Assembly: GCF_014131695.1 (NCBI RefSeq)
Contig: NZ_CP036346.1
Location: 2,604,001 to 2,668,000 of the forward strand
Direction: 5' to 3'
Source of the DNA: Thomasclavelia ramosa DSM 1402
Lineage (GTDB): Bacteria > Bacillota_I > Bacilli_A > Erysipelotrichales > Coprobacillaceae
Length of the DNA: 64,000 nucleotides
Below, piece by piece: positions 1-64,000 of the stretch (its first letter is position 1; each line of letters begins with the position of its first letter). The notes under the pieces were generated by a model, which was not told the DNA's origin, searched no databases, and saw only the letters and a program-made list of their open reading frames with translations. A program made the translations under genes and the position numbers.

Positions 1-839
1 TGATCAATACCATCAAAATCACTACCTAAGCCAACATAATCTATCCCCACCAGTTCCTTAATATATAAAATATGTTTAACCATATCTTCAATACATGAAC
101 GCATCCCGCCATGACTCGATGGTTTTAAGAAATCTCCGCAAAAATTAATTCCCATGACGCCATTACGTTTCGCTAACTGTTTGATCATATCATCAGACAT
201 ATTTCGAGCAACTCCGCAAACGCTACGAGCATTACTATGTGATGCAACAAACGGTTTTGTCGTATATTTTAATACATCATAAAATCCCGCATCACTCAAA
301 TGTGAAACATCAATAATGATTCCCAACCGCTCCATTTCCTTGACATAAGCAATCCCAAAATCAGTTAATCCATCTTCTGTATTTAAATGATATAAATCTT
401 TAAATTCCTTAGTACTAATCAAATTAGGATAACCTATTCCGTTAGGATGATTCCAAGTTAAAGTAATCATCCTAACGCCTAGACGATAATAATTACGTAA
501 GATTGCAAGATCATTATTTACGACTGCCCCTTCTTCCAATGTAAGCATCGCTGACATTAGACCATTTTTTTGATTATTAAGAATATCTTCATAACTATAT
601 ACTGGTTTAATCAGCTCAGGACTTTTTTCTAGTTCTGTATAATATAGATCAATTAATCGCTGTGCCTTTGTTAGTGGATCAAGATGATCACTTAAGTTTA
701 CAAACATCGCAAAGTTTTGCAACAAATAATCACCTTTAACCATTTTCTTTAAATCAATATTAAAATCATTTTTTGATAAACAGCCACCTTCATCATAAAG
801 CCGCAAGATGGTATCACAATGCATATCAACAACTTTCAT
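1..839 (-). CDS. Membrane dipeptidase, peptidase family M19 (3' end beyond the window)
   Basis: Cleaves dipeptides, including D-residue dipeptides, with a binuclear zinc site in the cytoplasm. Read from an ATG at 839 the protein starts MKVVDMHCDTILRLYDEGG, which carries the N-terminal HxD metal-binding motif (H7, D9) of M19. The last visible residues include VGLGSDFDGID, the conserved C-terminal GSDFDG block, so only the extreme C-terminus is missing. The start is preceded by AGGTGAG. It is the last visible gene of a leftward operon, 11 bases after the DegV gene. Family assignment is firm; the natural substrate is unknown. Confidence 0.9.
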   Translation of the reverse strand, partial: MKVVDMHCDTILRLYDEGGCLSKNDFNIDLKKMVKGDYLLQNFAMFVNLSDHLDPLTKAQRLIDLYYTELEKSPELIKPVYSYEDILNNQKNGLMSAMLTLEEGAVVNNDLAILRNYYRLGVRMITLTWNHPNGIGYPNLISTKEFKDLYHLNTEDGLTDFGIAYVKEMERLGIIIDVSHLSDAGFYDVLKYTTKPFVASHSNARSVCGVARNMSDDMIKQLAKRNGVMGINFCGDFLKPSSHGGMRSCIEDMVKHILYIKELVGIDYVGLGSDFDGID

Positions 840-850
840 TTTCTCACCTA

Positions 851-1705
851 TTACATCTTATGTATATAATGCACAGATATACATTTCATCCCGCCATGAC
901 AAGTCAATACAGCTGGTAACTTGTTTACGATAACCTCAATATTATCAAAAATATCTTGTAATAATCGTTTTGCTTTCAGCGCTGATTCTTCATTATCAGC
1001 ATGAGAGATGTATAATGTATAATCCTTAGCATTAACACCAGCATTTTTAAATTTGTCAATTACAGTTTTAACAATTTTTGATTCTGTCCTACTCATCGCA
1101 TATTTATCGACACAACTACCATCTTCCTTCAAATAAAGTAAAGCTTTTACTTTCAAGATTGATGCCATTTTAGCAGCTACCGGCGATAACCGTCCCGAGC
1201 GCGCCAATTGCTTAAAATCAAATGGGGCTAAAAAAGAAAAACTATTTTTAGTTTTCATTTCTAACATTTCAAAAATTTCATTTACATCATGATCATTATC
1301 AGCCATCTGTTTAGCCGCTAATGCCATATCCATGACAGGTGCACCAACTTGGCGGCTATCATAAATATACATATTATTCATTTCTAACTGATTTTTCACA
1401 AGATTAAATCCACTCCAAGTTCCACTTAAATCACTACTGCAGGTGATAATGATAATAGCTTCATAATTTTTAGCTTTCCAATTCGCCATTAATTCATGTA
1501 AATATCCAGTATTTGGCTGTGATGTCGTAGGGATACATCCAGCTTCCAGTTTTTTATATAATTCTTCCGTTGAAATATCAATTTGGTCTTTGTACTCGAT
1601 CCCGTCAATCAGTACACTTAGTGAGACTAACTCAATTCCAGATTCTTTCGCTTGAACCCCGTTCATCGCACTTGTTGTATCGGTAACAATTAAATAATTT
1701 TTCAT
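851..1705 (-). CDS. DegV family fatty-acid-binding protein
   Basis: A 284-residue cytoplasmic protein with the DegV (EDD) fold, a family that binds fatty acids and in some bacteria (FakB) presents them to fatty-acid kinase. Diagnostic features seen: the N-terminal VTDTTSAM segment, PTTSQPNTG near residue 60, SSDLSGTWSG near residue 90 for carboxylate binding, and LARSGRLS near residue 168. Length is normal for the family. It is second in a leftward operon: the 86-residue gene lies 14 bases upstream and the M19 dipeptidase 11 bases downstream. No FakA kinase is visible here, so a FakB role is possible but not shown. Confidence 0.92.
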   Translation of the reverse strand: MKNYLIVTDTTSAMNGVQAKESGIELVSLSVLIDGIEYKDQIDISTEELYKKLEAGCIPTTSQPNTGYLHELMANWKAKNYEAIIIITCSSDLSGTWSGFNLVKNQLEMNNMYIYDSRQVGAPVMDMALAAKQMADNDHDVNEIFEMLEMKTKNSFSFLAPFDFKQLARSGRLSPVAAKMASILKVKALLYLKEDGSCVDKYAMSRTESKIVKTVIDKFKNAGVNAKDYTLYISHADNEESALKAKRLLQDIFDNIEVIVNKLPAVLTCHGGMKCISVHYIHKM

Positions 1706-1719
1706 TATTCTTTATCCTT

Positions 1720-1980
1720 TCATAATTCCAATTCTTTATCTTGGTAATCTTTAGTGAGATGTTGATAGTCTTTTAGCCAAGTAACTCCTTCTAAATATTC
1801 CTCTTCACTCAAGAGTTCATCTAAAATGTTAAAGTGAACTAGCATACAAACATCATAAATGCTTTGCCATAAAGCATCAAATTCATTATCACTAGCCTTC
1901 AAATCACTTTGTTCACTCTCTATGTATGCGACTAACTCATGAGCCAGCTTGGTTGCTTTTTCTTTTTCAGTTGCAGCCAT
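1720..1980 (-). CDS. Small uncharacterised acidic protein (86 aa)
   Basis: I do not recognise this family. The protein is acidic, soluble-looking and probably all-helical, rich in Glu, Asp and Lys, with no signal peptide or membrane segment. It starts at an ATG preceded by AAGGAGGATATATA and is the first gene of the leftward operon with DegV and the M19 dipeptidase, 14 bases ahead of degV. Coding status is supported by the strong ribosome binding site and operon spacing; function is unknown. Confidence 0.75.
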   Translation of the reverse strand: MAATEKEKATKLAHELVAYIESEQSDLKASDNEFDALWQSIYDVCMLVHFNILDELLSEEEYLEGVTWLKDYQHLTKDYQDKELEL

Positions 1981-1992
1981 TATATATCCTCC

Positions 1993-2021
1993 TTGACTTT
2001 TATATAATGAAATTATAACAT
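1993..2021 (+). promoter_or_regulatory. Putative sigma-A promoter for the RDAC-type gene
   Basis: TTGACT and TAACAT are separated by 17 bases, about 25 bases ahead of the ATG at 2047. The same 66-base gap must also hold the promoter of the divergent 86-residue gene, for which I see only weak hexamers. Confidence 0.4.
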
Positions 2022-2046
2022 TATTTTAACAAAAGGAGTTAAAAAC

Positions 2047-2283
2047 ATGAAAACAATTTCAATTTTCCAAGTCCAAGACATCAATAATTTATTAAAAGAA
2101 CGCCAATTTGACTACATTCTCAAATTACGTGATGCTTGTGGCAGTCAAAGTCTCTATCTTGAATGTACTGGTGAAGAAACCGATATTAATATATTATGCA
2201 ATGTAATCAATGAATTATTAAAAAATGATTATTTACAAGTAATTCCCGGAACTATCAATCCATACAACCTGTTATTAAAATAA
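2047..2283 (+). CDS. Small RDAC-type family protein (78 aa)
   Basis: A 78-residue soluble protein containing LRDACGSQSLYLEC, the Arg-Asp-Ala-Cys block that names the RDAC small-protein family found in Firmicutes; I assign it from memory of that motif. The family function is unknown. The start has a good ribosome binding site (AAAGGAGT, 7 bases ahead of ATG). It stands alone, divergent from the DegV operon and followed by a hairpin that also overlaps the cre site of the downstream GH4 gene. Confidence 0.7.
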   Translation: MKTISIFQVQDINNLLKERQFDYILKLRDACGSQSLYLECTGEETDINILCNVINELLKNDYLQVIPGTINPYNLLLK

Positions 2284-2334
2284 TATATTAATTATTACCA
2301 TAAGCACGATAACTTATTATATTATTTTCATAAA

Positions 2335-2350
2335 ATGAAAGCGGTTTTCA
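2335..2350. promoter_or_regulatory. cre site (CcpA operator) ahead of the GH4 gene
   Basis: ATGAAAGCGGTTTTCA fits the catabolite-responsive consensus WTGNAANCGNWNNCW at every defined position. It lies just upstream of TATAAT (2388-2393), where CcpA binding would interfere with transcription of the 6-phospho-glycosidase. Confidence 0.7.
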
Positions 2351-2382
2351 TCACCTGAAAAAAGACCACTTTCTTTTCTTTT
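2337..2382 (+). terminator. Hairpin with T-rich tail after the RDAC-type gene
   Basis: GAAAGCGGT (2337-2345) pairs with ACCACTTTC (2365-2373) with one mismatch; an inner TTTTCA/TGAAAA pair extends it, and a T-rich run follows. It overlaps the cre site, so the hairpin could partly reflect cre symmetry. Confidence 0.5.
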
Positions 2383-2387
2383 GCCGT

Positions 2388-2393
2388 TATAAT
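2388..2393 (+). promoter_or_regulatory. -10 box of the GH4 promoter
   Basis: TATAAT sits 33 bases ahead of the ATG at 2427, after the cre site. No good -35 hexamer is visible at 16-18 bases, so the promoter may need an activator or may be weak. Confidence 0.5.
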
Positions 2394-2426
2394 AGCCTTG
2401 TAACAAAAAACAAAGGAGATTTACAA

Positions 2427-3845
2427 ATGGCAAAAAGACCTGTAAAAATTGCTACCATCGGTGGCGGGAGTTCATATACTCCAGAATTAGTTGAAGGATT
2501 TATTAAAAGATATGATGAACTACCTATCAAAGAACTGTGGTTAGTTGATATTGAAGAAGGTAAAGAAAAGTTAGAAATCGTTGGAGCAATGGCACAAAGA
2601 ATGGTAAAAGCTGCGGGTGTTCCTATGACGATTCATTTAACATTAGATCGTGAAGAAGCTTTAAAAGACGCTGATTTCGTTACTACTCAATTTAGAGTTG
2701 GCTTATTGGATGCAAGAATTAAAGACGAAAGAATTCCCTTAAGTCATGGGATTATTGGGCAAGAAACAAATGGTGCCGGAGGAATGTTTAAAGCATTTAG
2801 AACTGTTCCTGTTATCTTAGAAATCGTTGAAGATATGAAAAGACTATGTCCAAATGCCTGGCTAGTAAACTTTACTAATCCTAGTGGAATGGTTACTGAA
2901 GCTGTTATCAAATATGGTAAATGGGATAAAGTTGTTGGTTTATGTAATGTACCTATCTCTTGCCGTAAAATGGTTGGGAAAGCTTTAGATAAAAACGAAG
3001 AAGAATTATTCTTTAAATTCGCTGGATTAAACCATTTTCACTGGCATCGAGTATGGGATGTTGATGGAACTGAATTAACTGATAAAGCAATTCAAAAACT
3101 ATATGTTGAAAACGATGGTTTAAGAAAATTTGGGGCTAATGCTACACGTGCAAAGGAAGAAGAGGAAAAAGCCGCTAAACGTGCCGCTGATGCCGGAGTA
3201 GCAAATATTAAAAATATTTCATTTGTTGCAGAACAAATCCAAGATTTAGGATATCTGCCATGTATGTATCACCGTTACTACTATATCACTGATGATATGC
3301 TTGAAGATGAAATTGCCGACTTCAAAGAAAATGGTACTCGTGCTGAAGTTGTAAAAAGAACAGAAGCTGAATTATTTGAATTATATAAAGATCCTAATTT
3401 AGATTATAAACCAGAACAATTGACAAAACGTGGTGGTACTTATTATAGTGATGCTGCTTGTGAATTAATCAACTCAATCTATAATGATAAACGTACAACT
3501 ATGGTCGTATCAACACAAAACAAAGGGGCATTAACTGATCTTCCATATGATAGTGTAGCTGAAGTATCTGCTATCATTACAGCAGCAGGACCAATGCCAA
3601 TTTCTTGGGGAACATTAAAACCTGCAGCTCGGGGAATGGTTCAAATTATGAAAGCAATGGAAGAAACTACAATTGAAGCTGCCGTTACTGGTGATTATGG
3701 TAAAGCATTACATGCATTTACAATTAATCCATTAGTTCCAAGTGGTCAAATTGCTAAAACATTATTAGATGAAATGTTGATTGCTCATAAAAAACACTTA
3801 CCTCAATTTGCTGATAAAATCGCTGAATTAGAAGCACAACAATAA
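2427..3845 (+). CDS. 6-phospho-beta-glucosidase, glycoside hydrolase family 4
   Basis: A cytoplasmic NAD- and Mn-dependent hydrolase that splits phosphorylated disaccharides delivered by a PTS (LicH/CelF type), by a redox-assisted mechanism unlike GH1. Seen: the N-terminal Rossmann motif IGGGSSYTPE (residues 11-20), the FRVGLLDAR and GQETNGAGG blocks, VNFTNPSG, the metal-site CNVP segment near residue 174, and GLNHFHW near residue 203. At 472 aa it is full length. The ribosome binding site AAAGGAG precedes the ATG. It is monocistronic, under a cre site and closed by a nested hairpin at 3849. No PTS gene is adjacent, so its partner transporter is not identified. Confidence 0.93.
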   Translation: MAKRPVKIATIGGGSSYTPELVEGFIKRYDELPIKELWLVDIEEGKEKLEIVGAMAQRMVKAAGVPMTIHLTLDREEALKDADFVTTQFRVGLLDARIKDERIPLSHGIIGQETNGAGGMFKAFRTVPVILEIVEDMKRLCPNAWLVNFTNPSGMVTEAVIKYGKWDKVVGLCNVPISCRKMVGKALDKNEEELFFKFAGLNHFHWHRVWDVDGTELTDKAIQKLYVENDGLRKFGANATRAKEEEEKAAKRAADAGVANIKNISFVAEQIQDLGYLPCMYHRYYYITDDMLEDEIADFKENGTRAEVVKRTEAELFELYKDPNLDYKPEQLTKRGGTYYSDAACELINSIYNDKRTTMVVSTQNKGALTDLPYDSVAEVSAIITAAGPMPISWGTLKPAARGMVQIMKAMEETTIEAAVTGDYGKALHAFTINPLVPSGQIAKTLLDEMLIAHKKHLPQFADKIAELEAQQ

Positions 3846-3848
3846 AAT

Positions 3849-3930
3849 AACCTGGAGTTTTGAAGCGAACCTCCTAAGTTGAAGCAACAACTTAGGAGAT
3901 TCATTTCATTCTTCCAGGTTTTCTTTATTT
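3849..3930. terminator. Nested hairpin terminator between convergent genes
   Basis: An outer stem AACCTGGA/TCCAGGTT (3849-3856 with 3913-3920) encloses an inner stem CTCCTAAGTTG with its complement. TTTTCTTTATTTT follows on the plus strand, terminating the GH4 gene; it may also serve the convergent DUF2207 gene. Confidence 0.8.
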
Positions 3931-5675
3931 TATCGGCTTCCGCCTCCGCCGCCTCCGGAGAAACCACCTCCGCCTCCGCCAAAGGAACTAAAACCACCGC
4001 CACCGCTATACGATGAACTATGAGCTGCACTATATGCATTAGCTGCACTACGAACACCACCGTACATAAATGTTCTCGTTGCTAACATCGTATAAGTGTA
4101 ATCAATATTTGAATATTGATTAAATTCTGGGCAGAGTTTACCAATTTGTTTTTCTACCTCGTCAGCAATACCAAGAATTGAAGCAAACATTAAATATTCT
4201 TCCCAGAGTTTTACTTCAATTACTTCTTTTTCTTCAATACTACTAAAGTCTAATAAAAAGCGTTTTAATCCCTTAGTATAAATGATATCATCTCTAAATG
4301 ATGGTTCATAAACTACTTTTTCATTTGCAATATCTATTCCTAAGAACTTTTTATAAGTTGTTTGCTTTTTCATTAAGCCCTTTTCTTTTAATTCTTTTTC
4401 TTCAAATTCAATCAAATCATTAAACCAATCTTCGATTTCTTCATAATTCCGTTTACACCAACGTTCAAATTCTTTATTCTCTAAGATTTGATTATCACCA
4501 CTTGCTTCCCGAAAATAACCTAACATCTTTTCTTCTAAAATATTTTCTGTTGGAATCTCACCACTGAAATCAATTTCATATTTATCTTTTTTAAACCAGC
4601 CAGTGCCCGGTTCCATGGTAAAATTCACATAGCCATCTCTGATCCATTTTAACAACATAGCACACAAGATACCTGAACGATCATCTTGCTGGATAATCCC
4701 TGCTTTTGTTGCAACGTAATAAAAATAGTAGATATCTTTATGACAAGGAATATCACGGAACGGATTAACATGTTCCATTGTCGGAATTTCATTGTTACCG
4801 TCACTAAAATATAATTGTTTATTTTTGTTTGCTTTAGATACAATTCCAACAATTACTGCAATTATCCCAGCAAGTACCGCAACACTAATACCAATAAACA
4901 TAAATATTGAACCATCACTAGAATCTTCTTGATAACTTGAGCCATCACGTGCATCTTCTAAAACAGCTTCAAATGATTCATTTTTGGTTATTACATTGCT
5001 AAAAGTTCCATCGGGTACTCTAACTAAAATATTGACATAATTAATATCGCCTCGACGATTATTGTTTAAATCACGATTCGATATAATTATCGCTCCATGA
5101 TCATCAAAAATAACTTGTCCTTCATAGCCAAAGCCCCAAATATCACTATCTTGATCATAAAACTTGTAATCAGAACTAATCGTTGCTTCAAATTCAGCTG
5201 GTTTAGGATTCATTTCCTGATTAAGTAATTGCCAATTAAACCCCTGAGCATCACTATATTGATTAACAAATGGAGTAATCGTATAAGTCATCGTATATGT
5301 GTGTTGACCATAATCACCTATCCCATAACATAACTCATAACCATCACTCTTTTCAATGATCCCACATTTATTTTTCTTCTCTTGACGACTAGCATCAATA
5401 TCCCAATTATCAACATATTGATATTTTGTTCCTTTTTCATCGACAACAGAAAAATCACTGATCGTAGCCCCATAAAGATTATTAAATGCCTTGTAGTTTT
5501 CTGTTCCTTCAATCGCATCCATCTTCCAAGTTTCCTCAACTTTTGCTGAACCATCTTGATTAATATAAATGTTCATATTAACCGCTTGAAGGTCATTCCC
5601 TGATGCCAAAACAGGTAACGGCATCAAAGAAACCAGAAAGATTGAGAGTGCTAAAAATAATTTTTTAAGTTTCAT
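3930..5675 (-). CDS. DUF2207 family membrane protein with glycine-rich tail
   Basis: A predicted exported membrane protein of 581 aa. I place the start at the ATG at 5675 (MKLKKLFLALSIF), which gives a clean signal peptide (cleavage after VLASG) and sits one base after the lemA stop; a longer reading would overlap lemA. Order: signal peptide, extracellular DUF2207 domain with VNMNIYINQDGSAKVEETW, a membrane helix near residue 265 (FIGISVAVLAGIIAVIVGIV), a cytoplasmic region, and a final Gly/Ser/Phe-rich tail built of GGGGG runs. LemA plus DUF2207 is a common gene pair of unknown function at the envelope. Confidence 0.85.
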   Translation of the reverse strand: MKLKKLFLALSIFLVSLMPLPVLASGNDLQAVNMNIYINQDGSAKVEETWKMDAIEGTENYKAFNNLYGATISDFSVVDEKGTKYQYVDNWDIDASRQEKKNKCGIIEKSDGYELCYGIGDYGQHTYTMTYTITPFVNQYSDAQGFNWQLLNQEMNPKPAEFEATISSDYKFYDQDSDIWGFGYEGQVIFDDHGAIIISNRDLNNNRRGDINYVNILVRVPDGTFSNVITKNESFEAVLEDARDGSSYQEDSSDGSIFMFIGISVAVLAGIIAVIVGIVSKANKNKQLYFSDGNNEIPTMEHVNPFRDIPCHKDIYYFYYVATKAGIIQQDDRSGILCAMLLKWIRDGYVNFTMEPGTGWFKKDKYEIDFSGEIPTENILEEKMLGYFREASGDNQILENKEFERWCKRNYEEIEDWFNDLIEFEEKELKEKGLMKKQTTYKKFLGIDIANEKVVYEPSFRDDIIYTKGLKRFLLDFSSIEEKEVIEVKLWEEYLMFASILGIADEVEKQIGKLCPEFNQYSNIDYTYTMLATRTFMYGGVRSAANAYSAAHSSSYSGGGGFSSFGGGGGGFSGGGGGGSR

Positions 5676-5676
5676 T

Positions 5677-6231
5677 TTAAAATTTAACCTTTGGTACTTC
5701 TTTATCTGTTTCTTGAACCTCAAAATAATCAAAAGTTCCAAAACCAAATATTTTTGCAATAAGCACTGAAGGGAAAACTTCTGTTTGATTGGTATATTTA
5801 TTTACTGAATCATTATAAAATTGTCGTGCATACGTAATTTTATCTTCTGTAGCTGTCAATTCTTTTTGTAATTCCATAAAATTAGTATTAGCTTTTAAAT
5901 CCGGATAAGCTTCACCTAACATCATTAATCGGCTTAAAGCCTGATTTAATTCACCAGAAGCTGCAAGCTGATCTTGAGGACTATTGGCAGTCACATAAGT
6001 ATTTCTTGCTTTTATTGCATTTTCTAACGTTTCCTTTTCGTGACTAGCATACCCCTTGACTGTTTCAACAAGGTTCGGGATCAAATCAGCCCGCCTTTTT
6101 AATACCACATCAATTTGTGCCCAGTTAGTTTTAACCCGGTTCTTTAATTTAGTTAATGTGTTATATGCAACTATGCAGTAAATCACAATTAACGCCACTA
6201 CTATAAGTACAATAATTATTGGTATACTCAT
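5677..6231 (-). CDS. lemA: LemA family membrane protein
   Basis: A 184-residue LemA protein: one N-terminal membrane helix (IIIVLIVVALIVIYCIVAYN, residues 5-24) followed by a helical domain with the hallmarks KNRVKTNWAQIDVVLKRRAD, DLIPNLVETVKGYA and the downstream NFMELQKELTATEDKI and ARQFYNDSV blocks. Length is typical. The start has GGAGGCG seven bases upstream. It is translated just ahead of the DUF2207 gene with a one-base gap, implying a common message and probably a common envelope process. The biochemical role of LemA is not established. Confidence 0.95.
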   Translation of the reverse strand: MSIPIIIVLIVVALIVIYCIVAYNTLTKLKNRVKTNWAQIDVVLKRRADLIPNLVETVKGYASHEKETLENAIKARNTYVTANSPQDQLAASGELNQALSRLMMLGEAYPDLKANTNFMELQKELTATEDKITYARQFYNDSVNKYTNQTEVFPSVLIAKIFGFGTFDYFEVQETDKEVPKVKF

Positions 6232-6321
6232 TTTTAAACGCCTCCTTTTTCTATACTTATATTATACAATCTTAGTAAGAATATACAACGAATACGATAA
6301 TCATAAAAATGTCAAATTTCC

Positions 6322-6350
6322 AAAAAAGGATGTCATATTAAAACATCCTT
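6322..6350 (-). terminator. Terminator of the GH2 gene
   Basis: AAGGATGT (6326-6333) pairs with ACATCCTT (6343-6350); on the minus strand the stem is followed by TTTT. Confidence 0.8.
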
Positions 6351-6359
6351 CTATTATTA

Positions 6360-9300
6360 TTAATTATTTTCTTTTCTTCTTTTCATCCATAAAACCAGAC
6401 TCGCAGTTGAAACCATTAATGCAAATATACCAGCAAAATTAGCCGCATCACCAGTTTTTACTCCTTGAGAAGACTCTTCGCTAATCGCAACTTTCTCTAA
6501 TTGTTCTAGTGCATTTTGTAAAACCGTTTTGGCTTCATCAACAGCTGCCAGTGTCGCCTTTTCATCTGCTAAGACAATTTTGGCTGCTGATAAAGCTTTT
6601 TCTAATCGTTCCCAAGAAGCCCTTGTATAATCTTTAGCAGATAATTTTTCAGTCCGCTCAACTAGCTCCTGTAATTTAATCTTATTGAAATCACGAATAT
6701 TTAAATTTTCAATTGCCACATTTAACCGTGTAATAGCAGCATTTACCTGAGCTTGAGTTACATCATTTCCAGTATAAATATCTTGTGCTGCTTGTAAAGC
6801 GGTCTTAAACTCTTTAACTAAATCAGCATCAAGATTACTTAAAATATCTTCAGTAATCTTATCAGTAATAGCTAAAAGTGCTTCTAACTGACTCTTATCA
6901 ACTTTTTCTTCAGTCTTTTTAACTAAAGCTTGATACATAGTTTGTAATTTTTCATAACTATCATCAACTTGTTTTTGTGTTGCCTGATCATCTTTCAAAA
7001 TCACTATTGCTTGATCATATGCTTCCTTAAATTCTTGATACGATTGGACTGTATATTCTTCACTTGTTTCAAAAACTTTCTTTATTTCATCGCTTTCAAT
7101 ATAGTTTTCAAGAAACTCTTTGTTTACCGAGATAATATATTTAATAGTATAATTTTCTATCGTTTTACCATCTTCCGCTCTAACAATGATCTTTACTTCA
7201 TTATTATATACTGGTAAAACAGTAATTGCTTCATTATTATTACCTTGAGCTATAACTGATGGGGTATCAGCTGTTTTCAAATCAACAGTATATGTTTTAG
7301 TAAGCTTATCATACCCTCGATAACCATTAAATTCTTTAATATTAACCCCATCTAATTTTAAATCATCTAGATTTGCAGATGAATTTGCAGTTACTGGTAA
7401 AATATAATCATATACTTCTATTTCTGTTAAACCAATACATTTATTAACTTGCGGTGACTTCATCCATATGCGTAATTTATTAGTTGTAATCGGGTGAATA
7501 AATCCATATGGAGTATCACCAGATGTATATGGTACTTGTGTAATGTGCGAAGACTCAATTTCTTGCCATGAATTTGTTGGAACATCATAATATTCAAACC
7601 GGACATTGTTATCACCTGGTAAAACACTGAATTGATTATCCGTAAAATGCCACAGTTTAATATTTTGCATCAAGTATTCTTTTTGCCATTCTAATTGTAC
7701 ATAAGTATCCACCGGAGGATTTTCATTTCTTAAACTCCAATTTGTCCACCGTGCGCTTTCGCGTCCACTTTCATTAGTAATCCCATCATTTAATTCACTC
7801 AATGAATCATTGATTGGCGTTGCTGTTGGTTCACTTGGAACACCATTGACCATTTTCCCATTTGTAAATAATGGTGTATCTTGATAATTCTTTGAAGCAA
7901 TATTCTGTGAATCAGCTAATTTTGGTGCTACTCGAACAGTTGCTGTAACATCTTTTACTTCATTTAGAACATTGACTGTACCTTTTACTGTTACCATTCC
8001 TTCATTTTTAAAAGCATCAGCAGGAATATTCCATTTAACCGGAAAAGCCTCACTATAATTTCCATTTTCATAAAGTCCTCGAACCGTTTGTGGTAATACC
8101 GGTGTAATTCCTGCACTAGTTACTGTTGAATAGTTTTCCATGGCTACGACATTACCAATTACATGAACCGTTACAGTTACTACAGCTTCACTATCCTGAA
8201 GTTTTCCTGTTATTGTGAACTCACCAATTTTATTTAATGATTCTTTATCATATTCATTCCATTTAATCGTTAAGTCTCTTGTCTCCCCATTATTGTATGT
8301 TCCTACAACTTTTGCAGGCAGATCAGGTTCTTCACCAACATTAACATATAAATTTTTAGCAATTGTGTAACTTTGCAGATAAGCATCACCCTCAACAGCA
8401 TTTTTAACCGTCTTGACAGAAATATTTGAACCACTTAAACCATCACTGCTGGCACTAAATGTAAATGATCCCTCATCTTTAGTAGATTGAACAATCACTA
8501 ATGCCTTTCCTGAAAAGGCTTTTCGTGAAGTTCCCTTATAACTATCAGTATCAGCTGCATTACCATTATCAACCCCAACAATTTTACCATTTCCTTCAAT
8601 CTTGAAATTAATACGATTATCAGCTCCAGCGACAATATTTCCATTCATATCTTTAACATCGACAGTAAGATAAGATAAACTACTGCCATCAGCTAAAATT
8701 TCCTTTTTATCAGCACTTATCGCTAATTTTGCAGCTTTGGTATTAGTCGTTACACTGCTTCTTCCTTCAGTTTCTGTAATTAAATTACCTTTTTTGTCAT
8801 ATGCTTTAGCACTCAACGTTCCTGAAGCCCAGGTTACATTAAAGCTTGGGTAAAATTCTCCATTTGAAAATGTTTGATACTTATATCCTAAAGCAGTAGT
8901 ATGCGTTGTTGCTGTATCCTCCCCCACTTTATTCCCATTTAAATATAACTCCACTTTTGCAGCATTAGTAAATACATCGACCTTGACCTTACCATTATTA
9001 TTTTTGACTATTTCATCATTGTTCCATGTTGACATTAAATGCAAAGTAGTTGTATCTTCGTCCCACATACTTTTATATAAATAATAAGTATCTTTTACAA
9101 ATCCTGCAGTATCAACAATTCCAAAATATGATGATTTAGGTTTAGCTCCCTGACCACTTGCACTTCCTGCTCCAGTTCCATTCCATGGCGTTGGTTCACC
9201 AATATAATCAAAACCAGTCCACACAAACTCTCCAGCATTGAAATCATTCTTAATAACAAATTGCCAGGCATCACTTGCTGAATGTCCCCAGCCAACTTTT

Positions 9301-11054
9301 GCCTCATCATTATCATATTCTGACATTTGTAAAGTATTATCATCTTTACCCGTAGTATTATAAACTCCACGACTATGGACAGCACTTGCCGTTTCAGAAC
9401 CGTATAGTGGCCAATCGCTATAAGTATTGTGCATAGCTATAGTTTGATCACCATTTGCATAGTTCATTCCAACCACGCCACCAGCTTCATATATTTTTTG
9501 ATTAATTTGGCTGAGCATCGCATTTGGATTAGTATTTTTGCGATTATCACCATTTGTGACTGGACGAGTTGTATCAACCTCTTGAACCCATTTAATTAAA
9601 TCATCAACTAAATTTAAATAATGTGAGGTATTTCCTGATACTCCTTCATCAATTTCATTACCTAATGACCACATAATTACACTTGGATCATTTTTAGCAC
9701 CATCAACCATTGCTTTAACATCAAATTCGCCCCACTTCATTCCAGCTTTTCCATTAACAATTTGATTATCGGTACTAATTACTTCATTAAAATGTGAAGT
9801 GTAGTCATTAACATTTCCATTTTTATATTCGGTCCAGCCATCAAATGCTTCATTAATAACTAACATTCCATTTTCATTACATACTTCTAATAAAACTGAT
9901 GCCGCAGGATTATGGGTAACACGAATCGCATTGCATCCCATTTCTTTTAATATTTTGACCTGCCGTTCAATTGCATCACGATTAGCAACTGCTCCTAGTG
10001 CACCCTGATCATGGTGCAGACAAACACCTTTTAATTTTATTTTTTCACCATTTAATGAAAAACCTGTATTATTATCAAAATCAAAATAGCGGAAACCATA
10101 CTCAGTTTCATAAGTATCTAAAACTTTATTATCCGCCACGATTTCAGTTTTCATTGTATATAAATTTGTATCCTCAGTGGACCACAATTTAGGAGCAATA
10201 ACAGACACTTCCTGTTTTACATCTTTTGTACTTTTAGCTGCTAATTCAACTTCATTAGTGACGGTACTACCCGCGGCATTTCCTTGAGCATCCAATAAAG
10301 TATTTTTAACTGTGATCGTTTTATTTGTATCGCTATCATTATCGATTGTTGCTGTAACATCAACTTTAACATTATTGTCCTTAGTATTTTCTAAATCTTT
10401 AGCAATGATTTTAGTTCCATTATAGCCAACATGAACCTTATCTGTAACTGTTAACTTTACATCTCGATAAATCCCACTTCCAGAGTACCAGCGACTACTT
10501 GGAATTTTATTATTAGTTTTTACTACTAAAACATTTTCAGTCTCACCATCGCAGATTAAGCCCTCAGTCAAATCAAATGCAAAAGCAGTATATCCATATG
10601 GATGCTCACCTAATTTTGTCCCATTTAAATAAACTTCAGCATTCATATAAGCGCCATCAAACTCAATCATCAATTGTTTTTCTTGATATTTTTTAGGTAC
10701 TACAAAAGTTTTTCGATACCAGCCAACGCCACCTGGTAAAAAACCACTCTCTGCTTCTCCGCTTGTTGTGAAATCTTGATCAATACTATAGTCATGTGGC
10801 AAATTCACCGTTTCCCAAGTTGAATCATTGTAATCTTTGTTTTGAGCATCATTTATATCACCACGATGAAACTTCCAATTTTCATTAAATAGCGTGGTTC
10901 TTTGCCCATCTCCAATGATATCAACATATACTTCTTCGGGGTCTGACTGAGTAATTCTTGCATTTTCTTGTGCTAATACCCCAACTGGTGCTGATGATAA
11001 CAACATTGAAACAGTTGCTACAGCACATAATTTTTGATTCCATCTTCCTTTCAT
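6360..11054 (-). CDS. Surface-anchored GH2 beta-galactosidase-type enzyme, multidomain
   Basis: A giant exported glycosidase of 1,564 aa. The ATG at 11054 is preferred because AAGGAGGAAGTT precedes it and a normal signal peptide follows; the upstream frame is the terminator-bearing leader. Order: signal peptide (1-29), GH2 jelly-roll and Ig domains (about 60-340), TIM barrel with acid/base E467 (SLGNEIDEG) and likely nucleophile E554 (YGSETAS), WTGFDYIGEPTPWN, then DUF4982/Ig-like domains, an F5/8-type carbohydrate-binding domain (about 1050-1210), a cadherin-like Ig, three FIVAR repeats (about 1310-1525) and an anchor VKTGD + TM + KRRKENN. The exact sugar is not readable; beta-galactoside is the family default. 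Expression is probably under RAT antitermination. Confidence 0.9.
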   Translation of the reverse strand: MKGRWNQKLCAVATVSMLLSSAPVGVLAQENARITQSDPEEVYVDIIGDGQRTTLFNENWKFHRGDINDAQNKDYNDSTWETVNLPHDYSIDQDFTTSGEAESGFLPGGVGWYRKTFVVPKKYQEKQLMIEFDGAYMNAEVYLNGTKLGEHPYGYTAFAFDLTEGLICDGETENVLVVKTNNKIPSSRWYSGSGIYRDVKLTVTDKVHVGYNGTKIIAKDLENTKDNNVKVDVTATIDNDSDTNKTITVKNTLLDAQGNAAGSTVTNEVELAAKSTKDVKQEVSVIAPKLWSTEDTNLYTMKTEIVADNKVLDTYETEYGFRYFDFDNNTGFSLNGEKIKLKGVCLHHDQGALGAVANRDAIERQVKILKEMGCNAIRVTHNPAASVLLEVCNENGMLVINEAFDGWTEYKNGNVNDYTSHFNEVISTDNQIVNGKAGMKWGEFDVKAMVDGAKNDPSVIMWSLGNEIDEGVSGNTSHYLNLVDDLIKWVQEVDTTRPVTNGDNRKNTNPNAMLSQINQKIYEAGGVVGMNYANGDQTIAMHNTYSDWPLYGSETASAVHSRGVYNTTGKDDNTLQMSEYDNDEAKVGWGHSASDAWQFVIKNDFNAGEFVWTGFDYIGEPTPWNGTGAGSASGQGAKPKSSYFGIVDTAGFVKDTYYLYKSMWDEDTTTLHLMSTWNNDEIVKNNNGKVKVDVFTNAAKVELYLNGNKVGEDTATTHTTALGYKYQTFSNGEFYPSFNVTWASGTLSAKAYDKKGNLITETEGRSSVTTNTKAAKLAISADKKEILADGSSLSYLTVDVKDMNGNIVAGADNRINFKIEGNGKIVGVDNGNAADTDSYKGTSRKAFSGKALVIVQSTKDEGSFTFSASSDGLSGSNISVKTVKNAVEGDAYLQSYTIAKNLYVNVGEEPDLPAKVVGTYNNGETRDLTIKWNEYDKESLNKIGEFTITGKLQDSEAVVTVTVHVIGNVVAMENYSTVTSAGITPVLPQTVRGLYENGNYSEAFPVKWNIPADAFKNEGMVTVKGTVNVLNEVKDVTATVRVAPKLADSQNIASKNYQDTPLFTNGKMVNGVPSEPTATPINDSLSELNDGITNESGRESARWTNWSLRNENPPVDTYVQLEWQKEYLMQNIKLWHFTDNQFSVLPGDNNVRFEYYDVPTNSWQEIESSHITQVPYTSGDTPYGFIHPITTNKLRIWMKSPQVNKCIGLTEIEVYDYILPVTANSSANLDDLKLDGVNIKEFNGYRGYDKLTKTYTVDLKTADTPSVIAQGNNNEAITVLPVYNNEVKIIVRAEDGKTIENYTIKYIISVNKEFLENYIESDEIKKVFETSEEYTVQSYQEFKEAYDQAIVILKDDQATQKQVDDSYEKLQTMYQALVKKTEEKVDKSQLEALLAITDKITEDILSNLDADLVKEFKTALQAAQDIYTGNDVTQAQVNAAITRLNVAIENLNIRDFNKIKLQELVERTEKLSAKDYTRASWERLEKALSAAKIVLADEKATLAAVDEAKTVLQNALEQLEKVAISEESSQGVKTGDAANFAGIFALMVSTASLVLWMKRRKENN

Positions 11055-11111
11055 AACTTCCTCCTTTTCCCGTATAGAATAGCTATTTTGATTAGTTAAA
11101 GTTCCCAAATA

Positions 11112-11191
11112 AATATAAAAGACCTGATTGTTCATCACGCTTATAAACGCTTTAAACAACCAGGTCTTGCCTAATCAAATAGTAACAATCC
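11112..11191 (-). promoter_or_regulatory. RAT antiterminator element overlapping a leader terminator (GH2 gene)
   Basis: On the minus strand 11191-11163 reads GGATTGTTACT, seven bases, then TTAGGCAAGACC: 29 nt, the size and ends of the BglG/LicT RNA target. Its 3' end is shared with a terminator stem AAGACCTGGTTGTT (11168-11155) pairing with AACAATCAGGTCTT (11132-11119, one G-U) followed by TTTTATATTTATTT. RAT folding and terminator folding are therefore mutually exclusive. Confidence 0.9.
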
Positions 11192-11203
11192 TATGCACTA
11201 ACA

Positions 11204-11232
11204 ATTATAGTTAATCACGTAAACCATGTCAA
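11204..11232 (-). promoter_or_regulatory. Consensus sigma-A promoter of the GH2 gene
   Basis: On the minus strand TTGACA and TATAAT are separated by exactly 17 bases. The predicted start lies a few bases ahead of the RAT. Confidence 0.88.
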
Positions 11233-11282
11233 TTAATTTACTAATAAAAGATTATTATTTTAGTAAATATAATTATATGTGG

Positions 11283-11308
11283 AAAAAGCAGGTAAATTAC
11301 CTGCTTTT
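11283..11308 (-). terminator. Terminator of the DUF4832-like gene
   Basis: The perfect stem GCAGGTAA/TTACCTGC is flanked by A- and T-runs. On the minus strand it is followed by TTTTTCC, just past the stop codon at 11314. Confidence 0.85.
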
Positions 11309-11313
11309 ATATT

Positions 11314-14300
11314 TTAGCTCTGATGTTTAAATTTCCTTTTCAACTCAGCTAATAAAACTAATGCTCCGATAAACATTCCTATATATCCAAATAATTGAAC
11401 CTCATCTCCCGTTGCTACTACTGAACTATCCTTAGACTCATCAGGTTTTACGGTTACTTCACCAGCTTTTTTAAATGAGGCCCTTACACGAATATCAGCC
11501 GTAACATTTTTAATCATATATGAGTTATCCTTAATTTCAACTGCCTTTTCATTGATTAGTAATTGATCAAGTTCATAGCCTTGGTCAGGAACAACTTTTA
11601 AAGTAACGCTTTCACCAGCGTTAACAGTTGACCTATCAGCTATAACTTTACCATTTACAGTATCTTCAATAAAAATACCAAATGTTGTATCTGAATCATT
11701 TATATTTTTTACATTAATACTATCTAAAACATACCAGCCCTGCTCTGTCACTTCCGCATCTTTAAGGGCTAAAGCAATTTCCGGAAGATTATTATTTTTA
11801 TCATTAACAATTGCTGTTGCTAGTTTGTATTCACCTGATTTAATACTATTTGGCAATTTAAATGTAGTCTCATAATGATTATTTCCATCTTCGAAAAGCC
11901 AATCACCCGGGTTTACTTTATCAGTATCTTCATTATATTGATAAATAACCTGATTTGTTTTTGGGTCCAATAATGCGAAAGCAACATGATATTTATTATC
12001 CCAATGTTTATTTTTATTCGGCAACATGCCTAGCCCTAAATTACGCCACGCTTGTTTAATCGTTATTTCTTCCCCAGTCGTGAAAAGCTCAGGAACTTCT
12101 AAACTAGTCAAAGCGAGGCGATAGCCACCATTCAAACCAAATTTATTCAATAAACCAGAACCGTTTTGTTGATCATTCTCTAGCCATTTCTGACAGTCCA
12201 TTACAACCCGAGCATCTAGAGTATTTGCTCGACATGCCAAAGCATCAGCTACGACCTGACGTAAAATACCATCCAAAGTCGGATAACCAGCATTATTATA
12301 CCAGTATTCTCGTACTTTAAATGAATGATAACAATTTTCTGCAAAAACTGGTATTCCTTGATTAAACCATTCTAATGTTTGATTTCTAATTGCATCCGTC
12401 ATCCAGCCAAATGTATCACGGCGAACAACAAAATCATATTCTTTGTCAAATGCTCCAGTATAAGGTTTGTCAGTATTAATGATCTCATCATTTTCTTGAG
12501 TCCCATAATTTTCTGGTTGTCCTTCTTGAGCTCCCAATAAAACATCCGGGAAATATTTATCATATATTTTAATCACTTTTTCAACCGCATCATAAACATT
12601 ATCATCCCACTCAGTACTAAATTTAACGTGATGTGCTTCACCCCAGTTACCAAAGCCCATACCATCAATAAAAGCAATATCTAAATCATTATTAAACTCT
12701 GCACCAAATGCTTTAATAAACTTATCTAATTTTTCTAAGAAAACAGGATCATTAATATATGGATCTTTAGCATCGATTTCTGGTGCCGTATCATCAGTTC
12801 GATCAGTTTTATACCAGCTTGCTCCTGCTTTAAATACATATTCTGGTGTTGCCTGCTGAAAAGCATCACTTGAATCCACCAATACCCTAAAAGCTAATTG
12901 AATTCCTCGCGCTCTTGCTCCACTAATTAATTTACTCAACCTGCTATCAGGATCATTCCATGCATAATTTCCTTCTGATGGTTCATACCAGCTCCAAGGA
13001 TTACGAATATATAAAATATTTGTCTTTAAACCTTGAGCATATAATTCATCCATTTCAGCCCAATATTTATCAACATCGGTATCTTGGAATTCATAATATT
13101 GAACCCATCCCATTGACGGATTATTATAAATCGTTTCATTATCAACAATAGTTGAAATCAATTTATTGCCGGGCAAAACTCTTCTTGGTACAACAACTTC
13201 AAACTCATCTGTGATACCAACATCCTGACCATCTTCACTACTAACCTTTAATGTTATTTTAACTTTTGTATCTGTCAAAGGTGCATTAATATTACCATTT
13301 AAATCAATGATTTCCTCATGATCAGAACTATTGATCGATACCTCATAGCCTTTTAAATGAGGAATTGGAAATTTGCTTTCACCTTGATTTACAACTATAT
13401 TGGTATCAATACTTTCAGCATAGTACTGAGCATTATTATTTATTGTTCCAATTGCATTTAAATCTGTAAATAAATAGGAATTATCCCAAACTAGATTAGC
13501 TTTATTTACGATCAAGCGAATTTTACTAGTTGTAAGTTCATTAAAAATAAGCTGCTGTGATTCTCTAATTTGATTATCGGTTTTATGTTTAAAATCAAAT
13601 GTATCAACATTTTTCCAACTATTACCATCCCAAATTTCCACAGTCAAATTACCAATACCTTGTGAATTAGGAAAATGTGCCGTATAAACAAGTTCATTAG
13701 TTGTAATTGTCCGTGGTGAAAAATCTAAGATATACTCATCACTATCAGAATATGTAGTTTTATAATAACTACTTACATTATTATCAACCATTCCAGCTGC
13801 ATCAATATTTTCACCATTATGATAAACTCGGGCATTTGATAAAAGATTATCTTTTAAATATACACCTTCTGTTTCAATTTCATTGATTACAATATTTTCA
13901 TTACTTTGTAATTCTAAAATAAATATATTTCCCAAAGATAAATAACCGGGATCAACTTCAAAATAATCCCCATTTTTATCACTTTTCCAGTCTGGTTTAA
14001 AATCACCAGCTAAATCATTGATCATCCCATTTTCATTGACATTAACATTACGATAATAATTAGTATTCGCAATACCTTTTAAGGTAACAGTTTCAATGTT
14101 TTTATTACTCGTATAAATTCTCATTTTCTTTAATGCAATATTGGCAAACTTATTATTTTCAGGTTTAACTTCAAACAATAAAGACGTATTCCCATTATTA
14201 CTCCAACCGCTTTTTATGTCACCATCAGTTATACTTGTAATTTTATAGGCTTGATCATTAACCAAAGAAATATCTAAATATTTAGAACAGTTTTCAATAT

Positions 14301-15456
14301 TTATATCTTGATCTAACGAAATACGATACTCATCACTATAAAGATCTAATCCCTCACAAGTAACATGAATACTATATGTACCCACTGGTACTGTCTTAGG
14401 AATTACAAATTCATAATTTAATTTACCATTTTTCATCTCAACTTGATATTTGACTGGTCTTGCTAGTGATTGATGAGATTTAAAATCGACTAACTCTAAA
14501 TTTATTGTAGTAGATTTATTCTTATTTTTTATTACCATTGGTACAATATTTTTCACACCATAATTTCCTTGTGAAGAACTTATTTGAATAGATGGTAACT
14601 CTCCAGATTTATAACCCCATACCTGTACTTCAACAATATCATTCGTATTTTCCCAACTAGTATATGAATCTAATGTTTTTAACATGATTTTATTAGTTGA
14701 ATAAACTTGATCAAATTGAATTCGAAATGGCTCACATTCAATATTCTTATCCCACCTAAATTCAAATTCACGACTGCCATTATTTAAAATATTTTCCCAA
14801 GTTTGACTACTATCATCCCAATATAATATTTCTGCAACTTTAGGGCCTTGGTCATTTCCATATGTTGAATATAGATCTAAAGAATACACATCTATTAAAT
14901 CCTCTCCATAATCAAATGTAAAAATTCCTGGATTTTCTCTAGTTGGCTTATTTGTAACGGGCGTATACATTGCCCACTGAATACCATCAATTAAATCGCC
15001 TGTTACTCCTGAATATCCAGTAACGTTGGTACTGATCTTACTGCTTAAATTAACATTATTTAATAAAATTAGACCATTTGTAACACTTTCACTATCAATC
15101 GTTGTTCTTACTTGATATTGACCCCCTGACAATGTTCCTGGTACTTGCAGCACTAATTGAGTAGTGTCACCATTGATTACCCCATTTTGCTTTGTTGCTT
15201 CTACTTCTCTTGCTTCTTCATCAATCAGTACTGTGTTATATTCTTTACCACTCAATCCCGTTCCAGTTATCGTAATTGTCAGATTAGCATTTGGTACTAC
15301 CGGTTTATTATCTTTATAAACCTCTGTATAACCCACTTTCAAGATAGTTTGATCTAAATGCTGTTGCCAATTTCCTTGAGCCTTGATTGGTACAATATAA
15401 CTAAAAAACATCGCCACTATAACTAATAACGAAACAATCTTACCTCTCTTTTTCAT
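11314..15456 (-). CDS. Giant surface protein with DUF4832-like TIM-barrel domain (putative glycosidase)
   Basis: A 1,380-residue exported protein with signal peptide 1-27 (cleavage near IKAQ). The first about 740 residues look like serial beta-sandwich/discoidin-type binding domains (for example VEIWDGNSWKNVDTF). From about 770 to 1090 a TIM-barrel segment appears (NPSMGWVQYYEF, LYIRNPWSWYEPSEGNY, FIDGMGFGNWGEAHH, then MDCQKWLEND), which resembles the DUF4832/DUF4874 region of uncharacterised glycoside-hydrolase-like proteins. A beta-sandwich and a basic-tailed TM anchor after VVATGDE close it. E46-type positions are not assigned: I cannot name catalytic residues. It is divergent from a GntR regulator and shares its operator motif, so it is probably controlled by it. 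Confidence 0.65.
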   Translation of the reverse strand: MKKRGKIVSLLVIVAMFFSYIVPIKAQGNWQQHLDQTILKVGYTEVYKDNKPVVPNANLTITITGTGLSGKEYNTVLIDEEAREVEATKQNGVINGDTTQLVLQVPGTLSGGQYQVRTTIDSESVTNGLILLNNVNLSSKISTNVTGYSGVTGDLIDGIQWAMYTPVTNKPTRENPGIFTFDYGEDLIDVYSLDLYSTYGNDQGPKVAEILYWDDSSQTWENILNNGSREFEFRWDKNIECEPFRIQFDQVYSTNKIMLKTLDSYTSWENTNDIVEVQVWGYKSGELPSIQISSSQGNYGVKNIVPMVIKNKNKSTTINLELVDFKSHQSLARPVKYQVEMKNGKLNYEFVIPKTVPVGTYSIHVTCEGLDLYSDEYRISLDQDINIENCSKYLDISLVNDQAYKITSITDGDIKSGWSNNGNTSLLFEVKPENNKFANIALKKMRIYTSNKNIETVTLKGIANTNYYRNVNVNENGMINDLAGDFKPDWKSDKNGDYFEVDPGYLSLGNIFILELQSNENIVINEIETEGVYLKDNLLSNARVYHNGENIDAAGMVDNNVSSYYKTTYSDSDEYILDFSPRTITTNELVYTAHFPNSQGIGNLTVEIWDGNSWKNVDTFDFKHKTDNQIRESQQLIFNELTTSKIRLIVNKANLVWDNSYLFTDLNAIGTINNNAQYYAESIDTNIVVNQGESKFPIPHLKGYEVSINSSDHEEIIDLNGNINAPLTDTKVKITLKVSSEDGQDVGITDEFEVVVPRRVLPGNKLISTIVDNETIYNNPSMGWVQYYEFQDTDVDKYWAEMDELYAQGLKTNILYIRNPWSWYEPSEGNYAWNDPDSRLSKLISGARARGIQLAFRVLVDSSDAFQQATPEYVFKAGASWYKTDRTDDTAPEIDAKDPYINDPVFLEKLDKFIKAFGAEFNNDLDIAFIDGMGFGNWGEAHHVKFSTEWDDNVYDAVEKVIKIYDKYFPDVLLGAQEGQPENYGTQENDEIINTDKPYTGAFDKEYDFVVRRDTFGWMTDAIRNQTLEWFNQGIPVFAENCYHSFKVREYWYNNAGYPTLDGILRQVVADALACRANTLDARVVMDCQKWLENDQQNGSGLLNKFGLNGGYRLALTSLEVPELFTTGEEITIKQAWRNLGLGMLPNKNKHWDNKYHVAFALLDPKTNQVIYQYNEDTDKVNPGDWLFEDGNNHYETTFKLPNSIKSGEYKLATAIVNDKNNNLPEIALALKDAEVTEQGWYVLDSINVKNINDSDTTFGIFIEDTVNGKVIADRSTVNAGESVTLKVVPDQGYELDQLLINEKAVEIKDNSYMIKNVTADIRVRASFKKAGEVTVKPDESKDSSVVATGDEVQLFGYIGMFIGALVLLAELKRKFKHQS

Positions 15457-15574
15457 AATAAAGTTTCCTTTCCAAAATAAACACTATTTCATTCGTTTAT
15501 CCCCTTTATTTCCCCAAACTACTAACACATTTATTTATTATCAATATTCACACTCCTTTTCTACATCTTTTGCG

Positions 15575-15590
15575 ATTGTTACCAAACAAT
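15575..15590. promoter_or_regulatory. GntR operator copy 1
   Basis: ATTGTTACCAAACAAT is a 16-bp inverted repeat (ATTGTT/AACAAT, 4-base spacer). It lies about 20-35 bases downstream of the -10 box of the leftward giant gene, a roadblock position. Confidence 0.65.
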
Positions 15591-15609
15591 TTTATTGTTA
15601 TCTACTTTT

Positions 15610-15638
15610 AGAATACAACGTTTTAATACCAGTGTCAA
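15610..15638 (-). promoter_or_regulatory. Promoter of the DUF4832-like gene
   Basis: On the minus strand TTGACA and TATTCT are separated by 17 bases. The long leader runs through operator copy 1 to the ATG at 15456. Confidence 0.7.
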
Positions 15639-15680
15639 TACAAAATGTAAGGGGTTTCTTTTTTGTCCTATATATGCAAA

Positions 15681-15696
15681 ATTGTTACCAAACACT
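15681..15696. promoter_or_regulatory. GntR operator copy 2
   Basis: ATTGTTACCAAACACT repeats the first 14 bases of copy 1 exactly. It abuts the likely -35 box of the gntR gene, which suggests autoregulation. Confidence 0.6.
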
Positions 15697-15724
15697 TTAC
15701 AAAATAATAATTAAATGATATTTT
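15696..15724 (+). promoter_or_regulatory. Putative gntR promoter
   Basis: TTTACA and TATTTT are separated by 17 bases, with a short leader to the ATG at 15748. Confidence 0.5.
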
Positions 15725-15747
15725 TATAAATAAGGATGGGAGATATT

Positions 15748-16461
15748 ATGAGAAAGTACGAAACAATTTCCATTGATTTAAAGAAACGAATTGAAAATGG
15801 TGAATTTGAAGAAACAAAAAAACTGCCTACTGGTGGGCAGCTGATGAAAGAATATGATGCTAGTAAAAACACCATCAGCAATGCTATTAATTTGCTGGTT
15901 AATGATGGATTGTTATTTGCTATTCATGGTAGTGGTTTTTACATTCGAAAACCAAATAAAGGAACTATCAAATTAAATAACACAATCGGTTTTTCAGCTG
16001 AACATCCCGGTGAAAAATTAGAACGTGATATTTTAAGTTTTAAATTAATTGACTGTGATACTGATCTAGCAGAACATTTAGAATGTAAAGTTGGTACTCC
16101 AGTTTATGCAATAAAACGATTAATGTATATTGATGATATCCCTTTTGCTGTTGAATATACTTACTATAACAAAGACATCATTCCTTATCTTAATGAAGAC
16201 ATTGCAAAAACATCAATTTTTTCTTTTATTATTAATGATTTAAAACTTACGATCGGCTTTTCTGAAAAATACATTTTTGCTAAACCACTATCAAAAGAAG
16301 ATCAAGAGCTTTTAAACCTAGAACCTGGTGCCTTTGGTTTAATTATCGATGATAACGTTTTCCTTTCAAACGGCAAAAAATTTAATTACTCGAAAATCTG
16401 GTATAATTATAAATATGCTAATTTTTTCAACAATGATAAATCAACTCGTAAAAAATCATAA
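15748..16461 (+). CDS. GntR family regulator (HutC subfamily, UTRA domain)
   Basis: A 237-residue repressor or activator of sugar-related genes. The N-terminal winged helix (residues 1-66; KLPTGGQLMKEYDASKNTIS, then LVNDGLLFAIHGSGFYI) is typical GntR, and the C-terminal UTRA effector domain (about 90-230) carries the expected YTYYNKDIIPYL and SEKYIFAKPLSKED segments. I use the ATG at 15748, five bases after GGGAGA, over an ATG four codons upstream that lacks a site. It is divergent from the giant gene, with a duplicated ATTGTTACCAAACA motif between them. The effector is unknown; HutC-type proteins often bind phosphorylated sugars. Confidence 0.9.
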   Translation: MRKYETISIDLKKRIENGEFEETKKLPTGGQLMKEYDASKNTISNAINLLVNDGLLFAIHGSGFYIRKPNKGTIKLNNTIGFSAEHPGEKLERDILSFKLIDCDTDLAEHLECKVGTPVYAIKRLMYIDDIPFAVEYTYYNKDIIPYLNEDIAKTSIFSFIINDLKLTIGFSEKYIFAKPLSKEDQELLNLEPGAFGLIIDDNVFLSNGKKFNYSKIWYNYKYANFFNNDKSTRKKS

Positions 16462-16490
16462 ACAGTATTATAGTTTATGATTTTTTATTT
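16453..16490 (+). terminator. Terminator of the GntR gene
   Basis: AAATCATAAAC/GTTTATGATTT with a 9-base loop is followed by TTTATTT; the stop codon lies in the left arm. Confidence 0.8.
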
Positions 16491-16682
16491 AGGCTGATTA
16501 TGATTTCTATGATGACTATCTTGATTATGCCCTGGCTGACACCCTTCAGGAACCTCCTCTTGATTAAATATAGCTAAAATATTATACAGTTCTTGAACAC
16601 TAAACTTATTAAGTTCAGCAAAAGAATATTGTGAAGTATAAGACATAATCGTTTCAATAATTTGATATTTACCCGCAGACAT
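16485..16682 (-). CDS. Small His-rich ORF downstream of the RpiR gene, doubtful
   Basis: I do not recognise it. The 65-codon ATG-started frame has a helical core (YSFAELNKFSVQELYNILAI) and a polar tail CQPGHNQDSHHRNHNQ. No ribosome binding site precedes the ATG. The frame stays open for 25 codons upstream, directly in register after the TAA of the RpiR gene, and that stretch (YHCSQVDQETHHNASSHH) has the same His/Asn/Gln composition as the tail. The real product may therefore start upstream at a non-ATG codon, or this may be a relic of a larger protein. Confidence 0.35.
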   Translation of the reverse strand: MSAGKYQIIETIMSYTSQYSFAELNKFSVQELYNILAIFNQEEVPEGCQPGHNQDSHHRNHNQPK

Positions 16683-16757
16683 ATGATGTGATGAAGCGTT
16701 ATGATGAGTTTCTTGATCAACTTGTGAACAATGATATCGATTAGTTCCAAGCAGGTT

Positions 16758-17543
16758 TTATAATTTGAAATAAATCATTTCACATAACAATCGATTTAAA
16801 TATGGCAAAGAATAATAACCATCATTATAACTGTCAGGAATTCCATAAACATATAATAAATCAGCATACTCCTTTAAATAATCTTCTTCTTGAACAAAGG
16901 CAATGATTTTTATTTTACGTTCCTTTGCATAATCTAAAATCTCTTTTTGAGCATCAGAAAACCATTCCTTATATACACCAATAAAAACAATAGTATCATT
17001 ATGATCTAACTGGTTTAGATACATCTTTTCAAACTCATAAAAATTAATCAAATATGCCGGAATATCGTTGACTAACATCTCTAACTGCAGCGTATAAAAA
17101 TCCGCCAGTTCATGACTATCACCAATAAATGTAACACTTTTTGAAGTTTTGAGTAACTTAACAATTTCTTTTAACTTATCAATATCTAAATTTAATTTAG
17201 TCTGTCTTAAGTTAGCAAGACCATCAACATATAAAGATTCACTCATATTTTCAATCGTCGTCCGCATAAATCTTTGAGTATGAGAAATAATTCGGCGCAT
17301 TTTAACATCCCTAGTAAACAACTCAAATTCATATTTAAAAGCCTGAAAGGATTCAAAACCAGCTTTATTGATGAAACGACTAACTGAAGCAGGAGAAATA
17401 TTAGCTTCTTCTGCAATCTTCTCTAATGATAATATTTTAATATCCTCAATGTGATTAATAATCGTTCTAGCAATATTATAATCATTACTATTTGCGATTC
17501 TTTCATTACAAAATTTAATAAAACTAAAACAATCATTCTTCAT
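16758..17543 (-). CDS. RpiR/MurR family transcription regulator
   Basis: A 261-residue regulator: an N-terminal HTH_6 domain (about 1-75; ARTIINHIEDIKILSLEKIA, then ISPASVSRFINKAGFESFQ) and a C-terminal SIS sugar-phosphate-binding domain (about 105-255; SVTFIGDSHELADF). The SIS motif is weaker than usual, with GDSHE where many members have G-S/T-S. I start at the ATG at 17543, eight bases after GGAGG; the longer frame opens with TTG inside the ribosome binding site. It is divergent from the MFS transporter at 17698, its most likely target. Confidence 0.88.
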   Translation of the reverse strand: MKNDCFSFIKFCNERIANSNDYNIARTIINHIEDIKILSLEKIAEEANISPASVSRFINKAGFESFQAFKYEFELFTRDVKMRRIISHTQRFMRTTIENMSESLYVDGLANLRQTKLNLDIDKLKEIVKLLKTSKSVTFIGDSHELADFYTLQLEMLVNDIPAYLINFYEFEKMYLNQLDHNDTIVFIGVYKEWFSDAQKEILDYAKERKIKIIAFVQEEDYLKEYADLLYVYGIPDSYNDGYYSLPYLNRLLCEMIYFKL

Positions 17544-17697
17544 CTTTTTTTCCTCCAAATTATCTTTATATTTTTATAATACAACAAAATTAACCTTAAA
17601 TATTTAATTTTATCTTAATATTACAACTTTTTCACACAATTATTGCTTTATAATTTAATATTTGCTAATGTTAATTAAAAGGTGGTATCAACATATA

Positions 17698-18843
17698 ATG
17701 AAAAACAAACTGATCTTGTTATCAATATTATCTGTGGCATTAGTTTCATCGATTAGAGGCTCAATAATTCCAGGAATGAATTTGTTATATCAAGAATATT
17801 CTGCTTATCCTATGTCTACTGTCTCTTTAATCATCACGATTCCCTCTATAGCTGTTATCCCTACCTCATATTTTTGTAGTAAGTTTGTTGGAACAAAAGT
17901 TTCTTATCGAACTATATTGATTGCGATGAACGCTGCTCTTTTATTTGGTGGGACTGGTCCATTCTTTATTGACGAGCTCTATTCAAGATTATTTTTACGA
18001 CTGCTCTTTGGTATTGGAATCGGAATTGCCATTTCTTTAAATAAATCCATCATTTTAGAATATTACACTGATAATCGTCAAATCAAGTATTTAGGTTATA
18101 CAACGATCATTTCCAGTCTAGGTGCAATCTTCTTCCAAACATTAGTTGGCTATTTAAGCAAGATTTCAACTGACTTTATGTTTCTTGGTTATTTACCTTT
18201 AGTAATAACACTTATTCTATCTTTTTATATTCCTGATATTCCTTTAAAAGCACCATCCAAATCAACTATCAAAAAAGAAAAAAACATCAAACTTCTCACC
18301 ATCAGTATTTTCTTTCTAATCTTAAATATGCTGATGTCATCGATTGGTATTAATTTGTCAACTTTGTTTGCTACGAAATCATTTGCAGACATAGCTGTAA
18401 TAACAGTCCATGCTAATAACATTAATTCTATTTGTTCAATCAGTTCGGGTCTATTATTTAATAAGATATATAATAAATTCAAGAATAATTTCCTCCCCAT
18501 TTCCTTATTTCTTTGCGCTTTATCTTTAGCAATTTACATTTTTGGGAAAAGTTACATCAGCATGTATATTACTTCGGGAATCTTCGGCTTTACCTATAAC
18601 ACCATTATTTTATACATCTTCTTGATTGCAGCGCAGACCGCTAAAGAAAAGGGTAATGCAGCTGTGGGCGGATATATGGGAATAGCTGCTGGAATTGGTG
18701 GCTTTCTTCCCTCATTTCTAGTTTATCTTTGTCAATTATTCTTTAATGAAAGTATTTATTCTGTTTTGTTTATTGCTGTCATGTTTTTAGTTTTTGTCGG
18801 ATTCATCACTATTAAGTTTTTACCTGCAAAAATAAAATCGTAA
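17698..18843 (+). CDS. MFS transporter, CynX/NimT-like
   Basis: A 381-residue transporter with about 12 membrane helices of the major facilitator superfamily. MFS features seen include the RLFLRLLFGIGIGIAI helix near residue 100 and the repeat helices in the C-terminal half (GYMGIAAGIGGFLPSFL). The substrate cannot be read from the sequence; sugar or anion export/import are both possible. The ATG at 17698 puts a lysine pair just ahead of the first helix and follows a GGTGG site; frames beginning at TTG or ATG further upstream would add 10-12 polar residues. It is divergent from RpiR and ends at a perfect palindromic terminator. Confidence 0.8.
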   Translation: MKNKLILLSILSVALVSSIRGSIIPGMNLLYQEYSAYPMSTVSLIITIPSIAVIPTSYFCSKFVGTKVSYRTILIAMNAALLFGGTGPFFIDELYSRLFLRLLFGIGIGIAISLNKSIILEYYTDNRQIKYLGYTTIISSLGAIFFQTLVGYLSKISTDFMFLGYLPLVITLILSFYIPDIPLKAPSKSTIKKEKNIKLLTISIFFLILNMLMSSIGINLSTLFATKSFADIAVITVHANNINSICSISSGLLFNKIYNKFKNNFLPISLFLCALSLAIYIFGKSYISMYITSGIFGFTYNTIILYIFLIAAQTAKEKGNAAVGGYMGIAAGIGGFLPSFLVYLCQLFFNESIYSVLFIAVMFLVFVGFITIKFLPAKIKS

Positions 18844-18864
18844 CATATAATTTTAAACAGGTGC

Positions 18865-18894
18865 AAAAGAAGAATTCCTAGGAATTCTTCTTTT
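18865..18894. terminator. Perfect 30-bp palindromic bidirectional terminator
   Basis: Arms AAAAGAAGAATTCCT and AGGAATTCTTCTTTT are exact complements and provide T-runs in both directions, between the convergent MFS and glycosidase genes. Confidence 0.85.
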
Positions 18895-21800
18895 AATAAA
18901 TATTCTTTCTTTTCTTTATGATTACAAACAGACCTGCCATGATCCCAATTAAAGAGATATAGAGACTCATTAAATTCTCATCCCCCGTATTTGGGACTAC
19001 TGGCTTTTTGTCAACTGGCTTAATCGAGTTAATTGGAGTAACACTGCCCTCTTTCTTTTCAAGAGTATCAATTGCATCATTAATTGCTTTTGCCATAGCA
19101 TCAACTTCAGCTTGCTGTGTAATATTTTTTCCACGAACTACAGCATTTATTGCTGCTTCTACTTTGGAAAAATCTTTATAATCATCCTTGTTTAATTTTT
19201 CAGCAGCTACAATAGCCGCATCAACAGCCTGATAATCAGCATCTAAATAAGTTAGTTCATTTTTTGCTGCTAAAAGTGCCTCGTACAATGCATCGCATTG
19301 TTCTTTAGTAATATTTTCAACATTATAGCCACTAATTGCTGCATCTAATGCTCGACTGAGTTTCGCATAAGAGTCTAGTGTATAGAGCTTTGCATCTAAC
19401 ACCTGAATTTCATTGATTAATTCTTCTAATATTTGAAGTGAATATGTTTTTGTTAATTCTGGATAAGCACAGCTCATTGCATAATGCTGCCAAGAAGCAT
19501 GCTCTTGGTTTCCAACATCTGAAAAATTTCCATTTGGTTGATATGTTTCGGGATAAACACCACCAGGAGTGGAATGATCTAAAATAAAACTAGCTAAATA
19601 ATCTAACTTTTCATTATCGTCTTTTACGCGATTAAACATAATTTCCCATGCTAACCCTTTACCAATAATATGATTTCCACTTTGTTGAGTATCAAAATCA
19701 TAGACAACATCTAACATCTTATAATCATCATAATCTTGACTATCGTATTTTGCATAAATATCATAAGTATTTTGCATGATTTTTTCATCCATTGCATACC
19801 ATTGAGCTGCCATTGGAGCCCAATTGACCCATGACATTCCTTTAATAAACTTCATGTTATTATCAATATCATATAATTCAGCATAAATTTTAACTCCATC
19901 AACTTCAGTTGTTAAATATTCATTGATTCCCTTTGTTAAAGTTGCGGAAGTATCAGCCCATTTAATTGCTGAATCACTATCGCCAAATTCTTTTGCTAAA
20001 GCACTTAGTTCATACAAAGCTTGTGATGCAAATACATTTGTAATTAAATCATAAGATTTCCAATATCTTCCCTCACGTGAATGCTCAAAACTGTCATTTC
20101 TCATTAAATTATATTCGTCACTTATGTATCCTTGATCAATATAATAATTTGCAAATCTTTTAATAATTGGATAGGATTTTTTGATAAACTCTTGATTTTC
20201 TACCGTCTTTTTACATCCATTAACAAATTGAGCCCATGCATGGATCAACATATAATTCCCATCAATTTGAACATGATTGGATAAAGTATGAAGATTGGAT
20301 TTATATGCAACATAGCCTGCCTCTCCAGCTACTGCAGTCCCGTTATATAATGTTGCTAAATTATCCACATTTTTACTTCCATACCAAGTAATTGTATTAT
20401 CACTATTTTGTGGAGCTTTAATTTCTAAATAATAAGATTGCGTTTTATCGACTTGTTCCAACGATAAACTAAATTCTAAATGTACCATTTGCCCACTTGA
20501 AGATAGCTTAGAAATATCAATCGCAGCGTCATCTACTTTGATTGCTTCTGCACCATATCCTTTATATAAAGTTGCAATAGCAATTCCCTCTTCTAAATTA
20601 TTTTTACCTAACAATACATCTACAGCCGTTACATATTGATCTAAAGATGGAATTTCCTGAATCCCAATATTTTTATCTCCAATTGTCATAAGCGGTACTC
20701 GATAATCACCCGAATATAATGGTAGGATATCTAACTCAAAATCAAAATCATGACTATCCCAATTATCACCATTTAAACTATAGGCGCTTGCTTTAAGAGC
20801 AGGGTTATAATTCCATTGTACATAATCATTATTTTCAGCCCATAAAACAAAATAATAATCTTTATCGGCAGCGACTTTAACTTCTTTTCCAAAATCAATT
20901 TGATAATTTTGTACTCCAGCTTTTTCAATTGCTATCTCCCCTGAAGCAATAGCCTTACTATTTAAACTTTCTCTTAATTCACCAATCAAATTACCACCTG
21001 CCACGTTAGCATCAGCAGTAAAAGAAACGGCTTGAATTGCATCACCATTTAATGAAATTTTTTGAGCATATGGTGATTGAGCAATATTAACTTCTGAAAA
21101 TACTTCCGCTGCAATAACATAACCAGTTTGTGACCAAACATTATTTTCCCAGTTCATAGATGCTACAGAACCCGCAAACATTGAAGAACCACAAGCAATA
21201 ACTTGACCGCTGGTTGTTGTAATATGAACATAATATTTTTGTCCTGGTGTCACAGGAATATTTTCTCCAAAATCAACTGTTTGCCAGCCATTACTTGATA
21301 CTGTTTGTGAAATAGTTTTTATTGTTTTTGCCTCATTTCCAGGTTCAGTTGTCAACTTAAAAGTAACAGGAGCACTTCCGGTTAAATAAACTCGAAACGA
21401 ACAGATAGAATCACTATTTGGCACAAATGCAAAAGCAGAATTATTAGTAGTTGCATTAATTAAAAATAAAGCAATCGAATGATCTGTATTTGACATAAAT
21501 GAATTATCTGTTTTTTCATCATCATTTCCGTTTAATTTAAATGCCGGATATGCGCTTTCTGCAAAGCCGCCTAAAACCGGAACATCATAATTATAACCCA
21601 TAATAGCATTATCCGCAGGTTTCCCATCAGCCTTTCCGAACATAGCAATACCATTATTAGATTGTACAAAGAAATGATAAGTTTCTCCTTTTTTTACAGT
21701 AATTGGCTGGTCAAATGTAAATGTCTGCCAGCCACTAGCAGTAACTGTAATCTCTTTACTTATCAACTCTGTTGAAGCATCTGTAATATTTGTTCGCAAA

Positions 21801-22363
21801 CTTCCAGTTAAAACATCATTTCCAGTAGAATTAGTGAAAATAGAAATTGATGTTACTTTATCACTATCTGTTTGAAATGCTACTCCACCACCGTTATTTG
21901 GTCCTTTTAACCCAAATAACGCATGATCAGAAAAAGTCTGTGAGGTATATAAATTTTGTGTCTGTGCTGTTTCTCCCTGGGATAGATAGGAGTTCCCAAA
22001 TTCTTCATCTTCATAATCAGGAACGATATGCTGAGCATAATCTGCCCCTAGTCCTTGTTGATAGCTCAACAAAAAATTTAATACTTGCCTTGATTTTTGA
22101 TAATCACCATAAGCATTTTGTGCCATTACTTGAATCGAACTATCACGAATAAACATTCCCTCATAAGCCCCTGTCAAAGAAGTCGGTGCATAACCCCGAT
22201 TCGTAATTCGATTCGTTAAATTAGCATATGTATTCTTATACATTTCTTTAGCCGCATCGCTTGTCCCTACATGTTCAACTGCAAAAGATGGTGTTCCTAA
22301 TAATGAAATTACCATTCCAGCAGTTAAGACAATAGTCATTATTTTTTTTAACTGTTTCTTCAT
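18893..22363 (-). CDS. Giant surface (alpha/alpha)6-barrel glycosidase-like protein
   Basis: An exported protein of 1,156 aa. The ATG at 22363 gives a signal peptide (about 1-28, cleavage at SFA). Residues about 40-95 (TSLTGAYEGMFIRDSSIQVM) resemble the GD-MWLRDS region of (alpha/alpha)6 families such as GH125; the matching C-terminal half of that barrel appears only after residue about 710 (YMLIHAWAQFVNG, LMRNDSFEHSREG, NQEHASWQHYAMS). Between them lie four jelly-roll-like segments, apparently inserted in the barrel. Two FIVAR-like helical repeats and the anchor VVPNTGDE + TM + KKRKNIY end the protein. Family number is uncertain. The leader carries a RAT and terminator. Confidence 0.65.
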   Translation of the reverse strand: MKKQLKKIMTIVLTAGMVISLLGTPSFAVEHVGTSDAAKEMYKNTYANLTNRITNRGYAPTSLTGAYEGMFIRDSSIQVMAQNAYGDYQKSRQVLNFLLSYQQGLGADYAQHIVPDYEDEEFGNSYLSQGETAQTQNLYTSQTFSDHALFGLKGPNNGGGVAFQTDSDKVTSISIFTNSTGNDVLTGSLRTNITDASTELISKEITVTASGWQTFTFDQPITVKKGETYHFFVQSNNGIAMFGKADGKPADNAIMGYNYDVPVLGGFAESAYPAFKLNGNDDEKTDNSFMSNTDHSIALFLINATTNNSAFAFVPNSDSICSFRVYLTGSAPVTFKLTTEPGNEAKTIKTISQTVSSNGWQTVDFGENIPVTPGQKYYVHITTTSGQVIACGSSMFAGSVASMNWENNVWSQTGYVIAAEVFSEVNIAQSPYAQKISLNGDAIQAVSFTADANVAGGNLIGELRESLNSKAIASGEIAIEKAGVQNYQIDFGKEVKVAADKDYYFVLWAENNDYVQWNYNPALKASAYSLNGDNWDSHDFDFELDILPLYSGDYRVPLMTIGDKNIGIQEIPSLDQYVTAVDVLLGKNNLEEGIAIATLYKGYGAEAIKVDDAAIDISKLSSSGQMVHLEFSLSLEQVDKTQSYYLEIKAPQNSDNTITWYGSKNVDNLATLYNGTAVAGEAGYVAYKSNLHTLSNHVQIDGNYMLIHAWAQFVNGCKKTVENQEFIKKSYPIIKRFANYYIDQGYISDEYNLMRNDSFEHSREGRYWKSYDLITNVFASQALYELSALAKEFGDSDSAIKWADTSATLTKGINEYLTTEVDGVKIYAELYDIDNNMKFIKGMSWVNWAPMAAQWYAMDEKIMQNTYDIYAKYDSQDYDDYKMLDVVYDFDTQQSGNHIIGKGLAWEIMFNRVKDDNEKLDYLASFILDHSTPGGVYPETYQPNGNFSDVGNQEHASWQHYAMSCAYPELTKTYSLQILEELINEIQVLDAKLYTLDSYAKLSRALDAAISGYNVENITKEQCDALYEALLAAKNELTYLDADYQAVDAAIVAAEKLNKDDYKDFSKVEAAINAVVRGKNITQQAEVDAMAKAINDAIDTLEKKEGSVTPINSIKPVDKKPVVPNTGDENLMSLYISLIGIMAGLFVIIKKRKNIY

Positions 22364-22452
22364 CTTCCTCACCTCTCTAATTTGTGTGTTGTTTACTCAA
22401 TGTATATTGTCTACTTTTATTATTCCCTCCTTTTAGAACAGGTATTTTAATC

Positions 22453-22513
22453 AAAAAGACAAGACTAAAAAGTATTACACTTTTTTGGTCTTGCCTACCT
22501 AAAGTAACAACCC
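22453..22513 (-). promoter_or_regulatory. RAT antiterminator element overlapping a leader terminator ((alpha/alpha)6 gene)
   Basis: On the minus strand 22513-22487 reads GGGTTGTTACTTTAGGTAGG then CAAGACC: 27 nt, matching the LicT/BglG RAT ends and core. The terminator arm CAAGACCAAAAAAGT (22493-22479) pairs with ACTTTTTAGTCTTG (22473-22460), followed by TCTTTTTG, so the two structures compete. Confidence 0.87.
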
Positions 22514-22527
22514 ACTAGTATATCTTT

Positions 22528-22556
22528 AATATACTATTATTTATTATCATTTTAAA
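22528..22556 (-). promoter_or_regulatory. Putative promoter ahead of RAT 2
   Basis: On the minus strand TTTAAA and TATATT are separated by 17 bases. The predicted start falls about 8 bases ahead of the RAT. A 7-bp inverted repeat (AGTATAT/ATATACT, 22517-22535) overlaps the -10 region. Confidence 0.45.
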
Positions 22557-22564
22557 TCTGTCTA

Positions 22565-22610
22565 TACAATTTTGGTACAATATTTCATTAAATAGTATAA
22601 TTCTGGTACA
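22565..22610. repeat. Two direct repeats upstream of the RAT 2 promoter
   Basis: TACAATTTTGGTACA (22565-22579) and TATAATTCTGGTACA (22596-22610) match at 13 of 15 positions and are 31 bases apart, about three helical turns. They lie just upstream of the -35 box, as activator sites do. Confidence 0.5.
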
Positions 22611-22628
22611 TTGTTTCACTATCCCACT

Positions 22629-22663
22629 AAAAAGGAAGTGATTTTAGAAACCATTCCCTTTAA
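22629..22663 (-). terminator. Terminator of the EIIC-GH1 operon
   Basis: On the minus strand AAAGGGAATGGTTT pairs with AAATCACTTCCTTT (13 of 14 pairs, including G-U) and is followed by TTAG after a short T-run. Confidence 0.6.
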
Positions 22664-22692
22664 ATAACATAATTTTAAACAAATAAAATAAT

Positions 22693-25532
<2,840 letters not shown>

Positions 25533-25745
25533 TTTATCTCCTCTCTCCTTTTCCAAAAAATATAAGTTTTCATTCCTGCAGTAAACTATTTTCTTATATT
25601 CCTTAGCTATAATTATAAAATGAGTTATTATGGAACTCCATGCTTTTAATTTCTATTTATTTGTGGAAGTTATCAAAAAATAAATATTACATATAAATTA
25701 TAAGGAATCTCATTAAGTATAAAATTTGTATCGTGCTAATTTATC
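25533..25745 (-). promoter_or_regulatory. Leader/promoter region of the EIIC-GH1 operon
   Basis: An AT-rich gap of about 210 bases between the activator gene terminator and the EIIC start. It holds an ATGGA/TCCAT palindrome (about 25640) and several TATAAT-like boxes. I see no RAT or terminator, consistent with activation at the DNA level by the PRD protein rather than antitermination. Confidence 0.4.
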
Positions 25746-25786
25746 TTTGTAAAATAAAAATAACTGCCGATTTAATCCGCAGTTAC
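25746..25786 (-). terminator. Terminator of the PRD activator gene
   Basis: On the minus strand TAACTGC...GCAGTTA encloses GATT/AATC and is followed by TTTTTATTTT. Confidence 0.8.
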
Positions 25787-25827
25787 CCTATCTTCTTATT
25801 AGATAGTTTAGTAAAAACAGCTAGTTA

Positions 25828-27750
25828 TTATCGTTCTAAAACCGTTTCGATTTCTTCAAAAATCGCAATAATTTCTTCATAAGTTTTCTTTCTGATGATC
25901 CTTTTAACATATAAAGGATTTTTAATCATATAAGCTAATTCATGATACAAATTTAATATTTTTGAATTTATCGGTTCTCCTATCAAGGGAACAATTATTA
26001 ATTGAACCCTCTTTTCATTCCATAGAATTGGCTTTGATAAAATACCAATAATTACTTCTGTTTGATTATTTGCACTTATTCCATTTAAAGATAAAATAGA
26101 AATCATATTATCTAATTCATGATTAGCTACCTTATCATTTTCAATTATTTCTTGAATTATATTTTTATCATAATTAGTGCTATTGATTATAAATGATATA
26201 GCTTCTTCCTTAGTATCCGCATTGATTGATGTTAATACCATTCGCTTATCTATATAATCTCTTATCTTAAATACTTCTTGATCACACAGTATTGTTTCAA
26301 TTCTCTTTTTATCATTATCACTAAAAAAATAATTGACTTCAATACTTGGTACAGAAAAATCACGTCTTAGTGGAATACTGGATATTAATAAATTAATATT
26401 TGTAAAATCATAATTATTTAACTCAATATAATCAGCTGTCTTAACCTCATTAATATATTTTCCATACATCTCTTTAATTTGATAAGCCAATGTATGAGCT
26501 GTCCCTCTTCCTAGACCACTTACAACTAAAATATTTTTCTTGTTTTTTATTTGCGTACGCAATAAAGCTAGATTCATATGTAATGCAATATAACCCATCT
26601 CATCTTCACTAAGGCGGTTGCCATGATAATCACTGAATTGATCACAAGCTGTTACTGCCATTTGATAGGCAAAGATATTTTGCTGTTTAATTTTATCAAT
26701 TAGCGGATTATGAAGCACTACATTATACCGCGAACGAACCTCCAAGGGGATTAAATGTAACACTAATTGTGATTTTAATTCTTCATCTTGAGTTAAATCG
26801 ATTCCCCATTTACAGTTAATATTATTAATCATATTATTGACTAACTTATTAACATCAAAATCTTCGATAATGCGATGGATACTTTCATCAAAATGACGAA
26901 TAATTCTTTTTGCTGCTAAATGTATAGAAAGTGATACTATTTCTTGATCTTTCATTTCTATTGTCAATTCATCATTAATTAATTTTGCCAATTCAACAGC
27001 CACTATACTATCAGTCCAGCGAGCTATATCGATAACCATCTTATCAGTTGATTTTAAAAATATTCCTTTTTTAATTCTTTTTAAAGAGATATAAATATCA
27101 ATTATAAAATTTTGAACTGAAACTTCAGACATTGATATTTGATATCTAGTTAATATTCTATCTACAATATCTTCAATCTTCAAAATCAGCTGGAGCTCAT
27201 CATTGTTAAATTGTGTTCCAGGAAACCCTTCTCTTTGATCAATATGTGTAATATAAATCTGTGCGAGGCAGAGTCTTTTATTAAACTCCCTGCCTTCTAC
27301 CCTCATTCCATAATGAGGTTTTTGTAATAATATTAAATCATATTTTTGAAAAGCCTTTCGTACGGATTTAATATTTTGTGATAATACCGACTGAGAGATA
27401 AAAAGCTTTTCACATAGAGCTTCTGCCTTGACCCAACCATTATTCTCAATCAGATATTTTTGAATCCATTCCTCTCTTTCTGTCACACTATAAATTGAAA
27501 AATCGTTAGTATCATTAAAAGAATTACATAAATTTATAAATTCTTCAATATCGTTAATTACCAGCTTAATACCACGAGATGGAGTGACTTCTATATAATT
27601 ATCTGTTGCTTTCATATCACAATTCAAAGATTTTATATCTTTAAGTATGGTTTTTGTACTAACATTATTCATAGCACTTAATGTTTCAGAAGTTACATAT
27701 TCCTCTGTTTCTTTTAAATATTTTAATATTTGGTAGTTTCGCTTATTCAT
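25828..27750 (-). CDS. BglG-family PRD transcription activator (LicR/MtlR type)
   Basis: A 640-residue DNA-binding regulator whose activity is set by PTS phosphorylation. Order: HTH_11 (1-60; NYQILKYLKETEEYVTSETL), a second HTH/Mga domain (about 85-150), PRD1 (about 190-290, with the His of LSIHLAAKR), PRD2 (about 300-400, with ALHMNLALLR), EIIB-like domain (about 405-495; VVSGLGRGTA has Ser/Gly where a phospho-Cys would be) and an EIIA-like C-terminus. Its neighbour downstream is the EIIC-GH1 operon. TATAAT lies only 9 bases ahead of the ATG and no ribosome binding site is visible, so the mRNA may be leaderless. Confidence 0.9.
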   Translation of the reverse strand: MNKRNYQILKYLKETEEYVTSETLSAMNNVSTKTILKDIKSLNCDMKATDNYIEVTPSRGIKLVINDIEEFINLCNSFNDTNDFSIYSVTEREEWIQKYLIENNGWVKAEALCEKLFISQSVLSQNIKSVRKAFQKYDLILLQKPHYGMRVEGREFNKRLCLAQIYITHIDQREGFPGTQFNNDELQLILKIEDIVDRILTRYQISMSEVSVQNFIIDIYISLKRIKKGIFLKSTDKMVIDIARWTDSIVAVELAKLINDELTIEMKDQEIVSLSIHLAAKRIIRHFDESIHRIIEDFDVNKLVNNMINNINCKWGIDLTQDEELKSQLVLHLIPLEVRSRYNVVLHNPLIDKIKQQNIFAYQMAVTACDQFSDYHGNRLSEDEMGYIALHMNLALLRTQIKNKKNILVVSGLGRGTAHTLAYQIKEMYGKYINEVKTADYIELNNYDFTNINLLISSIPLRRDFSVPSIEVNYFFSDNDKKRIETILCDQEVFKIRDYIDKRMVLTSINADTKEEAISFIINSTNYDKNIIQEIIENDKVANHELDNMISILSLNGISANNQTEVIIGILSKPILWNEKRVQLIIVPLIGEPINSKILNLYHELAYMIKNPLYVKRIIRKKTYEEIIAIFEEIETVLER

Positions 27751-28285
27751 AGTAGCATTATTATATCACAACATATACTTTGTCTCTATCAAATTAAACC
27801 AAACATGACCCTCATTTTTTATCACTCTGAATTTCCATAGAAAAACTGTAATCTCTAAAAGAAAATTATTTTTCATTATAGTTTCCTGATAAAATGATAA
27901 TAGTAAATGGTCTTCTTTAAAATATATCATCTATAATTATATTCAATTTACTTTCAATTCTATCAGCAGCTTTTTTAACAATTTGATTTTCATGGTATAG
28001 ATAATTAATAACTAAATTCTGCATATAAAAGATAAAGATTATGATCAGAAAATGTACTGTTTTTTTTACAGTCTTTTGCGCTAATGTAAATTTATTTTAT
28101 CTATGCTTTATAGTATATAAAATATCATATCGTAATTAATGATAATCGATTTATATTTTTTCTACATAGGGATTTACACATTTTTATACAAAATATTTGC
28201 AATGCCATCAACATTGATCCGATAGTTCTTATTTAGCAGTCTCTTAGGCACAATAACTATTCCACTCCGTCTTTTATTAGAAATA
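27751..28285. other. Intergenic region with possible decayed coding fragments
   Basis: The 535-base gap contains TATAAT of the PRD gene at its left end (27760-27765). On the minus strand two coding-like stretches lack proper starts: one ends at 28174 with SGIVIVPKRLLNKNYRINVD and more, and another ends at 27917 with YHENQIVKKAADRIESKLN. Neither has a ribosome binding site. They look like relics of lost genes or unrecognised small ORFs. Confidence 0.3.
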
Positions 28286-28322
28286 CAAAAAAGCGATAAA
28301 CAATTTACATGTTTATCGCTTC
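28286..28322 (-). terminator. Terminator of the five-tRNA operon
   Basis: On the minus strand GAAGCGATAAAC pairs with GTTTATCGCTT and is followed by TTTTTTG. Confidence 0.88.
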
Positions 28323-28335
28323 AACACATTCAATA

Positions 28336-28419
28336 TGGTGCGGGTGACAGGAATCGAACCTGCACGCCGAAGGCGCTAGATCCTAAGTCTAGTGCGTCTG
28401 CCAGTTCCGCCACACCCGC
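28336..28419 (-). tRNA. tRNA-Leu (anticodon TAG), CCA encoded
   Basis: GCGGGTG acceptor stem, long variable arm and anticodon loop ACTTAGGA; last gene of the operon. Confidence 0.95.
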
Positions 28420-28427
28420 ATATTTAA

Positions 28428-28503
<76 letters not shown>

Positions 28504-28515
28504 TTATAACAAAAA

Positions 28516-28591
28516 TGGTGGAGGTTAACGGGCTCGAACCGCTGACCCTCTGCTTGTAAGGCAGATGCTCTCCCAACTGAGCTAAACCTCC
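28516..28591 (-). tRNA. tRNA-Val (anticodon TAC), CCA encoded
   Basis: GGAGGTT acceptor stem, anticodon loop CTTACAA, GGTTCGAGCCC T-arm. Confidence 0.96.
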
Positions 28592-28595
28592 ATAA

Positions 28596-28671
28596 TGGTG
28601 ACCTGTACGGGATTCGAACCCGTGAATGCATGCGTGAAAGGCATGTGAGTTAACCGTTTCTCCAACAGGCC
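28596..28671 (-). tRNA. tRNA-Glu (anticodon TTC), CCA encoded
   Basis: GGCCTGT acceptor stem (one G-U), anticodon loop CTTTCAC, GGTTCGAATCC T-arm. Confidence 0.96.
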
Positions 28672-28672
28672 A

Positions 28673-28748
28673 TGGCGCTTGAAGTAGGACTCGAACCTAC
28701 GACCGATCGGTTAACAGCCGATTGCTCTACCAACTGAGCTATTCAAGC
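28673..28748 (-). tRNA. tRNA-Asn (anticodon GTT), CCA encoded
   Basis: GCTTGAA acceptor stem, anticodon loop CTGTTAA; first gene of the operon Asn-Glu-Val-Thr-Leu. Confidence 0.95.
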
Positions 28749-28764
28749 AACTTAGTGCCCTAAT

Positions 28765-28793
28765 ATAATATCATTATCCCTAGAATGATGCAA
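28765..28793 (-). promoter_or_regulatory. Promoter of the five-tRNA operon
   Basis: On the minus strand TTGCAT and TATTAT are separated by 17 bases; the -10 extends as TATTATATTAGGGC, a string shared with the tRNA-Ile operon promoter. Confidence 0.8.
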
Positions 28794-28850
28794 CCCTTTT
28801 TATGAAAAAAATTTATTTTTTTATCAAAAAAGAAAAAAGTAGTAAAAATT

Positions 28851-29717
28851 CTACTTTTGACTAAGATATTTAGCATACATATTCTCTTCATTCATTTCAT
28901 CAATCGAAATACCTTCCATCTTCATCTCTACCAGACTATCTTTTGTAGTCCTAGTATATTTAAGAACAATTCCAGTTTGTTTATCGACCAACATAGAAAA
29001 AGTGCTATCACTATTATAGAGACTATCATTTATTTTCCCCTCTACTCTATAAGTATCTCGATTAAGATATTTTTCTTCTCCCTTTATTTCATAATTATTA
29101 TAAGCAGTACCTATTTGTCTGAGTGCAATATCTTCAGGTAATAAATATGGTGCTACATCGCCAAACAAATCATTAGCTACTCGACTAATATCCATATTTT
29201 CAACCCTTTCCTCAAGTGTCAAATCTTTATATTTAAATAAGCTATCATCTTTACTTACATCCTCAACTGTCATCATTTGCTTATTGATTAATTCATCTAA
29301 GTTATTATTTAAACTCACTAAATCTCCAACAAAAAAATACATTCTTTCACTATCTCTAAAAGTTACTTGGCTTTCTTCATTTTTTGAAGGAACTAAATAA
29401 ATATATGACTGATATTCTGGAACATTAACTTGAAAAATATACTTGCTTTCACTTTTTTGTCCTTGATAGCTTAACGTTGAAAGCATTGTTCCACTAATTA
29501 AATTATAATGATCCACACTATTAGCCATCAACATTAATAAATCATGCTTACCCTGATCATTATTCGCAAATATTTTATCGTTTTTATCAATTTCTCTTTT
29601 GCCATTTAGTTCTGCAATATTAATCGTTGTATCTCCTACTTCCTTTGTTACCTCTTCCCTACAGCCACTAATAACAAACATCATTGCCATCAATACTAGC
29701 ACATATTTAGTCTTCAT
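28851..29717 (-). CDS. Uncharacterised lipoprotein (about 288 aa)
   Basis: A probable membrane-anchored lipoprotein: basic start, hydrophobic stretch YVLVLMAMMFVISGC with lipobox ISGC (Cys near residue 19), then a polar mature part. The C-terminal half (NRDTYRVEGKINDS, FSMLVDKQTGIVLKY) has the alternating strand pattern of LolA/outer-membrane lipoprotein-sorting-like folds seen in Gram-positive sigma-regulator proteins, but I cannot assign a family. Start: the ATG at 29717 is nine bases after AAAGGA; another ATG two codons upstream (29723) is possible. Its gene is divergent from the radical-SAM gene. Confidence 0.75.
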   Translation of the reverse strand: MKTKYVLVLMAMMFVISGCREEVTKEVGDTTINIAELNGKREIDKNDKIFANNDQGKHDLLMLMANSVDHYNLISGTMLSTLSYQGQKSESKYIFQVNVPEYQSYIYLVPSKNEESQVTFRDSERMYFFVGDLVSLNNNLDELINKQMMTVEDVSKDDSLFKYKDLTLEERVENMDISRVANDLFGDVAPYLLPEDIALRQIGTAYNNYEIKGEEKYLNRDTYRVEGKINDSLYNSDSTFSMLVDKQTGIVLKYTRTTKDSLVEMKMEGISIDEMNEENMYAKYLSQK

Positions 29718-29848
29718 CACCATTCATCCTTTTTATTTTTATTTAATCATAACAATTATTAGAATTATGTAGAATTAATATTCCCAACAACGATTCTTTA
29801 CATACATATTTCAAGCAATATGTTATGATTAAATCAGAAGGTGATAAA

Positions 29849-30709
29849 ATGAAATATCAACCATTAGAATCTAAAAGCGCCTTAAATAAAGTTAGTGGGC
29901 GATTTCCCTTTAAGTGGGATTTAAATATCTATCGCGGCTGTCAACATGGTTGTATTTATTGTTATGCCATTTACAGTCATAAATACCTTGACAACAATGA
30001 TTATTTTGGCACGATCTATTATAAAGAGAATATTTTATCTTGTTTAGAAAAAGAATTATCATCACCTAAATGGAAACACGAATTAGTTAATATTGGGGGT
30101 GTTTGTGATAGTTATCAGCCTTTAGAAGAACAATTACAAATAATGCCAGAAATTTTAAAATTAATGATTAAGTATAAAACACCTATTATTATTTCTACCA
30201 AATCATCATTAATCCTTCGTGATATTGAACTAATCAATGAATTATCAAAAATAACCTATGTTAATATTGCTTGTACTATTATTACTGTTGATGATGACTT
30301 ACGTAAAATCATCGAACCAGGAAGTTCACCCATTATTGAACGATTTAAAGTAATTGACCAAATCAAAAAGGAAACTAAAGCTCATGCTGGTATTCACATT
30401 ATGCCAATTATCCCTTATCTCACTGATCAACCCGGAAACTTAAATGGATTATATAAAATGGCAAAAAAAGTAAACGCTGATTATGTGTTACCCGGTACTC
30501 TCTATTTACGAGGGCAAACTAAACCCTATTTCCTTAATTGTATAAAAAAATATAATTATGATTTATATCAAAAAATTGCTTCTCTATATTATCAAAAAAA
30601 TGCTTTAAAAACTTATAAACCTAAAATCTATCAAACGATCTCAGAGCTACGAAAAATATATGACCTTCCCGCCCAAGCAAAAAGAAGTCCTAAAGATCAA
30701 AATCTTTAG
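29849..30709 (+). CDS. Radical SAM protein, SplB/Rv2578c-like
   Basis: A 286-residue radical-SAM enzyme. The iron-sulfur motif is CQHGCIYC (CX3CX2C, near residue 33) followed by Tyr-Ala, as in the SplB-like 'Rv2578c' group; RFPFKWDLNIYRGC precedes it. Later segments (VNIGGVCDSYQPLE, TKSSLILRD, HAGIHIMPIIPYLTD) match that family's barrel strands. Members are related to spore photoproduct lyase but usually lack evidence for that reaction, so the substrate is unknown. I use the ATG at 29849, five bases after AGGTGA, rather than the upstream ATG. It stands alone and ends in a hairpin overlapping its stop codon. Confidence 0.85.
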   Translation: MKYQPLESKSALNKVSGRFPFKWDLNIYRGCQHGCIYCYAIYSHKYLDNNDYFGTIYYKENILSCLEKELSSPKWKHELVNIGGVCDSYQPLEEQLQIMPEILKLMIKYKTPIIISTKSSLILRDIELINELSKITYVNIACTIITVDDDLRKIIEPGSSPIIERFKVIDQIKKETKAHAGIHIMPIIPYLTDQPGNLNGLYKMAKKVNADYVLPGTLYLRGQTKPYFLNCIKKYNYDLYQKIASLYYQKNALKTYKPKIYQTISELRKIYDLPAQAKRSPKDQNL

Positions 30710-30713
30710 GACT
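30686..30713 (+). terminator. Terminator of the radical-SAM gene
   Basis: AGTCCTAAAGAT pairs exactly with ATCTTTAGGACT around a 4-base loop; the stop codon lies in the right arm, and the following ATTTATTAT tail is only moderately T-rich. Confidence 0.7.
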
Positions 30714-30833
30714 ATTTATTATATCAGCTAGTTCTTTTACTAATTCATGTTCTCTTTATGCTGAATAATTATAACAATTTTCATCATTATAAGAAAAACA
30801 TTGCTAAATTAATTTATTTTTTCCCAAAATAGC

Positions 30834-30862
30834 TTTACATTATTTCAAAACTATGTTATTTT
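30834..30862 (+). promoter_or_regulatory. Putative tRNA-Lys promoter
   Basis: TTTACA and TATTTT are separated by 17 bases, about 25 bases ahead of the tRNA. Confidence 0.5.
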
Positions 30863-30886
30863 TATATGGCACTGTTAAGTGTCTAT

Positions 30887-30962
30887 GACCCGCTAGCTCA
30901 GCCGGTAGAGCATCTGACTTTTAATCAGAGGGTCAGGCGTTCGAATCGCCTGCGGGTCACCA
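30887..30962 (+). tRNA. tRNA-Lys (anticodon TTT), CCA encoded
   Basis: GACCCGC/GCGGGTC acceptor stem, anticodon loop CTTTTAA, GCGTTCGAATCGC T-arm; a single-gene unit. Confidence 0.96.
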
Positions 30963-30973
30963 TTTGAAACACT

Positions 30974-31000
30974 AAGATGAACTTTTGTTCATCTTTTTTT
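30974..31000 (+). terminator. tRNA-Lys terminator
   Basis: AAGATGAAC/GTTCATCTT around TTTT, followed by TTTTT. Confidence 0.88.
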
Positions 31001-31060
31001 ATGGTTAATTCCAATTTAAAGAATCAATGAACTTTATAAATGAATAAACAGAATATTAAC

Positions 31061-32542
<1,482 letters not shown>

Positions 32543-33934
32543 CTACACCTCTTTCTCATCTATTCCTAAAATATAAGTTAATATAAATGTAATAATCATT
32601 CCTACCAATGCAGCAATTAAAAAGAATATCAAATTATTTCCTGGACCCGCAAAAGTAACTACTGCAAACATACCTCCTGATCCTGGAAATGCATAACAGG
32701 CAACTTTTAATAGTCCAGCAATTAATCCTCCAGCTGCATTTCCAATCATCGCTGCATACAATGGTTTTTTATACTTAAAAGTAATCCCGAACATAGCCGG
32801 TTCTGTTACCCCACCAACAATTGCAGTAACCGCACACGACATGGCAGTAGATTTTACTTTTTTTGTCTTAGCTTTTAATGATACTGCTAAAGTCGCTGCA
32901 AATTGATTCATATTAGAAAGAATCATAGCTGGTAAAAAGAAAGGATCATATCCTAAAGAGGCGAAGGCCGAAGTCCAATATGGTGTCATCATTGTATGCA
33001 TACCAGTCATAACCATTAAAGGTAACAATGCACACAAAATAGAAACCCCTAAGAAACCAATTGTTTCATAAATCCAAATAACCGCTTCTGCCACATAAGT
33101 TCCAATATAGTATCCCAACGGTGCCGTTACTACTAACATAATTGGTAACATGACTAATAAAGAACCTGTAGGGACAACAAATGATTTTAAAATATCTGGA
33201 CAATATCGATTAATTAGTTTCTCAACTTTACTTAAAATATAAACAGTTAAAATAATTGGAATAACGGTAGTTGAATAATTTGCAACATAAACCGGTAATC
33301 CAAAAATTGACATAGCAGCTCCTTCAGTTGCCATTGCAATAAAACTTGGATAAATAAGCAATGCACCTAACAACATTCCTACACCTTGGTTTGCTCCAAA
33401 TTTTTTAGCAGCTGTTGCGCCTAAAAAAACGGGAAAGAAATAGATAAAAGCATCCCCCAACCAATATAAAATTTGATATGTTGAGCTTGTTTCAGGCAAG
33501 ATTCCTACCATATTCGCAAGCATATAGAATACTTTGATCATTCCTCCACCAATCATCATTGGAATAATCGGCGTGATACATCCTGATATCCCATCCATAA
33601 TTCCCATAAGTACAGATTTTAAAGCGACTTTTTTCTTTTCTGCATTTCCATCAAGATCTTCATCAATTGCTTCTTCTCTTTGGAGATTGCCAAACTCACA
33701 AATTTCCGCATAAGCATCAGCAACTGCGGGTCCAATAATGATCTGCAATTCATCATTGGACCATTGACTTCCTAATACCTGATCTACATTTTCTATATCA
33801 GATATCTTCACAATACTCCTGTCCTTTAAATTAAAACGCAATCTGGTTGTACAATGTTGAAAATATGTAATATTTTCTTTTCCACCGATTGAATCTAAAA
33901 TCGTTTTAGCAAGTTTTTCATATTTCTTTGCCAT
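32543..33934 (-). CDS. PTS beta-glucoside-type EIIBC permease
   Basis: Imports and phosphorylates beta-glucosides. The N-terminal EIIB domain (1-80) has the phosphorylated Cys28 in FQHCTTRLRF; EIIC (about 100-460) contains about ten membrane segments, GMHTMMTPYW, and the signature GGVTEPAMFGITFKYKKPL. No EIIA domain is fused; the separate EIIA gene at 34901 completes the system. At 463 aa it is normal for a EIIBC. It is separated from licT by an intrinsic terminator and a GC-rich palindrome, so it may be expressed at a different level from EIIA and LicT. Confidence 0.93.
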   Translation of the reverse strand: MAKKYEKLAKTILDSIGGKENITYFQHCTTRLRFNLKDRSIVKISDIENVDQVLGSQWSNDELQIIIGPAVADAYAEICEFGNLQREEAIDEDLDGNAEKKKVALKSVLMGIMDGISGCITPIIPMMIGGGMIKVFYMLANMVGILPETSSTYQILYWLGDAFIYFFPVFLGATAAKKFGANQGVGMLLGALLIYPSFIAMATEGAAMSIFGLPVYVANYSTTVIPIILTVYILSKVEKLINRYCPDILKSFVVPTGSLLVMLPIMLVVTAPLGYYIGTYVAEAVIWIYETIGFLGVSILCALLPLMVMTGMHTMMTPYWTSAFASLGYDPFFLPAMILSNMNQFAATLAVSLKAKTKKVKSTAMSCAVTAIVGGVTEPAMFGITFKYKKPLYAAMIGNAAGGLIAGLLKVACYAFPGSGGMFAVVTFAGPGNNLIFFLIAALVGMIITFILTYILGIDEKEV

Positions 33935-33960
33935 TTTTTCTCCTCCTTTTTATATACAAA

Positions 33961-33986
33961 ACATTATCTTGCGCGCCAAATAATGT
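33961..33986. repeat. 26-bp imperfect palindrome ahead of the EIIBC gene
   Basis: Outer arms ACATTAT/ATAATGT enclose TTGCGCGCCAA, unusually GC-rich for this DNA. Only two of 13 positions break the symmetry. It lies between the licT terminator and the EIIBC ribosome binding site and could be an operator or an mRNA-stabilising stem. Confidence 0.6.
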
Positions 33987-33994
33987 AATGAGTA

Positions 33995-34029
33995 AAATAA
34001 AACCCCATCAAAGTATTACTTTTCTGGGG
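33995..34029 (-). terminator. Internal terminator between licT and EIIBC
   Basis: On the minus strand CCCCA/TGGGG with inner AAAGTA/TACTTT, followed by TTTTATTTT. The licT stop codon lies in the loop side. It probably lets only part of the transcripts reach EIIBC and GH1. Confidence 0.8.
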
Positions 34030-34885
34030 TGATGCCCTTTCGGTGACAATCCTCTTTTATATACAATCTATTAACATGGACTAATAAATATAATAGTTCC
34101 TCGGTCGTACATTTTTCTTTATATTCCTGATAAAAATAGTTATCTATCTTACTGATACAATCATAGGTATCTGGATACTTTTCTATCATGCTCTCATATA
34201 ATTCACGATTGTTATCTGTGAACATTTCTCTAGCTTCTTTTCTTTGAACAAAATATTTTAGATGATTTTTAAACCTAAAGTAATTAAAACTCTTCTTGTC
34301 TATATTAAAATTAAAATGTTTTTCTACTATGTTAGTAACATTAAAGATAACCTTTGATATCTTATTTTCAATATTACCTTCATGCATTTTCGTATTTGTA
34401 CCTTCAAGTGCATTAATAAAATGCATAGTTATACTTGTAACTTCACCTTTTGGTAAATGAGTATCTAATTCCTCATTAGTTTTTTTTACCATCCACTTTG
34501 ATATTTTTGTTAATAGTGGATATTCATACTCTAATTCATAAGAATATGGTAACGAAATATCCATACCATTTTTCTCCCTAATAACAGCAAAATTAATATG
34601 ATCAGCTAAAATAAACACTAAATTAGGACTTAATTCATCTTCAATATTCTTTTTTGCAACATCCACCATTTTTGTAACTAAGTTAAAAATGTTATTTGGT
34701 ATTTCCTTAAGTAGACCATAATATCTATTGTCAACATCATAGAAGGTTCGCTCAATAACAGAGAGATCTTTTATTTCATAGGGAATATTTCCATATCCAA
34801 TTCCTTTAGCAAATACAATAACTTCATTGTTTTCCCCATCAACTGCAATTGCTATATTATTATTTATTTTTTTGATGACTTTCAC
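34016..34885 (-). CDS. licT: BglG/LicT family RNA-binding transcription antiterminator
   Basis: Binds RAT elements in nascent leaders and prevents terminator folding when beta-glucoside is present. Order: CAT RNA-binding domain (1-57; MKVIKKINNNIAIAV, FAKGIGYGN), PRD1 (about 70-170) and PRD2 (about 175-280). All four PTS-target histidines are visible: H96 (ADHINFAV), H155 (TMHFINAL), H208 (FKNHLKYF) and H270 (LVHVNRL). 289 aa is the family length. Being between EIIA and EIIBC, it should be negatively phosphorylated by the cognate EIIB. Three matching RAT/terminator leaders occur in this window, including its own operon. Confidence 0.94.
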   Translation of the reverse strand: MKVIKKINNNIAIAVDGENNEVIVFAKGIGYGNIPYEIKDLSVIERTFYDVDNRYYGLLKEIPNNIFNLVTKMVDVAKKNIEDELSPNLVFILADHINFAVIREKNGMDISLPYSYELEYEYPLLTKISKWMVKKTNEELDTHLPKGEVTSITMHFINALEGTNTKMHEGNIENKISKVIFNVTNIVEKHFNFNIDKKSFNYFRFKNHLKYFVQRKEAREMFTDNNRELYESMIEKYPDTYDCISKIDNYFYQEYKEKCTTEELLYLLVHVNRLYIKEDCHRKGITPEK

Positions 34886-34900
34886 GAAGTATTCCTCCTT

Positions 34901-35368
34901 CTATTTAATCAAAGTATCTCCTCTATGAACTTCCCTATCATAACATTCTAATTTTATACTTTGATTATAACCTGCTGTAAATATAACCATAGTTGTTTTA
35001 TCTATATTCATTTCATCCATAATATTATCATCAAATTTTAATATAGGCATATTCTTCTTTACCTTATCGCCAACTTTGACAAATATCTCAAATCCTCTAC
35101 CTTTTAAGTTTACAGTATCCAAACCAACGTGTACTAATATTTCAACCCCACTTCTAGTTTTAATTCCAAATGCATGTTTACTATTTGGTATCATAACAAT
35201 TATTCCATCAACAGGTGAAACAACAATATTATCTGATGGAATAATTGCAAAGCCATCACCCATCATTCTTGTTGAAAATACTTTATCTGGAACATCCTCT
35301 ATATTTATACATTTTCCATCTATTGGTGAAACAATTCCTCCATCTTGTTTATTCATAAATTTAAACAT
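34901..35368 (-). CDS. PTS glucose/beta-glucoside-type EIIA
   Basis: A 155-residue EIIA-Glc-type phosphocarrier that passes phosphate from HPr to the EIIB domain of the downstream EIIBC. H65 (SKHAFGIKT) and H80 (EILVHVGLDTV), the paired active-site histidines, are present, with GDGFAIIPSD and VSPVDGIIVMI upstream. It is the first gene of the operon EIIA-licT-EIIBC-GH1, with AGGAGTTAAT before its ATG and a RAT-controlled leader upstream. Having EIIA as a separate gene ahead of licT, rather than fused to EIIBC, is a less common arrangement. Confidence 0.93.
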   Translation of the reverse strand: MFKFMNKQDGGIVSPIDGKCINIEDVPDKVFSTRMMGDGFAIIPSDNIVVSPVDGIIVMIPNSKHAFGIKTRSGVEILVHVGLDTVNLKGRGFEIFVKVGDKVKKNMPILKFDDNIMDEMNIDKTTMVIFTAGYNQSIKLECYDREVHRGDTLIK

Positions 35369-35387
35369 ATTAACTCCTCCTTTTATA

Positions 35388-35448
35388 CAAAAAAACTCTT
35401 TGATTCATTATCCTAAATAATAGGTCATGCCTCAAAGAGTTACAATCC
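35388..35448 (-). promoter_or_regulatory. RAT antiterminator element overlapping a leader terminator (beta-glucoside operon)
   Basis: On the minus strand 35448-35423 begins GGATTGTAACTC and ends GAGGCATGACC: 26 nt, a shortened RAT. The terminator AACTCTTTGA (35441-35432) pairs with TCAAAGAGTT (35403-35394) and is followed by TTTTTTG. The 5' arm lies within the RAT, so they exclude each other. Confidence 0.87.
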
Positions 35449-35470
35449 TTCTGTTCAATTTTACACCAAT

Positions 35471-35499
35471 ATAATAACAATTATTTAACCTATTGTCAA
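35471..35499 (-). promoter_or_regulatory. Promoter of the beta-glucoside operon
   Basis: On the minus strand TTGACA and TATTAT are separated by 17 bases; the RAT begins about 16 bases after the predicted start. Confidence 0.8.
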
Positions 35500-35940
35500 T
35501 AATATATGATAACTATCAATGATATTATTAATTTTTAAATTATCGTATACATTTAAAATCAGCTAATGTACATAAAATATTTATATATCTTGAAATATCA
35601 TTTTTAATCAGATGATATTCTAGTAAAATTTGAGCATATACACATTTTATCTAATCAAACCTAAAAGCTTTTTCTATAGTTGTTAATTCTTTAGTCCATC
35701 ATTCCCTCTGTCAAAGAACTTGCATCTGTATACGTAGAACCATCATTTATTTTAAAATCCTGTATAATATTCTTAATTTCATCATCAAATAAAATTAGAT
35801 ATATATAATAATCATAATCTACTTCTTCACATATTCTTCATGTAATTAAAAAATCAATCTATAATTAAATGTTTGAATTTATAAAATCGATTACAACTTT
35901 ATATTACATTTATTAATTTTCTGCTTTCTTTTAAAATATG
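35500..35940. other. Intergenic region with one coding-like relic
   Basis: AT-rich and mostly empty. The only coding-like stretch is the minus-strand fragment at 35691-35837, described separately. I see no RNA gene or regulatory palindrome in the rest. Confidence 0.5.
35691..35837 (-). pseudogene. Possible 3' fragment of a lost gene
   Basis: On the minus strand a 48-codon open stretch reads CEEVDYDYYIYLILFDDEIK, continues with FKINDGSTYTDASSLTEGMM and ends at a TAA. It has no start codon or ribosome binding site; a TGA lies at its 5' edge, and just upstream the same frame reads IDFLIT. The composition is protein-like, but I recognise no family. Confidence 0.3.
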
Positions 35941-35948
35941 ATAAAACG

Positions 35949-35982
35949 AAAAAGCGACAAATTGAATACAGTTTATCGCTTC
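35949..35982 (-). terminator. Terminator of tRNA-Thr (CGT)
   Basis: On the minus strand GAAGCGATAAAC pairs with TTTGTCGCTTTTT (with G-U); nearly the same stem as the terminator of the five-tRNA operon. Confidence 0.7.
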
Positions 35983-36040
35983 ATATATAGACATTCATAA
36001 CTTTTCTAAATAATCAGATAAAGTTATTGAAATAAAATTA

Positions 36041-36116
36041 TGGTGCCGGCAACTGGATTTGAACCAGCAACCTATCCATTACGAGTGGATTGCTCTACCG
36101 TTAGAGCTATACCGGC
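36041..36116 (-). tRNA. tRNA-Thr (anticodon CGT), CCA encoded
   Basis: GCCGGTA acceptor stem, anticodon loop CTCGTAA, GGTTCAAATCC T-arm; single-gene unit. Confidence 0.95.
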
Positions 36117-36200
36117 ATAAGTAACCGCATTCATATTATAACACTTTATTCCTTGTCATAAAATATCTTTTTTTATTTATCTTTTTTTAATGTTATCTAT

Positions 36201-36228
36201 TTGGTAATCATTAAAATAATGATATAAT
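36201..36228 (+). promoter_or_regulatory. Promoter of the SNF2 helicase gene
   Basis: TTGGTA and TATAAT are separated by 16 bases, about 20 bases ahead of the ATG at 36250. Confidence 0.65.
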
Positions 36229-36249
36229 ATTCTATCGGAGGGAAAGAAC

Positions 36250-39200
36250 ATGTATATTAAAGATGATGAAATAAATAGGATATTTAATGAAAAAAACTGG
36301 AAAATTGCTCACAGTTATTATAAAGATAATGTAATCACAAACATGTCCGTTCTAAAACAGGGAAATGAGTACCACATTGATGGTACTGTTGAAATATATG
36401 GTCGTAGTAGTACTTGTCATATCGTCGTAGATACTGGAGGAAAAATAAATAATTTTGAATGTGATTGCCCTTATTGCCATAATGATGAATTAGCATGTGG
36501 TCATATTGGGGTACTATTATTAAAATTTTATAGTTTAGAAATGTCTGAAATTCCTTTTCAGTTTAATCAAAAAATTGATTACAAAGCAAAAATTGAAGCC
36601 TTTGAACGCGTTCGTGAAGAAAAATTAATTCAAACAAAACTCGAAGAATCAAAAAAATTAATTACCGACTACACTAATCAGCAAGATCCTCAACTAACAA
36701 ATGATTCATTGATTGATTTAATTCCTAATATTAATTATTCATTTAATCGAATCTTGATTAGTTATCGAATTGGTCAAAATAAAACTTACTTAATAAAAAA
36801 TCTTAAAGAATTCATATATAACTATCGTTATCACAATGTATATACTTACGGTAGTCAGTTAACAACCGATTACAATCGTAAATCATTTAGTTCAGAAGCA
36901 TTAAAACAAATTGATTTTATTCGGGATAATAGCGAATTTATTGATGATATTGAAAGATATCGTTCTATTGATATTAACAAATATAATATTGATGAATTTT
37001 TTGAAACATATCTCACAAATCTTAACATCAATATGTTTTTTACCACTATTGATCTAAATAATTTAACAATCAACATCGAAGATAAAGAAGATTACTTTGA
37101 AATATCACTTTTGCCATTAGGCGGCCAATTAATTATTGGTAACCAATATTTATATTATTTAGACAAAAACATTTTAAATCGTTACAGTCTTAAAATGTCT
37201 AAAATTACTAAAAAACTGATTTCTAAATTAGATAAAGAAAATCTCATTGTCGCAAAAGAAGATTTTGGTTATTTTGGCAAATATATCATTGATCAAATCT
37301 TACCTTATATTGCCATTACAGGAGCTAATATCGACGATTATATGCCTAGTGTGATCACTTTACTTACTTACGTTGATTTGAATAACTTTGGTGATTTAAC
37401 AATCAATCTTGAATATCGTGATGATGAAGGTAATATATTATTTGACGGTAAATATATTGACAGTTATGAAACCAAGCTGCCACTCAACGTTGATACAGCA
37501 CTAGCAATGATTGAAGATTACGCGCAATATGATGAACTAACGAATATGTATTTAATCACCAATAACGATGAAGATATATACTATTTTATAAAAAATATTT
37601 TGCCTAAATTAAATAGATATTGTGATGTATTTGTCAGTGAAGACATTAAAAATATTAATAAACCTAAAAACATTTCTTTAAACATTGGTATCCGTTTAAA
37701 AAATGATCTATTAGAGATTGATTTAGACAGTATTAATGTTTCAAAAGATGAAATCCGAGATATTTTAGAATCATACCAAAAACACAAAGCCTATCATCGT
37801 TTAAAAAATGGTGAATTTGTGAATTTAGAAGATCAAACTTTAAATGAAGCCTATAATTTAATTCAAGATTTAAATCTTGAAAACAAAAATATTCAAGATG
37901 GCGCTATCATAGTCGATAAATCCAAAGCATTATTCTTAAACGAATTAATACAAGATAGCGAAACAATTAATTTTAACCGTAACCAACAATTCCAAGAACT
38001 CATCAACCATCTAACTAACTGCAATATCAATAATTATCCTGTTCCTGAACCATTCAGTGATATTTTAAGAGATTACCAATGTACTGGTTATAAATGGATC
38101 AAAACAATGAGCGATTATGGATTCGGAGGAATTCTTGCTGATGATATGGGATTAGGAAAAACCTTACAAATGATTACTGTATTAGAAGACGCTAAAAAGA
38201 ATCACAAAGCTAGTATTGTAATAACCCCAGCAACCCTAATATTAAACTGGCAGGATGAAATAAAAAAATTCTCAAACGATCTCAATGTCCTATGTATTAG
38301 TGGAACATTATCCGTTCGTAAAAAGATGATTGAACAAATAAACAACTACGATGTTATCATTACATCATATGATTATATAAGAAGGGATTTTGAATTATAT
38401 AAACCATTTAAATTTGAATATATTGTTCTCGATGAAGCTCAATACATTAAAAACCAAGCAACAAAAAATGCCAGAGCAGTAAAAGAGTTACATGGTACTC
38501 ATCGTTTTGCACTAACAGGTACCCCAATTGAAAACTCACTTGCAGAGTTATGGTCAATTTTTGATTTTTTGATGCCTAACTATTTATATAATTACAATTA
38601 TTTTAGAGAACATTTTGAGCGTCCAATCGTTCGCGATGAAGATAAAGATGCTCAAATTCGTTTAAAGAAAATGGTTGAACCATTTATTTTAAGAAGAACA
38701 AAACAAGAAGTTTTAGAAGAATTACCTGATAAGATTGAGAATAACATTAAGATTGCTTTTAATAAAGAAGAAGAAAATCTGTATATAGCTAATTTAAGTC
38801 AAATTAATAGCGAACTTAAGACAGCATTAGACGTTGAACGAATTGATAAAATTCAAATTCTAGCAATGATGACACGATTACGTCAAATCTGCTGCGATGC
38901 TAGAATTCTATATAATGAAATTATTGGTCCTAGTTCAAAAATGAAAGCTTGTCTAGATATAATAAAGAAAGCTAAAGAAAACAATCAAAAAGTTCTATTA
39001 TTTTCATCATTTACCAGCTCTTTAGATTTATTAGAAAAAGAACTTCGTAAAGAGGATATATCATATTACGTTTTAACCGGGGCAACCAATAAAATCAAAC
39101 GTCATCAATTAGTTAACGCTTTTCAAAATGACAATACAGATGTTTTCTTAATTTCTTTAAAGGCCGGAGGAACCGGTCTAAATCTAACCGCAGCATCGAT

Positions 39201-39456
39201 TGTTATTCACTTTGACCCATGGTGGAATATGTCGGCTCAAAACCAGGCAACTGACCGTGCTTATCGCATTGGTCAAACCAATAACGTACAAGTTTATAAA
39301 TTAATCATGAAAAACAGTATTGAAGAAAAAATCCAAGAACTTCAAGCTCAGAAACAAGATTTATCAAATATTTTTATTGAAAATAATGACGGGAGTATTA
39401 CTAAGATGTCAACAGCTGATATCATATCTTTATTTTCAATCGATCAAGAAGGCTAA
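36250..39456 (+). CDS. SNF2-family DEAD/DEAH helicase with SWIM zinc finger
   Basis: A 1,068-residue Swi2/Snf2-type ATPase that probably remodels protein-DNA or RNA polymerase complexes. Order: SWIM zinc finger near residues 70-88 (CDCPYC ... CGH), a bacterial SNF2-associated region (about 150-560), the N-terminal ATPase lobe with Walker A DDMGLGKT near residue 632, DEAQ near 727 and LTGTPIEN near 755, then the C-terminal helicase lobe with SLKAGGTGLNL and DRAYRIGQ. All motifs look intact. CGGAGGG precedes the ATG. It is a stand-alone housekeeping-like gene; no restriction or defence genes adjoin it, so I see no reason to call it a defence helicase. Confidence 0.93.
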   Translation: MYIKDDEINRIFNEKNWKIAHSYYKDNVITNMSVLKQGNEYHIDGTVEIYGRSSTCHIVVDTGGKINNFECDCPYCHNDELACGHIGVLLLKFYSLEMSEIPFQFNQKIDYKAKIEAFERVREEKLIQTKLEESKKLITDYTNQQDPQLTNDSLIDLIPNINYSFNRILISYRIGQNKTYLIKNLKEFIYNYRYHNVYTYGSQLTTDYNRKSFSSEALKQIDFIRDNSEFIDDIERYRSIDINKYNIDEFFETYLTNLNINMFFTTIDLNNLTINIEDKEDYFEISLLPLGGQLIIGNQYLYYLDKNILNRYSLKMSKITKKLISKLDKENLIVAKEDFGYFGKYIIDQILPYIAITGANIDDYMPSVITLLTYVDLNNFGDLTINLEYRDDEGNILFDGKYIDSYETKLPLNVDTALAMIEDYAQYDELTNMYLITNNDEDIYYFIKNILPKLNRYCDVFVSEDIKNINKPKNISLNIGIRLKNDLLEIDLDSINVSKDEIRDILESYQKHKAYHRLKNGEFVNLEDQTLNEAYNLIQDLNLENKNIQDGAIIVDKSKALFLNELIQDSETINFNRNQQFQELINHLTNCNINNYPVPEPFSDILRDYQCTGYKWIKTMSDYGFGGILADDMGLGKTLQMITVLEDAKKNHKASIVITPATLILNWQDEIKKFSNDLNVLCISGTLSVRKKMIEQINNYDVIITSYDYIRRDFELYKPFKFEYIVLDEAQYIKNQATKNARAVKELHGTHRFALTGTPIENSLAELWSIFDFLMPNYLYNYNYFREHFERPIVRDEDKDAQIRLKKMVEPFILRRTKQEVLEELPDKIENNIKIAFNKEEENLYIANLSQINSELKTALDVERIDKIQILAMMTRLRQICCDARILYNEIIGPSSKMKACLDIIKKAKENNQKVLLFSSFTSSLDLLEKELRKEDISYYVLTGATNKIKRHQLVNAFQNDNTDVFLISLKAGGTGLNLTAASIVIHFDPWWNMSAQNQATDRAYRIGQTNNVQVYKLIMKNSIEEKIQELQAQKQDLSNIFIENNDGSITKMSTADIISLFSIDQEG

Positions 39457-39470
39457 AATGCCTTCTTTTT
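39448..39470 (+). terminator. Terminator of the SNF2 gene
   Basis: GAAGGC/GCCTTC with the stop codon in the loop, followed by TTTTT. Confidence 0.8.
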
Positions 39471-39487
39471 GTTACATCTAATGTAAC
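39471..39487. promoter_or_regulatory. Operator-like palindrome, second copy of the RpiR-locus motif
   Basis: GTTACATCTAATGTAAC differs by one arm position from the perfect GTTACATTAAATGTAAC at 46557. It lies between the SNF2 terminator and the 73-residue gene. Confidence 0.5.
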
Positions 39488-39530
39488 TATTTTCAACAAT
39501 CATTCCACCTATATTATTTACCTTTTAATT

Positions 39531-39548
39531 ATGATATTTTAATATCAT
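39531..39548. promoter_or_regulatory. 18-bp palindrome at the 5' end of the 73-aa gene
   Basis: ATGATATTTTAATATCAT is a perfect inverted repeat ending about 20 bases ahead of the ATG at 39570. It overlaps the likely -10 region, so it could be an operator or a 5' stem. Confidence 0.5.
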
Positions 39549-39569
39549 AAAACAAGAGGGGGAAAGGTA

Positions 39570-39791
39570 ATGATATTTGATGAACTATTGAAAGGTCAAT
39601 TGTTGACAAATGACTGCAATAACTATTTAATCGCTACAAATACTGGAGAAATAATCGAATCCTGTTATCGATGCCTGCATCGCCGTGAAAAAAAGGCATT
39701 AGAGCTCTACAAAAAAGATATCAGTATTATAAATACTAAAATAATTGATAATAATTTTGAAAGAACTCTTTGCATAATCGTTGATTTATAA
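39570..39791 (+). CDS. Small uncharacterised protein (73 aa)
   Basis: I do not recognise it. A 73-residue soluble protein with a CYRCLHRREKKALELYK core: a Cys-X2-Cys-X-His pattern that could bind metal but lacks a second pair. The ribosome binding site GAGGGGGAAAGGTA is strong, and two palindromes lie in the 100 bases upstream, one of them shared with the glucanase/RpiR locus. It is convergent with the GH128 gene. Confidence 0.65.
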   Translation: MIFDELLKGQLLTNDCNNYLIATNTGEIIESCYRCLHRREKKALELYKKDISIINTKIIDNNFERTLCIIVDL

Positions 39792-39831
39792 ACAATATTC
39801 AAACAATAGTAAATACTGTTTTTATTTTCAC

Positions 39832-39862
39832 AAAAAAGGAAGTGGCCTTCACTTCCCTTTTA
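39832..39862 (-). terminator. Bidirectional terminator between the 73-aa gene and GH128
   Basis: GGAAGTG/CACTTCC around GCCTT, flanked by an A-run and a T-run (AAAAAA and TTTT), so usable from both sides. Confidence 0.8.
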
Positions 39863-39947
39863 ACATCTTGAACTACTTGTATTTAATTTGATAAATTTCA
39901 ATGAGGAGAGGTTTTTTATCAAGTAGTCAATTATATACATAATATCT

Positions 39948-41939
39948 TTATTTATTATATTTTTTTTGCATCATTACAATTGCCACCATTACTCCAATCA
40001 AACCTAGGACATAACCTTGAATTGCAAAATTATCGCCGGTTTTAACACTATTAATTGAAGTGGTTTGGTCTTCTTTTTCCATTGGATCAATTACTTTTTT
40101 CCACTTAGTATAAATCGTCACATCTTCTAACAATGGCTTAGCAAAATCAAACTCTTTAGTACACGCTTCATCACTGTACCACCCTGCAAAAGTATACCCA
40201 TTTTTTATTGGCATATCTGGCCTTGATAAAACTGTACCACTTTCAATCAGCACTTTATTATTATCAACCGAAACCGTTACCAATTTTACCCATTTTGAAT
40301 AAATTGCAATATCGCCTCTAATTGGCTCATTGAAATCAAATTTATTATTATATTCTGAATCACTATACCATCCCTTAAATACATAACCATCTTTAACAGA
40401 AGGAAGAGGCTTAACCGCTGTATTGCCATCAATTACTTTATTATCTATACCATCAATTGTTACTGTGTGCATCTTAAGCCATTTTGGATAAATTGTGACA
40501 TTATCAGTGACAATACTATCAAAATCATATTCTTTAGTACACGCCTCATCACTATACCACCCGCTAAATACATATCCATCTTTAACAGGCGTATCGATTT
40601 TATCAAATTTACTACCCAATACCACGTTTTCACTTCGACCATTAATCATGACATTAACATAATCATCAACATATTCATCTTCAATAGACGGTTCTATTTC
40701 CCCCATTAAGTTTGGCAATATATAACCTTCCGGATTACCAAGATTACGATAATCATTTCCTAAAGTTGTTAATGTCCCAATTTTTAACATGCTATTTTTA
40801 TCATGATCTGCTTTAGTATTAAATAATCCTGAATCACCACCATAACGATCTAGTGCATCAAATGAAAACCAGGCATATCGCTCAACAAATTCTAAATCAT
40901 TTAGTCCTACATTATTATCGAACCCATTAATAACGTAATTCAAAAACTTTCTCACTTCAGCTTTATTCGCTTCGTTAGCACCATTATAACCATCCCAATA
41001 TGGATTCCAATTAGCTACCGCAAATTCTGTAACCCAAATCGGTTTATTAAATTTATTATGTGTTTCATTAATAAAATTTAATAAACTTTTAGCATTGTCT
41101 TTAATTTCTTTATCAGTAACTCCAATATTACCAGGATAATTATGAACAGGTATAAAATCAATATCATCTGTATTAATTCCCTGCCAATACTCATTAAACC
41201 ATTCAGAATTAGGAGCCTGAATAGCCGTTGCCGGTGCCCCAATTCTCATACCACTATTTGTAAAATAATGTTGATTTGCAATCGCTGTAGCTACTGGAAC
41301 ATTCGATTGATCTACAAAATCCGGTTCATTATAACCCAATACTGTTTTATATCCCGCATTTTTAATTGTTGTTAATTGCTCGTTTGAACCATTATAGGCA
41401 CCCCAGATCATAGGAACAAAATCTATCTTTTGATTTGGACAAGTACCAGCATACGTTGGTGCCGTTCCCCAATTGTAATACCAAGACAATCCCATATTTT
41501 GTGCATCTTGAATTGCACTGTAGCCGTTACCACTATAAAAACCCATACCTTTTTTAGATATGTAAAAATTTCTAGCACTAGTTGAAATCTTAGTATTATT
41601 GCTCAATTGAGCTAATATTTTAACTTGATGCTGTGCCACTTTAGTTGTATAAACTTCACAACTAAAAATATCACCTTCATCAATAATTGTTGAATTTTGA
41701 AGAACATTATCAAGATATACCTCATAACCAATTACTTCATGACTATCAATACTTAATCTATCCCAGGTTATTGTAATTGGTCCCGCTGGAACTAACTGCC
41801 CATTATTAGGATAATTAATCGCTGAAGTTTTCCAATCATTATATGGATTACTTGAAATAGCTCCTACATTATTTAATGTGAGCAATACCGCACTAAATAG
41901 TGCGAGTATTGCTACCTTTATAATTTTACTTTTTTTCAT
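39948..41939 (-). CDS. Surface-anchored GH128 endo-beta-1,3-glucanase-like protein
   Basis: A 663-residue exported enzyme. Order: signal peptide (1-28), a Fn3-like domain (about 35-125), a GH128 (Asl1-type) TIM barrel (about 130-400), three Listeria-Bacteroides/Flg_new repeats (GYVFSGWYSDEACTKEYDF type, each ending in Y-KW), then SVKTGD + TM + KKYNK. Likely acid/base E205 (GYNEPDF) and nucleophile E305 (WVTEFAVANW) are 100 residues apart, as in the family. GH128 acts on beta-1,3-glucans. It is 12 bases downstream of the GH55-like gene, so the two are cotranscribed. Confidence 0.85.
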   Translation of the reverse strand: MKKSKIIKVAILALFSAVLLTLNNVGAISSNPYNDWKTSAINYPNNGQLVPAGPITITWDRLSIDSHEVIGYEVYLDNVLQNSTIIDEGDIFSCEVYTTKVAQHQVKILAQLSNNTKISTSARNFYISKKGMGFYSGNGYSAIQDAQNMGLSWYYNWGTAPTYAGTCPNQKIDFVPMIWGAYNGSNEQLTTIKNAGYKTVLGYNEPDFVDQSNVPVATAIANQHYFTNSGMRIGAPATAIQAPNSEWFNEYWQGINTDDIDFIPVHNYPGNIGVTDKEIKDNAKSLLNFINETHNKFNKPIWVTEFAVANWNPYWDGYNGANEANKAEVRKFLNYVINGFDNNVGLNDLEFVERYAWFSFDALDRYGGDSGLFNTKADHDKNSMLKIGTLTTLGNDYRNLGNPEGYILPNLMGEIEPSIEDEYVDDYVNVMINGRSENVVLGSKFDKIDTPVKDGYVFSGWYSDEACTKEYDFDSIVTDNVTIYPKWLKMHTVTIDGIDNKVIDGNTAVKPLPSVKDGYVFKGWYSDSEYNNKFDFNEPIRGDIAIYSKWVKLVTVSVDNNKVLIESGTVLSRPDMPIKNGYTFAGWYSDEACTKEFDFAKPLLEDVTIYTKWKKVIDPMEKEDQTTSINSVKTGDNFAIQGYVLGLIGVMVAIVMMQKKYNK

Positions 41940-41951
41940 AATTCTTCTCCA

Positions 41952-44900
41952 CTAGCTAGTATGATGTCTTTTTAACATCATTAAACCACCCAGTGCAAGG
42001 AGAGTAACAATTCCATAACCATAAATCATTTGATCATCGCCTGTTTTAGCACTACTGCTATCACTTGGTTTTGTTGATTGACCAGGCTCATTTGGTTTTA
42101 CAATTTGCCCCGGTTCTTCAGTTTTTAATGTTAAACCTTTAATCGCAGTATCTAATGCCTTTACTACTTCATCAACCATACCTTGATCAATAATTGTTAA
42201 ATTATCAGCAAGACTACTTAACACTTCATAAGCTTCATCAAACAATGCTTTCGATTCTTCTGTATAGTGACCTTTAGTGTAATTATCACTTATCAAAACT
42301 TTTTCAGCTTCCTTTTTAACTACATCTAATTTACTATAATCGGCACCTTTTAATGTTAAACCATTAATTGCTTCAGTCAATAATTCAATTGCATCATCAA
42401 CTTTATTCTGTTCTAAAATCGTTAAATCATCAGCAAGATCATTTAATGCTTTATTAGCTTTATCAAATGTCGCTCTTGTTGCCTCTGTGTAATAATCTTT
42501 AGTATAGTTATCACTTGCTAAAACTTTTTCAGCTTCAGCCTTGATACTATCAACTTTACTATAATCAGCACCAACTAATACTAAATTATCAATAGCATCA
42601 TTCAATACATCTTTTGCACTATCAAAATCTTTTTGATATGCATATTTTAAATCAGCATTCAATTGTTTACCAGCATCATCTAACGCTTTCACAAATACCT
42701 TCCAGCTATCAACTGTATAATTATTTTCATTTTTATCCTTATTCACATTATATAGATCACTCAATGTTTTTGTATCAATATTATCATCACCTAATGCTTT
42801 TATGTTTTCTTCAGTTACTGTTCCAATAAATTTTCCTTTTTGATCAGCAGCTGGCATCTTACCATAAACAGCAGTTCCATCACAATAATTTAATAAGAAT
42901 TTTCTTGACCAGCCTTCACCTTTAATAGCAAAATCATCTTTATCAGTTCCACTGCTTACACCAGGACCAACATCATTAATAATATGATTAAATTTTTGTA
43001 ATACTTTATTTTCATCAGCAAATGTTTGTAAACATGCATTTTCAATAATTACACCTTTGCTATTTGGTACTTCAATTGCACTATCCATTTGAATTTGCAC
43101 TTTTGAAGAATCATAATCTTCACCAGTATAAATAAATACATTATAAATTCCCAATCCAACTGCATAATGCTCCTTAACATCATTAGCTACTTTATAAGCA
43201 GCATATCCATTTACTGTTCCATTATGTGACATCCAAGCCTCTTGACTAATAGGATCATAACATTTTTCATTTTGATAAAAATATGTTGCACCATTTTCAC
43301 CGTTCCATAATGTATCATATTTATTGAAATGCTCATTGAATAATGCATAACATGTTACATTATCACCATTAACAATCAAACCATGATCAGCAGCATTACC
43401 ACTCCAGCTTACACCATTACCATGGTCAGCACGCCAAATCCAGAAATGATCAGTAATTACATCGTTGCTATTAATTTCTAATGCATTTTTTGCACGTGTT
43501 GGATTAGCTGTAGTTCCACCAACTCTAAAGAATAAATCTTGTAGTATAGTTGGATTAGCAGAATGATCTTTATCACTATTAGCAGGTCCAACTTTTAACA
43601 AATAATTTGAATCCTTTTCACCAGCATCAAAAATCAAGCCAGCTACTTTAATACCATCTACATCAGCAATTTCCATTGCTGCTTCATCATTATCAGGAAT
43701 AATTGAAGTCATACCTGTACCTATTAAAATCGTATTTGCTTTATTAACCTTAATTGATTCTTCAGCATGATATGTTCCAGGTGTGAAATAAATATTTTTA
43801 CCTTTATCTAATTGTTCATTAATTGTTTTAGCCGAATCACTTGGCTTAGCTATATAGAATTCACTTAAAGATAAACTTTTCCCTTTACCCATATCACCAT
43901 CTTTAGTCCAGCTTGTACCAGATGTATCTTTTTGTAAGTCAGGAACAAAGATCTTATATTCACCATTATCTAAATATAGGAATGGCTTTTCACTAAGTTT
44001 CTTTGTTTTTTCAACATTTGTGAATACTTGCTGTTCCCCATTCGCAGCTTCTTTACCCCAATTTGAATATCCATTGCCATTAGCTAAAGCATCACCATCT
44101 TTTTCAGTTGGTAAATTAGGAGCATCAACACCTTGGAAGAAATTATTTAAAGTAGTTCCATATCCGCCTCCTGTCAATTTACTATTTCTAGTATAGAATT
44201 GTTGTCCACTATATGTTCCAGCTGATAATTGATTTCCTTGATCTTCAAATACACCTTCAAACATACAATCTGCTACGTATCCACCACTAGCCCATCCATA
44301 ATTCCAGTCATATCCAACCGGACGACTTGAATATACTCTACGAAGCGGTGCAGCTTGAGCTACTGCCCAGTTAAAATATTCTGGTCGGGCAAGATTACAA
44401 TCGAAGCCAGCCTTTCCTTGTTCATTCCCAGTATTTATAACAGCTAGATTCTCTGCAGAACGCCAGAAATTACAAGTAGCATTATTACCATCTAGATAAG
44501 ATGGAATTGCGATATTATTTAACTTAACATCCATTGGTGTTTTTCCCAAACCATTAAATGATGTATAGAACCCTAAATACATACATGTAGTTTCAGTATA
44601 ATCACCTGGTTTGAAATAAACTTGGTATTGTTGCCCTTTAAATTGAGCATCTGCTCCTCTATCATTTTGTTGATTGAATAAATCTAATAATATTTTATCA
44701 AGTTGTGCTACATCATCTTTGGGTGAGAAGAACAACGTATGTTCTCCAAATATATTCTTTTCTAGAGATACATACTCAGAACGTTCCGAAATTTCAGCAT
44801 TTGATAAATCATCATCATTATTTTGTCCATTATTTAGAGCAATGATGCGATAATAATTCTCGTATTTATCACCTATAGGTGCAACAGTAACAGAAGTACT

Positions 44901-46343
44901 ATCTCTAGTTACAGTCTCTACGACATTATATTCCCCAAGCATACTATCTGCTCTTAACAATTGATAGTGTGTTGCATTTTCAGCAGCTCCCCAGCTAATT
45001 GTGAACTCACCATCTTTTTCAACTAATTTAACATCTGCTGGTGTCGCTGGTTTTGCTCCTGCTCTTGTACTAACTTTCAATTCAGCACTTTCATTTTTCG
45101 GATTATTAATATCTGATAAATTTCCATTTCCATTTACATATTCTAATTTAAAACTATATTGCATCCCCGCTTTCAAATCAGTTACTTGATAGCTGTTTTT
45201 TCCAGTTACATCAGCAACTTTATCAAACACTACTTCATTTGAAGCTTTTTTAAATAAGGTTACATCAGTATATAAACTATTCGGATTTGTCCAAGTAAGA
45301 TCAATTGTGGTTTCAGTTCTTGAGCTATCATCAGCTTTTAAATCTGTGACATCAGCAATATCAATAGCATTATGGATAATAAATTTTTCTCGATCAGTTA
45401 ATTCCCCTTCATAACCACCTTCTAGAACTTCATCATTATTTGCAGTAACCAATTTTCCTGTAGCTGCATCCTTTAATACAAACAATCCATTTCCAATCGG
45501 TTCAACTGCGATAGCTTCCCAGCCACCACCCACTTTTTTATATGACCCAATGGTAGGTACAGCGCCATCTACCCACTTAGCTGATGCAATTTGATAACCT
45601 GGTTTACTAACCGATTCAAATGAAATTACATTTTTAATCCCATTGTCATTAGTGTGAAAAGTAACTTTAAACTTTTCAGTATCACCTATATTACCAGCAT
45701 CTCCAGTTACCTTAATTGCAGAAAAGTTTTCATCTGGCTGATCAGCAAATGTTACTAACTTTCCTGTAGCCACATTTTCAATCCAAGCGATATTACTGAT
45801 AATTCCAGGATTTTTGACAAAATTAAATTTTTCAGCCAAATCTCTATCACTTGTATAGACTAATTTTCCTTTACTATCAATTGAAAGATATTCATTGGTT
45901 CTTTTCATACTTTCAATAATACCTTGGTTATCGGCCGTTTTAGTTATTTTATACTTAGCTGTGGTATCTTCATTTCTAGTATCAGCCCATACATATGTTT
46001 GCCCAGACTCTGTTCTTAAGTAATAATCTTGCCCATCATTTATACCAGTATACTTAATTGTTACTGAACCATCATTTTCATTAATAAACATAAATTGTGA
46101 TGAGTTACTTATTTTATTTGTCTTAGCATTATATTCACCATCTGCTTCTGCAGGTGATGTCCAGCTAGCTGTTTTAATATTTAATGCTTTTCCAGTTGTA
46201 GTTGAAACAATTGCATAAATTGAATCCTGATCAAAATTCAAGTATTCGTCATTCGCTGCAACATTTACAGGTGCTATCATACCAATTGCCATCGCAAAGG
46301 TCAGAATAGCTGCAAAAAAATTCTTGTTTAATCTTTTTATCAT
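41952..46343 (-). CDS. Giant surface protein with GH55-like beta-helix (putative exo-beta-1,3-glucanase)
   Basis: An exported protein of 1,463 aa. The ATG at 46343, nine bases after AAGGGG, gives a signal peptide ending near VNVAAND. Order: a fascin/ricin-like beta-trefoil region (about 35-320), two Fn3 domains (about 340-530), a long parallel beta-helix region (about 540-1190; HTLFFSPKDDVAQLD, YQVYFKPGDYTET, FNWAVAQAAPLRRV, GWASGGYVADCMFEG, WIWRADHGNGVSW), three FIVAR repeats (about 1220-1420) and the anchor SAKTGDD + TM + KRHHTS. The twin-helix layout and sequence resemble GH55 laminarinase relatives often mislabelled 'adenylyl cyclase'; I cannot mark the catalytic Glu. Pairing with GH128 supports beta-1,3-glucan. 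Confidence 0.65.
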   Translation of the reverse strand: MIKRLNKNFFAAILTFAMAIGMIAPVNVAANDEYLNFDQDSIYAIVSTTTGKALNIKTASWTSPAEADGEYNAKTNKISNSSQFMFINENDGSVTIKYTGINDGQDYYLRTESGQTYVWADTRNEDTTAKYKITKTADNQGIIESMKRTNEYLSIDSKGKLVYTSDRDLAEKFNFVKNPGIISNIAWIENVATGKLVTFADQPDENFSAIKVTGDAGNIGDTEKFKVTFHTNDNGIKNVISFESVSKPGYQIASAKWVDGAVPTIGSYKKVGGGWEAIAVEPIGNGLFVLKDAATGKLVTANNDEVLEGGYEGELTDREKFIIHNAIDIADVTDLKADDSSRTETTIDLTWTNPNSLYTDVTLFKKASNEVVFDKVADVTGKNSYQVTDLKAGMQYSFKLEYVNGNGNLSDINNPKNESAELKVSTRAGAKPATPADVKLVEKDGEFTISWGAAENATHYQLLRADSMLGEYNVVETVTRDSTSVTVAPIGDKYENYYRIIALNNGQNNDDDLSNAEISERSEYVSLEKNIFGEHTLFFSPKDDVAQLDKILLDLFNQQNDRGADAQFKGQQYQVYFKPGDYTETTCMYLGFYTSFNGLGKTPMDVKLNNIAIPSYLDGNNATCNFWRSAENLAVINTGNEQGKAGFDCNLARPEYFNWAVAQAAPLRRVYSSRPVGYDWNYGWASGGYVADCMFEGVFEDQGNQLSAGTYSGQQFYTRNSKLTGGGYGTTLNNFFQGVDAPNLPTEKDGDALANGNGYSNWGKEAANGEQQVFTNVEKTKKLSEKPFLYLDNGEYKIFVPDLQKDTSGTSWTKDGDMGKGKSLSLSEFYIAKPSDSAKTINEQLDKGKNIYFTPGTYHAEESIKVNKANTILIGTGMTSIIPDNDEAAMEIADVDGIKVAGLIFDAGEKDSNYLLKVGPANSDKDHSANPTILQDLFFRVGGTTANPTRAKNALEINSNDVITDHFWIWRADHGNGVSWSGNAADHGLIVNGDNVTCYALFNEHFNKYDTLWNGENGATYFYQNEKCYDPISQEAWMSHNGTVNGYAAYKVANDVKEHYAVGLGIYNVFIYTGEDYDSSKVQIQMDSAIEVPNSKGVIIENACLQTFADENKVLQKFNHIINDVGPGVSSGTDKDDFAIKGEGWSRKFLLNYCDGTAVYGKMPAADQKGKFIGTVTEENIKALGDDNIDTKTLSDLYNVNKDKNENNYTVDSWKVFVKALDDAGKQLNADLKYAYQKDFDSAKDVLNDAIDNLVLVGADYSKVDSIKAEAEKVLASDNYTKDYYTEATRATFDKANKALNDLADDLTILEQNKVDDAIELLTEAINGLTLKGADYSKLDVVKKEAEKVLISDNYTKGHYTEESKALFDEAYEVLSSLADNLTIIDQGMVDEVVKALDTAIKGLTLKTEEPGQIVKPNEPGQSTKPSDSSSAKTGDDQMIYGYGIVTLLALGGLMMLKRHHTS

Positions 46344-46433
46344 TTTCCATTTCCCCTTCTTAATATATTTCGTATATAAGCAATATTTGAATTGTATCAA
46401 AGCGGCCTACTTCAATACAATCCATAACAATTA

Positions 46434-46475
46434 GAATATCAAATACTATAAGCGCTTAATGATTATTTGATATTC
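46434..46475. repeat. 12-bp inverted repeat flanking a cre-like core
   Basis: GAATATCAAATA (46434-46445) and TATTTGATATTC (46464-46475) are perfect complements. The 18-base spacer holds AAGCGCTT, the core of a cre, in TATAAGCGCTTAAT (46447-46460). It lies in the leader of the GH55-like gene, and no T-run follows. Confidence 0.65.
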
Positions 46476-46548
46476 AATGCAATGTGCTTAACATTACACC
46501 TATAAAATAACATAATTAATAATAAGAAGGAATGAACGCAAGAGGTTA

Positions 46549-46573
46549 TGTAACGGGTTACATTAAATGTAAC
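46549..46573. promoter_or_regulatory. Triple half-site operator between RpiR and GH55-like genes
   Basis: TGTAACGGGTTACA (46549-46562) overlaps the perfect GTTACATTAAATGTAAC (46557-46573), giving three GTTACA half-sites. It lies upstream of the glucanase operon, next to the RpiR gene. Confidence 0.65.
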
Positions 46574-46592
46574 AAGTTTGCTTATTTTTTTA

Positions 46593-46623
46593 TAAAAAAA
46601 ACTACTTATTTTTTAGTAGTTTT
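46593..46623 (-). terminator. Terminator of the RpiR gene
   Basis: On the minus strand AAACTACT/AGTAGTTT is followed by TTTTTTAT. Confidence 0.8.
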
Positions 46624-46628
46624 CCACA

Positions 46629-47396
46629 TTATAAATTACGGCTGGTAAACTTCAACGGCAGCGATTTTTCCTTAGCATTTTGTAACTCATGAGTAACACG
46701 CTCAAGAATATAAAGAACAGGAACTTGAGATGAAATATTATATGTTTGTGGTAAAATAATATCTTTAACATAATAGTAGATTCCCAAATCTGCCATTTGA
46801 TCAATTGTTGACCCTGGCTTATTAGTGATTACCACAATTTTTGTATTCTGACTCTGATACATTTTAAGCTGATCAATTACTTCTCGAGTTTCACCACTTT
46901 CGGTCAAAGCAATTAATAATGAACTTTCATTACCATCAACTGGTGGGGGATAATAAGGATCATCGATACTTTGTGAATAATACCCTACATTTGAAAAATA
47001 ACGAGCCCCATATTTTCCTAAAGTACCACTTGTTCCAATTCCTAAAAAACAAATCGACTTAGCTTCCTTGATATACTTAACAAATTTATTAATTTTCTCC
47101 TTAAAATCTACACTTCGTGCATAGTTAAAAAATTCTAAAAGAACATCAATTTCATCATCAGTTTCTGGTAGAGTAAGTCCATCATTAAATAACTTTAACT
47201 TTGTCTTGAATTCTACAAAACCATTACAATCCAATTTTTGACAAAACCGTACTACTGTCGCCGTTGATACATGAGTACATTCAGCCAGATCACGAACACT
47301 CATATTTGTAACAACTTTAATGTGCTTCATTACATAACGATAAATAAATGTTTCTGTTTCATTCAAATTAGCAATTTGCTTGTATGTAAACAGCAT
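46629..47396 (-). CDS. RpiR/MurR family transcription regulator
   Basis: A 255-residue regulator with an HTH_6 domain (about 1-75; NLNETETFIYRYVMKHIKV, then HVSTATVVRFCQKLDC) and a SIS domain (about 100-240) that keeps the sugar-phosphate site SICFLGIGTSGTLG and LIALTESGETREVID. I start at the ATG at 47396, behind AGGGGGCGATAA; an upstream frame adds 25 residues without a site. It lies directly upstream of the GH55/GH128 operon and a triple GTTACA operator, so it probably senses a phosphorylated glucan breakdown product and controls that operon. Confidence 0.9.
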   Translation of the reverse strand: MLFTYKQIANLNETETFIYRYVMKHIKVVTNMSVRDLAECTHVSTATVVRFCQKLDCNGFVEFKTKLKLFNDGLTLPETDDEIDVLLEFFNYARSVDFKEKINKFVKYIKEAKSICFLGIGTSGTLGKYGARYFSNVGYYSQSIDDPYYPPPVDGNESSLLIALTESGETREVIDQLKMYQSQNTKIVVITNKPGSTIDQMADLGIYYYVKDIILPQTYNISSQVPVLYILERVTHELQNAKEKSLPLKFTSRNL

Positions 47397-47499
47397 TTTA
47401 TCGCCCCCTTTTTTTGTTGGATGAAGCTTTCTTCCCTGATTATGTATAATTCTAACACATATATCCACCAAATTTAAGAGTTTAAAATTTATTTATTAA

Positions 47500-48495
47500 C
47501 TAAAAACGGTCTAATTTAAGATACCCTGCTTTAATATAGTTTAATTTTCTAAAAGCTTTATAAATTCCAAAGCTGATCAACATTGGTGCTAGTAAATCAA
47601 TAACAATGATTGGAATCCAATAATTATTTCCCATCACATTAACAGCTTCTAAAATCCCTACCAGTCCTGCAGTTCCCATTCCTGAACCAATTGCTGAACA
47701 AGATATTTCCAACAAACAAGTAGAAATTGGAGCAATAATAGCACTTGTTAAAATCGGCGGAAGCCAAATTATCGGATGCTTTACAATATTTTTAAACTGC
47801 AGCATACTTGTTCCAATGCCAATTGCTACAACATCACCAATATCATTATCATCCATCGACATTACCGCAAAACCAATCATTTGAGCACAACACCCAGCTA
47901 AAGCAGCCCCAGCAGCTAAACCATTAAGTCCCAACATCACTCCGATCGCCGCACTAGATATCGGTGCTGTTAAAGCCATTCCCATCAAAACTGCAACTAC
48001 AATTGACATGAAAAATGGCTGCATGTTTACCCCTTGATTAATTAAATCACCAATCCAAACAATTAATTTAGTGATATATGGACCAATAAATATTGTCACT
48101 ATTCCCGCAACTATAATAGAAGTAAAAGGCACTAACAAAATATCAACCGGTGTTTTTCCTTGTACTAATCTTGTTACTTCTACTGCAATAATTACGGCTA
48201 CAAACGCTGCGATTGGATTTCCAGTTGTCGCCGTATTACCATTAAATGTTCCTGCTCCAATCGTTCCAGCAATTACTGCCGCAATTAGATTTAATCCTTT
48301 AGCATCGATTGCATAAGCAATACCTGCTCCAATCGCTGGTCCCATTAAATAAGTTGCCACCTCACCCCAAGCAGCTAGTTGGCTAATATTAGCAAAATTC
48401 CCTATTTGTTTAAAAATCGTTCCAATGATCAAACTGCAGAAAAAGCCATATGCCATTCCATTTAATGATTTAATAATATAGTTATCTTTTTTCAT
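47500..48495 (-). CDS. PTS_EIIC_2-type sugar permease-like protein
   Basis: A 331-residue membrane protein of the PTS_EIIC_2 group (also annotated 'PTS transporter subunit IIC' or 'putative toxin regulator'). It is nearly all hydrophobic, with eight to ten helices, and shows AAVIAGTIGAGTFNGNTATTGNP (residues near 73-95, internal), APISSAAIGVMLGLNGLAAGAALAG and the MSMDDNDIGDVVAIGIGTSML loop. The transported substrate is unknown and no EIIA/EIIB adjoins it. GGAGG of its ribosome binding site lies in the last MATE codons and the gap is one base, so it is coupled to the MATE gene. Confidence 0.8.
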   Translation of the reverse strand: MKKDNYIIKSLNGMAYGFFCSLIIGTIFKQIGNFANISQLAAWGEVATYLMGPAIGAGIAYAIDAKGLNLIAAVIAGTIGAGTFNGNTATTGNPIAAFVAVIIAVEVTRLVQGKTPVDILLVPFTSIIVAGIVTIFIGPYITKLIVWIGDLINQGVNMQPFFMSIVVAVLMGMALTAPISSAAIGVMLGLNGLAAGAALAGCCAQMIGFAVMSMDDNDIGDVVAIGIGTSMLQFKNIVKHPIIWLPPILTSAIIAPISTCLLEISCSAIGSGMGTAGLVGILEAVNVMGNNYWIPIIVIDLLAPMLISFGIYKAFRKLNYIKAGYLKLDRF

Positions 48496-48496
48496 T

Positions 48497-49861
48497 CTAA
48501 CCTCCTACAACTGCAATATTTTTAACCCAGCGTTCTTTTTTAAAGAAGTAGGTTGCAATTATTAATTTTATCAAATCCAAACTTTCAACAACGATATATA
48601 ACGAAATTAAAGAAATAGTCGTAAATGACGATAATAGAGTTGAAACCAGTACTCCAGCAGCCCACAAAAAACCTGAATCCATAATCATCGTACTAACAAC
48701 ATCTCCACCCGCCCTTAAAATAAAGAAGATGCAGACATTAAAAGCATAGATATTAATCATTATCGATTTAATTCGAACCAATCTTACGATTGCTTCTTTA
48801 ATTGGTATATCAACATTATACAGATTAGGAATCAGTGGTGCCAATAAAAAACATATCATCCCAATCATTAACGATACCATCAATGCAAAACATAATAATT
48901 TACGCGCATTATCTCTAGCCTCATCAAGTTTATTAGCACCTAATTTATTTCCTATCATGATCGACACAGCTGAAGATAGACCACCAAAAACAATAAACAT
49001 TATATTAGCTACTGTGTCAACAACAGATATGGAAGCCACTAAATATTCGTCACATCGCATATATGACATAAAAATTAAAGCTTGTCCCAATGAAAACAAA
49101 ATTTCATTGATTGTCAAAGGAATTGCTTTACGAACAATACTGGTTAATAAGTTGACATTAATTCTAATTATCCCTTTTAAATCAAAACTAAAGAAATGTT
49201 TATTTCGATATAAAATAATCAAATATATTGCCATTTCAACAAGTCGAGCAATAATCGTTGCAATAGCCGCCCCTTGAATTCCCATTTTAAAGAATCCAAA
49301 ATTTCCAAAAATCAAACAATAGTTTAATGCGGTATTAGTTATTACTGCTACTATCCCCACTTTTAGCTGAATCTTGTTAATACCAACTGCTCGTAAAGCC
49401 ATCATACAAGTGAACGAAACAGCAAAAGGGATATATGTATATTTAGCAAGATGTAAATATTTAATCGCCTCATCAACTATAATCGGTGTTTTAGAAAACA
49501 ATTCAATTGCGTATTGAGGAAAAATAAAAATTATTAATGTAAATAAAAGTCCTGCCCCAACCGCAAAAGCCATATTAATATTAAATACCTCTTGGCAATT
49601 TTTCTTCTGCTTAGCCCCGAAAAATTGAGCAATATAGATTCCCGCCGCTCCACATAACCCAAATAAAATTGAGTTCATAATTAGAAAAAAACGATTTGCC
49701 ACCGTTACTGAAGTTAATGCAATATTGCCAATACTGCCAATCATTACATTATCAATTAAATTTACAAACGTTGTGATAAACTGTTGAGCCATAATTGGAA
49801 AAGCAATACTAATAACAGTTCTATAGAATTGTTTAGTTCCAAAATATTTCTTCAGCATCAT
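48497..49861 (-). CDS. MATE family multidrug/Na+ antiporter
   Basis: A 454-residue, 12-helix exporter of the MatE (NorM/DinF) superfamily. The N-terminal half opens with RTVISIAFPIMAQQFITTFVNLIDNVMIG (signature; internal residues about 15-43), and the second MatE repeat starts near RKAIPLTINEILFSLGQALI. Substrate unknown. I use the ATG at 49861 that overlaps the TGA of the upstream gene (TGATG); the longer frame opens with GTG one codon earlier. Middle gene of CmpB-MATE-EIIC, so the three are probably expressed together. Confidence 0.9.
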   Translation of the reverse strand: MMLKKYFGTKQFYRTVISIAFPIMAQQFITTFVNLIDNVMIGSIGNIALTSVTVANRFFLIMNSILFGLCGAAGIYIAQFFGAKQKKNCQEVFNINMAFAVGAGLLFTLIIFIFPQYAIELFSKTPIIVDEAIKYLHLAKYTYIPFAVSFTCMMALRAVGINKIQLKVGIVAVITNTALNYCLIFGNFGFFKMGIQGAAIATIIARLVEMAIYLIILYRNKHFFSFDLKGIIRINVNLLTSIVRKAIPLTINEILFSLGQALIFMSYMRCDEYLVASISVVDTVANIMFIVFGGLSSAVSIMIGNKLGANKLDEARDNARKLLCFALMVSLMIGMICFLLAPLIPNLYNVDIPIKEAIVRLVRIKSIMINIYAFNVCIFFILRAGGDVVSTMIMDSGFLWAAGVLVSTLLSSFTTISLISLYIVVESLDLIKLIIATYFFKKERWVKNIAVVGG

Positions 49862-50616
49862 CACTCATCCTTTTTTCTCTTTAATAAATCAGGGAACGCA
49901 CGTATCAAACGCCGGTGCCCATATTTAAACAACTTCTTTTGTCTAATTAATGATTTTAAGACGATTTGCTGCTTTTGCCATTCTAGACGCTGTTTTTCAA
50001 TATATGCACGTGCTTCATTTTGTTTTTCCTCAATACTTGCAATCAATCTATTTTCACTTTCTTCCAGTACTTGTTTTACTAATTCTAATTTCTTTTCAAT
50101 ATCCAATGCTACATGTGTTGATACAATTGTATCAACAATAAAGAGAACTGATAAAACCCCACTTAAGACAAATAAAATATTTTCATCAACTAATAATAGC
50201 TTACTAGTAAAAAAAGGCTGAACATAATCGATTGCCACAACACTAAATAAACCAAAACAAATAAAACCCTCTAAACAAACACGACCATTCAAATTAAAAG
50301 CCTTTTGGCTATAATCCCACCAGCGTCGATGGAACAGTTTCTCCATTACATACGAAGTAATATATTCTAATAAACAAGCTACTACCCCGCCACTAATAAA
50401 TAAAGTATAAATAGGATAATTAACCTGCTGAATATCAAATAAAACAATTACCAGCATTGCACCAAAACCATAAATAGGAATCCAGGGACCATTTAAAAAA
50501 CCTCGATTATATGGTTTTTGATGCCGTGATAAAGGCAAAATGATTGATTCCCAAATCCACCCCATTAAACAATAAATAAAGAATGAAACCACAAGAATTA
50601 TCAACTTTCCAGTCAT
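49861..50616 (-). CDS. CmpB-type (PF06541) membrane protein with charged C-terminal tail
   Basis: A 251-residue membrane protein of the 'putative ABC-transporter permease CmpB' family. Seen: LMGWIWESIIL near residue 17, RGFLNGPWIPIYGFGA near residue 38, LEYITSYVMEKLF and the RVCLEGFICFG signature, five or six membrane helices, then a long Lys/Glu/Gln-rich C-terminal tail (about 165-251) predicted as coiled coil. The family role is not established; some reports link it to drug or metal stress, which I do not rely on. A paralogue without the tail is at 51792. First gene of the operon with MATE and EIIC. Confidence 0.82.
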   Translation of the reverse strand: MTGKLIILVVSFFIYCLMGWIWESIILPLSRHQKPYNRGFLNGPWIPIYGFGAMLVIVLFDIQQVNYPIYTLFISGGVVACLLEYITSYVMEKLFHRRWWDYSQKAFNLNGRVCLEGFICFGLFSVVAIDYVQPFFTSKLLLVDENILFVLSGVLSVLFIVDTIVSTHVALDIEKKLELVKQVLEESENRLIASIEEKQNEARAYIEKQRLEWQKQQIVLKSLIRQKKLFKYGHRRLIRAFPDLLKRKKDE

Positions 50617-50636
50617 ATTTTGCCTCCTTTAAATAA

Positions 50637-50661
50637 ATTAAAAAGTCTGCCAAAGCAGACT
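50637..50661 (-). terminator. Terminator of the tRNA Ile-Ile-Ala operon
   Basis: On the minus strand AAGTCTGC/GCAGACTT around TTTG, followed by TTTAATTT. Confidence 0.88.
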
Positions 50662-50672
50662 TAATATACAAT

Positions 50673-50748
50673 TGGTGGAGCCTAGCGGGATCGAACCGCT
50701 GACCCCCTGCGTGCAAGGCAGGTGCTCTCCCAGCTGAGCTAAGGCCCC
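50673..50748 (-). tRNA. tRNA-Ala (anticodon TGC), CCA encoded
   Basis: GGGGCCT acceptor stem (one G-U), anticodon loop CTTGCAC; last gene of the operon. Confidence 0.96.
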
Positions 50749-50766
50749 AAAATATTAAAATATATA

Positions 50767-50843
<77 letters not shown>

Positions 50844-50869
50844 ATATATATCTATTTGCAATTAACTAA

Positions 50870-50946
<77 letters not shown>

Positions 50947-50965
50947 ATCAATCAACTGCCCTAAT

Positions 50966-50994
50966 ATAATAGCATGTAGATTCTTTACCGTCAA
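50966..50994 (-). promoter_or_regulatory. Promoter of the tRNA Ile-Ile-Ala operon
   Basis: On the minus strand TTGACG and TATTAT are separated by 17 bases, with the extended TATTATATTAGGGC shared with the five-tRNA operon. Confidence 0.85.
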
Positions 50995-51126
50995 GCATTT
51001 ATTTATAATTTTGACAATTTTTTTTATTTCTTAATTTTATCAAAAAAATCGTCATTGCATATTATTTGTTTGCATATCTAAATATTGTTATACTTTGATT
51101 ATAGTTTATATTTAAGGGAGGCAATT

Positions 51127-51603
51127 ATGAACTTATATGAAATAGAAGTATTAGATAATAACAATCAAACAATCTCACTAAATAATTATAAAGATCAAGT
51201 TTTACTAATCGTCAATACAGCAACCGATTGTGAATTCACCGAGCAATATGATGATTTAGAAGAACTTTATGAAAAATATCATAATTATGGTTTTTGTATT
51301 CTAGATTTCCCATGTAATCAATTCGGTGAACAAGCACCTGGAACAATGGAAGAAATCATGTCTTTTTGTGCGGATACTTATGGTGTTAGTTTTCCGCAAT
51401 TTGCTAAAATCGAAGTCAACGGCCCAAATGAATCACCACTTTATACATATTTAAAAGAAAAACAAGATAGTACTTTATCAAAACGAATCGACTGGAACTT
51501 CACAAAATTTTTAGTTAATCAAGAGGGTGATGTCGTTGCCCGCTTTGAACCGTTAGTAAAGCCAAGAGAAATTGAAAATAATATTAAAAAATTATTAAAA
51601 TAA
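51127..51603 (+). CDS. Glutathione peroxidase family thiol peroxidase
   Basis: A 158-residue cysteine-type GPx that probably reduces peroxides with thioredoxin-like partners, as non-selenium bacterial homologues do. Catalytic tetrad seen: C35 in NTATDCEFTEQY, Gln in FPCNQFGEQAPGT and Trp/Asn in IDWNFTKFLV. The usual C-G-F/L-T after the active site is C-E-F-T here. I start at the ATG at 51127, with AAGGGAGG seven bases upstream; the upstream frame adds 14 residues without a site. Monocistronic, closed by a strong hairpin. Confidence 0.92.
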   Translation: MNLYEIEVLDNNNQTISLNNYKDQVLLIVNTATDCEFTEQYDDLEELYEKYHNYGFCILDFPCNQFGEQAPGTMEEIMSFCADTYGVSFPQFAKIEVNGPNESPLYTYLKEKQDSTLSKRIDWNFTKFLVNQEGDVVARFEPLVKPREIENNIKKLLK

Positions 51604-51655
51604 ATCTTTATAACAACATACTTGCATTGCAACATAATAAAAACTACTAAATTGA

Positions 51656-51697
51656 ATGAACTTATTATTTTAAATCAAAAATAATAAGTTCATTTTT
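51656..51697 (+). terminator. Terminator of the glutathione peroxidase gene
   Basis: Sixteen-pair perfect stem, ATGAACTTATTATTTT with its complement, followed by TTTTTAAT. Confidence 0.85.
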
Positions 51698-51791
51698 AAT
51701 ATTAATATTCATCGTATCTGATACCTCATCTTTAAGATAAGATTCTTGTATATTCCTCTTTTAATTACATATATTATTAAAGGAGGTAATA

Positions 51792-52286
51792 ATGGTAAAA
51801 TTTGCAATTTATACATTTTTAGGATTTATTCTTGAGTCAGTATATGTTTCAATCTTAAAGAAAGAATTCTATCTATCGGGATTACTAAAAGGACCGTTTA
51901 TCCCTATCTATGGCTTTGGTGCATTATTGATTTTAAGCATTGTCCCTTATCATACTAATAATTTTGAAATCTTTTTTTATTCACTATTCGGCTGTACTGC
52001 CCTAGAATATTTGACTCACTTTTTCTTATCATATGATTCACAAATAGAAGTATGGAATTATGGTAAAATACCTAGCAATTATACTAGCCGTATTTGTATG
52101 TTCTATAGCTTGATGTGGGGATTTTTAGGAATTATTTTAGTTAATTACATCGATCCATTTATTAATAGCCTTCTAATTAATTTAAATTATTATGCTGTTA
52201 ATATTATCGCACTCATATATATCCTTATAATCCTATATCAATTTTATAATCAGCAATTTCAAGTAACAAAAAAGCAGCCTAAATAG
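51792..52286 (+). CDS. CmpB-type (PF06541) membrane protein, short paralogue
   Basis: A 164-residue membrane protein of the same family as the one at 49861: SGLLKGPFIPIYGFGALLI matches the NGPWIPIYGFGA region, and ALEYLTHFFLS matches LEYITSYVME. It has five helices and ends after YNQQFQVTKKQPK with no coiled-coil tail. Ribosome binding site AAAGGAGGTAATA. It stands alone, convergent with the EIIB-like gene. Function unknown. Confidence 0.82.
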   Translation: MVKFAIYTFLGFILESVYVSILKKEFYLSGLLKGPFIPIYGFGALLILSIVPYHTNNFEIFFYSLFGCTALEYLTHFFLSYDSQIEVWNYGKIPSNYTSRICMFYSLMWGFLGIILVNYIDPFINSLLINLNYYAVNIIALIYILIILYQFYNQQFQVTKKQPK

Positions 52287-52289
52287 GTT
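52267..52289 (-). terminator. Terminator of the EIIB-like gene
   Basis: On the minus strand GCAACCTA/TAGGCTGC with one mismatch, followed by TTTTTT. Confidence 0.7.
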
Positions 52290-52298
52290 GCCTACATA

Positions 52299-52607
52299 TT
52301 AGATTCTCTTTTTTCTCATCGCATCAAATGCTTTTAATAAAATTGCCTTAACATCAAATAAAGCATAAGCACCAATTCCGATTATATCAACCGGACAACG
52401 TACTAAACGCTCAATTTTAATTTGTTCAAAACAAATCAAAGGACTTAACAAGACAACATCAGCATCAATTCGGTTTTCTAATGCTTCAGCAATTGAATAA
52501 GCTTGAATTTCACATTTTACAGAGCCTTTTTCAGATTCTTCAATCAGCTTTTCAACAAAAAAATCACTTGGTATTTCTGTATCCCACAATAAAACAATTT
52601 TTTTCAT
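52299..52607 (-). CDS. PTS lactose/cellobiose EIIB-like protein lacking the active-site Cys
   Basis: A 102-residue protein that follows the fold order of Lac/Cel-type EIIB: MKKIVLL (strand 1), then VEKLIEESEKGSVKCEIQAYSIAEAL, IDADVVLLSPLICFEQI, VDIIGIGAYALFDVKAILLKAF. In active EIIBs strand 1 is followed by CSAGMST; here the position reads WDTEIPS, so no phosphocysteine is present. It could be a regulatory pseudo-EIIB. The ATG at 52607 follows AAAGGGGTTTAGCAAG; the longer frame has no site. It is not in an operon with any EIIC. Homology is inferred by pattern, not by alignment score. Confidence 0.65.
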   Translation of the reverse strand: MKKIVLLWDTEIPSDFFVEKLIEESEKGSVKCEIQAYSIAEALENRIDADVVLLSPLICFEQIKIERLVRCPVDIIGIGAYALFDVKAILLKAFDAMRKKRI

Positions 52608-52808
52608 CTTGCTAAACCCCTTTCTTTTATATTTTGGTATAATTTGTTGTATTTTATCCATTAATTTATCACATTAAAAACTTTTTATAAGCAAAAATTA
52701 TTTTTTATACACACAAATATATCATTTACAAGAAAAGATGTAAATGCTTTCATTACTATTTATTATATTTTTTATTGTTTTTGACAATATATTTTATTAT
52801 TTATATTT
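52608..52808. other. AT-rich gap with no recognised feature
   Basis: About 200 bases between the amidase terminator and the EIIB-like start. I see no gene or distinct palindrome; the EIIB-like promoter should be here but no hexamer pair stands out. Confidence 0.4.
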
Positions 52809-52887
52809 AAAAAACTCCTATAAAATGAAGCACACTTCCATAACTCAGCCAACTAAATTATAGAGTGTACTTAAAAAAGGAGTTTTT
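52809..52887 (-). terminator. Terminator of the CwlD-like gene
   Basis: On the minus strand AAAAACTCCT pairs with AGGAGTTTTT around about 57 bases that contain a second arm pair AAGTACACTC/GAAGTGTGCTTC; a T-run follows. Confidence 0.75.
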
Positions 52888-53607
52888 CTACGATAATATC
52901 TTTTCATAATCCTTTGGATCAATTGTATCTTCTGGATATTTCTCACGATATTTTTCAATCCCATCACATATTTTGACTGCTAATTTTTGATGATACTTAC
53001 TACTTTGCAGTTGTCCTCTTTCATTAGCATTAGAGATAAAACCACATTCAATCAATACTCCGACTGTCTGGGTTGCCCGTAAAACTCGGAAATCTGCACC
53101 TGAAATGCGTTTTGCACTTCCTGTAACTTCTTTCATCGTAGTTTGTATTTCACTGGCAAGGCGCTTTCCTTTATCACTGTTTTTATAATAAAATACTTGG
53201 GAACCCCAAGCACCTGAGGCTGGAGCTGAGTTTAAATGAATACTGATTAAATAATCACTTTTATATGAATCTATCTTTTTAACCCTTAAATACATATCAT
53301 CCTGTTTTGAATAGTGATGATTTCGTTTGGTCATATCCTGCTCGTCTTCACGAGTCATATTTACTGTTGCCCCTCGACTTTCAAGTTCTTCTTTCAAAGC
53401 ATATGAAATTTTTAAATTTAATTCCGATTCATAAATTTTTCCAACACTTGCACCATTATCAAGGCCCCCATGTCCGGGATCAATTACTACTGATACATTT
53501 TTTAATGGTAAATCTTTGCTTACGGCCACATCATTTTTAGGATAAAAATAATGTCCCACAAGATACAATGCTGCTGTAATCGCTATTATAAGATACGTTC
53601 TCTTCAC
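52888..53607 (-). CDS. N-acetylmuramoyl-L-alanine amidase (Amidase_3, CwlD-like)
   Basis: A zinc amidase that cuts the bond between muramic acid and the stem peptide. One N-terminal membrane helix (TYLIIAITAALYLVGHYF, residues 4-21) acts as anchor or signal. Zinc ligands are H46 (IDPGHGGLD), E60 (YESELN) and the His of SIHLNSAP; the catalytic Glu is in VLIECGFISN. 239 aa is the CwlD size. I start at the GTG at 53607, four bases after AGGTGAT; a TTG further upstream overlaps the site. CwlD makes muramic-lactam in spores, but a non-sporulating host would use it for wall turnover. Confidence 0.92.
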   Translation of the reverse strand: MKRTYLIIAITAALYLVGHYFYPKNDVAVSKDLPLKNVSVVIDPGHGGLDNGASVGKIYESELNLKISYALKEELESRGATVNMTREDEQDMTKRNHHYSKQDDMYLRVKKIDSYKSDYLISIHLNSAPASGAWGSQVFYYKNSDKGKRLASEIQTTMKEVTGSAKRISGADFRVLRATQTVGVLIECGFISNANERGQLQSSKYHQKLAVKICDGIEKYREKYPEDTIDPKDYEKILS

Positions 53608-53650
53608 AAAATCACCTAACAAATTATATGCAGTAACGATTCTAATAATG

Positions 53651-53684
53651 CTAAAAACGCGTAAAACTAATTACACGTTTTTTA
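53651..53684. terminator. Hairpin with T-run between the amidase and AraC genes
   Basis: ACGCGTAA/TTACACGT (one mismatch) around AACTAA, followed on the plus strand by TTTTTTAAG. It lies in the 100-base gap downstream of the AraC gene; direction of use is unclear. Confidence 0.4.
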
Positions 53685-53743
53685 AGTATTTATCTATAAA
53701 GATGCGAATAAAGTGAAAACACGTCATTTAAAATGATGTATTT

Positions 53744-54604
53744 TTATGATCGTACTTTAGCCCAAAGTTCAATATAACAATTTTCCTGATAAGGATTATA
53801 ATATTTTTGAACCAGAAGATCATCTGGTTCAAGACGATGTTCAACAAACCAAACTTCATACAAATATCGGCTAGCCTTATATAAAGCTTCATTCACTAAT
53901 GATTCAAAATTTTCTGCTTCATAACTACATACTACATACTTACCACTAGGAATAATTCGTTGTTCACAATCAATTGACGGTCTATCAATTTCAATCCCTA
54001 CAAAATAATTAAATAAGGCAGGATCATCACTCAATGTTAAAATATCTACTACTACCGCATCTTGAACATCTAATTCCTGGTACAAAGAAACTATGTTATT
54101 TATCTTCGGTTCACCTAATTCATCTACTTTAGCCATTTTGCTTTTACCATAAAAAATTCGATCATTACAAACTTGTTTTTCATTTATCTCTAAAACCATC
54201 CCTTCTACGATCAATGGCACGCCAGTATCAATTACAACATAATTAAGCTGTAAATCTGGTTTAATGAAATGATCTAAATGAATTTTTTGATTACGATAAT
54301 CATCTGGTGTAATTTTATAGACTTCTTTAAAAGCCCGAGTAAAAGCACTATGTCCAGAAAAACCACAGGCTATTGCAATATCTAAGATTCTTTTTTCCGT
54401 ATTTTTTAATTGATTGGCAGCTTTTTCTAAGCGCCGCAGCTTCACATAATCATTCACAGTTTTTTTAGTTAAACGAAAAAATAATCGCTGATAGTAGTAT
54501 TTTGATAAATGAGCAATTGCTGCTAATTTATCAATATCAATCTCTTTATCATAATTTTCTTCAATATAATCAAGTGTCACCTGAATCTCTTGCCATGCAT
54601 ACAT
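53744..54604 (-). CDS. AraC-family regulator with GyrI-like effector domain
   Basis: A 286-residue regulator. The N-terminal two-HTH DNA-binding domain (about 1-105) shows YDKEIDIDKLAAIAHLSKYY, NDYVKLRRLEKAA and IAIACGFSGHSAFTRAFKEVY; the C-terminal GyrI/SbmC-like domain (about 120-285) contains GKYVVCSYEAENFESLVNE and ends with ENCYIELWAKVRS. Proteins of this layout (Rob/SoxS/BmrR-like) respond to small amphipathic molecules. Ribosome binding site AAAGGGG. No obvious target gene adjoins; the neighbour on the other side is a divergent GGDEF-EAL gene. Confidence 0.92.
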   Translation of the reverse strand: MYAWQEIQVTLDYIEENYDKEIDIDKLAAIAHLSKYYYQRLFFRLTKKTVNDYVKLRRLEKAANQLKNTEKRILDIAIACGFSGHSAFTRAFKEVYKITPDDYRNQKIHLDHFIKPDLQLNYVVIDTGVPLIVEGMVLEINEKQVCNDRIFYGKSKMAKVDELGEPKINNIVSLYQELDVQDAVVVDILTLSDDPALFNYFVGIEIDRPSIDCEQRIIPSGKYVVCSYEAENFESLVNEALYKASRYLYEVWFVEHRLEPDDLLVQKYYNPYQENCYIELWAKVRS

Positions 54605-54755
54605 ATTTAATAACCCCTTTCTTAAGTTACTTATAGTCTACCAATTAAATTATCTCTCTGTTTATCTGTCAATGCCTTTATTCACAAATTAGAGTTAAAT
54701 AAATTTTTGAATGTCAAAAAATCTTTATATCTATTAACTTTATGTGATTGATTTG

Positions 54756-54764
54756 TGATATAAT
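54756..54764 (+). promoter_or_regulatory. Extended -10 promoter of the GGDEF-EAL gene
   Basis: TGATATAAT is an extended -10 (TG-n-TATAAT) about 25 bases ahead of the start; no clear -35 is needed or seen. Confidence 0.6.
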
Positions 54765-54788
54765 CTATAAAGAATACATTATAGGAAT

Positions 54789-56723
54789 GTGGTGAAAATA
54801 TTGATTTGGGATATCACGGCAGAACTTGTTTCAGCAATAACATTATGCATTATTTTAGTCTATGCCCGTAAAGGAAATCTTCTACCAACCGTAAAAAATA
54901 AAGTTTTTCAGTATTGTTTATTCATTACTTTTCTTTCAGTCAGCTCTAATATTATTTCAACAACACTTTTACAAAATTATAAGCAAGTACCATTATTCTT
55001 TAATAGCTTTTTTCTACTAATTTACTATTTAAGCACACCGTTAATGGGCGCTATCTATTTCATCTATGCACTAGCTAATATTTATGATGAAAAAGAGGTC
55101 AAGAAATATGCTGCACTTTGCAGTTTACCATCAATATTATACGTTCTTTTAGTTTTTAGTAATTTCTATACGTCGTTGCTCTTTTCGTTTGATCAAGTAT
55201 CCGGTTATCAACAAGGACCTTGGATATTTATTACATATTTAGTCTTTTATATTTATGTCTTTTTTTCATTGATTCTAGTAATTCATAAAAGGAAATCGCT
55301 CGAACGAAATGTAAGTTATATTTTAGGGGTATTCCCTTTTATTTCTGCCTTTGTAATCCTATTTCAATATATTCACCCTGAATATATTTTAACAGGTACC
55401 GCAGCCACTAGTGCTCTTTTAATTATTTATTTGTATTTACAAAACAAGCAAATGTTCACAGACACATTAACGAATTTGTTGAATCGTCAAGAATTCAACA
55501 AGATGATCGATATCTTAATCGATAATAACAAACCTTTTATTGCTGTAGTTATTTCTTTAAAAAATTTTAAGTTTATTAATGATAAATTCGGCCAAGAAAT
55601 AGGTGATCAAATTCTTTTAGAAGTTTGTCATTATTTACGTTATTTATTGCCTAAGCAGGCAATGTATCGCTATGGCGGAGATGAGTTTGCATTAATTTTT
55701 TATAATAAAAAGAATGTAATAAATGCTCTAGAAAAGATTGAAACACGAATGAAAAATCCATGGCAGATTTCAAATATTGACTTTATCATTAGTTATGTAG
55801 CTGGAGGAATTGCTTATCCTAAAGTTGCTCATAGCAAAGAAGAAATTATTAACGGTCTAGAATATGCTGTTTCGTTAGGAAAAAAGGATAATGCTCATAA
55901 TATTAATTTTTGTGTTACTGCAATGATCAAACAAATTAGACGAAAATATCAAATTCTTGACTTATTAAGAATTTGTTTAGAAAACAATAGTTTTGAAGTT
56001 TATTTTCAACCTATCTATGATCTCAAAACACATAGCTATTGCAAGGCAGAGGCATTACTCCGTTTACCGGACAATCCACTTGGGTTTATTTCTCCCGAGG
56101 AATTTATTCCAATCGCTGAAGAAAATGGGTTGATTGCTCCAATTACTTATCAGGTACTTGATAAAACTTGTCTTTTTATAAAAAAAGTGATTGCTGAAAA
56201 AAAGGATTTTACCGGTGTTTCTATTAATTTTTCAGTATTACAATTTATGCAAGATGATCTTGAAAATAAAGTTTTAAAAGTTATTGAAAAACATCAACTG
56301 CCTTATGAATTAATAAAAATTGAAATTACCGAAAGTATGCTGGTAACTAATTTTGATGCAATCACAAATTTTATGACAAATATGATTAATCGTGGAATCC
56401 AATTCTTACTAGATGATTTTGGTACTGGTTATTCTAATATCACCTATGTCCTTACTATCCCTTTTCAAGTCGTTAAAGTAGATAAAAGCCTAATCTGGCA
56501 AGCAATGAAAGATGAGAAAGCTGCAATTCTTATTAAAAAAATGATTGAAGCATTTAATCAAATTGGTTTACATATCTTAGCTGAAGGAATCGAGACGAAG
56601 GAGCAAATGGAATTTATGAAAAAATGCGGCTGTGATTTATTGCAAGGTTATTATTTTTCTCGACCAGTATCATTTGATGAAGCTTTAAATGTAATCAAAA
56701 CAACTAAAATTACCGAAAAATAA
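54789..56723 (+). CDS. Membrane GGDEF-EAL cyclic-di-GMP protein
   Basis: A 644-residue membrane sensor with an N-terminal membrane domain of about seven helices (1-215), a GGDEF domain (about 225-385) with intact RYGGDEF (296-300) and an EAL domain (about 395-640) with intact EAL (421-423), plus ITESML, LDDFGTGYSN, KVDKSLI, AEGIET and QGYYFSRP. All catalytic metal ligands of the EAL look present, so it could make and hydrolyse c-di-GMP. The start is ambiguous: GTG at 54789, GTG at 54792 or TTG at 54801 after GGTGA; I keep the longest. No other c-di-GMP gene is here. Confidence 0.92.
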   Translation: MVKILIWDITAELVSAITLCIILVYARKGNLLPTVKNKVFQYCLFITFLSVSSNIISTTLLQNYKQVPLFFNSFFLLIYYLSTPLMGAIYFIYALANIYDEKEVKKYAALCSLPSILYVLLVFSNFYTSLLFSFDQVSGYQQGPWIFITYLVFYIYVFFSLILVIHKRKSLERNVSYILGVFPFISAFVILFQYIHPEYILTGTAATSALLIIYLYLQNKQMFTDTLTNLLNRQEFNKMIDILIDNNKPFIAVVISLKNFKFINDKFGQEIGDQILLEVCHYLRYLLPKQAMYRYGGDEFALIFYNKKNVINALEKIETRMKNPWQISNIDFIISYVAGGIAYPKVAHSKEEIINGLEYAVSLGKKDNAHNINFCVTAMIKQIRRKYQILDLLRICLENNSFEVYFQPIYDLKTHSYCKAEALLRLPDNPLGFISPEEFIPIAEENGLIAPITYQVLDKTCLFIKKVIAEKKDFTGVSINFSVLQFMQDDLENKVLKVIEKHQLPYELIKIEITESMLVTNFDAITNFMTNMINRGIQFLLDDFGTGYSNITYVLTIPFQVVKVDKSLIWQAMKDEKAAILIKKMIEAFNQIGLHILAEGIETKEQMEFMKKCGCDLLQGYYFSRPVSFDEALNVIKTTKITEK

Positions 56724-56745
56724 TAGACATGGTTGTCTATAATAA

Positions 56746-56795
56746 TGACCCGATCTCATTCATTAAGTCCAACGAATGAGGAGCGGGTCACTTTT
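56746..56795. terminator. Bidirectional terminator between GGDEF-EAL and PRD genes
   Basis: TGACCCG (56746-56752) pairs with CGGGTCA (56784-56790), and CTCATTC/GAATGAG continues the stem; CTTTTTC follows on the plus strand. The stop codon of the minus gene lies in the right arm. Confidence 0.8.
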
Positions 56796-58734
56796 TCACA
56801 CTTATATCCTTGATGCCTTTGATAAAGCAAACATAAGTGGGATTATTAATAAATTGATCAAACCCCTGCTCATTGTCACATAGATATCTTAGTGATTTCA
56901 ATAATCCTTGGGTTCTAACATTTCCTTCAAAATCATCTTGTAAAGTCGAAAAAATGATTATTGATACTTTTTTCTTATTATAGATAATAGGGTTTTTTAG
57001 TACAAATACAATTAATAGATTTTTTAAATTTAATTTCATATGACTCGAAAAAATAAGACTATGGCTACATGAATCAATAATCTCTACTTGATCTTTGTCT
57101 AGTAAGTTTTTCTTAAATATATCAAATGAAATAGCGACTTCTTTTTTTAATACACTATAGAGATAATCGTAAATTCCATTGATATTATCAATATCAACAC
57201 AATTAAAATAATATTTCTTATTAAATAAAAATTCACTCATTTCGATTTGTCTTGTCTCCATTACAAGATTTTTAAAGTATCTCATTGTATTGTTATCTAA
57301 AAACTCAGATATTAAAACAATTGGGATATTGATATCAATATCCATTGAAATTGTTGAAATGATATAATCATATTGATTTATGTCACACTCTAAAATATTA
57401 CCTACATTACCAAATAGTTCAATATCAACATACGATCCTATATCAAACAATAACTGCCTATATAATAAATCTCTATTTTGATGATCTAGCGTACATACAA
57501 ATAAAACTTTCTGTTTTTGGAGTTTTGTTAAACAAATGAACTTTTCGAACAAAATTGTAAAAGACGATATACTGCTCATCGAAACATGGTGGATTGTTTT
57601 TTGCTCTATTATATTCTTGAGACATAAAGCAAGTTGAAATGAATTGGAGTAATTCTTCTCAACTTTATTATAGTATGTATTACGCTGTTTTGTATTAAAA
57701 CTACAATGAAACAATGTCTTATCTACCATAGTAAACAATTCTTCCTTTAAATCTTTCAAAAGCGGTTCTTTAAATATAATAAAAAACTCATTTTCAATTG
57801 CTTTTAATGATTCATTGACAATCGTTAAAGACATTTCTTTATTATAATAAAATGACCCTTTATCTTCTTTAGCAAACAATTCAATAGCAATTTGTTTAAT
57901 CTCATCATAGGTAATCTGGCAATTTATAGTATCTTTAATTTTTAATGCAATCTCTTTTGCAACTTGCATTTCAATAGATAAGTTAAACTCTTCCGGAATA
58001 TCAATTTCAGTTAATAAATGCTTAGATTTAGCTCTTGAAATCATTACCAATATGTAAACGAGGAAATCAATTAAAGATGTATCAGATAAAGAAACATTAT
58101 ATTTTTTTAACAATGATATAATCTTATAATCTAACATCTCTTTATTTTTATAAAGGCTCTTTAAAAAATCAAACATAATATATGAGTGCTTGTAATTAAT
58201 GAAAATAATATCTGATAATATAATTCGTTTGTTTTCTTCACGTCCTTCTAAAATCAACCCTACATTTGCTTTAGAGTTTATTTTCAGTTCATGCTTCGCA
58301 AACCATTCTCTAAGATTAGACAGTTCCTTAGATAAAGTTGATCTTGATACAAAAATTTCTTCTGCAAGATCATCTATCTTAATTCCTGTGTCGCATTCAA
58401 GGAGTCGCTTTGCAACATAAAAAGTTCTATTTATATATAGATAGTAATCAAAATTATGGTTACGCTCATGGTTTTCAATCTTGTTAATAAGCTCTAGTGC
58501 CTCCAAATAATCTGTAAAATCTATACGATACCCTTTAGGGGTACGTGAAATCAATCGATATCCAAATTCATTTAATAATTCTTGCACATTAATAATTTCA
58601 TCTCTAACTAATCTCCTACTTATTCCAATATGATTTGCGATTTCATAAGAGGTTGCATAATCATCTAAGAAAGATAAATATCTTATAATTTGAATACAGT
58701 AACTTTCTTGATTAAAAATTTGAGCTCTAACCAT
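56788..58734 (-). CDS. BglG-family PRD-type regulator, degenerate PRDs
   Basis: A 648-residue regulator with the layout HTH (about 10-65), second HTH (about 105-150; EEIFVSRSTLSKELSNLREW), two PRD regions (about 185-390), EIIB-like (about 405-490) and a short EIIA-like C-terminus. In the PRD motifs where other members carry His (IHLA, LHMN), this protein reads QIAIELFAKE and SSFTILFEKF, so both phosphorylatable histidines are missing. The EIIB region has VCTLDHQNR with a Cys. It is the last gene of the EIIC-zinc ribbon-ManA-GH1 operon, 11 bases after GH1, and probably controls it in a PTS-independent or altered way. Confidence 0.85.
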   Translation of the reverse strand: MVRAQIFNQESYCIQIIRYLSFLDDYATSYEIANHIGISRRLVRDEIINVQELLNEFGYRLISRTPKGYRIDFTDYLEALELINKIENHERNHNFDYYLYINRTFYVAKRLLECDTGIKIDDLAEEIFVSRSTLSKELSNLREWFAKHELKINSKANVGLILEGREENKRIILSDIIFINYKHSYIMFDFLKSLYKNKEMLDYKIISLLKKYNVSLSDTSLIDFLVYILVMISRAKSKHLLTEIDIPEEFNLSIEMQVAKEIALKIKDTINCQITYDEIKQIAIELFAKEDKGSFYYNKEMSLTIVNESLKAIENEFFIIFKEPLLKDLKEELFTMVDKTLFHCSFNTKQRNTYYNKVEKNYSNSFQLALCLKNIIEQKTIHHVSMSSISSFTILFEKFICLTKLQKQKVLFVCTLDHQNRDLLYRQLLFDIGSYVDIELFGNVGNILECDINQYDYIISTISMDIDINIPIVLISEFLDNNTMRYFKNLVMETRQIEMSEFLFNKKYYFNCVDIDNINGIYDYLYSVLKKEVAISFDIFKKNLLDKDQVEIIDSCSHSLIFSSHMKLNLKNLLIVFVLKNPIIYNKKKVSIIIFSTLQDDFEGNVRTQGLLKSLRYLCDNEQGFDQFINNPTYVCFIKGIKDISVKK

Positions 58735-58745
58735 AATTAATCACC

Positions 58746-60185
58746 TCACCAATACTCTACATTATTTTCCAAATCATTACCATTGCTTGCAATACATTTT
58801 TTATACCAATAAAATGATTTCTTTGGATATCTCTTTAGGTCCTTTAAATCTTCAACATCCCTATTAATATAAATAAATCCATATCGCTTCAACATTTCTT
58901 TGTGGGCACTTAGAAAATCAATACTACTCCAAGCTAGATACCCAATAACATCTACACCATCATTTTCAATCGCAGTTTTCATAGCTTGAATATGTTCTTG
59001 ATAATAATCTATACGATTATCATCATAAATTTTACCATTAATCATTTCCTCTTTGATACCTATTCCATTTTCAACAATAAAAATAGGTAGATGATAACGT
59101 TCGTGTAATTGAATTAATGACAATCTAAGAGCATCAGGATCAATTGTCCAATTCCATTCACTTGCGTTATATAATGGATTTTGTACAAATCCTTTCCCCC
59201 ATAAAAGATTGTTTTCAAAATCTATTATTGATTCATTTTTAATAGTTCTATATGATGTAACCATCATTGAACGATAATAAGATATAGCTAAATATCCTAA
59301 TTCTTTAGAAGCCTTAAGTACATCCTCTTGTTCTTCATTATTAAATTCACATTCAATATCTCTTTTTTCCATGAAAGAAACAAAATATTCCGGTAAGTAT
59401 CCTGATGTCATAATATCAAAGGAAAGATAATTCATGAATTTATGCGAGAATTCACAAGCAATCATATCCCTTGAAGTAGTAGTTGCAGGTTGGAACAAAC
59501 AATAATTAACCATTCCACCAACCATAGCATCAGGTATTTCTTTTTTTATTGCTAAAACTGCCCTTGCATGAGCAACTTGAATATTAATATATAGTTGAGA
59601 ATAAAATTCTTCTTTACTCATATAATCAGGCTTATTAGTTCCAGCAACCAAATCACTTTGATATGGAGCAAGATTTGTTTCATTATAAGTAATCCAGTAT
59701 TTAACTTTATCATTCATTCTTTTAGCAATACACCTTACATGTTCAACATAAAAGTCTATAACTTTTTTATTAAAAAAACCATTATATGCCCTCATCAGAT
59801 GATCAGGCATATCAAAATGAACTAAGGAAACAACTGGTTCAATTCCCTTCGATAACATATAATCAATCATTTCTTCATAAAAGTCTAATCCCTTTTCATT
59901 AGCTTCATCGTCGCCATTAGGATGTATCCGTGACCAAATAATTGAGAAACGGTAAGCTTTAATGCCCATTTCGGCCATTAAATCAATATCCTCTTTAAAA
60001 TGATGATAATGATCTGTTGCAACCTTAGTATCACTATATTGAGATTCAATCCCAGGTTCAGGTGTAACAACAAGTGTGTCATATACATTTAATCCCTTTC
60101 CATCTTCTAGGTAGCCACCTTCTGCTTGAACATTGCTTAACGCAGCTCCCCATAAAAAATCTTTTCTTAATTCTTTCTTTTTCAT
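58746..60185 (-). CDS. 6-phospho-beta-glucosidase, glycoside hydrolase family 1
   Basis: A 479-residue GH1 with acid/base E169 (TYNETN) and nucleophile E372 (VENGIG); the N-terminal block is DFLWGAALSNVQAEGGY and the C-terminal KSFYWYKKCIASNG keeps the 6-phospho-recognising pattern. It is more distant from the other two GH1 proteins, with a shorter middle. Ribosome binding site GAGGAAAG. Followed 11 bases later by the PRD regulator and preceded by manA, so it is likely tied to a mannose-containing or mixed disaccharide, although the substrate is not readable. Confidence 0.93.
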   Translation of the reverse strand: MKKKELRKDFLWGAALSNVQAEGGYLEDGKGLNVYDTLVVTPEPGIESQYSDTKVATDHYHHFKEDIDLMAEMGIKAYRFSIIWSRIHPNGDDEANEKGLDFYEEMIDYMLSKGIEPVVSLVHFDMPDHLMRAYNGFFNKKVIDFYVEHVRCIAKRMNDKVKYWITYNETNLAPYQSDLVAGTNKPDYMSKEEFYSQLYINIQVAHARAVLAIKKEIPDAMVGGMVNYCLFQPATTTSRDMIACEFSHKFMNYLSFDIMTSGYLPEYFVSFMEKRDIECEFNNEEQEDVLKASKELGYLAISYYRSMMVTSYRTIKNESIIDFENNLLWGKGFVQNPLYNASEWNWTIDPDALRLSLIQLHERYHLPIFIVENGIGIKEEMINGKIYDDNRIDYYQEHIQAMKTAIENDGVDVIGYLAWSSIDFLSAHKEMLKRYGFIYINRDVEDLKDLKRYPKKSFYWYKKCIASNGNDLENNVEYW

Positions 60186-60196
60186 CGTCTTTCCTC

Positions 60197-61123
60197 TTAT
60201 TTTGTGGTCATCATAATTATCATCTGACCATCAAATTCTACTTTATTATTTATAGGAATGATAAAATTATCTCCCATTTTTATTTCAACACCATCAGCCT
60301 TTCCACAACCTTTAACAACCGTTGCTAGTTGATAGTTATTATAAATATAGCTACTCAATCCATTTACTTCTAACTTTGTAACTGTAAATGAGTCATTGGA
60401 TATATAGACAGTTTCCTTAATGTTGTCATATTTTTTTTCAATTGGTTGAACATTATTTTCCATTTTTGATTGATCATAATTTAGACATTCAATAGCTTTA
60501 TCTAAATGTAATTCACGTTCATTACCTTGAGAATCTTTTCGATGATAGTCATAAAAACGATAAGTAATATCTGTTGCTTGTTGTATTTCATAAACTACAC
60601 TCCCTTTTCTCAAGGCGTGTAACAATCCAGCCGGCAAATATACAAAATCATCAGATTTCACATCTAGATATCTTATTAGATCATCCCAGTGTTCGTTTCT
60701 TATATAATCCTTTAAATCTTCTGGACTTGAAGCATTATGACCATAAACAATATTGTAATTTGGCATTGCTTCAATAAAGTACCAAGCCTCATTTTTCCCG
60801 CTATTAAAACCTTCTTTTAAAGCATAAATATTATCGGGATGTACTTGAATACTTAAATCATCTTCAGGACCAACCAATGAAATAATAACTGGGAATGGTT
60901 CGTTTGGATGACCAAACAATTCTTGATGACCGTTCCATAATTCATGCAATGTCTTACCAACAAATGGTTCAGTAATACAAACTGTAGAAGCGTTTTCTTG
61001 CGCGCTAAAAGACCATGATTGCCCTATACCATCCGGGAAATCGCAATAGTCAAAATAATCTTTGACAAGTGTATGTCCCCATATTGCAGGACGAGGTATA
61101 GGCTTAAAAAATAATATACTCAT
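60197..61123 (-). CDS. manA: Mannose-6-phosphate isomerase, class I
   Basis: Interconverts mannose-6-phosphate and fructose-6-phosphate in the cytoplasm. The zinc-site residues of the short Bacillus-type ManA are present: Gln and His of SIQVHPDN, Glu of GKNEAWYFIE and His of LPAGLLHAL. 308 aa is normal. AAAGGAG precedes the ATG. Sits between the zinc-ribbon genes and GH1 in a PTS operon, so the operon likely handles a mannose-containing disaccharide or glycoside; this is inference from context. Confidence 0.95.
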   Translation of the reverse strand: MSILFFKPIPRPAIWGHTLVKDYFDYCDFPDGIGQSWSFSAQENASTVCITEPFVGKTLHELWNGHQELFGHPNEPFPVIISLVGPEDDLSIQVHPDNIYALKEGFNSGKNEAWYFIEAMPNYNIVYGHNASSPEDLKDYIRNEHWDDLIRYLDVKSDDFVYLPAGLLHALRKGSVVYEIQQATDITYRFYDYHRKDSQGNERELHLDKAIECLNYDQSKMENNVQPIEKKYDNIKETVYISNDSFTVTKLEVNGLSSYIYNNYQLATVVKGCGKADGVEIKMGDNFIIPINNKVEFDGQMIIMMTTK

Positions 61124-61137
61124 TTATATTCTCCTTT

Positions 61138-61164
61138 GAAAAAAAGACAATTTAAATTGTCTTT
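61138..61164 (-). terminator. Internal terminator between the zinc-ribbon genes and manA
   Basis: On the minus strand the perfect palindrome AAAGACAATTT/AAATTGTCTTT begins at the upstream stop codon and is followed by TTTTT; ManA's AAAGGAG comes next. It probably attenuates manA, GH1 and the regulator. Confidence 0.8.
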
Positions 61165-61612
61165 AAATTCTTGACATGAATACAAAAAGATCCGCTAAAA
61201 TTGTGACTGTTGACAATATTCTCGCTACCTTAACTGTTTTTTCTTTAATGGTATAACAGTATTTTTGTGCATAAAATCTATTAACTTGGGTTGCTTTTAC
61301 ACTATGATAAGCCCCCAATAATGCAAAGACTAGAATAACAACACTTAACCATAGACTTGTACCAACTTCCCATGCTGCTGGATAAGGAAAAACACCTAGT
61401 ATAAACCCAATACACGAAACTGTAATTGCTGGGATAACATATGGATTCTTTAAATCACAATATTTGTCTTGCTTTTTCAAATCACTTTTTGCATTTTTTT
61501 CTAAATACTTTTCTTCATAACTTTTTTGTTCCAACTTGATAATCTTCTCGCCACATATTTTACAAAAAACTGTTTTGTTATCTATCGGATTCCCACATTT
61601 TCGACAATACAT
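61163..61612 (-). CDS. Zinc-ribbon membrane protein (149 aa)
   Basis: I do not recognise a named family. The N-terminal zinc ribbon is MYCRKCGNPID then FCKICGEKI (C3, C6, C17, C20), typical of membrane-associated zinc-ribbon domains, followed by a Lys/Glu-rich linker and three membrane helices (VIPAITVSCIGFILGVF, LWLSVVILVFALLGAYH, ILSTVTILADLFVF). Paired with a similar gene 12 bases upstream, in a PTS operon. Possibly a membrane-protein assembly or quality factor; role unknown. Confidence 0.75.
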   Translation of the reverse strand: MYCRKCGNPIDNKTVFCKICGEKIIKLEQKSYEEKYLEKNAKSDLKKQDKYCDLKNPYVIPAITVSCIGFILGVFPYPAAWEVGTSLWLSVVILVFALLGAYHSVKATQVNRFYAQKYCYTIKEKTVKVARILSTVTILADLFVFMSRI

Positions 61613-61623
61613 AGAATTCTCCT

Positions 61624-62046
61624 TTATTTTAAAATAACACCAAATATATTTACGAGTAAAAAATACGAACTTAAAGCCATAGTAGCTAACGCTAATCCTA
61701 AATTACCATTCTTTCTATATCCTTGTTTAACAGCATTGTAATCAACAAAAAGCGCAAACCCTTCAGTTGCTAAAGCTAGTATATAGAAAACACTGCTAAT
61801 ATAGAAAACAATACGAGAGTTTCCGACAGTATTATGAACTACAGTTGCCATAAAAAAATCTAAAATAACCATTGAAAATAGAAATAAGATAAGACCCAGT
61901 TGGCAGAAATAGTTTTTTTGTGGATTCTCTTTTAATTCAACAACTCTAGAAACATCTTCTTCTTTTTTTGTTAATTCCTTCCCACAATAATCACAATATA
62001 TTGCATCATCGAGTATTTCGTTATGACAGCATGGACAAGTCTTCAT
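61624..62046 (-). CDS. Zinc-ribbon membrane protein (140 aa)
   Basis: A sister of the gene at 61163: zinc ribbon MKTCPCCHNEILD then YCDYCGKEL (C4, C7, C18, C21), a linker and three helices (GLILFLFSMVILDFFMATVV, FYISSVFYILALATEGFALF, ALATMALSSYFLLVNIF). The two align in layout but are diverged. AAAGGAGAAATTAAG precedes the ATG, 18 bases after the EIIC stop. Function unknown; the shared operon suggests a link to the PTS permease. Confidence 0.75.
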   Translation of the reverse strand: MKTCPCCHNEILDDAIYCDYCGKELTKKEEDVSRVVELKENPQKNYFCQLGLILFLFSMVILDFFMATVVHNTVGNSRIVFYISSVFYILALATEGFALFVDYNAVKQGYRKNGNLGLALATMALSSYFLLVNIFGVILK

Positions 62047-62064
62047 CTTAATTTCTCCTTTTCA

Positions 62065-63378
62065 TTAAACAGCTACTTCAGTAGCTTTCTGCTCTTCTAA
62101 TTTTTTTATTTCGTTCTTTTCATATGCTTTCCAGAACGGATACATGATAACCATACCGATTGCAAAGTTAATAAATACTAATAATACTGCACCAATTGAT
62201 CCGGCAGTTGCCAAATATGCTAAAATTGGCGAAGGTGTTGCCCACGGAATGCTTATAACAAATCTTCCTACGAAACCAATTGAGGTTAACAAATAACTTA
62301 CTGCAGCAGTAATAGTATGAATTAACACAAATGGAATTGCTAAGAAAGGATTTAATACAATAGGTAACCCAAACATCAAAGGTTCCACAATACAGAAAAT
62401 CATTGATGGTGTTGATAACACAGCTAGTGGTTTTAATTGTGGTAACTTTTTAGAACTCATATACATGTAGATTAAGATCGGCCAACAAGTAGATACATAT
62501 TGGAATAATCTATTTAATTGATCAATCCATATATGAGGTGCTGCTAAACCAGCTGTATATGCTTCTGTATTTTCAATCATCCAAGTTTGTAACATTGGAG
62601 AGATAACTGTCCCCACAATATTATCACCATGAATACCACATACCCAACATAATGAGGCAAAGAAATATGCAAAACAGAAAACAAAGATGTTATCCGCACC
62701 GGAAAGAACTGGTAATAAAATATTTGTGATTACTGCAGGAATGTCGAATCCCATAATAGTACGAATTGACCAACAAATTAAAGCAACAAATAAATATGGC
62801 ACAATAGATGAAAAACTATCTGAAATTGCCGGTGGTACACTACTTGGTAATTTGATCATAATGTTATATTTGTAACATAAATGAATAACATTTACAGATA
62901 TCGCCATCGCAATAATAGCAGTAACAATCCCCGCACTACCCCAATATGTAATTTCTAATGCATTTACACCTTCAGAAGTTGCTGCGATACCGTTATAGTT
63001 TAATAAAATGAACGCAAATAACGCTCCTACAGCACCAGTAGTTTTATTAATATCCTTAATATCAGCATATTCAGCTCCCATTGCCACACACATATAAATT
63101 GCCATGATATTCATTGACAAACTATTAATTAATGACAATTGGTCAATATATGGTGTTAAAAACGGTAATAATGCTTTTTCTGTAATATTTCCATCAGCTC
63201 CAAATAAACAAATAACCAAAAAGATTGATCCAACCATTGTAACACCAATTGACGAAACCATTCCTCTTTGTAAACCTTGAATAAATGGAATTTGACCAAA
63301 TTTGATTAACGGACTGGAAATTTTATCCATAGGTCCCATAATCTTATCTACAAAAGAATTTTTTTCCTTTTTAGACAT
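62065..63378 (-). CDS. PTS lactose/cellobiose-type EIIC permease
   Basis: A 437-residue EIIC with about ten membrane segments, VCGIHGDNIVGTVISPML near residue 240 and the signature FCIVEPLMFGLPIVLNPFL near residue 330, like the EIIC at 24201. First gene of the operon EIIC-ZnR-ZnR-manA-GH1-PRD; no EIIA or EIIB is present. GAGGAGGAGAGTATC precedes the ATG. A consensus promoter and a cre-like core lie just upstream. Confidence 0.93.
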   Translation of the reverse strand: MSKKEKNSFVDKIMGPMDKISSPLIKFGQIPFIQGLQRGMVSSIGVTMVGSIFLVICLFGADGNITEKALLPFLTPYIDQLSLINSLSMNIMAIYMCVAMGAEYADIKDINKTTGAVGALFAFILLNYNGIAATSEGVNALEITYWGSAGIVTAIIAMAISVNVIHLCYKYNIMIKLPSSVPPAISDSFSSIVPYLFVALICWSIRTIMGFDIPAVITNILLPVLSGADNIFVFCFAYFFASLCWVCGIHGDNIVGTVISPMLQTWMIENTEAYTAGLAAPHIWIDQLNRLFQYVSTCWPILIYMYMSSKKLPQLKPLAVLSTPSMIFCIVEPLMFGLPIVLNPFLAIPFVLIHTITAAVSYLLTSIGFVGRFVISIPWATPSPILAYLATAGSIGAVLLVFINFAIGMVIMYPFWKAYEKNEIKKLEEQKATEVAV

Positions 63379-63404
63379 GATACTCTCCTCCTCTTCAATC
63401 GAAA

Positions 63405-63418
63405 AATAAGCGCTTTCT
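63405..63418. promoter_or_regulatory. cre-like site in the leader of the second PTS operon
   Basis: Contains AAGCGCTT (63408-63415) but misses two consensus positions. It lies downstream of the -10 box, a roadblock position. Confidence 0.4.
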
Positions 63419-63430
63419 TTTTTCTAAAAT

Positions 63431-63459
63431 CATTATAGATTTTAATGTCTATTTTATCA
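63431..63459 (-). promoter_or_regulatory. Promoter of the second PTS operon
   Basis: On the minus strand TTGATA and TATAAT are separated by 17 bases. Confidence 0.8.
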
Positions 63460-63519
63460 ATTTTTCTAAACGAGCTTATATGTGCCGTTTTATTACATGT
63501 CTATATTCACTCTTATTTA

Positions 63520-63576
63520 TGAAAAAACTGTAACACACCAATTGCTCATCTTATTGGTAATATTACAGTTTTATAA
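63520..63576. terminator. Hairpin upstream of the second PTS operon
   Basis: AAACTGTAA/TTACAGTTT outer stem with inner ACCAAT/ATTGGT and T-runs on both sides. It lies upstream of the promoter, so it insulates the operon rather than acting in its leader. Confidence 0.75.
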
Positions 63577-63615
63577 TCATTTATATTTTTTAATTTTGTA
63601 ATAATCTTTTTATAA

Positions 63616-63924
63616 CTTTTTTCTTTACCAAACAACGTACTAGTTTATAAAACAAACTCTTTGACACTTACCTTTGATAACATCGCAATTTCTCCGGGAA
63701 ATAAGTACTGAGAAAAAATAGAAGATGCTCACAAAGGTATTTCTTGATCAACTTCTTTAAAACAGACTAAATGGTTTGCTGAAAGATACAAAAACGTAGA
63801 TGATAGATGCAGTATATTAGTAAAAGCAAAGATCAATAAAAAATATATACTAGCATCTTTTGAGGACAAAGATGAAGTAGTAATTGACTACAAAAGATTT
63901 TTTGATTTAGAATTCTTAAAATAA
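63616..63924 (+). pseudogene. Gene relic with two in-frame TGA codons
   Basis: One frame is open for 102 codons apart from TGA at 63709 and 63745. It reads LPNNVLVYKTNS ... AISPGNKY(TGA)EKIEDAHKGIS(TGA)STSLKQTKWFAERY, then ILVKAKINKKYILASFEDKD and ends FFDLEFLK. The part GIS-W-ST...WFAERY resembles the 'GISWT...A.FFANR' block of small proteins related to toxins or ADP-ribosyl-like folds, where the TGA position is Trp. No start codon or ribosome binding site is present, so it is a 5'-truncated relic; the family is not confidently known. Confidence 0.55.
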
Positions 63925-64000
63925 ACAGTATAAAAAATAATTGTTATAATATTTAGGAAAATAAGTATCCGTCCCAAAGTTCTCATTTCTCAATCATGTA

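Follow-up and report, generated by a model that had tools for sequence, protein, structure and literature searches.

The gene for an exported GH2 beta-galactosidase in the window (the whole stretch of 64,000 nucleotides analysed here, from Thomasclavelia ramosa DSM 1402) is preceded by a real RAT (ribonucleic antiterminator)/terminator switch of the BglG/SacY/LicT type. Counting this one, nine near-identical predicted switches of the same class are present in this genome, before exported proteins that are mostly GlcNAc-releasing enzymes, and their genomic context points to a GlcNAc-transporter-linked antiterminator, for which we use the label NagT (genome 824,912–825,754), and not to LicT, as the most likely controller of the GH2 leader. 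We consider it quite probable that these leaders place exported host-glycan glycosidases, encoded at dispersed loci, in one antitermination regulon that responds to GlcNAc, in which NagT would bind the RATs, GlcNAc would act as the inducer and read-through would follow.

A RAT/terminator leader upstream of the GH2 gene

The leader lies on the minus strand of the window, with its elements arranged toward the GH2 gene in the order promoter, RAT, terminator with U tract, ribosome-binding site and ATG at position 11054. An earlier note on this DNA had described a consensus promoter followed within a few bases by a 29-nt RAT, and both elements were recovered: the sigma-A type promoter TTGACA-17-TATAAT (11204–11232, minus strand) matches the consensus at 12 of 12 positions, and the RAT (GGATTGTTACTATTTGATTAGGCAAGACC, 11163–11191, minus strand), whose class is conserved at 46 sites in the genus, starts 12 nt past the −10 box and forms canonical pairs between positions 1-29, 2-28, 4-25, 5-24, 6-23, 10-21, 11-20 and 12-19. 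The intrinsic terminator that precedes the U tract (11119–11168, minus strand) comprises 16 outer pairs, compared to 14 in the earlier count, and a 5-pair inner hairpin. Folded alone, it reaches −27.2 kcal/mol, whereas shuffled sequences average −8.0 (z = −8.0), and none of 200 shuffles was equally stable. As had been proposed, the 3′ arm of the RAT also serves as the 5′ arm of the terminator: AAGACC constitutes both the final six bases of the RAT and the initial six bases of the terminator stem, and the two structures are therefore mutually exclusive. With the RAT pairing and the terminator overlap in place, and with a CAT-PRD-PRD antiterminator encoded in the genome, the suggested BglG-type layout is borne out. 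The only Rfam families found in the window were tRNAs. In addition, a terminator-like hairpin (11308–11284) is situated between the GH2 promoter and the upstream gene (11314–15456, minus strand), whose product, a surface-type protein of 1,380 aa, has weak matches of the DUF4832 and InlB-repeat-like kind.

The downstream gene (6360–11054, minus strand) encodes a GH2 beta-galactosidase of 1,564 aa that contains Big_4 and FIVAR repeats (Pfam, NCBIfam), and a signal peptide and a C-terminal membrane anchor can be read off its sequence, in support of the previous statement that the leader controls an exported GH2 enzyme. Its closest solved structure is the beta-galactosidase 7nit (E = 0, alignment of ∼1,270 residues), and the catalytic part also aligns to the solved structure 4cu6; we take these to be Bifidobacterium BbgIII and pneumococcal BgaA, respectively. 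LacNAc is the presumed substrate, and the enzyme would uncap galactose on LacNAc-type host glycans, thereby giving other enzymes access to GlcNAc.

A genus-wide leader class mostly before exported glycosidase genes

The RAT class was defined by the loop-tolerant pattern GTTACT-N3-9-AGGCRAGAC, using the reversed pattern as control. A strict-pattern search of the genome yielded three further RATs, identical in their letters to the GH2 RAT except for one loop base, and with the loop-tolerant pattern the own genome had nine matches and Thomasclavelia as a whole 46 (in seven of nine genus genomes), compared to no match of the reversed pattern across the genus genomes. A terminator overlapping the RAT was found under a strict rule in 40 of 45 genus leaders, versus 4% of shuffled leaders, the stems of the remaining five being bulged or shifted as judged by eye. 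Both comparisons, the recurrence of the class and the frequency of the overlapping terminator, argue that the GH2 leader is not a chance structure. Moreover, in leaders whose RAT carries GGCGAG, CTCGC replaces CTTGC in the terminator arm, a compensatory exchange. Across 22 distinct RATs, 99.4% of cells pair, with GTTACT and AGGC..GAC invariant, and a single compensatory RAT pair (the outer pair 1-29, G-C to A-U) was observed in two distinct RAT types; since most RAT positions are invariant, covariation by itself lends weak support to the RAT structure. A pattern match in one relative (G040) lies inside a coding frame and was taken as chance.

In the own genome, both GH84 genes and four of the five GH20 genes bear the leader. 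Class members are located at 817110 and 825815 before GH84 genes (the latter behind nagT), at 2686907 before a GH16 gene, at 2763399, 2769562 and 2792594 before three large GH20 genes and at 2822994 before a smaller GH20 gene. The window holds a second RAT of this class in a short-loop form (GGGTTGTTACTTTAGGTAGGCAAGACC, 22487–22513, minus strand), overlapped by a terminator (22457–22496, minus strand; stem AGGCAAGAC/GTCTTGTCT followed by a T tract; z = −3.5) and positioned before the gene of an exported LPXTG-like protein of 1,159 aa with DUF4082 and a lectin-like domain (18893–22372, minus strand); neither this RAT/terminator nor this open reading frame appeared in the earlier note. All readable genes downstream of the class encode exported proteins, mostly GH84/GH20 N-acetylhexosaminidases, and the targets in other species are likewise mostly GH84 and GH20 proteins, in addition to a GH141-like protein and an arabinofuranosidase-like one.

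The comparison with orthologous leaders, proposed previously as a check, gave a mixed outcome, as the orthologous GH2 genes of five other species of the genus (68–70% identity) have no RAT in front of them, yet the leader itself belongs to a genus-wide family. For the latter reason, the RAT-less orthologs point to a recent acquisition and not to a chance structure. Within the own genome, the GH2 leader aligned to the GH16 leader with a score of 157 and to the GH20 leader with a score of 120 (shuffle maxima of about 50), the likeness extending outside the RAT into 5′ UTR sequence (CTATTCTATACGGGAAAAGGAGG), whereas scores against the leaders of its orthologs were 46–75, at or slightly over shuffle level. 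Close homologs or orthologs of the GH16 protein (in G002) and of the small GH20 protein (in T. cocleata) are also devoid of an upstream RAT. Judged from these alignments, the GH2 leader is probably a captured cassette that, in this lineage, was copied from one exported-enzyme gene to another, unrelated one, which is the simplest reading because loss in all other lineages would be less economical. At or overlapping the promoter of four of the five GH2 orthologs (L092, L093, L094 and L096), we observed a cre-like sequence such as AAAGCGCTTACGTGG, with a variant form in G004; this resemblance to a CcpA cre site suggests catabolite repression of the GH2 orthologs in these relatives.

A captured cassette could also persist as a relic or plain terminator, exerting constitutive attenuation with no response to an antiterminator, which would fit the five orthologs that lack this leader and the recent arrival indicated by the alignments. 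However, the GH2 RAT displays no decay: no invariant position has been lost, the promoter matches perfectly and the terminator overlap is intact, which makes a relic highly improbable.

NagT as the candidate regulator

Seven CAT_RBD antiterminators are encoded in the own genome. One of these, NagT, consists of a CAT_RBD and two PRD stretches, and its gene is located directly 3′ of a PTS EIIBC gene (nagE), whose product matches the NCBIfam GlcNAc equivalog TIGR01998 with 608 bits (cut-off 553); this adjacency is kept in most genomes read. A RAT of the GH2 class is found ∼60 nt behind nagT, before the GH84 gene mentioned above, and 12 of 14 NagT genomes carry a RAT ∼60–250 nt past the nagT stop codon, the next gene being GH84 or GH20 where read. 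In a set of 43 family genomes, the NagT orthologs stand clearly apart (61–81% identity, next best 41%), and the RAT class occurs in 13 of the 14 genomes with NagT compared to none of the 29 without it (Fisher p = 4e-10, a value inflated by shared ancestry, the co-occurrence pattern spanning six genera). The exception, G037, has NagT and no RAT-class match. In another relative, G004, the nagT reading frame is split near residue 97.

The earlier note had assigned the leader to LicT and beta-glucosides. The window indeed contains a BglG family member of this kind, the LicT-like antiterminator of a beta-glucoside operon (34016–34885, minus strand), and the overall form of the GH2 RAT is similar to that of LicT RATs. 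However, this operon (35448–31061, minus strand; EIIA-like 34901–35368, EIIBC 32543–33934, GH1-like 31061–32539) is preceded by a RAT of its own, GGATTGTAACTCTTTGAGGCATGACC (35423–35448, minus strand), which differs from the GH2 RAT at several positions, and the protein is the most divergent from NagT among the seven antiterminators (25% identity). Furthermore, T. cocleata (G001) and three other genomes (G002, G006 and G008) have GH2-class RATs yet only two antiterminators, NagT and a GlcT-like protein, neither being of the LicT type, and the other genes bearing this class encode mostly hexosaminidases and not beta-glucosidases. Across the family genomes, the RAT class tracks NagT instead, the LicT/beta-glucoside assignment is not supported, and control of the GH2 leader by the LicT of the window was rejected as very unlikely.

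Similarly, RATs or RAT-like leaders of a sequence other than the GH2 class are present in five of the seven antiterminator operon regions: in addition to GGATTGTAACTCTTTGAGGCATGACC, ..GGCTAAACT and ..AAGCTAAACC in the 732-kb LicT region, GAGGCAACACTAAACC in the 972-kb region, CAGGCATTAAC in the GlcT-like region and the GGCTTGTTACCC type, read by eye, in the 557-kb region. No RAT was seen in the 1909-kb operon region. With different RATs in these five regions, NagT is left as the candidate. Control by the GlcT-like protein was discarded, as it is also present in the RAT-less genomes G005 and G007 and its own RAT type differs. LacT, considered in view of the beta-galactosidase, was likewise set aside, as the antiterminators scanned fell far short of the cut-off of the LacT model.

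A shared site, at which NagT and the LicT-like protein encoded at 732,618 (and perhaps GlcT) would cross-activate the GH2 leader and confer mixed GlcNAc/beta-glucoside induction, appears improbable to us. The leader RAT of the 732-kb gene (AGATTGTTACTATTCAATTAGGCTAAACT) has its upper part in common with the GH2 RAT, but the lower 3′ part reads GCTAAACT versus GCAAGACC in the GH2 RAT; the LicT-like frame is in two pieces and the protein may thus be inactive, and the RAT set persists in genomes that lack this protein. The two frames of this gene (732,618–733,420; L016 2580–3440) overlap and cover residues 1–194 and 195–277, possibly owing to a frameshift or a sequencing error. A further PRD-type protein encoded in the window (25828–27750, minus strand) is AcpB/EbpR/MafR-like, with a score under the curated cut-off, and is possibly a surface-protein regulator.

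For NagT, the preferred regulator, the sugar cannot be read from the protein family, because the match to the NCBIfam LicT model (264.6, cut-off 300) is LicT-like but below the curated threshold. Nor does the RAT class fix sugar specificity phylum-wide, as unrelated Firmicutes have the same letters in front of other genes for PTS components or antiterminators. GlcNAc is proposed as the inducer from the family of the adjacent EIIBC and from the target enzymes. Neither the own genome nor G008 has a RAT of the GH2 class upstream of the nagE-nagT operon, and autoregulation was not seen. The leader of this operon contains a hairpin with a T run (GCGAACTTAGTTCGT..TTTTTTTT; L013 8241–8268, plus strand) just past the promoter and no recognisable RAT. 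The GlcNAc-PTS EIIA gene beside nagE is preceded by a different, GlcT-type RAT (GATGTTACTATTAAATTAGGCATTAG; L013 about 8080–7990, minus strand) with an overlapping terminator, which is conserved in several species (L097, L099, L100 and L102).

Proposed mechanism and comparison with known systems

In the BglG/LicT model, the unbound RNA forms the terminator, and the active antiterminator holds the RAT so that RNA polymerase proceeds; the PTS EII phosphorylates and inactivates the antiterminator unless its cognate sugar is under transport. This model also holds for NagY (PMC9981650). By analogy, transcription from the consensus promoter of the GH2 leader would by default halt at the terminator, and a BglG-family antiterminator, most likely NagT, would bind and stabilise the RAT, withholding its six final bases from the terminator stem and allowing read-through into the GH2 gene. 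Uptake of GlcNAc would dephosphorylate the EII and lift the inhibition of NagT, and the nine exported proteins (or transcription units) would be turned on. The GH2 enzyme would then strip β-galactose off LacNAc ends, GH20 and GH84 enzymes would release GlcNAc, and its import by the PTS would sustain the signal.

The closest counterpart is found in E. faecalis, where NagY antiterminates nagE and the exported hylA in response to GlcNAc; two RAT/terminator sites emerged there from a covariance search, while RIP-seq pointed to 26 targets, and a less strict motif search placed putative RATs at 23 of these (PMC9981650, PMC12502629). Both systems pair a BglG-family antiterminator with a GlcNAc PTS gene and have a RAT that overlaps a terminator, and in both the RAT target in trans is an exported host-glycan enzyme: the cell-wall-anchored hylA product in E. 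faecalis, and here, under putative NagT control, the exported GH84, GH20, GH16 and GH2 proteins whose leaders lie away from nagT. They differ in several respects. The NagY RAT (TTTCATGTGACTAGATAATACTAGGCATGGAA) belongs to a different sequence type, and nagY is autoregulated and located upstream of nagE, whereas in the own genome nagT follows nagE and no GH2-class RAT precedes nagE. Canonical RAT/terminators number two by covariance search for NagY and nine here, and the main exported target of NagY is a PL8 lyase instead of GH84/GH20/GH2 enzymes.

LicT of Bacillus subtilis acts on licS and bglPH, with a beta-glucoside inducer and few targets. Shared with LicT-licS is a RAT/terminator leader before a secreted glycanase under (here presumed) trans control, and LicT is also the closest named NCBIfam model for NagT; unlike in LicT-licS/bglPH, the linked transporter is of the GlcNAc type and the RAT has a G at position 26 (GCAAGACC). 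SacY-sacB of B. subtilis senses sucrose and has one main exported target; it shares the antitermination of an exported glycoside enzyme and the GCAAGACC 3′ arm, but RAT position 8, a T here, is G in SacY-sacB. The LacT antiterminator of Lactobacillus casei is likewise linked to N-acetyllactosamine use; however, it acts in cis on an intracellular PTS operon and involves no exported beta-galactosidase (PMC5940811). The LacT model is, as indicated above, far below cut-off here.

The antitermination mechanism and the trans control of exported glycan enzymes (licS, sacB, hylA) are thus already known. What differs here is that a single genome carries nine to twelve canonical RAT/terminators at scattered places, almost always in front of genes for exported glycan enzymes, along with evidence for leader capture; a report of such a regulon in this bacterial group was not found among the open-licence papers searched. 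On balance, we lean towards a more general model in which one GlcNAc-sensing antiterminator runs up to a dozen dispersed exported glycosidases and genes join by capturing a promoter-RAT-terminator cassette, as apparently did GH2, GH16 and one GH20.

In Bacteroides, glycan enzymes are usually clustered with their regulators. In these gut Firmicutes they are scattered, and a shared RAT leader would explain how GH84, GH20, GH16 and GH2 enzymes are jointly switched on by one sugar. Leader-cassette capture would constitute a documented route for genes to join such a regulon, the easily recognised leader makes new members findable by sequence search alone, and the regulon is directly testable in a culturable gut species.
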